From an uncultured Alphaproteobacteria bacterium (GTDB lineage Bacteria > Pseudomonadota > Alphaproteobacteria > HIMB59 > GCA-002718135): DNA of 38,345 nucleotides. The stretch covers positions 1 through 38,345 of the forward strand of contig CACKQA010000003.1 of the NCBI GenBank assembly GCA_902602135.1, read 5' to 3'. Position 1 is the stretch's first letter; every line of letters starts with the position of its first letter. Shown piece after piece: positions 1 through 38,345 of the stretch. Made by a program: the position numbers and the translations under genes. The notes beneath the pieces were generated by a model. That model was not told the DNA's origin. It saw nothing but the letters and a program-made list of their open reading frames with translations, and did not search any database.

Positions 1-1487
1 TTATAATAAATCATATCTCTAATTCTTTCTCCAATATGAACTCTTTCAATTTTTATATTATCACTATTACCATTGCTAACTTTATTTGGGGTTGTGATGT
101 TTTCATCATTGTAGTCAAATTCAAAAAAATAGAGAGATTCATCCTTCATTGATGCTACTACGTAACTATTATCTTTATCTAAACCAACTATTTGAGAAAT
201 CCCAATAGATGGATTAAAGTAAATTAGAGGTTCAATAAAATTATATTCAGAGTGAGATTTATGAAGTGGATATTTTACATACTTTTTTTTGTTATAGGGT
301 GCATTTTTTCCTCCATAATGTTCTCCATATGATGAAATAGCCCATCCATAATTAGGTATTTTATTAATATTGAAATCTATTAAATTAATTTCATCACCAC
401 CCTCTGGGCCATGCTCCGCCTCTAATAGGAAATTATTTTTTTTATTGTAATATAATCCTTGAGGATTTCTATGACCCATACTTACAACCTTGTAATCTTT
501 TGTGGTTTTATTAATTTCAATTATTTTACTAAATATACTATCTTCTTTTTGCGCTCTAAATCTACTTCTAAAATCACCAGTAGAAAAAAATAGATTTAGA
601 TCATCTACGTTAATTATTCGCCCTCCAGATTGATGTGCATTAAACTCACCGTCAATATTATCATAAAAATGAACACATTCATCTGACGTGAAAAGATTTT
701 CAAAAATAATAAGCTTTAAATTCATTTTTCCATGTAATAAACTTGTATTCCAACAATTTGCTTTCACTTCTCTTGTATAAGATACGTAAATTTGATCTTT
801 GTAAATATTTACATCTTTAATTGAGAACCAACCACCTTCTAACCAATCAAAATCATGTATTCTTGATTTTCTAAACTGTTCTCCCCCTATAAATTTACTA
901 ATATTTGTTTTAATTTGTTTAAAATATAAATCATTTGTATTATTTTTAATTTGATTAGAATACGCTAATACACCACTTGCCGAGATTAAAATTAAATTAT
1001 TATTATATTTTTCTAAATAGCCGCTTGCAGGAAATTGATTGGCTATACCATATAATAATATATTTTTATGTGGGCTATAAATTCTTGCTTTGATTTTATT
1101 ATTTGAAAAACTGTGCTCAGCATTAATTGAATATTCTAAATTCTTATTATTTCTTTTGATATCTAAATCAAATTCGTAAGGATCAAATTGCTCAAGTATT
1201 TTTACTAATATTTGAGAATTATATTCAGTTTCAATACTATCATCATATAAATCTTTGAATGCTTCCTCAAATAATTCTTTTTGTGCTCTGAATTGATTAC
1301 GTTCTTTTTTAAGATCTTTGATTTGAGTTTTTAAGTTTGTCGTATTTTTATGAAATAAAATATACTTATGTACAAATTCATTTAAATTATTGTTAATTTG
1401 CTTATTTATATATTTGAAATCAAATAAAAAATTGAATGAAAGAAAGGCAAATATCAAAACTACAATAAAGTTTCTAAAAATTTTCAT
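1..1487 (-). CDS. PQQ-type glucose/sorbosone dehydrogenase-like beta-propeller protein, membrane anchored, C-terminus off the left edge
   Basis: Own translation of the minus strand from ATG at 1487: MKIFRNFIVVLIFAFLSFNFLF (signal anchor), coiled-coil-like stretch, then ...MGHRNPQGLYYNKKNNFLLEAEHGPEGGDEINLI...YGWAISSYGEHYGG... Open to the window edge, so absent from the ORF track. Confidence 0.8.
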   Translation of the reverse strand, partial: MKIFRNFIVVLIFAFLSFNFLFDFKYINKQINNNLNEFVHKYILFHKNTTNLKTQIKDLKKERNQFRAQKELFEEAFKDLYDDSIETEYNSQILVKILEQFDPYEFDLDIKRNNKNLEYSINAEHSFSNNKIKARIYSPHKNILLYGIANQFPASGYLEKYNNNLILISASGVLAYSNQIKNNTNDLYFKQIKTNISKFIGGEQFRKSRIHDFDWLEGGWFSIKDVNIYKDQIYVSYTREVKANCWNTSLLHGKMNLKLIIFENLFTSDECVHFYDNIDGEFNAHQSGGRIINVDDLNLFFSTGDFRSRFRAQKEDSIFSKIIEINKTTKDYKVVSMGHRNPQGLYYNKKNNFLLEAEHGPEGGDEINLIDFNINKIPNYGWAISSYGEHYGGKNAPYNKKKYVKYPLHKSHSEYNFIEPLIYFNPSIGISQIVGLDKDNSYVVASMKDESLYFFEFDYNDENITTPNKVSNGNSDNIKIERVHIGERIRDMIYY

Positions 1488-1528
1488 AAAAAAAAATTAT
1501 CAAAAAAGAAAACTAATTACAATATGTT

Positions 1529-2407
1529 TTAGTATCTAACTTTGTTTTTTAATTTTTTTGAATAAAGATAATTTGATATATTTTGTGAGCTTATCTTAGC
1601 CATTCTCAATCTTGTCTCAAAAGTAGCACTTCCATTATGAGGGGATAACAAAACATTTTTTAATTTTAAAAATTTATTGTTAATTTTTGGCTCCAGTTTA
1701 AACACATCTAATGCAGCACCAGCTATTGAATTTTTATTTAAAGCATCCAATAAATGAACTTCATTAATTACAGATCCTCTTGAAACATTTACTATTATAG
1801 TAGAAGGCTTCATGAGTTTTAAAATAGTTTTATTTATTAAGTCTTTTGTTTTGCTTCCACCAATACATGTAATTACCATTACATCGATTACACTGACCAT
1901 ATCTTTTAAATTTTTGAAATATTTATACTTTAAATTTTTTTTATTTGGTCCAAAATAAACAATTTTCATAGAAAGAGATTTTACTCGTTTAGAAAATGCT
2001 TTACCTATTTCACCCATACCAACAATTCCTACTGTTTTGTTAGTAAGACTAGTTGTTAATTCAAACGGTTTTTTGCTCCATTTTTTTTTCAAAATAAAAT
2101 TATGGGCTTCATTTATTCTTCTTGATAAAGACATCATTAGACCAAGTGCTAAATCAGCAACATCATCAGTAAGAACTTTAGGTGTATTTGTTATAACTAT
2201 TTTATTTTTTTTACAATAATTCAGATCAACACCATCATATCCAACACCAAATACTGAAACTATTTTTAGATTTTTAAATTTTTTAAGAAATTTTTTATCA
2301 GTTTTAAAACCACCGGTGACAACTATTCCTTGGTATTTATTAAAATCAATTTTACTCTCAAATTTCCACAAACAATCAACACTGAAATCTTTTTTATAAA
2401 CATGCAC
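1529..2407 (-). CDS. D-isomer-specific 2-hydroxyacid dehydrogenase, apparently N-terminally truncated
   Basis: NAD-binding GxGxxG (TVGIVGMGEIGKAF), NVSRGSVINE, LSPHNGSAT motifs. GTG start; the protein begins inside the expected N-terminal substrate domain. Confidence 0.85.
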   Translation of the reverse strand: MHVYKKDFSVDCLWKFESKIDFNKYQGIVVTGGFKTDKKFLKKFKNLKIVSVFGVGYDGVDLNYCKKNKIVITNTPKVLTDDVADLALGLMMSLSRRINEAHNFILKKKWSKKPFELTTSLTNKTVGIVGMGEIGKAFSKRVKSLSMKIVYFGPNKKNLKYKYFKNLKDMVSVIDVMVITCIGGSKTKDLINKTILKLMKPSTIIVNVSRGSVINEVHLLDALNKNSIAGAALDVFKLEPKINNKFLKLKNVLLSPHNGSATFETRLRMAKISSQNISNYLYSKKLKNKVRY

Positions 2408-3597
2408 AAAGAAAAGATTTAAATTATGGTTACGATGGACGTTTTAATATCTACGATGATAATTTAAGTGTTAAATTTTATACTCCCATAGGTGATACTT
2501 TACTATACGGAATAACGAATACTACTCCTGGAAGTGGTTATTTAGATATTCATCAAGATAATCTAATTCTTGTTTCATCTAGCGGCATTATTGGGCATTC
2601 AAAAAAACCATTAAATAAACCGAAATTTGGAATATCGCTCAAACAGATTCAAAATAATCTTAATAATTTTATTGATGTTAACCAATTTAAAAAATCAAGA
2701 CACTTCGATGATCCAAAATACTCATGGTTAAAAGGAGGTTGGTACTCAATAAAAGACGTAGAAATCTTTGGTAGTAATATTTATGTCTCCTACACAAAAG
2801 AAGTTAAAGAAAATTGTTGGAATACTAGCTTGCTTTCTGGAAAAATGAATTATGTTTATATTCATTTTACAACTTTGTTTACATCTGAAGAATGCGTAAA
2901 TGAATATAATAATATTGATGATGAGTATAATGCACACCAGTCAGGTGGGAGAATTATTAATTTAAATAATGAAACAGTTTTATTTTCACTTGGTGATTTT
3001 AGAAGTCGCTATCGGGCACAAACAGAAAATAGTATTTTTGGTAAGATTCTTAAAATTAATAAGAAAAATAAAAGTTATGAAATTATCAGTATGGGTCATA
3101 GAAATCCTCAAGGTCTTTTTTATAATGAGGATGAAAATTTTCTTTTAGAGGCAGAACATGGGCCTCAAGGTGGAGATGAAATTAATGTGATAAAACTTGA
3201 TTTCAATACCATACAAAATTTTGGTTGGGCCATTTCATCTTATGGAGAACATTATGGAGGTAAAAATGCACCTGAAAATAAAAATAAGTATGAAAAATAT
3301 CCACTACATAAATCACATTCTGAACATGGATTTATAGAACCATTAAAATATTTCAATCCATCAATAGGAATTTCACAAATTATTGGTTTAGATAATGAGT
3401 ATCAATATGTTGTAGCTTCTTTAAAAGCCCATTCTCTATATTTTTTTGAATACAATTATAATAACAAAAAAAATAATTTTAATATTGTAAAAAAATTAGA
3501 TATTGGTGAAAGAATAAGAGATATGATTTATTACAATAATAAATTATATTTATATCTGGAAGATACTGCTTCTTTAGCAGAAATATCTTTTAATTAA
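2386..3597 (+). pseudogene. Second PQQ-type sugar dehydrogenase-like protein, 5'-truncated relative to the paralog at 1-1487
   Basis: The frame of ORF 2830..3597 is open back to 2386 with no ATG/GTG and no TTG until about 2827. The upstream codons align without gaps to the paralog (KDLNYGYDGRF...TPIGDTLLYGI vs KNLEYSINAEH...SPHKNILLYGI). About the first 114 residues, including the membrane anchor, are missing. Confidence 0.7.
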
Positions 3598-3598
3598 A

Positions 3599-4561
3599 TT
3601 GATAAAACTTAAAGAAAAATGGCTTTGGGATTTTTGGATAAGTAATGATAAAGACATTTGGTATTGTTATTTTCTTCAAGCTGATAAATCTCTAAAAGAT
3701 CCTGATCTAAGACATAATAACGTTACTCATGGATTAGCTACCTCAAAAGATTTAATTAATTGGGAATATCATGGTACAGTTTTTACTCCTTCTAAAAATG
3801 AAAATTTTGATGATTATACAACTTGGACAGGATCAATAATTAAAAATAAAAATAAATGGCACTACTTTTATACAGGTAGAAATAAAAAGGAAAATGGTAG
3901 TAAACAAAGAATTGGTCATGCAATAGGTGACACACCCTATTCTTTTAATAGATATGGAAATGGATTAGCTCTCGATTTAGATAAAAATATTTACCAAGAG
4001 TTAGAGAGTGATAATTATTGGCAAGATCGTGCTATGCGTGATCCATGGGTAATGAAGCATCCTTATGAAAATAAATTTATAATGGCATACACAGCTAGAG
4101 CATCAATCCACAATAATCCTTATCAGTGTGGGGTAATTGGAATGGCTGAGTCAGATGACCTTTATGAATGGAAATCTATTCAACCTTTATTTGGAGGATT
4201 ATTTAGTCAGTTAGAAGTTCCTCAAATATTTACAGTAAAAAATAAATGGTATTGTTTATTTTGTAACCATCCCGAAGACTGGTCTAATGAATTCAAAAAA
4301 AATTATAATGGGCCGAATAAGCGAGGAACACATTATTTAATTGCAGATAAATTTGAAGGTCCATGGAATCTGGCACCAGGCCCCTACTTTACAACAAGTT
4401 CTGAAATAGAACTTTATGCAGGTAGAGTTATAGAAAAAGATAATAAATTTTTCTTTATGGCTTTTTTACATGATGATCAAAATGGTAATTTTATTGGAGA
4501 AATATCAAATCCAATTCCAATTAGTTTTAATAAAAATGGTTTAATGAGTTTGGAAATTTAA
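3599..4561 (+). CDS. Glycoside hydrolase family 32-like (five-bladed beta-propeller) protein
   Basis: KWLWDFWISNDKDIWYCYFLQA N-terminus, central RDPWV motif, SQLEVPQIF as possible acid/base position. TTG start directly after the previous stop. Confidence 0.65.
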   Translation: MIKLKEKWLWDFWISNDKDIWYCYFLQADKSLKDPDLRHNNVTHGLATSKDLINWEYHGTVFTPSKNENFDDYTTWTGSIIKNKNKWHYFYTGRNKKENGSKQRIGHAIGDTPYSFNRYGNGLALDLDKNIYQELESDNYWQDRAMRDPWVMKHPYENKFIMAYTARASIHNNPYQCGVIGMAESDDLYEWKSIQPLFGGLFSQLEVPQIFTVKNKWYCLFCNHPEDWSNEFKKNYNGPNKRGTHYLIADKFEGPWNLAPGPYFTTSSEIELYAGRVIEKDNKFFFMAFLHDDQNGNFIGEISNPIPISFNKNGLMSLEI

Positions 4562-5412
4562 TTAATATTTTTCCAAGAATATTCTGGTTTAAATCCTAAA
4601 ATTTTTTTAGCTTTCTCATTACTTAGCAATGTTTTATTTTTTCCAATTTCACCTTTAATTTGAATATTTGGAAATACTTTATCAAGAAGAGATTTATTAT
4701 CTTCTTCCATAACAGTATCATCTGCGGCTATAATAAAATTCTCAGCACCTTTTAATTTACTTTTCATTGCTAATAAACAAGCTTGAGCTACATCTCTAGC
4801 GTCAATATAGCCCCAAAAATTCCATTTTCTTAAAAATGGATCTTTTTGGAATGATTGGAATTGTTTGTAATCTTTCTCTTCCATTATATTTGAGTAGCGA
4901 AGTCCAAATATTTTCATTTCAGGATTTCTCCTGCAATATTGTCTAGCCATTTCTTCACCCATTACCTTTGATAAGGAATAGCTAGATTCAGGACGAGGAT
5001 AATATTCTTCATCAACTGGGACATATGGCGGATATGTGTCAAAAGGTAAACCAAGAACAGTTTCACTTGAAGCCCATACAATATTATTAATTTTTAAAAC
5101 TTTAGCTGCCTGAAAAATATTGTAAGTACTCAAAGTATTCATTTTAAAAGTTTTATGATTGGTTTCTAAACCTGGAGCAGGAATAGCTGCTTGATGAATA
5201 ATTGCATCAATTCCATTAATACGGTCATCTATTTCAGATACAGACTCCATTGCATCACCAAAATTTTCTAAATTAACTTTTGAAAAAGGGACATTCAATT
5301 CAGAATGATTGGCTAAATCTACATTAAACACATTATAGTTATTTTTTAATAGTAAATTTATTGTTGCTCTTCCCGCTTTACCAGAACCACCTGTGACTAA
5401 TATATTTTTCAT
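4558..5412 (-). CDS. NAD-dependent epimerase/dehydratase (extended SDR)
   Basis: TGGSGKAGRA Rossmann motif, YSLSK catalytic YxxxK. Confidence 0.85.
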   Translation of the reverse strand: MKNILVTGGSGKAGRATINLLLKNNYNVFNVDLANHSELNVPFSKVNLENFGDAMESVSEIDDRINGIDAIIHQAAIPAPGLETNHKTFKMNTLSTYNIFQAAKVLKINNIVWASSETVLGLPFDTYPPYVPVDEEYYPRPESSYSLSKVMGEEMARQYCRRNPEMKIFGLRYSNIMEEKDYKQFQSFQKDPFLRKWNFWGYIDARDVAQACLLAMKSKLKGAENFIIAADDTVMEEDNKSLLDKVFPNIQIKGEIGKNKTLLSNEKAKKILGFKPEYSWKNIN

Positions 5413-5485
5413 TTTAAATTACTTTAATAATTTTTTTATAAAGAATCATTAATAATTTGATAAGTATTTTTATAAAGGAGATTTT

Positions 5486-5917
5486 ATGGCTGAATATATT
5501 CTAGAAGCTGGAGGTACAATGGCGTTTACATTCCATGTTTTATTCATGCTTTTTAACTTATTTATTATTTATCAGTTTTATTTTAATGATAAATTTTTTA
5601 ATGAATTAGGCTTTTCTAATGAGGAACCAAAATTGGTATTTAGAGGTCCTTTAGGTGCAGTTTTTTTAACAATGTTATTAATGTCTATATTGTTAACATT
5701 TGATGTTACTGGGAACACCTATGAAGAAAATGTAGTACAATATAAATTCTGGTATTCATTTTTGTTTATGCTTATGGCAATAGCTTTAATTAGCTCTGTT
5801 GTTAGATATTTTAATCTTGTAAATAACTACGGCATTACTCCTAATATTAGAGGAGTTATGTTTCCATTAATTGGATTGATTTTAATTATCCTTCGAACGA
5901 TGTTTGAGGCTTATTAA
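5486..5917 (+). CDS. Multi-TM membrane protein, unknown function
   Basis: AAAGGAG RBS just upstream of ATG; four hydrophobic segments; followed by a hairpin terminator. Confidence 0.7.
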   Translation: MAEYILEAGGTMAFTFHVLFMLFNLFIIYQFYFNDKFFNELGFSNEEPKLVFRGPLGAVFLTMLLMSILLTFDVTGNTYEENVVQYKFWYSFLFMLMAIALISSVVRYFNLVNNYGITPNIRGVMFPLIGLILIILRTMFEAY

Positions 5918-5927
5918 TATAGATTTG

Positions 5928-5953
5928 CAAGCGGTTTAATAGCCGCTTGTTTT
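5928..5953 (+). terminator. Rho-independent terminator
   Basis: CAAGCGG-TTTAATAG-CCGCTTG followed by TTTT, 11 nt after the stop of ORF 5486..5917. Confidence 0.75.
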
Positions 5954-6350
5954 AATTAAAATAACTTCTCATTTTTTTTCTTGATGCAAAATGTAAGATT
6001 ATAGAAACTATAAATAAGAAAAAAACAAAATAGTATTCTCTAAATTCAACTTGACTAGTATAAAAAACAAATAAACAACAAATTGTAAATGATTTAATAT
6101 AAATTTCTAAAAACTGAATAGGATAAAGTTTTTCTGATTGAAGGAAAAGATATCTAAACCCAAAGTAAGCAAAAGTAAGAAAAACAGCTAATCTGACTGA
6201 AGTAATTCTATGATATGGTATTTCTTGTTTTTCAACAATAGTGAAGGGAAAATAGATAGTTACACCCATTATCTCTGCAATTATAAATGCTACTGCCCAT
6301 AAACTTAATAAACCAACTATAAATTTAGCTAATGTTCTTACCATAATCAA
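5952..6350 (-). CDS. Four-TM membrane protein, unknown function
   Basis: Hydrophobic ORF of 132 aa. Confidence 0.6.
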   Translation of the reverse strand: MIMVRTLAKFIVGLLSLWAVAFIIAEIMGVTIYFPFTIVEKQEIPYHRITSVRLAVFLTFAYFGFRYLFLQSEKLYPIQFLEIYIKSFTICCLFVFYTSQVEFREYYFVFFLFIVSIILHFASRKKMRSYFN

Positions 6351-6467
6351 ATTTATGGTCTTTTTTTTACAAGGGTTTTGACCGAACCTATTTATATATT
6401 CTAACTAAATTTTAATAAAAAATACATAAATATTGATTTCATTGCAGAAAACTAAGTTATTTTTTAT

Positions 6468-6860
6468 TTAAAAATTATCTTTAATTGGAGAAAAATATAA
6501 AAGAATCAAAATTGCTCCACTAATTAATCCACCAATTTGATCAAGCATACCACTAAAGGCAGTATAAATAACAGAACCACTAAAATAATTTAGAACTATG
6601 CCAGCTACTACTAAAAATAAATACAGTGATTTTCCATAAGAGATAAATCGATAAAGTAGATTTAAAGTTAATAGATATAAAAAAAATAAGCTAATCGATA
6701 CTATTCGGGCAAAATTTTCAAAATTAGATAATAGTCCATCATTTAAATCCTCATAAAGATTGGAAATTTCTGATGGTTGATACATAGAAGATATCACCAT
6801 TAATATAATGACAATAAAGTCAGCTAAAATTAAATTTTTAAAAATTTTTTCAATTTCCAT
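6468..6860 (-). CDS. Four-TM membrane protein, unknown function
   Basis: Hydrophobic ORF of 130 aa. Confidence 0.6.
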   Translation of the reverse strand: MEIEKIFKNLILADFIVIILMVISSMYQPSEISNLYEDLNDGLLSNFENFARIVSISLFFLYLLTLNLLYRFISYGKSLYLFLVVAGIVLNYFSGSVIYTAFSGMLDQIGGLISGAILILLYFSPIKDNF

Positions 6861-6970
6861 AATAGCTATAAATTAAATAAATATGGTATTTAACTTAGAT
6901 ATGTAGTTTGAATATTACAATAAGATTATTAAAATCTATTTAAAAATAAATTAGATATTAAAAATTATAT

Positions 6971-7333
6971 TTACCACATTGAATGGATAATATCGGAACT
7001 GTTAATTTTTACTAAATTCTCACATTTACTTTCAAAATCACTAAAATCATCTCTAAAAGATGCGCCATTGTTTTGTGCTTGCTCAAAATGATTATCTATT
7101 CCTGCTTGACTTTCATAAAGCTCTGTTAAGATTAGAGACATATTGCCTGTTTTATTTCCATCTTTAAATTCAGGGCCTATAGACCAATTTAACATTAGGA
7201 GTGCTTTTTCACCTTCCTTTGTATGTGTTTCCTTCATCCATTTTGTATGATCTTCTGCAATTCTTTTTGCAATATCATTAAGTTCAGGTTTAAAAATCCA
7301 TAAATACTGAAGTTGTTTTTTATTTTGAAACAT
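6971..7333 (-). CDS. Small soluble hypothetical protein, possibly a dimeric alpha/beta-barrel fold
   Basis: 120-aa ORF with a purine-rich RBS (AGGAGG) upstream. Confidence 0.6.
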   Translation of the reverse strand: MFQNKKQLQYLWIFKPELNDIAKRIAEDHTKWMKETHTKEGEKALLMLNWSIGPEFKDGNKTGNMSLILTELYESQAGIDNHFEQAQNNGASFRDDFSDFESKCENLVKINSSDIIHSMW

Positions 7334-7388
7334 ATTTCCTCCTTTTTTTAAAATAATACTAGTAAGTTAAGAAAATATTTCAAACAAA

Positions 7389-8228
7389 TTATTGTTGAGA
7401 ATTATTTTCCAATGTTTGTACATGAATATCTAGGTTTTCTATCAAAGAATCATTATTAATATTTCCATAAAAAACACCTTTAATAGGTGATGCGTAACTT
7501 GCATCAAGTCCACAAGAAACACGTACGTATCTTTCATCTGGACTGCACTTATTTGTAGGATCAAATCCCACCCAACCTAAGTCATTTATATAAAATTCTG
7601 CCCAGGCATGTGTAGATTGAAATTCTGAAGAATGGGAATTGTTATGCATATAACCATTTACATATCTAGCAGGTATTCCTAAAGTTTTTGCTGCGGCAAT
7701 CATAATATGTGCTTGATCCTGACAGACTCCCTTTTTCTGATTAAATGCCTCAATGGCTGTAGTTTGATTATTTGTCGTTAAAGGTTTGTATTCAATTTTA
7801 TCAGCTACTAAATTCATAAGATTATGAGATGTTTCTAGATTTTCATTTTCATTAAAACCATTTTTAGCTTCAATAGCTAGATTTTTTATATCCGCATTTG
7901 CTTTTGTTAAATTTGATTCTCTTAAGTAAACTAATGGATCTATTTTATCAGAAGTACTCTGGTAAATTCCTTTTGTATCAAATGTTTCAACTTTTCCAAG
8001 AACTGTAAATTGTATTTTTTTCACCTTGTTTGTATTTGTAAAACTTTGAATATTATTAGCCTCACCATCCTTATAAATTTTTGATTTTTTAGCTGAGTCG
8101 TTATGGACATTCCACTCTAAAATTTTAAGACCATTATATTCTGAAGGATGCAGTTTAGTAGTTTGAATTAATCCAGCAACTGGATTTTTATACTCATACT
8201 TAGTTGTGTGTTCGATGATTAGTTCCAT
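7389..8228 (-). CDS. Transglutaminase-like cysteine peptidase of the ATP-grasp/alpha-E cluster
   Basis: MELIIEHTTKYEYKNPV start, KKGVCQDQAHIMIAAAKTLGIPARYVNGY and STHAWAEFYINDLGWVGFDPTN (Cys-His-Asp triad). Start moved from 8267 to 8228 on N-terminal homology, which removes the overlap with the upstream gene. Confidence 0.9.
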   Translation of the reverse strand: MELIIEHTTKYEYKNPVAGLIQTTKLHPSEYNGLKILEWNVHNDSAKKSKIYKDGEANNIQSFTNTNKVKKIQFTVLGKVETFDTKGIYQSTSDKIDPLVYLRESNLTKANADIKNLAIEAKNGFNENENLETSHNLMNLVADKIEYKPLTTNNQTTAIEAFNQKKGVCQDQAHIMIAAAKTLGIPARYVNGYMHNNSHSSEFQSTHAWAEFYINDLGWVGFDPTNKCSPDERYVRVSCGLDASYASPIKGVFYGNINNDSLIENLDIHVQTLENNSQQ

Positions 8229-8229
8229 A

Positions 8230-9165
8230 TTAATTAAAAAACTCCTTATGTATTTCGTTATCAACACTAGATATTTTTCTAATAAATTGTGTTACAAATT
8301 GATGAAGTCCATATTCAACAATAGTTTCTATTTTTTCTTCCTGAATTTTAGTATTTAGATCTTTTAAATTATCATAAATTCTTCCAACCTTTGCTGGACT
8401 ACATGTTAGGTTAGTTAAATGCTTAACAATATTCTGAATACAAAAACTTAAAGATCTAGGGCAATTATTATTTAAAACTAAAAAGTCAGCAATTTTAGTT
8501 GCGGTAATATTACCATCGTATGCCCATCTAAAAGCTCTAAAAGAAGATAAAGAGCGAAGCAATATACTCCATTGCATATTATCGATATTACCACCTACAT
8601 ATTGAGGCTTAGGTAATAAAACAAAATACTTCACATCTAACAATCTGGCAGAATTATCAGCCCTCTCAATAAACAAACCAAGAAAAAGAAAATTATAACC
8701 ATCATTTCTAAGCAAAGAATTTAATGATCCTCTAAATAAGTTTACTTGTTCTATTGTCCACTCAGTCAGATCAGGTAAATCAGATTTTGTAAATTTTTTT
8801 TCTTTTAAATTTAGTATCTCTTGATAAGTTTTATTAATTGCTAACCAAGACTCAGGGGTAAAGGAAGTTCTAACTACTAATGCGTTATTTCGTGCATTAA
8901 GAATACAATTGTAAACAGATGAAGGATTACTTTCATCAAAAAATAAATAATCTTCCACATTTTTCTGTTCAATTGTATCATATTTATTTTTATATCCCTC
9001 AATTGCTCCAGCAGCAGATAAAACTGATTCCCATTCATTATTATAACCACTTGGATTTGGAAAAAGAGACATTCTATAACCAACATCCAAAAGCCTGGCT
9101 GTAGTTTCAGCTCTTTCCATATAACGACTGATCCAATATAGATATTCAGCAGTTCTACTTAACAT
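8230..9165 (-). CDS. Alpha-E domain protein
   Basis: MLSRTAEYLYWISRYMERAETTARLLDV is the characteristic N-terminus of the alpha-E (DUF403) family. Confidence 0.92.
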   Translation of the reverse strand: MLSRTAEYLYWISRYMERAETTARLLDVGYRMSLFPNPSGYNNEWESVLSAAGAIEGYKNKYDTIEQKNVEDYLFFDESNPSSVYNCILNARNNALVVRTSFTPESWLAINKTYQEILNLKEKKFTKSDLPDLTEWTIEQVNLFRGSLNSLLRNDGYNFLFLGLFIERADNSARLLDVKYFVLLPKPQYVGGNIDNMQWSILLRSLSSFRAFRWAYDGNITATKIADFLVLNNNCPRSLSFCIQNIVKHLTNLTCSPAKVGRIYDNLKDLNTKIQEEKIETIVEYGLHQFVTQFIRKISSVDNEIHKEFFN

Positions 9166-9174
9166 TTTTATTAC

Positions 9175-10584
9175 TCATTCAGCCAAAACCCATGTGTCTT
9201 TCACACCGCCTCCTTGGCTAGAATTTACAACAAACGAACCTTCATTCATTGCAACTCTAGTTAAACCACCAGAACTTAATTGAGCCTGCTCTCCAATTAA
9301 ACAAAATGGACGTAAATCTACCCTTCTTCCCTCAACTTGATTTTTGATTAGTGTTGGTGAAAATGAAAGATCAAGTAAAGGTTGAGCTATATATCCTTTT
9401 GGATTTGTTGACAGTTTTGTTTTAAATTCATCTATAGAGGATTTAGAAGATTTTGGACCTATTAACATCCCATAACCTCCAGATCCATCAACCTCTTTTA
9501 CGACAAGTTCATTTATATTATCTAAAACATATTTTAATTCTTGTTCCTTTTCGCAATTCCATGTTTCAACATTATCTAAGATTGGTTGTTCACCTAAATA
9601 AAATTTTATCATCTCAGGCACATATATATAAATTGCTTTATCATCGGCTATACCTGCTCCAGGAGCTGAACAAATATTAACACCTCCGGTTCTATAAACA
9701 TCCATAATTCCTGGAATGCCAATTACAGATTGAGGATTAAAACAGAGAGGATCTAAAAAATCATCATCTATTCTTCTATAAACAACATCTACTCTCTTTG
9801 GGCCATCTACTGTTTTCATATAAAGGTATTTACCTTCGACAAATAGATCGGTTGATTCAACCATTTCAATACCCATTTGATCTGATAAAAAACTATGTTC
9901 GTAATAAGCACTATTCAATGGACCAGGTGTAAGTAATACGCATACAGGTTCTGGATTTTCGCATTTAATAGGAGCCAAGCTCATCAAAGTTTGTAAAAGT
10001 CTTGTAGGATAATCATCTATTGGCGTTACTCTATTGTTATGAAATAGATCAGGAAACATTCGCATCATTATTTCTCTATTTTCTAGCATGTAGGAAACAC
10101 CACTTGGCGTTCGACAATTATCTTCCAAAACAAAATACTCGTTTGGACCTGTTCTAACTAAATCAATACCAATTATAGGACTATAAATGTCTCTAGGAGG
10201 TGAAAAACCAAACATTGAAGGTTCAAAAGATTTTTTTTTGTAAATAATTTCTTTAGGAATTATATTGGCTTTTATTATTTCACCTTGATTATAAATATCA
10301 GCAAGAAACGCATTAAGTGCTTTAGCTCTTTGGATTACTCCTCTTTCTAGCCTTAACCATTCTGTATAAGTAAATATCCTTGGAATTAAATCAAACGGAA
10401 TAATTCTTTCTCTTGCAGTTTCGTTATTTGTAGAAAATGTAATTCCAATATTTCTAAAATGAGATTCAGCTTCAGCATTCTTTTCAAGAATAACTTTTGA
10501 AGTCATTTGATCCAACCAATCATTAATATTGTTATAATGTTTTCTTATAACTGACTCAGATTGATACATTTCATTAAACATCAA
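9175..10584 (-). CDS. Circularly permuted type 2 ATP-grasp protein; true start probably ATG at 10581
   Basis: GPNEYFVLEDNCRTPSGVSYMLENR, VCVLLTPGPLNSAYYEHSFL, VVKEVDGSGGYGMLIGP, LRPFCLIGE. Confidence 0.92.
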   Translation of the reverse strand: MMFNEMYQSESVIRKHYNNINDWLDQMTSKVILEKNAEAESHFRNIGITFSTNNETARERIIPFDLIPRIFTYTEWLRLERGVIQRAKALNAFLADIYNQGEIIKANIIPKEIIYKKKSFEPSMFGFSPPRDIYSPIIGIDLVRTGPNEYFVLEDNCRTPSGVSYMLENREIMMRMFPDLFHNNRVTPIDDYPTRLLQTLMSLAPIKCENPEPVCVLLTPGPLNSAYYEHSFLSDQMGIEMVESTDLFVEGKYLYMKTVDGPKRVDVVYRRIDDDFLDPLCFNPQSVIGIPGIMDVYRTGGVNICSAPGAGIADDKAIYIYVPEMIKFYLGEQPILDNVETWNCEKEQELKYVLDNINELVVKEVDGSGGYGMLIGPKSSKSSIDEFKTKLSTNPKGYIAQPLLDLSFSPTLIKNQVEGRRVDLRPFCLIGEQAQLSSGGLTRVAMNEGSFVVNSSQGGGVKDTWVLAE

Positions 10585-10709
10585 TGAGTAAACCTCTTGA
10601 GATTTGAATAGAATAATTTTTTATTATCTAACTTTTTAACCATAGTTATAACAAACCTTTCATATCCGTTACAATTCATGCTTAGCTATGGAAATTAATT
10701 ATAAGATCC

Positions 10710-10761
10710 GCGTTCCTTCGGCTTTAGCTTACTTCCGATCTGTTAATACAGATTGAACGAT
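10710..10761 (-). repeat. Unit 1 of a tandem structured element (possible three-way-junction RNA)
   Basis: Minus strand: ATCGTTCA-ATCTGTATTAACAGAT-CGGAAGTA-AGCTAAAGCC-GAAGGAACGC. Shares linkers with unit 2 but has a different hairpin stem. Confidence 0.75.
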
Positions 10762-10775
10762 TTAATAACTTGCAT

Positions 10776-10828
10776 GCGTTCCTTCAACTTTCGTTTACTT
10801 CCGTTTTGAATTATTCAAAATGAACGAT
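10776..10828 (-). repeat. Unit 2 of a tandem structured element (possible three-way-junction RNA)
   Basis: Minus strand: ATCGTTCA-TTTTGAATAATTCAAAA-CGGAAGTA-AACGAAAGTT-GAAGGAACGC. Outer CGTTC/GAACG stem, 7-bp hairpin, short AAC-GAAA-GTT hairpin. Confidence 0.75.
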
Positions 10829-10930
10829 GAATTTTTAATAATAAAATTTATTTATTTTTAAAAATGAATTTCATACTTATTTGATATGCGTTTTTTGCAT
10901 ATACAAAATAATATTGAATTACTTACGCTT

Positions 10931-11638
10931 TTAATAGTCTTTTATCGATCTAAGAAAACAAATATAAATAAAATAACCCGTACAAATTAGCCATATTAAA
11001 AGAACAATTGTATCATTTATAATTAAGTTTATTTCTGATTTTGTTACTAATCGTAGTGTTGTTGCTGCCCAAACAACAGTAAAAAAAATCGTTAAATTTC
11101 TAAATGATTTTACTCTTAGTGGATGAACAAACTTCCATGGAACGAATGTCAATACTGATAGAACAATTATCACAATTAAGTTTATCCATTCATTTGTATT
11201 TAATATAAAGAAATATAAAACCACAACATTCCAGACTGCAGGAAAACCTTGGAAATAATAATCATCCGTTTTCATATTCACATTGATAAAAGTGTACAAA
11301 GAAACTCCAAATATAAGAGCAGGCATAATCATTTCAAAACCTGATGGTACCATCTGAAACCAGTAAATCATTAAAGCTGGGTTAATAACGTAATTCAGAT
11401 AATCAATAATGGAATCTAAAATAATTCCATCTAGATTTGGCGCCTTTTCCTCAACACCAACCTTCCTGGCTAAAGTTCCATCAACTCCATCTACAAGTAA
11501 GGCCATACCAAGCCATAAAAAACTACCTACTTGATCATTATTTAATATTGATATTAAGGCAAGAAAACCAAGTATAGCTCCAGAACCAGTGAAGGCATGC
11601 ACACCCCATGCGGATATTTGATCTTTATCAACTTTCAT
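10931..11638 (-). CDS. pcs: Phosphatidylcholine synthase (CDP-alcohol phosphatidyltransferase)
   Basis: DGVDGTLARKVGVEEKAPNLDGIILDSIID matches the CDP-alcohol phosphatidyltransferase signature; WGVHAFTGSGA N-terminus is typical of Pcs. Confidence 0.88.
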   Translation of the reverse strand: MKVDKDQISAWGVHAFTGSGAILGFLALISILNNDQVGSFLWLGMALLVDGVDGTLARKVGVEEKAPNLDGIILDSIIDYLNYVINPALMIYWFQMVPSGFEMIMPALIFGVSLYTFINVNMKTDDYYFQGFPAVWNVVVLYFFILNTNEWINLIVIIVLSVLTFVPWKFVHPLRVKSFRNLTIFFTVVWAATTLRLVTKSEINLIINDTIVLLIWLICTGYFIYICFLRSIKDY

Positions 11639-11734
11639 AAATGTTTTTGGTCTTTATCATTAAAATAAAAGAAAATAAAATTTTTGAAAAAAGAGTAGAA
11701 AAATTAAGGTTTTAAGGGATTTTTTAAATTATAT

Positions 11735-12112
11735 TTATAACAAGTTTATAATATCACTATCTCCTTCAGCAAAATTATAATTTTTAAAATCATTTTTTGT
11801 AACCCAAGCAGAATTCTCGTGTTCATTCAAAATAATTTCACCATTAACATGAGAGCATATAAAATAATGTAATTTCACATTTATTTTGTCATCTTGATAA
11901 TTTTCTTCACCTAATTTGTTTTTTATATTTATTTCTATATTAAGTTCTTCTTTTATTTCTCTTTTTAATGCTATGTCAAAAGTTTCCCCTTTTTCCACTT
12001 TTCCACCTGGAAACTCCCAACTTAATCCCATATGTTTATTTCTATTTCTTTGCGCAATAAAATATTTGCCATTTTTTACTATTATTGCTGCAACAACATC
12101 GAATTTATCCAT
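11735..12112 (-). CDS. mutT: NUDIX hydrolase, MutT-like 8-oxo-dGTP diphosphatase
   Basis: Nudix box GGKVEKGETFDIALKREIKEELNIEI. Confidence 0.88.
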   Translation of the reverse strand: MDKFDVVAAIIVKNGKYFIAQRNRNKHMGLSWEFPGGKVEKGETFDIALKREIKEELNIEINIKNKLGEENYQDDKINVKLHYFICSHVNGEIILNEHENSAWVTKNDFKNYNFAEGDSDIINLL

Positions 12113-13590
12113 TAATTGGTATTATCAATAATAAACTGATTTGCTTTTTTTATAATATGATTTTTTCTCTCTGTATTCATTTTATCATAGATATTAACCA
12201 TCATATTTAAACGTGGATTAGATTGAAAAAATTTTCTATTTTTATTAATAAAACGCCAATACAATCCATCCATAACATCATTCCAATTACCTTTTTTAAA
12301 ATTCATCATTTTCATAAAATAACTTGAACCACAAATATATGGTTTGGTACTAAATATACCTCCATCACTAAATAATCCCATACCATAAACATTAGGTGAC
12401 ATTACCCAATCAGAACTATCTACAAACATTTCCATGAACCAATTATAAACTTCATTGGGTTTAATTTCACATAAGTTCATAATGTTACATAAAACCATTA
12501 ACCTCTCAATGTGATGTGTGTAACCATATTTTTGAGCATTTTTAATTGAGTGATCTAAAGGATCTAATCCGGTTGTACCGTCATACCATTTTTTAGTAAG
12601 GGAATTTTTATGTTGAAAGAAATTATTTTCTTCTAATTGTTGATCATAATTTTGGTAAATTCCCCTAATGAATTCTCTCCATCCAATAATTTGCCTAATA
12701 TAACCTTCGTAAGAATTAATTTTAATTCTATTTTCAACTTTTCTTATCCTCTCAATAATTAGATCTGGTGTTAATAAACCTAAATTAATCATGGGGCTTA
12801 GAACACTATGAAATAAAAAGTTATTATTAGTATCAACAGCATCTTCGTAATCACCAAATAAATTAAATTTTTTAATAATAAAATAATCTAACCATTTAAC
12901 TGCATCATCATAAGTTGTAGGTAGCCAAAAATTATCAACTTGGCCAGGGTGATTTTTAAAAATTGTGTTTATTTGTTGTTTTAAAGCTTTTGTATGCTTT
13001 GTTTCTTTTGCAGTAATCATTTCTGGAATTTTAATATCTTTAGGGAGTTTTTTTCTGTTATCTTCATCAAAGCTCCATTTTCCACCCTTGGGCTTATTAT
13101 TTTCCATCAAAATATCTATTTTTGCACGGGCAATTTTATAAAAATTTGCCATAAAGGGTTTTTTTGTTTTACTTAAATAATTTTTAAATTCATCTCTTGA
13201 ATTTAAAAACATGGGTGATTGTATAAAAGTTAATTTAATTTTATTTTTTTTACATAAGGTGCTTATTTTTTTTTCAAAAAATTTATCTTCAATTTCAAAA
13301 GAAATTAATTCTTCAAATTTATTTTTTTTTATAAAATTTTCTAATTTTTTTTTGTAGGATATTTTAAAATCCTTTTTTAAATCAATATAATTTACTTGAA
13401 ATTTATTTTTTTTTAGTTCATCAGCATAAGATCTCATTGATGACAGAAAAAGAATGAGTTTTAATTTATGATGTTTTTGAAAAGTACAAAGATCAAAACT
13501 TTCACACATAAAAATAGTTGAGTCTTTATATTTTCTTAGGTGTTTATGCGGAAATAATTGATTTCCAAGAATTAAAAATACACTTTTCAT
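12112..13590 (-). CDS. Cryptochrome/photolyase family protein (PhrB/FeS-BCP-like lineage)
   Basis: LILGNQLFPHH-like start, YGYTHHIERLMVLCNIMNLCEI, SPNVYGMGLFSDGGIFSTKPYICGSSYF, DGLYWRFI. Confidence 0.87.
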   Translation of the reverse strand: MKSVFLILGNQLFPHKHLRKYKDSTIFMCESFDLCTFQKHHKLKLILFLSSMRSYADELKKNKFQVNYIDLKKDFKISYKKKLENFIKKNKFEELISFEIEDKFFEKKISTLCKKNKIKLTFIQSPMFLNSRDEFKNYLSKTKKPFMANFYKIARAKIDILMENNKPKGGKWSFDEDNRKKLPKDIKIPEMITAKETKHTKALKQQINTIFKNHPGQVDNFWLPTTYDDAVKWLDYFIIKKFNLFGDYEDAVDTNNNFLFHSVLSPMINLGLLTPDLIIERIRKVENRIKINSYEGYIRQIIGWREFIRGIYQNYDQQLEENNFFQHKNSLTKKWYDGTTGLDPLDHSIKNAQKYGYTHHIERLMVLCNIMNLCEIKPNEVYNWFMEMFVDSSDWVMSPNVYGMGLFSDGGIFSTKPYICGSSYFMKMMNFKKGNWNDVMDGLYWRFINKNRKFFQSNPRLNMMVNIYDKMNTERKNHIIKKANQFIIDNTN

Positions 13591-13686
13591 CAGTATTTAA
13601 ATAGTAAGTTATTATAAAATTTATATGATTTATTAAAATTAATTGCTTATTTTAGACAATTTTTAACTATAATAATTGATAAATTA

Positions 13687-14196
13687 ATGACCAAATTAGT
13701 AAATTTATTTGTAATTCCGCTTATAATTAGTTTTGCACTAATCTCTTGTAATACAACATCTCCAAATAAGGTAAAAAAATCTGATGCACAAAAAGTAACT
13801 AATATTGAATATGGAACAATTAAAACCTCTCTTCCAGTAAAAATTGAAGGTGAAAGTGATTGGATTGGAGCAACTGCTGGAGCAATGATAGGAGGTCTTT
13901 TAGCATCTCAAATATGTGGAGAAGAAGAAATATTAGGAACAAAGTGTCAAGATATAGCAATAGTATATGGAACTATTGGAGGAGCTGCTATGGGCTCTGT
14001 AATACAAGCTAAAATTGGCAATCATGATGGCTTCCAATATATAGTGAATATTGATGAATGTGGTAATAACACTTCTAATTGTAAAAATGATCAAGAAAAG
14101 GCTTTTGTACAAGGAGATAATAATGCCCTTCCGAATGGGCAAAGAGTTGTAATTATTTACGGTGATGTAATAAGAGTTATGCCTTATGAAGAATAA
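13687..14196 (+). CDS. Glycine-zipper outer membrane lipoprotein (SlyB-like)
   Basis: Lipobox ALISC; GATAGAMIGGLLASQI...YGTIGGAAMGSVI glycine-zipper segments. Confidence 0.75.
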   Translation: MTKLVNLFVIPLIISFALISCNTTSPNKVKKSDAQKVTNIEYGTIKTSLPVKIEGESDWIGATAGAMIGGLLASQICGEEEILGTKCQDIAIVYGTIGGAAMGSVIQAKIGNHDGFQYIVNIDECGNNTSNCKNDQEKAFVQGDNNALPNGQRVVIIYGDVIRVMPYEE

Positions 14197-15043
14197 TTTA
14201 GTAAAATTAATTTTTAGTATTTTTTTATTATTACCATTTCACCTGAATGCAGAATTAATATTTGAAGATAATTTTCCAAAAGATATGCAAGGTATTTGGA
14301 GTGATGATTGTGACGCAGAATATCAAGTATTTATAATATCAAATAATACAAGTATGTGGATTGACGAGACATATGTTGGCTTTAATGTGTCCAAAACCTC
14401 AAAGGTACAAGATTGGTCAGCTTATAAATGGGGAGAATTAGATGGAAGTTATTATTATTTTTTAAAAAAAGATGGTGATAATTTACTTGAAGTTACTGCT
14501 CCTGACGGTTGGGATGGTATAGATTATTCTTTTTTAAATTCATCAGAGTATTCTGTTTATGAAAAATGTGAATCAATCCCTAGTGTCTATCAAATTATTT
14601 ATGGAGAAATTATTAACTTAATGAATTCTCAATTAATTGAAACATGTAATAATGATAGCAATCCCGCAAATTGTATTAATGAAACTTTTTCATTTTTAGA
14701 TGTATCACAAGATGATGAATTATCTGTAGCAGAATTAACACGTGCAGCAAGAATAGCTATTTATTTTACCTTTATTGACAAAAGACAAGACGAAGACAGA
14801 GAAATAGGATTTGCAACTTATACAACTACATCTCTAATATTTCCTACATTATCAAAAATATTAATTGGGAATTATGATTATGATAATTCAAATACAATTT
14901 CTTTAAAAGAAATTTATACGGATCGTATTGATACGTTAGACTATCAAAATTTATTTAAAGAAAATTTAAAAGGACTAAATCCAGAAGAGTTAAGACGATT
15001 AATTGAAAACTTAGATTTCCTAAAATCATTAATGCTAAATTAA
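14186..15043 (+). CDS. Secreted EF-hand-containing protein
   Basis: Signal peptide MKNNLVKLIFSIFLLLPFHLNA; EF-hand-like loops DVSQDDELSVAE and DYDNSNTISLKE. Confidence 0.7.
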   Translation: MKNNLVKLIFSIFLLLPFHLNAELIFEDNFPKDMQGIWSDDCDAEYQVFIISNNTSMWIDETYVGFNVSKTSKVQDWSAYKWGELDGSYYYFLKKDGDNLLEVTAPDGWDGIDYSFLNSSEYSVYEKCESIPSVYQIIYGEIINLMNSQLIETCNNDSNPANCINETFSFLDVSQDDELSVAELTRAARIAIYFTFIDKRQDEDREIGFATYTTTSLIFPTLSKILIGNYDYDNSNTISLKEIYTDRIDTLDYQNLFKENLKGLNPEELRRLIENLDFLKSLMLN

Positions 15044-15087
15044 TTTAGTGTCTTGACTTTTAAGTATAATTTTAATTATAAATAGAT

Positions 15088-15171
15088 ATGAACAAAAGAA
15101 ATTTATACGCGGCTATTGCGATAGTATTTATCTTCGCTGCTTTAAATTTAACTATATATTTTTTCTATTAA
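15088..15171 (+). CDS. 27-aa single-TM peptide MNKRNLYAAIAIVFIFAALNLTIYFFY
   Basis: ATG...TAA, K/R at N-terminus then one hydrophobic helix; not in the ORF track because of size. Confidence 0.45.
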   Translation: MNKRNLYAAIAIVFIFAALNLTIYFFY

Positions 15172-15174
15172 ATT

Positions 15175-15378
15175 ATGGTTATCAGAAGAAAATCTAGTAT
15201 TTATAAAAAATTGTATGAAATTAATGGTCAAAAAATGATGTTTGGTCACGATAATATACATTTCAAAACAATAAACTTACCTGCAAAACAGAGATACAAA
15301 AATCTATGTAGTAAATTTGGTTTAAAAAAAATTAAATCTTCAGTTAAAAAAAATTTTCAAATAATAAATATTAATTAA
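15175..15378 (+). CDS. Small basic hypothetical protein (67 aa)
   Basis: ORF lies directly between the 27-aa ORF and the FAD oxidoreductase, abutting both. Confidence 0.5.
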   Translation: MVIRRKSSIYKKLYEINGQKMMFGHDNIHFKTINLPAKQRYKNLCSKFGLKKIKSSVKKNFQIININ

Positions 15379-16356
15379 GTGAAAAATATTGCAATAATTG
15401 GAGCTGGGATGACTGGCTTGTCTCTTGCTTATAATCTTCAAGAACATAATATTTATATTTTTGATAAATCATGGAGACCAGGAGGAAGAGTCTCTACTAG
15501 AAAGCATGATAATTATCTTTTTGATCATGGCGCACATTATTTATCGACAAATCATTCTGTAAATCAATTAAATGAAGTAGTAACTAAATATAACTTGGGA
15601 CAAATAATAGAAATAGATTTTGCAACAGATTATTTAAAAAATAAAAAAACTAGAAAAAAAATTATTATTGGTCAAAATGGAATGAATTCTATTCCAAAGT
15701 CTATTTTTGATAATATTAAAGTAAATAGTTATTTAAATTCAAAAATAATTAAAATTTCAAAAAATAGTAATGATCTCTTCTCACTATTTTCTGAAAAGGA
15801 AGAAATTAAAGATTTTGATTATGTTTTAATTTGTATACCTTATTTACAATCAAAAGAACTTTCAAAAGATTTAATTGATTTTACTCAAATTGTTAACGAG
15901 CCATCTTATGACCCCATACATACTGTAATGTTAAGCTATAAGGATAATAATAACATTAATGTTAAAGCTGGATTAAATCTTCATAAAGATATTAGTTTCT
16001 TTATGAATCAAAATATTAAATTTAAAGAATTATCCCATGATTGTTGGGTATTAAATATGAGTTCTGAATATACGAATAACAATATTAACATTGATAAATC
16101 TGATCTAGAAAAATACGCTCAATCAATATTTGAAAAAACATTTGGTATAAAAAATGAGATAAGATTTATTAAATCACACAGATGGCTATATGCACAAACA
16201 AAAGTAAGTTATAATAGTATTTCAAAAAAAAATTGGATTAATTCTAAGGATAATAAAATATTTTTAAGTGGAGACTGGGTTCTAGGAAAAAGTCTAAGCG
16301 ATGCCTGGGATGCAGGTGAAAAATTATCACATTATATTAAGATTTTATCAATTTAA
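15379..16356 (+). CDS. FAD/NAD(P)-dependent amine oxidoreductase, renalase-like
   Basis: IAIIGAGMTGLSLAYNL dinucleotide-binding motif, RPGGRVSTRK, C-terminal FLSGDWVLGKSLSDAWDAGEKL. Confidence 0.85.
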   Translation: MKNIAIIGAGMTGLSLAYNLQEHNIYIFDKSWRPGGRVSTRKHDNYLFDHGAHYLSTNHSVNQLNEVVTKYNLGQIIEIDFATDYLKNKKTRKKIIIGQNGMNSIPKSIFDNIKVNSYLNSKIIKISKNSNDLFSLFSEKEEIKDFDYVLICIPYLQSKELSKDLIDFTQIVNEPSYDPIHTVMLSYKDNNNINVKAGLNLHKDISFFMNQNIKFKELSHDCWVLNMSSEYTNNNINIDKSDLEKYAQSIFEKTFGIKNEIRFIKSHRWLYAQTKVSYNSISKKNWINSKDNKIFLSGDWVLGKSLSDAWDAGEKLSHYIKILSI

Positions 16357-16358
16357 TA

Positions 16359-17549
16359 TTAATTATTAAAATATCTTTTAATATTTTTAGCTGCCTGTCT
16401 TATTCTTTGAGTATTTTCTACTAGACCAATACGAACAAATCCCTCGCCTCCTTTTCCAAAAGCTAAACCAGGAGCTACTGCAACGTCGGCATTTATCATT
16501 AAATTTTTGGCAAACTTCATAGAACCCATTTTTTTATATTTTTTTGGTAAAGGAGCCCATACAAACATTGATGCTTCAGGCTCTGGAATTTTATCCCAAC
16601 CAGCCCTTTCAAAAGATTCAATTAAAACATCTCTTCTTTTTTTATAAATCTCTCTTATTTCTTCTACACATCTTTGAGATCCATTTAAAGCTGCAGTGGC
16701 TGCTACTTGCACAGGAGTAAAAGCACCATAGTCTACATAAGATTTAATTTTTGTTAATGCTTCAATTAATGTTTTGTTTCCAACAGCAAAACCTATTCTC
16801 CATCCTGCCATTGCATAAGTTTTAGATAAAGTCGTAAATTCAACAGCTATGTTCTTAGCTCCATTAACTTCTAATATTGATGGAGGTGGATATTTACCAA
16901 AATAAATTTCAGAATAAGCTAAATCAGATAAAATATAAACTTGATATTTTTTTGCAATTTTTACTAATTCTTTATAAAAATGTAAATCTACTATTTGAGC
17001 TGTTGGATTAGAAGGAAAAGAAACAATAATAACTTTTATTGAAGAGTATTTTTTTAAATTATTAACAATATTTGATAAAAATTTGTTTCTATCGAATTGT
17101 CCATTATAAAATGTTCTTAAAGGTGTTAATTTTGCTCCGGCAATCATAAAACCATATGGATGAACAGGGTATGATGGATCAGGGCATAATATCCTGTCTC
17201 CTCTTGAAGTTATAGCTTGTGCTAAATTTGCTAAACCTTCCTTTGAACCAATTGTTACTATAATTTCACTTGATGGATTTAGATCAACATTAAATCGTTT
17301 TTTATAATATTTAGCTTGAGCTTTTCTTAATCCATTAATGCCTTTTGAAACTGAATAACGTCCAACACCTGGTTTATCTACAACTTCTTTTAATTTCTGT
17401 CTTATGTGAAGAGGTGTTGGCATATCAGGATTGCCCATGCCAAAATCAATAATATCCCTACCTTCTGATCTCAGTTTCATTTTTAATGAATTTATCTCCC
17501 CAAATATATATGGGGGAAGTCTATTAATTCTTTCAAATTTAGATTTCAC
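16359..17549 (-). CDS. PLP-dependent class I/II aminotransferase (AlaC / LL-DAP aminotransferase-like)
   Basis: DFGMGNPDMPTP, SFPSNPTA, TTLSKTYAMAGWRIGF (PLP lysine), GFVRIGLV. Confidence 0.88.
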   Translation of the reverse strand: MKSKFERINRLPPYIFGEINSLKMKLRSEGRDIIDFGMGNPDMPTPLHIRQKLKEVVDKPGVGRYSVSKGINGLRKAQAKYYKKRFNVDLNPSSEIIVTIGSKEGLANLAQAITSRGDRILCPDPSYPVHPYGFMIAGAKLTPLRTFYNGQFDRNKFLSNIVNNLKKYSSIKVIIVSFPSNPTAQIVDLHFYKELVKIAKKYQVYILSDLAYSEIYFGKYPPPSILEVNGAKNIAVEFTTLSKTYAMAGWRIGFAVGNKTLIEALTKIKSYVDYGAFTPVQVAATAALNGSQRCVEEIREIYKKRRDVLIESFERAGWDKIPEPEASMFVWAPLPKKYKKMGSMKFAKNLMINADVAVAPGLAFGKGGEGFVRIGLVENTQRIRQAAKNIKRYFNN

Positions 17550-17632
17550 TTTTTAAGCAATAATTAATTATTGATAATAATACTAGTTTAAATAAAATTG
17601 ATTTTTAATAATATTATTCCTATTTTTATATT

Positions 17633-18337
17633 GTGATTAAATTTTTTTACTATTTTTTGCCATTTATTGTAATGTTTCTACCAAGTTTATGGGTAAATTA
17701 TATTTTAAAAAAATATAATAAAATTTTACCTGATATGCCTTTCACTGGTAGAGAACTTGGAAAAAAAATACTTGAAGAAGAAAAAATTACCAATGTATCA
17801 ATTAATCCTATTCAGCAATTAGATCATTACAATCCTAAAGAAAAAAAAATACATATCGCTACAGATAAACTTGATAAAAAAAGTATTACAAGCATTGCGG
17901 TTGTTGCACACGAAATTGGTCATGCAATTCAAGATAAAGAAAAATACAAACCACTTATTCTTAGGCAATCATTAATTGAAAAAACAATGATCTTTCAAAG
18001 AATTGGCTCGTTTTTATTAATTATAGGAATACCATCAATATTTGCCTTCACTAAAAGTCCATTTATCACCCTTATTGCTGCGATAATAATAATGGGATGT
18101 TTGTCTACAAATGTGCTAATCCATTTGATTACTCTTCCTGTAGAATTTGATGCAAGTTTTAAGAGAGCGTTACCAATACTCAAAAGATTTGTTCCTAGAG
18201 AGAATATGTACCAATGCAAATCTGTTTTAAGAGCTGCTGCATTGACATATTTAGCTCAATCCATTGTAAGTATATTTAGATTAAAAATAATACTGTTATC
18301 TTTTATCAATATTTTTAAGTCAATTATAAGAAGATAA
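17633..18337 (+). CDS. Zinc metallopeptidase, YugP-like
   Basis: VVAHEIGHAIQ motif, flanking TM helices, LPVEFDAS conserved segment; GTG start. Confidence 0.87.
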   Translation: MIKFFYYFLPFIVMFLPSLWVNYILKKYNKILPDMPFTGRELGKKILEEEKITNVSINPIQQLDHYNPKEKKIHIATDKLDKKSITSIAVVAHEIGHAIQDKEKYKPLILRQSLIEKTMIFQRIGSFLLIIGIPSIFAFTKSPFITLIAAIIIMGCLSTNVLIHLITLPVEFDASFKRALPILKRFVPRENMYQCKSVLRAAALTYLAQSIVSIFRLKIILLSFINIFKSIIRR

Positions 18338-18385
18338 TATTTTTCTCTTTAAAAAAAATGGGAAATTTATTAAGTTAGATAATTA

Positions 18386-20998
18386 ATGAATTTAAGTGAA
18401 AAAATATCTTTAATACTTGTAGATAAAGGTTTTTCTTTGTCTCCAAAAAAAAATACTGAAGATTTAATCAATTCTAGCACAGAATTTCACAAAAGTAATG
18501 AAGACATCAAAATTGCAGAACAGCATGGTATTGCAGATCAAATTTTTATTCTTTTAAAAGGTGAAGCTGAATATGTAAAATATCATAATAATGTTTTTTA
18601 TAAGTTAGCAACATTAAAGAATGCAGGGTCACCTCTTGGTATTTCAGGCTTAAATGCGCCAGGTAGATATATGTCAGATATATTTATTAAAGGTAATTCA
18701 GAATATATTTCTATCAAAATAGAAAAGTTAAAAGAATTGGAAGAAGTAGATCCGGACTATGCAAGTTTTTTTTATTCTTTTTTATTATTTGAATCAATTA
18801 ATTTAATATGGTCATCTCGCAATTTAGAAAAACCTATTGAACACAAAAACATTAATTTAGCAGATGGTGTTAAAACTGGTGGAGATATTGTAAATACCAA
18901 AAGAATTAAAAATTCAGCATTTTTAGCTTTTCTTGATGATAACGATTTAGATGAATTAATACATTACGCAAACGTTAGATTATTTTCATCTGGTGAATTT
19001 ATAACATTAGAAGGTAAAAATTCTGATGGAATAAATATTTTGTTAAAAGGTAAGGTTGAAGCCTCTTTTACAAATTTAAAAGATGACCAATTAGAAAACA
19101 ATTCAAGATCAATAGCTAGACCAGGAGTAGCATTATCCTTATCTTCAGGATTACATGAAATTGAATCACCCTACTCCTTAAAAGCAACAAGAGATACAAC
19201 GATATTAAAATTCTCAAATGAATTTATTGATAATTTAATCAAAACTAATCCAGAATTGGCAATCAAATTTTTTAAAAGACAATTATGGCAATTAGGACGC
19301 TATATTCAAAGTTCAACAGGCTTAACAACCTATCCAGCTAAAAATGAAAAAGAGTTTTTTCAATATTTATTAAATGATAATTCTGCAACAATACCAAGTA
19401 ATTCCAAACTTTATACAATACCTCATTTATTAGAAAATCATTTAACTCATTCGTTAGCATTCGATACAATTTATGATTTAATTATCGCAGGTAATGATGA
19501 TGAAAAATCTATAGCTAGTTTAATGATTGATGCATTGAGTGGTATAGAAAGAAAAAATAGATTTTTCAAACAACTAAACAAAATATACAACAGAGTAGCA
19601 AATTCATATGATTCAATAAATAAACAAGCATTACAAAAATTAACAAATTCAGATTTTATAAAAGCTTTTGATCAAGTACCTTATGTTATTAAAGGAATGG
19701 AGAATTTACCTGATGAAGCCACAAACATATTTTTTTATAATCATTTGGCAAGCATTGAAGAAAATGGTTTAGCTAATGGACATCAATTTAGTATAGATAG
19801 TCACTTTATAAGTGCAAAAATTTTATTTCCAAAATATGGTGATGGTGGTCAAAGAATTGCTCGATATTCTAGAAATACAGAATTCTGGAGATATAATTAT
19901 TATGAGAATTTAGATTATATTTTCGTCCATACACCAGAATCAGATTATTTAAATGAAACTCAAGAACAAAAAAAGAAAAGAAAAAATAAATTATTTATCG
20001 AAACTCAAAATATTTTTGACCAAAACAGACCTTTAGTTATAGCACCAGAAGGTACATCTGAAACTGAAAATAATTTAACTCCAAATTCCCCAGGCCCATT
20101 AAAACCAGGTGCATTTTTATTAGCAAATCAATTAAAACCAGAGCCCCTTCTTGTTCCAATTGCATTAGCAAATTTTGATTATTCAATTTCTGATACTATT
20201 TATTCAGCAGTTATTAAAGAACCAATAAAAATAAAAGATTTTGTAAATGATATGAAAAATAAAAAAGAGTTAGAAAATTTTTTATCTAAATATAGAAAAA
20301 CTTTTAGAACATATGTTGAGGAAGCAATTGAATTAGCAAAATCTGCTTCAAAAAATAAAATTAATTATGAAGATGTGGTTAGTAACTTAAATTTAGTAAG
20401 CCCTATTGAAGAAGAATTTGAAGCAGACGTGAGAGAATTAGAAATTAAATTACATTCAGATCAATATAAAAATAACAAAATAGTCTTATTTGGAAGTTCA
20501 ACATTTAGAGATTGGGAAAATGCAAAAACTGATTTGTCATTTAATAGTTTATTAAATTTAGGATTTGGTGGTTCCACATTAGTATCATGCCGAACCTATT
20601 TTAATAGAATAGTAGTCCCAAATAATCCTGACAAGATGATTTTTTATGCAGGTGATAATGATATAGGAAGCGGAATGAGTGCTGAAGATCTAGAAAATGA
20701 ATTTTTATTATTTGCTTCTGAAGTTAATGAAAAATTACCTCATACCTTATGTTTTTTTGTTTCTATTAAGCCAAGTGTATTTAGGAATAATTATTTAAAT
20801 ACAATATTAGATGCAAATGAACGAATTAAAAACAAAATTGAGAATTTTAGTCAATGGCGCTATATTGATCTTTGCTCTCCTATGCTTGATGCTGGATTTG
20901 AAAAATTTTATTCAGAAGATCCATTACACATGAATGTACTTGGTTACAGTCTCTTAAGTAAATTAATTAGAGATGAAATCTCGAAATTTACAATTTAA
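18386..20998 (+). CDS. Multidomain protein: two cNMP-binding (Crp-like) domains + PlsC-like acyltransferase + SGNH hydrolase
   Basis: ILLKGEAEYV and ILLKGKVEAS beta-barrel segments; NHLAS... and APEGTSE acyltransferase-like motifs; C-terminus GSSTFRDW, NLGFGGST, YAGDNDI, DPLHMN covering SGNH blocks I, II, III, V. Confidence 0.75.
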   Translation: MNLSEKISLILVDKGFSLSPKKNTEDLINSSTEFHKSNEDIKIAEQHGIADQIFILLKGEAEYVKYHNNVFYKLATLKNAGSPLGISGLNAPGRYMSDIFIKGNSEYISIKIEKLKELEEVDPDYASFFYSFLLFESINLIWSSRNLEKPIEHKNINLADGVKTGGDIVNTKRIKNSAFLAFLDDNDLDELIHYANVRLFSSGEFITLEGKNSDGINILLKGKVEASFTNLKDDQLENNSRSIARPGVALSLSSGLHEIESPYSLKATRDTTILKFSNEFIDNLIKTNPELAIKFFKRQLWQLGRYIQSSTGLTTYPAKNEKEFFQYLLNDNSATIPSNSKLYTIPHLLENHLTHSLAFDTIYDLIIAGNDDEKSIASLMIDALSGIERKNRFFKQLNKIYNRVANSYDSINKQALQKLTNSDFIKAFDQVPYVIKGMENLPDEATNIFFYNHLASIEENGLANGHQFSIDSHFISAKILFPKYGDGGQRIARYSRNTEFWRYNYYENLDYIFVHTPESDYLNETQEQKKKRKNKLFIETQNIFDQNRPLVIAPEGTSETENNLTPNSPGPLKPGAFLLANQLKPEPLLVPIALANFDYSISDTIYSAVIKEPIKIKDFVNDMKNKKELENFLSKYRKTFRTYVEEAIELAKSASKNKINYEDVVSNLNLVSPIEEEFEADVRELEIKLHSDQYKNNKIVLFGSSTFRDWENAKTDLSFNSLLNLGFGGSTLVSCRTYFNRIVVPNNPDKMIFYAGDNDIGSGMSAEDLENEFLLFASEVNEKLPHTLCFFVSIKPSVFRNNYLNTILDANERIKNKIENFSQWRYIDLCSPMLDAGFEKFYSEDPLHMNVLGYSLLSKLIRDEISKFTI

Positions 20999-21012
20999 AC
21001 TTAAATAAAAAA

Positions 21013-22035
21013 TTAAATTTTAATTTCTTTTCTTAGTTTATCTGATTTATATGAATTGAAGACTAATGATAAACTCTTTATGTTATCTTCACCACTGGTG
21101 TCGTGTTCAATATTATTTATTAGTGAATCAATGAAATGTTTGTGCGTATTGATTACACTTTCTTGAATTTGATCCCAAGGTTTTGAAATCCATTTATATT
21201 TCTTTGGTTTTCCATCATAAATCTTCTTCTTATTATTTTTGTGAAGAGTAATTTTGTAATTATAGTCCAAATCAATTGAGCCGTTAGAGAATTCTAAATT
21301 AACTAGTGTTTGAGCAAATCTGTCTGGTTTTTTTATTGAAGAAATAGATGCATCAACAATAGTAATGCTGTTATTTTTATTTTTTATCAGGGATATAAAA
21401 TCGGTTTCACCTTTAAATTTATTATTTGTATTTTGATTTACTGTATAAATACTTTTTGCTTCTCCCATAAAAAATCTACTTAAATCAAATAAATGGATTC
21501 CTACATCTAGGGTTAAATACTCTTTTAAATCGTATAAATATGTTTGATTGGTATATCCAACAGGATTTGCATGTCTAAAAGATATCTTGGCATAATGTGG
21601 TTTCGTTAACTGCTCTTTATTTATAATTTCTTTTAATTTTAATAGAGGGCTTTGCCATCTAAAATTCTCATGAACCATAAGTGGGGTTTTGTTTTTTTTA
21701 TATAAAGAAACAATTTTTTTTGCATTTGATAAATTTTCAGCAAATGGCTTTTGTATAGAAGTTGGAATTTTATACTTAGATAAAATTTTTCCAATATTTA
21801 AGTGTGTCTCCATTGTTGTGACAACATCAACAAAGTCAATTTTATGTTTTTTTAACATTTCTTCTATAGATGAATAAGAATGCAAAATGTTAAATTTAGA
21901 TTTAAATTTATTAGCTTTTTTTATATCTAAATCACAAACACATATTATTTCAATATTTCTTAATTCTTTCCAAGCTAAAATATGATTTTCAGCAAAGAAA
22001 CCACAACCAATTAATGCTCCTTTTAATTTTTTCAT
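21013..22035 (-). CDS. Gfo/Idh/MocA family oxidoreductase, possibly D-apiose dehydrogenase-like
   Basis: KGALIGCGFFAENHILAWKELRN, SIQKPFA, LMVHENFRWQSPL, DVGIHLFDL. Confidence 0.85.
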   Translation of the reverse strand: MKKLKGALIGCGFFAENHILAWKELRNIEIICVCDLDIKKANKFKSKFNILHSYSSIEEMLKKHKIDFVDVVTTMETHLNIGKILSKYKIPTSIQKPFAENLSNAKKIVSLYKKNKTPLMVHENFRWQSPLLKLKEIINKEQLTKPHYAKISFRHANPVGYTNQTYLYDLKEYLTLDVGIHLFDLSRFFMGEAKSIYTVNQNTNNKFKGETDFISLIKNKNNSITIVDASISSIKKPDRFAQTLVNLEFSNGSIDLDYNYKITLHKNNKKKIYDGKPKKYKWISKPWDQIQESVINTHKHFIDSLINNIEHDTSGEDNIKSLSLVFNSYKSDKLRKEIKI

Positions 22036-23873
22036 TTATCTTCTATAAATTTTATTTCTAATGGCTCAAACGCATATGGATTTGTATCTTTTTTAAAGTT
22101 AAAAAAAGAAAAATCATTATTAAAAATTTCAGTATAATTTTTTAAATTAAGCTTATATTGATTACTAAAATTTATTTCAGGAATATTAATTTCCTTTTTT
22201 TGTTTTGATGAATTTACAAATAAATAATAATTTTTATCTTTTAGTACAATTTTTAGTCCATACACTTCGTTAACTGGATTAAATTTAAAAATTTCTGAAT
22301 TTGATAATGAAATAAGAAAATTATTTAAATGATACAATGGTCTTTTGGCATTATCTTCATTTAATATTCCGTGATACCCATAAATAGAATTAAAAGTAAA
22401 AAATTTTGATTCTTTATTTATTGATTGAATAAAAATTGCCAGTGTCCAAGTTAGTGAAAATAATTGATCATGCCTTGGATCGCTATCAGCCATTTCTAAT
22501 CTTATTTTCTTTTTATTCCTTACAAGACTTTCACCATACGGATTGAAATGCATACCAATAGAAATTGGACCAATATGAACATCGGTACTATTAGAAAAAT
22601 TTTTTAAAGTTTTAAGAATATGAGGTATAGTTTCAGGTGTATTTAACACACCAAAATCACTAGAATCATGAACAATAGGAGTGAAAGAAAAACTGACCAA
22701 ATCATAAAACATTTTTGGTCTCTTTCTATTTAATTCTGTAAAATTAGTGACCATTCCAGAAACAATTTGACTATTAGAAAATATCTTTTTCGCTATTTTA
22801 TAGTATTCATTTAATTCTGGTACTTTAGGCCATTCACCAGCTGGTTGAAAACTATTCAAATATATTTTAGGACAAATTAAAATTTTATCTAAATTAATAG
22901 TATTTTCAGCTATAAAATTATAAATTTTTGTTAACTCTTCTTCAGGATCATTAGCATGATCAACTAAAGCTACAAGAAACATATTTTTGTCAGATCTTGA
23001 AGTTACATTCTTAAAATCTTCAGTAAAATCAATAAGATAGTAATAAAAATCAAAGTTTTTTATTAAATTATCATCAGGAAGAATTGGAGAATCAATTTTT
23101 ATACCAATTTTAGGGAATTTATAGGAATTAGTATGATCAATTTTTACAATATTCTTAGATGGAAATGATCTTTGCTTTTTATTTTCTACATCTATTTTAA
23201 CAGTTTGAGAGAAATTAAACCCTCTTTTTTCTAAATATGGAAAAGGATCTAGTAAAGAACCGCTATATATTTTGTAAGAAGCATCACCCCAGTTTCTTTG
23301 ATCTTCCATTTCAAATAAAATACCCTCAAAATTAATATTAACCAACAAACTATTGTCTAAAGTATAAGTAAGGTTTTTAAATTTGAAAAATGGTTGGTCA
23401 GGTTTTATATTTTCTGGAAATTTTTTTTTCTCTTTTAAATCGTTCCCTTTTGTTACAATGATGTTTGAGCCAACATGATTTTGTAATGGAATTAATAAAT
23501 TAAAACCTATTCTATTAGTCCAAAAATCAGTTAAAAATTCTCCTTCAGAGGATAGAGTGATAGAATTTTCAGAAAATAATATAGTATTTCTTGTTTTAAG
23601 AATTTCATCTATACCATATTCTAAATCGAATATATATTCTAAAGATGTATCAAAGTTCTCTTCATAATTTATAATTTTAGGATCATAGTTATTCCAATTT
23701 TTGTCTCTTACCAAAAATGATATCATCTTTAAAATTTGAAAATTTTGAAAAGTTATATTTCGAAAAAAAAGATTATCTTTTAATAAGGTAAAATTATTAT
23801 TTGAATTTTTTATAAATTTTTCTTCTAATAATTTAGAGTTATACATATAATTTTGAAACTGATTTATAATCAT
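22032..23873 (-). CDS. D-apionate lactonase (ApnL)-like protein
   Basis: FEMEDQRNWGDASYKIYSGSL and barrel-like sequence resemble the ApnL family from memory. Overlaps the Gfo/Idh/MocA gene by 4 nt. Confidence 0.55.
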   Translation of the reverse strand: MIINQFQNYMYNSKLLEEKFIKNSNNNFTLLKDNLFFRNITFQNFQILKMISFLVRDKNWNNYDPKIINYEENFDTSLEYIFDLEYGIDEILKTRNTILFSENSITLSSEGEFLTDFWTNRIGFNLLIPLQNHVGSNIIVTKGNDLKEKKKFPENIKPDQPFFKFKNLTYTLDNSLLVNINFEGILFEMEDQRNWGDASYKIYSGSLLDPFPYLEKRGFNFSQTVKIDVENKKQRSFPSKNIVKIDHTNSYKFPKIGIKIDSPILPDDNLIKNFDFYYYLIDFTEDFKNVTSRSDKNMFLVALVDHANDPEEELTKIYNFIAENTINLDKILICPKIYLNSFQPAGEWPKVPELNEYYKIAKKIFSNSQIVSGMVTNFTELNRKRPKMFYDLVSFSFTPIVHDSSDFGVLNTPETIPHILKTLKNFSNSTDVHIGPISIGMHFNPYGESLVRNKKKIRLEMADSDPRHDQLFSLTWTLAIFIQSINKESKFFTFNSIYGYHGILNEDNAKRPLYHLNNFLISLSNSEIFKFNPVNEVYGLKIVLKDKNYYLFVNSSKQKKEINIPEINFSNQYKLNLKNYTEIFNNDFSFFNFKKDTNPYAFEPLEIKFIEDK

Positions 23874-25086
23874 TATATTCTGATATTAAATCTGATTTAT
23901 TTTTTTCATATTTTGTATTTTGGATTAAACTTAAAAAAATAAGTTCTCTTTGAGCAAAACTACCTCCAAGGTATTTAAATTGTGATTTAATTATATTTTC
24001 GTTTAATGATTCATTTGTTTTTATACTGTGAATGATTGGCTTTAAGTAATTAATATAATTTTCTTTAAAAGAATTTTCTAAATAATTTTCTTCCATTCTC
24101 TCTTCAAGTTGCTGAATATAATCTTGGTCATTATAGTATAAGTAATAAAAAATAAGATGATAATCAATGAATGGAAGTATGTGTTGATTTTTAAAATATT
24201 CAGCATAATCTTTTAATTTATCCATTCTTTCTTTAACATTCACCCCTTTGTAATGAAGTCTTAATAAAAAAGAACAAGCATTACAAAAATCTAAATAAAA
24301 AATTTCTGAAGAAGAGAAATAATTATCAAATAGTTTTAAACTTTTCTCATATTCTTGATTGTAGAATAATATTAATGATTGGTGCCACCATATATGTCTT
24401 TTTATTGGCCCGTAAATTGACCAATTAATTTTATTAAAATTATCATTGTTGTTTATTGAGTCGTTATTTTCATTATCGTGTACATGCAAAAGGGCATGCC
24501 AACTCCACAAATCATTTGATGATTGTTTTAGTGAATTTAAGGCTAAAAGCTTAGCTTTATCAATTATATTATTTTCTTCAAAAGCATAGCTAGTCATCCC
24601 TAATAGTAAATTATAATGCTGATCATTTTCAGACCACTTACTTAGTATTTCCTCATGTTTATTTAAAAATTTACTATCAATACCCAAGAAAATATTATTA
24701 AAATGAAATAATCTAATTGCAAAAATATCTTTGGGATTATCTTTTATGATTAATTCCAATTTAATTAATAAATTTTTTAAATCATTTTTAATCCATAGAT
24801 TTACTATCTCTAAATATTGATGAAAATAATCATTTACTTCATCAGTGGAAATTGATTTGAATGTTTCTCTAGCTAATGAAATTTTTTGTACATCTCTAGA
24901 AAAAAGCAATAAAACTATTTTTAATAATTTTGGAGCATTAAATTCTGGTTTTTTTTTAATTAATTTGTTAGTTTTATAAAAAGCATCTTTCTTAAAATAA
25001 ATATATGAATCGATACATTCTTTGAAACTATTTATTTCATCATCTTTATTACTATCTATCCATTTATAAAAATAATTATTTTGCAT
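23839..25086 (-). CDS. TTC38-like tetratricopeptide protein
   Basis: SWHALLHVHDNE...GPIKRHIWWHQSLILFYNQEYEKSLKLFD resembles the H..AHV...H.WWH.AL pattern of TTC38-family proteins. Confidence 0.65.
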   Translation of the reverse strand: MQNNYFYKWIDSNKDDEINSFKECIDSYIYFKKDAFYKTNKLIKKKPEFNAPKLLKIVLLLFSRDVQKISLARETFKSISTDEVNDYFHQYLEIVNLWIKNDLKNLLIKLELIIKDNPKDIFAIRLFHFNNIFLGIDSKFLNKHEEILSKWSENDQHYNLLLGMTSYAFEENNIIDKAKLLALNSLKQSSNDLWSWHALLHVHDNENNDSINNNDNFNKINWSIYGPIKRHIWWHQSLILFYNQEYEKSLKLFDNYFSSSEIFYLDFCNACSFLLRLHYKGVNVKERMDKLKDYAEYFKNQHILPFIDYHLIFYYLYYNDQDYIQQLEERMEENYLENSFKENYINYLKPIIHSIKTNESLNENIIKSQFKYLGGSFAQRELIFLSLIQNTKYEKNKSDLISEYNDYKSVSKLYV

Positions 25087-25128
25087 TTACTAATAATACA
25101 CATAATCTAACGATGTTAAATATTAATA

Positions 25129-26019
25129 TTATGAATTAATATTTAATCTCTTTCTTGTAATTTCTTTATTTAATTGAAGTTCTCTGTATGAAATTAGAAG
25201 CACACCACAAAAAATTACAGAAGCACCTAACCAGGTATAAAAATCAGGTTTATCACTAAAGACAAAATATCCAATTATTGATGAAACTACTAATCCTAAA
25301 AATGAATAAGGTTGAGTCATAGTTACATCAACTAATTTATATGCATGATTTAATGCAATATGTAATATAGTTCCTGACATTGCAGCACATAATATAAAAA
25401 TAATTGTTTTTAAGCTTGGCTGATCCCAAAAATATATAACTAATGGAAATGAAAAAAGACTCATATAAACATACTGGTGTGATAATATTGTTATAGCACT
25501 ATCATCCTTAGATACTTTTTTAGTTAAAATTATAACTACTGACCAAATTAGCGATGAAATAAGCGCCATATATATTCCAATAGAAATATCTATAATACCG
25601 GGTCGCAATATTATTAACATTCCTAGAAAACCCATCACTAATGCAATTGACCTATACAAATAGATTTTTTCTTTTAAAAATATCACAGCTAAGATTGTAA
25701 CAATGATAGGAACTATAAAATGAATGGCTGTCATTTTCTCTAATGGAAGCATAGCTAAAGCTGCAAAACCTAGTAGCATTGCAGGTAAGTTTAGTGCTGA
25801 CCGTAAAATATGAATTTTTAAATTTTTTGTACTAAATACTTCAAATTTTGTTTTTAAAATGTAGGGGATGATGATTAAAAATCCAAAGAAAAAACGTAAA
25901 AAACCAGTTGTAAATACATTTAATTCTTCTTGAGCTAATTTTATAAATGTACCCATAAGAGTACCAAAAATAATTGATATAATAATTAAAAAAATTGCAA
26001 ATTGATTATTGTTTAACAA
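25129..26019 (-). CDS. EamA/DMT-superfamily permease
   Basis: About ten TM helices in two EamA repeats; LRPGIIDIS. Confidence 0.88.
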   Translation of the reverse strand: MLNNNQFAIFLIIISIIFGTLMGTFIKLAQEELNVFTTGFLRFFFGFLIIIPYILKTKFEVFSTKNLKIHILRSALNLPAMLLGFAALAMLPLEKMTAIHFIVPIIVTILAVIFLKEKIYLYRSIALVMGFLGMLIILRPGIIDISIGIYMALISSLIWSVVIILTKKVSKDDSAITILSHQYVYMSLFSFPLVIYFWDQPSLKTIIFILCAAMSGTILHIALNHAYKLVDVTMTQPYSFLGLVVSSIIGYFVFSDKPDFYTWLGASVIFCGVLLISYRELQLNKEITRKRLNINS

Positions 26020-26116
26020 ATAATATTCCTAGTTAAAAAGAATTAGGATAATCATAACACAATTTTTCCTTATTTATATCTCTATTAAAACAAAATTTGA
26101 TTATATTTAAAAGATT

Positions 26117-26203
26117 GTGGCACTTATTAAAAGAATAGTTCTTTTTTTCATATCTTTAATTTTCATTATAATTCTCCTTGTAGGTGCCACGACTTCATTT
26201 TAA
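26117..26203 (+). CDS. 28-aa single-TM peptide (GTG start) VALIKRIVLFFISLIFIIILLVGATTSF
   Basis: In-frame GTG...TAA just upstream of the YjbQ gene; K/R then one hydrophobic helix. Confidence 0.35.
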   Translation: MALIKRIVLFFISLIFIIILLVGATTSF

Positions 26204-26212
26204 GATTAGAAA

Positions 26213-26632
26213 ATGTTAAATCTACAAGATGAATTGATAATTTCTAATAATGGACAGGGAATGTATGAAATTACAAATAATGTTCATGATTGGATTCTAA
26301 AAAATAATATAATTAAAGGTCAGCTAAATTTATTTATACAACACACTTCTGCTTCATTAACAATAATGGAAAATGCTAGCCCTGATGTATTAGATGATAT
26401 TAATTCTTTTTTTCAAAGAATAGTTCCTGAAGATGCTTCATTATATAAACACGGTTATGAAGGAGATGATGATATGCCTGCTCACATAAAATCTATGCTT
26501 ACTCAAACTTCATTAACAATTCCTATAAACAATAAAGAAATGCAACTAGGTATGTGGCAAGGATTATATCTAATTGAACACAGGTACAGTAAATACAAAA
26601 GAAAAATAATTCTTAGTTATATAGGTGAGTAA
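26213..26632 (+). CDS. YjbQ/UPF0047 family protein
   Basis: LFIQHTSASLTIMENASPDVLDD, GDDDMPAHIKSML, LGMWQGLYLIEHR. Confidence 0.93.
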   Translation: MLNLQDELIISNNGQGMYEITNNVHDWILKNNIIKGQLNLFIQHTSASLTIMENASPDVLDDINSFFQRIVPEDASLYKHGYEGDDDMPAHIKSMLTQTSLTIPINNKEMQLGMWQGLYLIEHRYSKYKRKIILSYIGE

Positions 26633-26633
26633 A

Positions 26634-27821
26634 TTATACTCTTACATTTTTTAAATTACTTTGATCTAAAATAATTTTTGATAAATTATTAGGTATAAAG
26701 AATGAAGCGATTAAAGATAGAAGAGCAAAAAAAGAACCGATTAAAAAAACTATTGAGTGAGAATTAATCCAAACAAATCCTAAAATTACTGGGATAAATA
26801 CTGCAGCTATGTGATTGATAGTAAATGAAACGCCTGCAGTACTTGCAATATCTTTTGGGTCAGCAATTTTTTGAAAATATGTATTAATTGCAATAGCTAA
26901 TGAAAAAAACATATGATCAATAATATATAAACCTGTTGCAACATAAGCATTAGTCACGAATGCATAAGATGTAAAAACAATTACGAGTCCAATATATTCA
27001 AATATTAGACATTTCTTCTCACCAAATATATTTATTAACTTTCCAATACGTTCTGCAAAAAACCAATTGAAAATATAATTAACTAAAAATAGTAAAGTAA
27101 CTTGCGATGCTGAATATCCAAATTTTTCTACCATTAAAAAAGCTGCAAAAACTACAAAAATTTGTCTTCTAGCACCTGATAAAAAAATTAAGATATAGTA
27201 AAGAGAATATTCTTTTTTTAGAATTATTTTTTTATGTTGCTTATTTCTGATTTCAAAAAAAGGAAAAGAAATAAACAAGTAAAAAGAAATAAAAATACAA
27301 ATTAATCCTGCAATTAAAAATATGAACTTATAATCTAAATTAAAGATTTCTAATAAACTCCAAATAATACAATACAAAAATAAGGACGTAATTGAGCTAA
27401 CAGCTAATAATTTTCCTAGAACTGGTGGAGCTTCTTCTTTTGAAAGCCATTGTAAACTCAAAGAATTTTTGGCTGTTTCACAATAATGAAAGCCAGTACT
27501 CATAATAATTGTTGTAAAATACAAACCATAAACAGTTGGTAAGAAACCTGTAATTGCAACACCAAAACCAGTTAAGGCTAAAGAAAAAATAGCAAAATAT
27601 TGTTCTTTAAAATAGAACAATAAAAAAATAATAGTAAATGCTAGGAAGCCAGGTATCTCTCTTATACTTTGAAGTATTCCAATTTCAACTCCAGTAAAAC
27701 TTGCTCTTTCAACTGAGAAATTATTTAATAAAACCATCCAAGTACTAAAAGCAATAGGCATGGCTATTGATGATAAAATTAGTAAAGTTATTGGATTTTT
27801 ATTATTTAATAAATTTTTCAT
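26634..27821 (-). CDS. MFS transporter
   Basis: About 12 hydrophobic helices over 395 aa. Confidence 0.8.
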   Translation of the reverse strand: MKNLLNNKNPITLLILSSIAMPIAFSTWMVLLNNFSVERASFTGVEIGILQSIREIPGFLAFTIIFLLFYFKEQYFAIFSLALTGFGVAITGFLPTVYGLYFTTIIMSTGFHYCETAKNSLSLQWLSKEEAPPVLGKLLAVSSITSLFLYCIIWSLLEIFNLDYKFIFLIAGLICIFISFYLFISFPFFEIRNKQHKKIILKKEYSLYYILIFLSGARRQIFVVFAAFLMVEKFGYSASQVTLLFLVNYIFNWFFAERIGKLINIFGEKKCLIFEYIGLVIVFTSYAFVTNAYVATGLYIIDHMFFSLAIAINTYFQKIADPKDIASTAGVSFTINHIAAVFIPVILGFVWINSHSIVFLIGSFFALLSLIASFFIPNNLSKIILDQSNLKNVRV

Positions 27822-27876
27822 AATAATTTTATGCTATTAAAATATTATCACAAAGTTTTGATTTATAATTATTAAT

Positions 27877-28788
27877 TTAGTGACCTCTATTAAATTGGTC
27901 TCGAAATCTTGAATCTTCTTTAATATATGGTCTAACCCCTATTTTTGTTTCTCTAATTATTATATAAATTCCACTTCCAACAATAATTAATGACCCTATA
28001 ATTTCATAAATATCTGGAATATCTGCAAAAAATAAATAACCTAAAATTGCTCCAGAAATTAATTGTGTATATTGAATAGGAGCAAAAACACTAGACTCTA
28101 AAAATTTTGAGGCGATTGTTAAACAATTACCCCCTATTCCACAAATAATACCGCAAAAAACAAGTATCATTAGATCATTAAATGATAATCCGATGTGGTT
28201 ATTAAAACTAAGTAATCCATTTAAAATAGTTGCTGATAAAAAAGCATAAAAAGTAAATGCTATTGATGATTGATTATTTGAATACTTTCTTACTAAAGTA
28301 ATATTTATCGCCATTAGTAATGCAGAAAAAAATAAACCAAATAGACTTAATGAAAAATGAATAGTGCCAGGTCTACTAACTATTAATACGCCAATAAATC
28401 CAACTGTTACCGCTGACCATCTTCTAATACCAACTTTTTCATCTAAAAAAAAATGGGATAACATTGTTATCATTAATGGAGCACTAAATAATATTGGGTA
28501 AATTTCACTAAATGCATGTTCTCTAAATGAATAAACTACTAAAGCTCCTGAAATTAATCCAAATAATCCTCTAAGAAGCTGTATATGAATAATATCATTT
28601 TTTAGTGAGCTCCATTTGTTTAAAAAATAAAGAGTCAATAATGTTGGTATAAAACTAAAAAGACAAATATAAAAATTTATTTGAAAAACAGAATATTCAT
28701 TAACTAGGTATTTTTTAATTATTGTATCTAAAATGACAAATATCGTGTAACCAATAAATCCAATACTAATTCCAGATAAAACATTCAT
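27877..28788 (-). CDS. EamA/DMT-superfamily permease
   Basis: Two EamA repeats; FLDEKVGIRRWSAVTVGFIGVLIVSRPG. Confidence 0.9.
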   Translation of the reverse strand: MNVLSGISIGFIGYTIFVILDTIIKKYLVNEYSVFQINFYICLFSFIPTLLTLYFLNKWSSLKNDIIHIQLLRGLFGLISGALVVYSFREHAFSEIYPILFSAPLMITMLSHFFLDEKVGIRRWSAVTVGFIGVLIVSRPGTIHFSLSLFGLFFSALLMAINITLVRKYSNNQSSIAFTFYAFLSATILNGLLSFNNHIGLSFNDLMILVFCGIICGIGGNCLTIASKFLESSVFAPIQYTQLISGAILGYLFFADIPDIYEIIGSLIIVGSGIYIIIRETKIGVRPYIKEDSRFRDQFNRGH

Positions 28789-28850
28789 ATGATTTGATTA
28801 AATTGAAGTTAATTTTTAGATGTCTTATTTCAGATTCTGATAAATAAATA

Positions 28851-29630
28851 TTAATTTTTTCTTATTGTTTCATTATAATGATTATTTAATACTAAAAGAT
28901 GTTGATAAGCTTCATGATCAAAGTCATCTTTAGCTACTTGATCTGTCTTAAAATTTTTATACTTATCTTCTCCTCTTACACAAATAGCACTATCACTTTT
29001 GCTTTTTAGTTGTTGCATATCAGTAGAAATAAATTGAAAATTTAATCCTATTCTTCTGTCATTACTAAAATTAGGTTGAGATGCGTGTAATGTTAGACCA
29101 TGATGAAAAGAAACTTCACCGGGTTCTAACGGACATGATACTGCTTTATTTATATCAATATCTTTTACAGTTTGACCTCTAGATAAAACATTATTTTTAT
29201 CTTCAGTTGAATGATGTTCAAAAAATCCATTTTTATGGGAACCTGGAATCATTTTCATACAACCACTTTGATCATTAGCTTTGGATAAAGCTAACCATGC
29301 ACTTACTTGTTTTTCATTATTATCAAAACCCCAATAGGTAAGATCTTGATGCCAACTTACGTGTGTTTTAGTGTTTGGTTCTTTTATTATAAAAGTTGCA
29401 TTATATAACAATATATTTTTACCAATTATTTCTTCGACAAAATCAAGCAATATTTTATTAGTTGCTATTTCATACACCCATTTCATTATTGTATAAGTTT
29501 TCACAATATAATGAAGTTTACCTAATTTTTTTTCTGAGTCTTCTAATTTATTTCTAAAAAAATTTGCTTCTTTTGCATTATAAATTTTTAATGGTGAAAA
29601 ATAGCCATTTAGATCATAAAAATCTTTCAT
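28851..29630 (-). CDS. Phytanoyl-CoA dioxygenase (PhyH) family protein
   Basis: SWHQDLTYWGF (HxD) and distal HASQPNFSNDRRIGLNFQ. Start trimmed from 29690 to MKDFYDLNGYF at 29630, the expected N-terminus. Confidence 0.87.
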   Translation of the reverse strand: MKDFYDLNGYFSPLKIYNAKEANFFRNKLEDSEKKLGKLHYIVKTYTIMKWVYEIATNKILLDFVEEIIGKNILLYNATFIIKEPNTKTHVSWHQDLTYWGFDNNEKQVSAWLALSKANDQSGCMKMIPGSHKNGFFEHHSTEDKNNVLSRGQTVKDIDINKAVSCPLEPGEVSFHHGLTLHASQPNFSNDRRIGLNFQFISTDMQQLKSKSDSAICVRGEDKYKNFKTDQVAKDDFDHEAYQHLLVLNNHYNETIRKN

Positions 29631-29739
29631 TCTTAAAATATTATTTAAATTGATTATTAATTCAATAAAAATTGACAATAAAAAAACCAATTAAACAAAT
29701 AATTAATAAATCAAATATTAAAACAAATTCCATATTGGT

Positions 29740-29808
29740 TGTGACACTAATTCTTTATGGATAGAATACATTTACTCACTAAATATATATTGGTAGATTA
29801 GTGCCACA
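29740..29808. promoter_or_regulatory. 12-bp inverted repeat in the divergent PhyH/HDAC intergenic region
   Basis: TGTGACACTAAT (29740-29751) and ATTAGTGCCACA (29797-29808), 11 of 12 complementary. Confidence 0.45.
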
Positions 29809-29862
29809 TAATCTATGTACAAATTAATTTTGGCATAAATTGAGTTAAAAAGAGGCAAATTT

Positions 29863-30771
29863 ATGAAAAAAATCAGTTGGGTAACACACGAAGATTATGA
29901 CATTCCTCTGCCTGAAAATCATAAATTTACTGCCAGTAAGTTTTCAGATTTATATAATGAATTAAAAACTTCAGATTTTTATCATCGTGCAAACATTCTA
30001 AGTCCTCAAAAAGCAAGTGTTGATGAGGTTTCTATATGTCATGATTTAGATTACGTATTAAAAATTAAAAATGGTACTTTATCCGATAAAGAAATAAGAA
30101 GATTGGGTTTTAAATGGTCAGAAACACTTTCTAATCGTTCATTTTTAGCAATTAATGGAACTCTATTAACATGTAAAGAAGCAATTAAGAATGGTATAGC
30201 AAATCATTTAGCTGGTGGTACACACCATAGTCATAGAGATTTTGGTTCAGGATACTGCGTTTTTAACGACTTGGCTTATGCTTCATTACATTTAATAAGA
30301 ACGCATCAAGTAAAAAAAATATTAATTTTTGACACTGATGTGCATCAAGGAGATGGTACAGCTTCAATCCTTAAAGATAATGATAAAATTTTTACATGTT
30401 CTATTCATTGTAAAAATAATTTTCCATTTAGAAAATCAATAAGTGACATGGATGTTGAATTAGATGATAATTTAGAAGATAATGAATATTTAGAAATATT
30501 ATATCAAACTCTTAATAGTTGTATAAAAAATTTTAATCCTGATTTAGTAATTTTTGATACGGGAGTTGATATTCATAAGAATGATAAATTAGGAAATTTA
30601 AATATAACATCTGAAGGAGTATTAAAAAGAGACATTACAGTGTTAGAATTTTTTAAAAATAAATCAATTCCTATAGCGACAGTTATAGGTGGCGGATATT
30701 CAAATGATAAATTAGAATTAGCTAAAAGACATAGTTTAATTTTTAAAGCAACATCTATGGTTTTTAATTAA
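29863..30771 (+). CDS. Histone deacetylase-like family protein
   Basis: LAGGTHHSHRDFGSGYCVFNDLAYA, DTDVHQGDGTA, IGGGYSND. Confidence 0.92.
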   Translation: MKKISWVTHEDYDIPLPENHKFTASKFSDLYNELKTSDFYHRANILSPQKASVDEVSICHDLDYVLKIKNGTLSDKEIRRLGFKWSETLSNRSFLAINGTLLTCKEAIKNGIANHLAGGTHHSHRDFGSGYCVFNDLAYASLHLIRTHQVKKILIFDTDVHQGDGTASILKDNDKIFTCSIHCKNNFPFRKSISDMDVELDDNLEDNEYLEILYQTLNSCIKNFNPDLVIFDTGVDIHKNDKLGNLNITSEGVLKRDITVLEFFKNKSIPIATVIGGGYSNDKLELAKRHSLIFKATSMVFN

Positions 30772-31175
30772 TTACATTTAGTAATAACTACTTGTATAGA
30801 CATGTCATTATAGAGATATTCAAAACAAAAATTTTTAAACGAATTAAAATGATTATTTATAATTTTTAAATTTTTTTTATTGTGATCAGAAAAAATATAT
30901 TCAAATATAATTTTTTCAACAATATCCTTAGAAAAAATTGGCATTGTAATTATTTCGCCATCATTAAATATTGATTTTAAATAAAATATATCTGAGTCAT
31001 TATTTACTTTAGAGAATGAATTCTTTTTTATCAGAAAAAGAACATTTTCATTCCAATCATTCTTTTGAAGATCAAAAAGTATTTTTAAATCATCAAGGTT
31101 TATTAATTTATTTGAATCTAAGGCATGAGTATTTAGTGATAAAAAAATAAAACATAAAAAAAGTAATTTTTTCAT
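30768..31175 (-). CDS. Small secreted hypothetical protein
   Basis: Signal peptide MKKLLFLCFIFLSLNTHA. Confidence 0.6.
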   Translation of the reverse strand: MKKLLFLCFIFLSLNTHALDSNKLINLDDLKILFDLQKNDWNENVLFLIKKNSFSKVNNDSDIFYLKSIFNDGEIITMPIFSKDIVEKIIFEYIFSDHNKKNLKIINNHFNSFKNFCFEYLYNDMSIQVVITKCN

Positions 31176-31243
31176 AAAAACAAGTGTGAATTAAATAACG
31201 ATACTGATAGATATATTAATAATCTATTTATTTTCAAACATTT

Positions 31244-32098
31244 ATGAAAACAAGAAATAAGGGTCTTATACTATCATTTGTTGGGGTTTTAATACTTAGC
31301 CCTGATAGTTTATTTATTAGATTAGTAAATTTAGATGATTTTAGTTTAATATTTTATAGAAGCTCTCTACCAATTGTTACGATATTAATTTTTCTCATTT
31401 ATACTTACAAAAGATCTTTTCTTAAATCATTTTATCTAATTGGTGTACCAGGGATAATCTATGCTATTCTCTATGCTATAACTCATATTTGTTTTGTATA
31501 TTCAATTCAAAATACTGCAGTAGCTAATACATTGGTTCTAATTGCATCAGCTCCCATTTTTGCTGCATTATTTTCAGTTTTTATACTTAAAGAAATACCT
31601 AGTCTTTTTACATGGATAGTGATTTTAATTGCTATGCTTGCAATGATAATCATTGGAATAGGAAGCTTTACAACTACAGGATTATATGGAGATATTATGG
31701 CTCTAATTGTAGCAATAGGAATGGGCTTTAGTATGGTTCTTGTTAGATTATTTAAAAATAAAGATTTGGTACCGGCATGTTTATTAGGATGTTTAATATC
31801 AACTCTTTACGCTCTACCATTTGGAATTAACTTTGATTTAAATAATGATCAAATTTTATTTCTTTTCATAATGTGCTTATTAATACTACCAATTCCATTT
31901 ATGATTTTAACAATTTCTCCTAAATTTGCTCCTGCACACGAAGTAGCTCTAATATTTTTATTAGAAAGTGTTTTAGGTACTGCTTGGGTTTGGTTTGTTA
32001 TAAACGAAATACCTCCTCTAAATACAATTATAGGGGGAGCCCTACTGCTTGGATCTGTTACAATATTTATTTATCAAACAACTAGAAAAACTAATTAA
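31244..32098 (+). CDS. EamA/DMT-superfamily permease
   Basis: Two EamA repeats, about ten TM helices. Confidence 0.88.
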   Translation: MKTRNKGLILSFVGVLILSPDSLFIRLVNLDDFSLIFYRSSLPIVTILIFLIYTYKRSFLKSFYLIGVPGIIYAILYAITHICFVYSIQNTAVANTLVLIASAPIFAALFSVFILKEIPSLFTWIVILIAMLAMIIIGIGSFTTTGLYGDIMALIVAIGMGFSMVLVRLFKNKDLVPACLLGCLISTLYALPFGINFDLNNDQILFLFIMCLLILPIPFMILTISPKFAPAHEVALIFLLESVLGTAWVWFVINEIPPLNTIIGGALLLGSVTIFIYQTTRKTN

Positions 32099-32945
32099 TT
32101 TTTTTAATCTCTTTTCTTTCTCTAGTAAAAATATAAATACCACTAAATACAATCAAAAATAACCCTAGATAGATCCAAATATCAGGCAAATCACCAAAAA
32201 AAGCATATCCAACTAGTATATTTGTGGAGATCTCAAAATAGCCTAAAGGAGCTAGTTTAGAAGCTTCTCCAAGTCTTAAAGAAAGAATTATTAAAAAATG
32301 TCCTAAAGTTCCTATTGAAGCTAATGAGATGAGTAATAATAATTGTCTTAAATCTAAATTTATCCAGTAAAAAGGAACAATAAGAGATATTAAAATACAA
32401 CCTACGATACCTGTAAAAAGCAAAGTAACAACAGCACTATCTGTAAAAGATAATTTTCGAGTATAAATGATATAAAAAGCGTATGAAATTCCTGCTGCAA
32501 TAGCTGAGAAAGATGCGAAATTAATTTCTATAAAACCTGGTCTTATGATGATCATGACACCAAAAAACCCAATCAAAACTGCGATCCATCGGTGAATTCC
32601 AACTTTTTCTTTTAAATAAAAAATTGATAATATTGTCACTATTATTGGAGAGATAAAGGCAAGGGTTAAAGCTTCTGCTAAAGTTATAACTGAAATTGCA
32701 TAAAAGAAAAAAATGGTAGATAAAAATAAAAAAAAACTTCTAAATAGCTGTACTGAAATTGTTTTAGGAAAACTAATTTCTTTTCTAAAAAATATAAATG
32801 CTAATGGAAAACTAACTAAAAGCATAAAAAAATATCTACCCCAAACAACTTGTATGAAATGTATTTCTGAAGATAGATATTTTGCAATACCATCCATGAA
32901 AGGTAATAATAGCCAACCTGATATATTAAGAATATATGCTAACAT
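32091..32945 (-). CDS. EamA/DMT-superfamily permease
   Basis: FYLKEKVGIHRWIAVLIGFFGVMIIIRPG signature. Confidence 0.9.
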   Translation of the reverse strand: MLAYILNISGWLLLPFMDGIAKYLSSEIHFIQVVWGRYFFMLLVSFPLAFIFFRKEISFPKTISVQLFRSFFLFLSTIFFFYAISVITLAEALTLAFISPIIVTILSIFYLKEKVGIHRWIAVLIGFFGVMIIIRPGFIEINFASFSAIAAGISYAFYIIYTRKLSFTDSAVVTLLFTGIVGCILISLIVPFYWINLDLRQLLLLISLASIGTLGHFLIILSLRLGEASKLAPLGYFEISTNILVGYAFFGDLPDIWIYLGLFLIVFSGIYIFTRERKEIKKIN

Positions 32946-32950
32946 TAATT

Positions 32951-33352
32951 TTATTTAAAAGATGATGGATCGCAAATCTTACAAATTAAATCTCCAATTG
33001 ATTTTTTAGGATTATAAGTTTGATAGAAAATATCTTTTGTAGAAATATTATTTTCAGATAAATATTTTTCTATTTCCCAATAATACCTTAAACATTTTGA
33101 ACATTGTGCAGCATTTACTTTATGTGATGGTTTATATATTTCATTCCAAAGTTTGGACATTTCATTTTGTTTATCAGATGAAATATTTTCTGAAATAATT
33201 GATGGAATATCCACAAAACATTTAGCGCATTGAATTTCGGATGTTACATTCTTATATGGTCCATCTTTATAATTTTTTCCTATAGTGGTTTTACCAATAT
33301 ATTTATTTGAATTACAATTTGGACAAAAAAAATTGATTTGATTGCTATGCAT
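32951..33352 (-). CDS. Small zinc-ribbon-like protein with four CxxC motifs
   Basis: CPNC, CAKC, CSKC, CKIC spaced across 133 aa. Confidence 0.6.
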   Translation of the reverse strand: MHSNQINFFCPNCNSNKYIGKTTIGKNYKDGPYKNVTSEIQCAKCFVDIPSIISENISSDKQNEMSKLWNEIYKPSHKVNAAQCSKCLRYYWEIEKYLSENNISTKDIFYQTYNPKKSIGDLICKICDPSSFK

Positions 33353-33416
33353 TTTATTCTATGAATAAATTTTCATAACATTTATAAATAAAGATTAGTA
33401 TTATTATTTATTTATA

Positions 33417-34292
33417 ATGAACCTATATCTTTCGTATCTATTTATTTTTTTTTGGAGCAGTGCTTTTATCAGTGGTCAATTTATAGTTCAATCAGCAAGC
33501 CCTTTTGCTGCATTATGTTTTAGATTTTGTATTGTAAGTGCATTTTTTTTAATTTTTTCTATTATTCTGAAGGAGAAAATAAGAATTAATCAAAAATTAA
33601 TTATTCAAGCTATGTTTACAGGAATTCTTTTTCATGGATTATATCTAGGAGGAGTATTTTTTTCCTATTCTGTTGGACTTACAGCAACATTATCAGCTTT
33701 GATTGTGTGCCTTCAACCAATTTTAACTAACATTTTAAGTGGACCTATTTTAAAGGAAAAAGTTACTTTTACGCAATGGATAGGAATATTTTTTGGTTTT
33801 TTAGGTACTATATTGGTTATAGGCTATGAGATTGGAACTGAAATCCCAACAATAGGTGTTGTTGCATCTATTGTTGCACTTCTAGGAGCAACTTCAGCTA
33901 CTATTTGGCAAAAAAAATTTACTCATGAAGTAAGTCTTTCAGTTAATAATTTTTATCAAGCATTAAGTGCTGGAATTTTTTTATTTATAGCTTCAATGTT
34001 TTTTGAAAAATCATTTATTAATTTTGATACACGTTTTATTTTATCAATTTCATGGCAAATCATAATGGTATCATTTGGAGCGTATGCAATTCTAATGTAC
34101 CTAATAAAAAAAGGAACAGCATCTAAAACGTCCAATCTCTTTTTTCTAGTTCCTCCAACTACAGCTGTAATGGCTTGGTTTGTATTAGGTGAAAAATTAT
34201 TATTAATAGATATTATAGGGTTGTTAATTTGTACTTTTGGTGTTTATATAGCAACTCGAACTAATGTGAGTAAAAATGTACATAATTCTTAA
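33417..34292 (+). CDS. EamA/DMT-superfamily permease
   Basis: FWSSAFISGQFIVQSASPFAALCFRF N-terminus; two EamA repeats. Confidence 0.9.
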   Translation: MNLYLSYLFIFFWSSAFISGQFIVQSASPFAALCFRFCIVSAFFLIFSIILKEKIRINQKLIIQAMFTGILFHGLYLGGVFFSYSVGLTATLSALIVCLQPILTNILSGPILKEKVTFTQWIGIFFGFLGTILVIGYEIGTEIPTIGVVASIVALLGATSATIWQKKFTHEVSLSVNNFYQALSAGIFLFIASMFFEKSFINFDTRFILSISWQIIMVSFGAYAILMYLIKKGTASKTSNLFFLVPPTTAVMAWFVLGEKLLLIDIIGLLICTFGVYIATRTNVSKNVHNS

Positions 34293-34623
34293 GACGTTAA
34301 TCAGTGCAATTATAATTGTTGCTGTTTCAGAAATAGCTAAAAAATATACGTGGACTGCAGCAATAATTGTTTCTTTACCATTAACTTCACTATTGGCATT
34401 TGTTTGGCTGTATTGGGATACAAAAGACTCTCAAAAAGTTATAGAGCTTTCTTATAGTACAATTGTTATGACAGTTCCTTCATTAGTCTTTTTTATTGTT
34501 TTACCTATTCTTTTAAAATTCAAACAAAACTTTATTTTTTCTTTAATTGTATCAATAATTAGTACTGCAATAGCTTATGCTATTTTCATGTTTATAATTA
34601 AAAAATTTAATTTTAATTTTTAA
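34276..34623 (+). CDS. DUF3147-like membrane protein
   Basis: Four TM helices, AAIIVSLPLTSLLAFVWLYWDTKD; overlaps the preceding permease gene. Confidence 0.65.
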   Translation: MYIILKTLISAIIIVAVSEIAKKYTWTAAIIVSLPLTSLLAFVWLYWDTKDSQKVIELSYSTIVMTVPSLVFFIVLPILLKFKQNFIFSLIVSIISTAIAYAIFMFIIKKFNFNF

Positions 34624-34798
34624 TAATATTCTCTTTATTCATTAAAATTGGTCTTCCATCATGGGCAGTATTTAATGGATAATAATCACCATTATATTTG
34701 ACACATAATGTTAAACCATTTCTTTTTTCTTTACCTAAATTTACCTCTAAATCGACTATTACTAACTCAGTTTTTTCTAAAACTTTAATAATTTTCAT
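34613..34798 (-). CDS. Small hypothetical protein (61 aa)
   Basis: Soluble ORF in a slot not otherwise covered; RBS-like AAGGATAG upstream. Confidence 0.5.
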   Translation of the reverse strand: MKIIKVLEKTELVIVDLEVNLGKEKRNGLTLCVKYNGDYYPLNTAHDGRPILMNKENIIKN

Positions 34799-34858
34799 AA
34801 CTATCCTTTCAAAATATATAAATATATTTAGTAAGTACTATAAGATGTATCAAGTTTT

Positions 34859-35650
34859 ATGATTAGAGTTTTACTAATATTTATTTTAATATTTTTGATT
34901 AAGAGTGCTCTGGCAAATAAATATATAACCATAGCAAGCACAACTTCAACTCATGACACAGGTTTATTAGAATATCTCAATAAAGAATTTGAAAATAAAT
35001 ATAATATAAAAGTTAGGGCTCTATCCCTAGGAACAGGGCAGGCAATTAAAGTTGCAATGGATGGAAATGTTGAAATTTTATTAGTCCATCATAAAAAATC
35101 AGAACTAGAATTTATGGAAAATGGGTATGGCATCTTAAGACATGATTTAATGTACAATGATTTTGTCTTAATAGGGCCAAAAAAAGATAAAAAAAAATGT
35201 TCTTCAATTGAAAATAAAATGATTGAAATAAAACAATCTGAATTATTATTTATATCTAGAGGAGATGAAAGTGGAACACATAAAAAAGAAAAAGAACTTT
35301 GGGAATTATCAAATATAAATATACCAGTACAAGAAAATTGGTATCTCAGTGTTGGTCAGGGAATGGGATCGACATTATTAATAACTAACCAAAAAAAAGC
35401 TTATACCCTTAGTGATCGTAGTACCTGGATAGCTTTTAATGAAAAAGAAAATCTAAAAATTGTTTGTGAAAATTTACCGCCATTATTTAATCAATATGGA
35501 ATAATTTTAGTGAGTAATAAGATAAATAATAATTTAAATATTGAAACAGCTGAAATATATATTAATTGGATAACATCAGGAGAAGCAAAAAAACTAATTA
35601 ATAATTATAGAGTAAATGGCAGGCAACTTTTTTATTTTAATTATAATTAG
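34859..35650 (+). CDS. TupA/WtpA-like tungstate ABC substrate-binding protein
   Basis: Signal peptide then ITIASTTSTHDTGLLEYL, GTGQAIKVAMDGNVEILLVHHK, FISRGDESGTHKKEKELW. Confidence 0.85.
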   Translation: MIRVLLIFILIFLIKSALANKYITIASTTSTHDTGLLEYLNKEFENKYNIKVRALSLGTGQAIKVAMDGNVEILLVHHKKSELEFMENGYGILRHDLMYNDFVLIGPKKDKKKCSSIENKMIEIKQSELLFISRGDESGTHKKEKELWELSNINIPVQENWYLSVGQGMGSTLLITNQKKAYTLSDRSTWIAFNEKENLKIVCENLPPLFNQYGIILVSNKINNNLNIETAEIYINWITSGEAKKLINNYRVNGRQLFYFNYN

Positions 35651-36614
35651 TTAAATTCAACCAAGTTTTTTTATCAATATTTGAGCCACATAAAATTATC
35701 ACTGTATTTTTAGCTTTGATTTTATTGTTAATTTTATATTTTAATGCAGCAAGTCCAGCAACACATGCAGGTTCAAGAAATAATTTAAATTTTTTATAAC
35801 AAAAAACCATGAATTCTCTCATTTCATCATCAGAGACCGTTACCATTTCATCAATTACCTCTTTTGCCACATCAAAAGAATATTGCATATGTAAAGGTGC
35901 TGAAAGGCTGTCAGCAATACTATTTACATTAACATTATTTAGTGGTTTTTTAGCTCTAAAACTTTGATTTAAACCATTAGCATTTTCAGGCTCAACACCA
36001 ATAATTTTAATCTTAGGATAAAATTGTTTTACATACGATGAAACACCACTTATTAATCCTCCTCCTCCAACTGAAATTAATAAATTATCAATTTTAGTGT
36101 TAATTGATTTTAAATATTCTACAATTTCTAATCCCAAAGTAGCACTACCTTGTAATGTCAATGGACCGTCAAAAGGGTGAATAAAATAGTAACCTTCATT
36201 TTTAGCATTTTCAGCATCAATAAAAGCTTGTTTTGGATTTGTAAAAATAATGTTAGCACCATAATTTTTACAAGTCTGAACTCTATATTTATTTGCACTT
36301 TCGTATAAGAAAATTTTATTTTTCAATTTAAATTGGTTGGCCACAAATGAAGCAGCAATTGCATGATTTCCAGCACTAACTGCAGTAATTCCTTTTATAA
36401 ATTTATTCTGATCTTGAGAAATTATATTATTAACAGCACCTCTTGCCTTAAATGAACCAGATTTTTGTAAAAATTCGCATTTAAAAAATAAATTAGTAGA
36501 AAAATAATTATCAATATCATCAGGACACTTTAAAAAAGGGGTTTGATTAATAAATGGTTTAATTTTTTTATAAATTTTACTAATATTATCGACAGATAAA
36601 TCTTTAGGTATCAA
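35637..36614 (-). CDS. Threonine dehydratase / serine racemase-like PLP enzyme
   Basis: QKSGSFKARGAVNNI (PLP lysine), SAGNHAIA, SVGGGGLISGVS. Confidence 0.9.
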   Translation of the reverse strand: MIPKDLSVDNISKIYKKIKPFINQTPFLKCPDDIDNYFSTNLFFKCEFLQKSGSFKARGAVNNIISQDQNKFIKGITAVSAGNHAIAASFVANQFKLKNKIFLYESANKYRVQTCKNYGANIIFTNPKQAFIDAENAKNEGYYFIHPFDGPLTLQGSATLGLEIVEYLKSINTKIDNLLISVGGGGLISGVSSYVKQFYPKIKIIGVEPENANGLNQSFRAKKPLNNVNVNSIADSLSAPLHMQYSFDVAKEVIDEMVTVSDDEMREFMVFCYKKFKLFLEPACVAGLAALKYKINNKIKAKNTVIILCGSNIDKKTWLNLTNYN

Positions 36615-37354
36615 GAAATTCCTCTAATTTCTTTAATTTTATCGTAAGCAATATTAATCGCTGCTAACTCTTTATTAGATTGTTTAATAAATTCTTTTGG
36701 CATACCTTTGGCAATTAAATTGTCTGGATGATGTTCTTTATTTAATTTTATCCATTTTTTTCTTATCTCACTATCAGTGCTTGATCTATTTACACCCAAA
36801 ATTTTGTAAGGGTCAGATTCACTATTTTTTAAATTTGATTGGAAAATTCTTTGGAAATCCTTTTCACTAAATTTAAAAGATTTAGAAATTGATCTTAAAA
36901 AATCTATTTCGCTAATAGATATCTTTCCATCAGATGCAGCAATATAAAATAAATTATTTAATAATTCTTCCAATAAAATTTTATTAGCTGAAAATAAATC
37001 CCCTACTTGATTTGCTATTTGTTTATAGCCATACGTATCTTTTTTTGCCTCATTAAATATTTTTGCAACTTTAGGAATTTCAGATTTTGGAACTTTAAAT
37101 TTTTCTTTAAATGCCCTGATTTCATCATCTGATACAATGCCATCTGATTTAGCTAATTTTGCAGCTAAAATAACAAAACTTAATGTAAAAATTTGTTGTT
37201 TTTGATTATTATTTATTCGATTGAAGTTAAATGATGATTTTGATTTAGACCTTCTATCAAATGCACCGCCAGCCATTACACCTAAGATAGCCCCTATAGG
37301 TCCGCCTAAAGCAAATCCTGCTGCTCCTCCTATAACTCTACCCCAAATACTCAT
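36611..37354 (-). CDS. DjlA-like TerB + J-domain protein
   Basis: N-terminal glycine-zipper TM, TerB-like helices, C-terminal DPYKILGVNRSSTDSEIRKKWIKLNKEHHPDN with HPD. Confidence 0.88.
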   Translation of the reverse strand: MSIWGRVIGGAAGFALGGPIGAILGVMAGGAFDRRSKSKSSFNFNRINNNQKQQIFTLSFVILAAKLAKSDGIVSDDEIRAFKEKFKVPKSEIPKVAKIFNEAKKDTYGYKQIANQVGDLFSANKILLEELLNNLFYIAASDGKISISEIDFLRSISKSFKFSEKDFQRIFQSNLKNSESDPYKILGVNRSSTDSEIRKKWIKLNKEHHPDNLIAKGMPKEFIKQSNKELAAINIAYDKIKEIRGIS

Positions 37355-37599
37355 CTTAAAGATTCAATAATACCTTTTAATTCATTTATCTCATTTTGAG
37401 AAATTTTATTATCTTGATTTAGATCTATAATTTGAAAGAGTAGATTTAATGATTGTTCAATTTCTTCATATGAGATAACTCCATCATTATTTAAATCTAC
37501 AAAGTTAAAGTACATTTCTTCTTCTTCATTTAATTCAGAAGAATATGCATTTGGAGAATATAAAAATAAAAATATAAAGAATATTTTTATCCAAACCAT
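37351..37599 (-). CDS. Secreted EF-hand pair protein
   Basis: Signal peptide; DLNNDGVISYEE and DLNQDNKISQNE calcium-binding loops. Confidence 0.85.
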   Translation of the reverse strand: MVWIKIFFIFLFLYSPNAYSSELNEEEEMYFNFVDLNNDGVISYEEIEQSLNLLFQIIDLNQDNKISQNEINELKGIIESLR

Positions 37600-37814
37600 C
37601 TGTACATTCCTATAATACCTGCACCTGCGTAGAAAAATTGTAAAAACAATATTCCGTTGTGTTTTAATTTATAAGCCCACATTCCAATTAACAATGCTGA
37701 AAGCAATAATAATGAAAAGCCAATAAATTCTAATCCAATGTTAAATGCAACTAGTAGGGAATAAAGGATGGCTGTAGTTACACCAATCCATTCTAAAAGT
37801 TTGTTTGAATTCAA
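37587..37814 (-). CDS. Small CBU_0592-like membrane protein
   Basis: 75 aa, TM helices, C-terminal GAGIIGMYRW. Confidence 0.6.
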   Translation of the reverse strand: MNSNKLLEWIGVTTAILYSLLVAFNIGLEFIGFSLLLLSALLIGMWAYKLKHNGILFLQFFYAGAGIIGMYRWFG

Positions 37815-37821
37815 TTAAATA

Positions 37822-38025
37822 TTATTTTTTCTTAATATTAATAGCGTTTTCTTTTCCACGGTTTTCACCGATTTCAAATTCAACTGGCATACCTTCTTCT
37901 AAGGTATCAATACCAGCGGCTTCTAAAGCTGAGACATGAAGAAAAACATCTTTTCCTCCATCATCATTTTCTATAAATCCATAACCTTTGGTCGGATTAA
38001 ACCATTTAATTTTACCACTTGGCAT
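37822..38025 (-). CDS. cspA: Cold shock protein (CspA family)
   Basis: [31 protein letters not shown]. Confidence 0.96.
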
Positions 38026-38151
38026 ATTATATTCTCCTTATTTATTATTGGGGGATTAAAATTATTTAACTTATATAAATATTGTATATTGATTAATTGA
38101 ATACTTTAAATAACTAATAAGAAATTAATTTCAAGAATTTTTTTTATTTTT

Positions 38152-38345
38152 ATGCTTAGCTATAAACACGGGTATCACGCTGGAAATCATGCAGATGTTA
38201 TGAAACACATTATTATGCTTTACCTATATAATCTTGAAAAAAAGGTAAATAATTCAATAAGTTATATTGATACTCATTCTGGTAATGGAATTTATAAATA
38301 TATATCAAAGTATATGGATAAAAATAAAGAGTATAAAGATGGAAT
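38152..38345 (+). CDS. rlmJ: 23S rRNA (adenine2030-N6)-methyltransferase, N-terminal part, runs off the right edge
   Basis: MLSYKHGYHAGNHADVMKHIIMLYLYNLEKK...YIDTHSGNGIY. Confidence 0.9.
   Translation, partial: MLSYKHGYHAGNHADVMKHIIMLYLYNLEKKVNNSISYIDTHSGNGIYKYISKYMDKNKEYKDG

Follow-up and report, generated by a model that had tools for sequence, protein, structure and literature searches.

What are the two small structured elements that lie in tandem ahead of an ATP-grasp operon in an uncultured marine alphaproteobacterium, and do they act separately or together? The stretch of DNA analysed here (38,345 nucleotides, hereafter the window) had received an initial annotation that described two units with three conserved linkers and compensated helices, read as small three-way-junction RNAs with conserved junction nucleotides, for which no named RNA class could be given. 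All of these features were found where the annotation had placed them, but the missing class name did not hold. A scan of the whole window with Rfam 15 returned exactly two matches above threshold, both on the minus strand and both to RF01739 (Glutamine riboswitch, glnA RNA; gathering cut-off 35 bits). Aptamer 1, the 5' unit (10773..10828), scored 66.0 bits and aptamer 2, the 3' unit (10707..10761), scored 60.6 bits, each over the full model (1-53). A chance match is excluded by the E values of ~1e-12 and ~4e-11, respectively, which were computed over the whole window, and the match to a described family rules out a new RNA class. The unit lengths of 52 and 53 nt in the annotation were close, though the Rfam matches extend over 56 and 55 nt, with a gap of 11 nt between them.

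The consensus structure printed with the RF01739 match consists of the outer CGTTC/GAACG helix, two inner hairpins and the conserved junction letters, which bears out the proposed three-way junction. Both units carry the conserved strings ATCGTTCA, CGGAAGTA and GAAGGAACGC (minus strand, 10707-10828). Across 34 tandem sites the hallmark of the family was present, that is an invariant P1 and invariant junction letters (CGTTCA / CGGAAGTA / GAAGGAACGC) next to P2 and P3 helices that are variable yet paired. Unit 2 also reached 20.5 bits against RF01704 (Glutamine-II / Downstream-peptide), which lies under the cut-off of 33 and leaves it outside that family. The RF01739 aptamer class is already known, and so is the arrangement of two full aptamers within a single leader as found here: a 2022 review counted 157 doublets and 4 triplets of tandem glutamine riboswitches and termed them pseudo-cooperative (PMC9481103). 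The family match identifies the element as a type 1 glutamine riboswitch, present in tandem, and this streamlined marine alphaproteobacterium carries it in the 5' leader of its ATP-grasp/Alpha-E/transglutaminase operon. Each aptamer is expected, by analogy with its family, to bind L-glutamine.

The position as a minus-strand 5' leader was correctly recognised before, since the nearest unit ends 126 nt upstream of the ATG (10581) of the ATP-grasp gene. This circularly permuted ATP-grasp gene is the first controlled gene (9175..10581, minus strand; PF14403, 510.6 bits; PF04174, 461.1 bits) and is followed on the same strand by an Alpha-E domain gene (8230..9165; PF04168, 290.6 bits) and a transglutaminase-like gene (7389..8267; PF01841 and PF08379). 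A search of the organism's own assembly (0.96 Mb, 59% complete) yielded six RF01739 matches, which form three tandem pairs. Besides the pair in the window, on contig C23 one precedes a type I glutamine synthetase gene (glnA), which by our reading follows a PII-like fragment, and on contig C25 another precedes an ammonium transporter gene (amt). The riboswitch is therefore found in leaders of nitrogen-metabolism genes, as is typical of RF01739, in addition to that of the ATP-grasp operon. Elsewhere (L128, L143, L148, L151, L152, L159, L163 and L167), two ammonium transporter genes separated by ~2 kb each have a tandem glutamine riboswitch of their own.

RF01739 was detected in 36 of the 37 genomes of the genus, the organism's own included, whereas the 24 genomes examined from a sister family in the same order gave no match. 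In wider samples it occurred in 6/385 genomes of the class and 1/399 of the phylum, where the sole match was the organism's own genome. Most close relatives of the ATP-grasp gene came from contigs with the title uncultured Alphaproteobacteria, and the pattern might point to a HIMB59-type lineage. The riboswitch lies upstream in every one of the 49 close loci of this gene whose sequence includes the leader (L044-L090, L117, L119), with both units in 47 and the remaining two cut by contig ends. No riboswitch was found upstream of the ATP-grasp loci of Pelagibacteraceae and Rhodobacteraceae (63-77% identity). These data also bear on the idea of a structured DNA or mobile repeat, which had been left as an alternative. 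Six similar copies within one genome might suggest such a repeat, but the copies examined are sense leaders of nitrogen-related genes or of the ATP-grasp operon, they precede the same genes genus-wide, and they match a curated RNA family at about 55-68 bits. Leader position, orthology and family match rule this alternative out for all practical purposes, and it is not needed to explain the copies.

Within the 34 tandem sites, pairing in P2 and P3 is kept via two-sided changes, which RNAalifold recorded at 8 of the 22 pairs that it predicted from the tandem alignment. P3, which had been called weak, is indeed short, yet in unit 1 it is backed by two-sided changes. P1 did not vary at any of the sites, and RNAalifold swapped its strands between the two similar units. 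The identical P1 arms permit such an exchange, in which the 3' arm of unit 1 pairs with the 5' arm of unit 2 (alignment A1, columns 3-128 and 54-81); the strand-exchanged pairing is a possible alternative state of the tandem aptamers.

Conservation in the tandem leaders extends beyond the aptamers. In every tandem site examined, the linker between them matches CATGC-A(1-3)-AGTTAT exactly or closely, and it spans 16-18 nt between the P1 arms. A second element, ATARCTA-N(1-2)-GCATG, was present roughly 15-25 nt past aptamer 2 in all of these sites. In the window, the near-invariant linker segment (CATGC-A-AGTTAT, 10765..10776, minus strand) is complementary over 11 pairs to the downstream segment (ATAGCT-AA-GCATG, 10677..10689, minus strand), and we refer to the putative helix as P0. 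Folding of the ATP-grasp and amt leaders also predicted a weak, tentative hairpin (GGAT..TTCC, 10690..10709, minus strand) that may stand between aptamer 2 and the 3' strand of P0.

All 11 P0 pairs can form in 31 of the 34 sites, while in three glnA sites two pairs are broken in the simple register unless a bulge is allowed. The duplex energy, computed for one sequence per leader class, was better than that of most dinucleotide shuffles, the fractions being 0.003 for glnA, 0.003 for amt and 0.015 for ATP-grasp. For the ATP-grasp and amt leaders the mean predicted P0 probability was 0.93-0.98, and for those of glnA it was 0.53-0.63. RNAalifold did not recover P0 from the tandem alignment and gave weak consensus folds for the downstream regions alone. 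Where P0 pairs vary they do so on one side only (A-U to G-U, U-A to U-G), so that covariation does not prove the helix. P0 is thus probable rather than proved. The complementarity between linker and downstream element in tandem sites seems to be new, and P0 offers a concrete, testable reason for the conserved sequence and length of the linker.

A comparable design exists in the tandem glycine riboswitch, where a linker-based helix, also called P0, joins two like aptamers. There the pairing partner of the linker is leader sequence 5' of aptamer 1, whereas here it would be sequence 3' of aptamer 2; as ligand and fold also differ, the likeness is one of design only. In the most far-reaching interpretation, to which we assign a probability of about one half, the two glutamine aptamers form one composite receptor: the linker pairs with the downstream element, P0 encloses aptamer 2 and abuts P1 of aptamer 1, and the assembly controls whether glnA, amt and the ATP-grasp operon are translated, in the last case via a coupled upstream ORF. 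If true, such an arrangement would be new to the glutamine class, with a counterpart in the linker helix of the glycine riboswitch. Of the steps involved, pairing of the linker with the element after aptamer 2, so that this aptamer is enclosed and P1 of aptamer 1 is abutted, is probable, and the aptamer pair may act as a single receptor on that basis. In the solved glutamine aptamer, the ligand draws a junction G into a pair with C60, thereby stabilising P1 (PMC11477058). By our reading C60 corresponds to the C directly after GAACG. As P0 begins with this C in unit 1, glutamine binding and P0 formation may be linked there.

The tandem units could instead be two independent riboswitches in series that operate without P0, each with its own P1-controlled switch, with the linker and the downstream element serving protein binding or mRNA stability. 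This would accord with the classification of tandem glutamine riboswitches as pseudo-cooperative (PMC9481103) and with the absence of two-sided changes in P0. However, the units stand too close together for aptamer 1 to have an expression platform of its own, and in three leader classes the linker and the downstream element show complementarity over 11 pairs; single-aptamer amt sites lack both. We consider independent action unlikely. Two glutamine aptamers in series should sharpen the response.

The leader downstream of P0 holds further conserved features. A conserved hairpin (10649..10671, minus strand) presents a Shine-Dalgarno-like GAAAGG (10656-10661) in its loop. Relatives appear to retain its stem with altered letters (TAACAG/CTGTTA, AACAAA/TTTGTT), as read directly from the leaders. 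This site is followed by a 20-codon ORF (MVKKLDNKKLFYSNLKRFTH; 10581..10643, minus strand), the stop of which overlaps the ATP-grasp start (TGATG). An ORF of 16-25 codons follows a conserved GAAAGG-like site in 49/49 distinct ATP-grasp leaders. Relative to the ATP-grasp ATG, its stop lies between -6 and +8 nt in all 49 and at -2 or +1 in 44 of them (TAA..ATG, TGATG, TAATG); with a single exception, both other frames are closed. Between clades the ORF retains its boundaries but not its peptide sequence, a pattern that suggests coupled translation and not a conserved peptide. The ribosome-binding site closest to the aptamers would drive the short ORF, and translation of the ATP-grasp gene is probably coupled to it. 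No transcription terminator was found in the leader; this speaks against a terminator as the output and points to control that is probably exerted at translation. A small ORF at this position ahead of the ATP-grasp gene seems to be new. RF01704 offers a parallel in its related aptamer followed by a short ORF, its Downstream-peptide products being cyanobacterial ORFs of 17-100 aa (PMC2864571); in the present case, however, the ORF abuts a large gene.

Repression of the operon when glutamine is plentiful is the likely direction of control. It is favoured by the companion targets, since glutamine should lower glnA and ammonium transporters. Anbu, a usual member of such operons, is reported to increase in Pseudomonas putida when nitrogen is limiting (PMC5666114), and we counted this for repression at high glutamine as well. 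Nearest-neighbour folding with P1 enforced or forbidden left the accessibility of the Shine-Dalgarno site unchanged and gave no direction. That the riboswitch turns the operon on at high glutamine, as for gifB in Synechocystis, is the less likely course, although the characterised cyanobacterial type 1 and type 2 glutamine riboswitches do activate upon glutamine binding (PMC6316151). Besides the companion targets, the leader of the same operon in another alphaproteobacterial family (f10) argues against activation: an anti-Shine-Dalgarno stretch there could pair either with the Shine-Dalgarno sequence or with the 3' end of the aptamer, the latter pairing judged by eye, which amounts to an OFF layout.

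The f10 loci (L176-L179, L307) have one glutamine aptamer, not two, immediately ahead of the same ATP-grasp/Alpha-E/transglutaminase operon, the genes of which were identified through their resemblance to the proteins of the window. Instead of the tandem layout, the f10 leader has a hairpin of up to 8 bp that sequesters the Shine-Dalgarno sequence (TCTCTTTC/GAAAGAGA). As two families have placed different leader designs before one operon, the regulatory link is likely to be real. This puts an uncharacterised operon into the glutamine regulon in two separate families and thereby gives a clue to its function. The gene set is shared with the Anbu-type ATP-grasp/Alpha-E/transglutaminase operons (PMC5666114), but a scan of the neighbouring proteins brought no Anbu gene to light, and our literature search found no description of such operons under glutamine-riboswitch control, nor any paper combining 'glutamine riboswitch' with 'ATP-grasp'. 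The operon therefore seems to be a new target of glutamine riboswitches. In sequence, three-helix junction, junction letters, leader position, nitrogen genes and tandem arrangement, the element agrees with type 1 members of RF01739; it differs from the known ones in its ATP-grasp operon target, in its alphaproteobacterial rather than cyanobacterial host and in the conserved complementarity of linker and downstream element. These single-cell genomes supply marine alphaproteobacterial hosts for glutamine riboswitch associations.

Other leader designs were also encountered. A divergent ammonium transporter gene is preceded by a single glutamine aptamer in a pyrimidine-rich leader that has neither the linker nor the downstream element (L142, L157, L171, L173). 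Among the matches listed, no pairing comparable to P0 was found in phage tandem pairs, the linkers of which are 6-9 nt long; some viral aptamers in this set are arranged in tandem, their P1 arms separated by just 6-9 nt (e.g. L200, L206, L224, L247, L261, L262). The glutamine aptamer pattern as such was common in viral contigs among these matches (L187-L266).

Follow-up and report, generated by a model that had tools for sequence, protein, structure and literature searches.

A fusion of cNMP-fold domains, a PlsC-type acyltransferase and an SGNH hydrolase in marine Alphaproteobacteria: a candidate acyl-editing enzyme

Introduction

What might a protein do that carries an acyl-adding and an acyl-removing module behind a pair of cNMP-fold domains, and would it answer to a cyclic nucleotide? 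The question is raised by a gene in a 38,345-nucleotide stretch of DNA from an uncultured alphaproteobacterium of the HIMB59 lineage, here called the window, which has a GC content of 26% and comes from a 963-kb genome in 75 contigs that is 59% complete. By the ORF calls, the gene lies on the forward strand, starts with ATG at position 18386, ends with its stop codon at 20998 and encodes 870 residues. An earlier note, made from the letters of the window, read the product as a regulated lipid or acyl-chain editing enzyme under a putative nucleotide sensor. Cells with streamlined genomes seldom retain an 870-residue protein of three functions without a use for it, and strong constraint acts on the fusion in bacteria that abound in the ocean. 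Should the pairing be real, one protein chain would both take acyl groups off and put them back, making up a simple acyl remodelling system.

Architecture of the fusion protein

ORF calls, Pfam and full-length conservation support a single reading frame (18386-20998, +) with the order cNMP1, cNMP2, helical linker, acyltransferase (AT) and SGNH hydrolase. The first cNMP-fold domain (residues 1-150; 18386-18835, +) is recognized by structure: in the full-length model, residues 1-142 match the cNMP protein 3mdp with a VIA Z of 14.9, and in relatives a second cNMP_binding stretch appears here. Within the second (residues 165-310; 18878-19315, +), the Pfam cNMP_binding family (PF00027) scores above its cut-off at residues 198-288; the family profile also retrieves tandem cNMP proteins by sequence. 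The helical linker (residues 311-430; 19316-19675, +) holds five family-conserved positions, S340, L342, T354, G369 and E373. The AT domain, of the PlsC/GPAT type (residues 431-655; 19676-20350, +), and the SGNH domain (residues 670-866; 20393-20983, +) both fall just below their Pfam cut-offs in the window protein, Acyltransferase at residues 507-594 (E = 9e-4; 19.5 versus 23 bits) and Lipase_GDSL_2 at residues 721-855 (E = 2e-7; 31.8 versus 32.9). Among relatives all the domains pass, with two cNMP stretches and E-values down to 7.8e-10 for Acyltransferase and 3.4e-15 for GDSL; PF01553, the acyltransferase family, is found in 11 of 11 relatives and above cut-off in several.

The full-length AlphaFold2 model is poor (pLDDT 53) and was used for cNMP1 and SGNH only. 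Its C-terminal part confirms the SGNH fold, with Z up to 18.7: the closest matches include sialate O-acetylesterase (Z 18.7), PAF acetylhydrolase (Z 16.8) and acetyl xylan esterases. Since acetylesterases and PAF acetylhydrolase are as similar to it as lysophospholipases are, the substrate may be other than a phospholipid. A separate model of the AT domain is of moderate quality (pLDDT 66, pTM 0.72, motif-I loop below 50) and matches plastidial GPAT (8ia1, VIA Z 11.1), 1iuq (Z 10.7) and PlsC of Thermotoga (5kym, Z 10.5 over 148 residues at 3.2 A), with PatA and LpxM also matching at lower scores; Foldseek finds the AT domain with E = 4e-5. Both the LPLAT/GPAT fold and the Pro-Glu-Gly motif III of the PF01553 family are present, the latter at residues 554-556 (20045-20053, +) and invariant in all relatives. 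The SGNH residues Ser704 (20495), Gly728 (20567), Asn758 (20657), Asp845 (20918) and His848 (20927), all on the forward strand, are invariant in 81 sequences of the window family and in the distant fused relatives.

The layout that the earlier note had proposed, and for which it suggested domain parsing, is borne out by Pfam, structure comparison and conservation, all three kinds of fold being recovered. Each motif that it quoted is where it should be: NHLASIEE at residues 452-459, APEGTSE at 553-559, GSSTF at 703-707, GFGGS at 726-730, GDND at 756-759 and DPLH at 845-848. The note knew of no characterized protein of this kind, and none was found here within the limited literature and database coverage: no paper combined the terms of the architecture, and two papers on HIMB59 are silent on cyclic nucleotides, acyltransferases and GDSL. 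As far as found, the layout is uncharacterized, yet every part comes from a known superfamily.

Distribution, constraint and gene context

At least 115 homologues were found in genome_contigs; the best 80 of these span 99 to 55% identity and are nearly all full length. Among marine alphaproteobacteria, 81 distinct sequences of full length keep the layout, and within the order the fusion is carried by 57 of 162 genomes, all from one genus. The same architecture, with two cNMP stretches, Acyltransferase and GDSL, does occur in other taxa, where the earlier note had advised looking: full-length relatives at about 28-30% identity come from an alphaproteobacterial family (f118) and from a family (f216) in the same phylum but a different class. 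Viral contigs searched for relatives held none. A chimera or assembly error was considered and ruled out, the same ORF being present in many single-cell genomes with synteny kept.

The gene is under purifying selection, with whole-gene dN/dS of 0.06-0.18 in six comparisons and single-domain values of 0.03-0.30, the top of this range coming from the cNMP domains in the comparison with L040. AT is the most conserved module in comparisons with the SAR11-type and f216 relatives (L037, L040, L050, L151, L152), e.g., 71% identity against 39% for cNMP1 in L050; AT and SGNH are conserved equally (36-38%) in the comparison with f118. At the L040 locus, identity to the window is 94-96% for both genes upstream of the fusion but only 70% for the fusion gene itself, a pattern suggestive of an allelic replacement whose breakpoint lies close to the start of the gene.

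A gene of the Zn_peptidase_2 family lies 48 bp upstream of the fusion (17633-18337, +); this linkage is confined to the present marine lineage, and no such gene was found near the fusion gene in the Pelagibacteraceae locus L062. Downstream, the opposite strand (21013-23873, -) encodes a Gfo/Idh/MocA oxidoreductase and a D-apionate-lactonase-like protein (NF049900, E = 7e-95, below its cut-off). These genes, together with 23839-25086, also come after the fusion in loci L030 and L031; the five loci examined with the ~72% allele of the fusion gave no matches to them. Esterases apart, the loci compared revealed no operon partner conserved across lineages.

The cNMP-fold pair

The reading of the N-terminal pair as a cyclic-nucleotide sensor found no support. 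In cNMP1, the canonical pocket Glu is replaced by Ile86 (18641-18643) in the window and by Ile or Val in 81 of 81 window-family sequences, all of which retain Arg94 (18665-18667); in cNMP2, the pocket Glu and the phosphate Arg are both absent. The phosphate-binding cassette is not kept, with Glu in neither domain and Arg in the first only. Similarly, the first domain of L151 aligns G-W-S-A to the G-E-L-A of PKA-R.

The distribution of cyclases points the same way. Of the 98 genomes examined in the genus, 50 have a class III cyclase (PF00211). Among carriers of the fusion, it is present in 38 of the 47 with the ~95% allele, in none of the 8 with the ~72% allele and in none of the 25 Pelagibacteraceae; class I cyclase (PF01295) was likewise not found in the last two groups, 33 carriers together, all counts coming from incomplete genomes in which absence is no proof for any single one. 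GGDEF was found in none of those 98 genomes. Within the genus, the fusion and the class III cyclase tend to be present together (Fisher p = 9e-5); a functional link was rejected because this correlation follows sub-clades and is absent elsewhere. The genus cyclase gene lies tail-to-tail with a gene for an MscS-type channel that bears a canonical cNMP cassette, GEGSLLTGEPRSA (GE...R kept). Since the pocket residues are lost, some carriers appear cyclase-free and the cyclase sits beside another protein with a canonical cNMP domain, the fusion is not the obvious cAMP effector, and sensing of cAMP or cGMP by it is not supported.

The channel and the cyclase form an arrangement of their own (L168:241-3207) that roughly every second genome of the genus has; they are likely a cyclic-nucleotide-gated channel pair.

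The acyltransferase active site

Motif I had been described as looking like HX4E and not the canonical HX4D, so that substrate or activity might be atypical. The literal HX4E is there, with Glu458 (19757-19759, +) five residues beyond His453, but its acid is not family-conserved: it alternates between E (48) and D (33) among 81 close relatives, and more distant ones have A, P, M or T. The second part of the claim is not supported, because HX4D/E is the accepted acyltransferase motif (PMC6148475), because the ordinary PlsC of the same genus is itself HX4E, and because the conserved acid is another one, Asp471. At +18, Asp471 is the only acid at constant spacing from the motif-I His in every lineage that keeps this His, and His453, Asp471 and Glu499 are invariant in all lineages with an intact AT domain. 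The literal pair with Glu458 is probably not the catalytic one. That role may instead belong to His453 (19742-19744) and Asp471 (19796-19798), a divergent motif I of the form HX17D with a 13-residue insertion (19742-19798, +), an assignment that we consider somewhat better than an even bet. An hhalign alignment obtained at a permissive setting only places a 13-residue gap after NH, pairs QFSIDS with QSTFET in the ordinary PlsC of the genus and matches Asp471 to the Glu of that protein. With a pLDDT below 50 in its motif-I loop, the AT model does not show how His453 and Asp471 are placed relative to each other. Departures from the textbook spacing have been described, e.g., HX5D in SalA (PMC8319176), and LpxJ and PatA are without HX4D/E (PMC6148475). 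As a separate observation, PlsC-type proteins of this genus and of another genus of the order (L162-L167) carry HX4E in the form KHQSxFET.

The genus also holds separate PF01553 proteins, so the fusion is unlikely to be the housekeeping PlsC. Three f118 proteins have Ser for His453 and Cys for Asp471, have lost Glu499 and lack a stretch of about 20 residues, and they keep the SGNH domain. These losses imply that acyl transfer is dispensable in some lineages and that the esterase may be the part every fused lineage needs. Together with the triple loss in f118, the HX17D proposal makes a clear prediction for point mutants.

Esterase partners

The claim that acyl-adding and acyl-removing modules act together, made from their fusion in the window, gains independent evidence from relatives in which the parts are arranged otherwise. 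SGNH is fused to AT in three lineages. In Persicobacter sp. JZB09 (Bacteroidota), cNMP-cNMP-AT (655 aa) and SGNH (209 aa) are two genes 1 bp apart. In the relatives that have no SGNH part (L153, L154, L157, L179 and L180), an AXE1-type esterase gene is near in five of five, adjoining the cNMP-AT gene or the cNMP1 ORF in four and separated by one PhoD-like gene in L153; a sixth such relative, L181, ends at a contig edge and was left out of this count. AXE1 is a family named for acetyl xylan esterases. The five AXE1 esterases are 43-53% identical to one another, and tblastn found no AXE1 at the SGNH-containing loci (the window, L037, L040, L050, L062, L151, L152, L155, L156 and L174). The five loci come from four families and vary in gene orientation; a single branch of the tree separates the AXE1 group from the fused group, and since the AXE1 loci fall in one clade they are not fully independent of each other. 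Relatives thus keep both enzyme parts as neighbouring genes, so that the parts probably work together, and we take this as strong evidence that this type of acyltransferase works with an esterase. The swap of SGNH for AXE1 offers a comparative route to the substrate.

Two of these loci show interrupted frames: an in-frame TGA in L157 and an in-frame TAG in L180 split the cNMP1 part from the rest, which may reflect gene splitting, decay or sequencing error. Stand-alone SGNH proteins, kin to the C-terminal module, occur in many other Alphaproteobacteria (L116-L126); those read carry a SIKPS/SLKPS-type segment, and several have a hydrophobic N-terminus.

A model of acyl editing and its alternatives

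We read the fusion, with a probability of roughly one half, as a bifunctional acyl-editing enzyme that couples deacylation to reacylation and whose regulatory part does not respond to cAMP. The SGNH module would remove an acyl, perhaps short-chain, ester group; AT would then transfer an acyl chain from acyl-ACP or acyl-CoA to the hydroxyl thus exposed on a lysolipid-like acceptor, with His453 and Asp471 as its dyad where textbook enzymes have HX4D. Both modules would act on one lipid-like acceptor, and the cNMP pair may be a structural or allosteric unit (for dimerisation, membrane or effector contact) with no classical cAMP/cGMP response. A broader proposal, more tentative, is that of an undescribed family of regulated acyl-editing enzymes defined by a non-canonical cNMP pair, a PlsC-type AT with a split HX17D site, an obligate ester hydrolase partner (SGNH, whether fused or adjacent, or else an adjacent AXE1) and control by a ligand other than cAMP.

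This reading has rivals. AT could be a pseudo-enzyme, or a platform that binds lipid or acyl carrier and presents the substrate to SGNH as the sole catalytic part; the f118 proteins, with a degraded AT beside an intact SGNH, are what one would expect of such a platform, as are the sub-threshold PF01553 score in the window and the unusual motif I. We regard this as unlikely: His453, Asp471 and Pro-Glu-Gly are invariant in all lineages but f118, no other module is as constrained as AT in comparisons with SAR11-type and f216 relatives, and some relatives have AT with no SGNH to serve. Least probable of all is the version in the earlier note, in which the N-terminal pair would be a switch for acyl editing, operated by bound cAMP or cGMP. 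The cNMP fold of both domains, the invariant Arg94 and the cyclase correlation within the genus would fit a switch, but the pocket lacks Glu in both domains and Arg in the second, the 33 carriers surveyed in incomplete genomes showed neither cyclase family, and the genus cyclase neighbours a canonical-cassette channel, its correlation with the fusion tracking sub-clades.

An alternative that we also regard as unlikely concerns the substrate: SGNH would be a carbohydrate- or sialate-type O-deacetylase and AT would acylate the same glycan or glycolipid, in an exchange of acyl groups on envelope sugars and not on phospholipid. Sialate O-acetylesterase and acetyl xylan esterases as the best SGNH matches, AXE1 as the alternative partner, and the glycolipid acyltransferases PatA and LpxM among the AT matches all lean this way. 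Yet GPAT and PlsC are clearly closer to AT than PatA or LpxM, a substrate cannot be read from the name of a Pfam family or a fold, and no glycan gene was found consistently near the fusion in the loci examined.

Comparison with known systems

An acyl-editing fusion of this kind would share its parts with several known systems. With Crp/Fnr-type and tandem cNMP domains (PF00027) it has in common the fold and the tandem arrangement, as in PKA-R and PKG, and differs in that its phosphate-binding cassette is not conserved. The neuropathy target esterase PNPLA6/SWS also places cNMP-type domains ahead of a lipid hydrolase (PMC9025805); the likeness is one of plan only, PNPLA6/SWS having a patatin hydrolase instead of SGNH, no acyltransferase and three cNMP sites, and Pfam gave no patatin match in the window protein up to E = 1. 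Sialate O-acetylesterase and PAF acetylhydrolase Ib resemble the SGNH module in fold (Z 18.7 and 16.8) and in the Ser, Gly, Asn and Asp-His blocks; unlike in those hydrolases, the module here forms the C-terminus of a larger protein, apparently a cytosolic one, and has a conserved SIKPS segment in common with a stand-alone subfamily. Finally, the AT domain is like the PlsC/GPAT-type acyltransferases (PF01553) in fold (Z 10.5-11.1), motif-I His and motif-III Pro-Glu-Gly, and the fusion protein is set apart from them by the proposed 13-residue motif-I insertion (HX17D) and by the cNMP-fold and SGNH domains fused to it.
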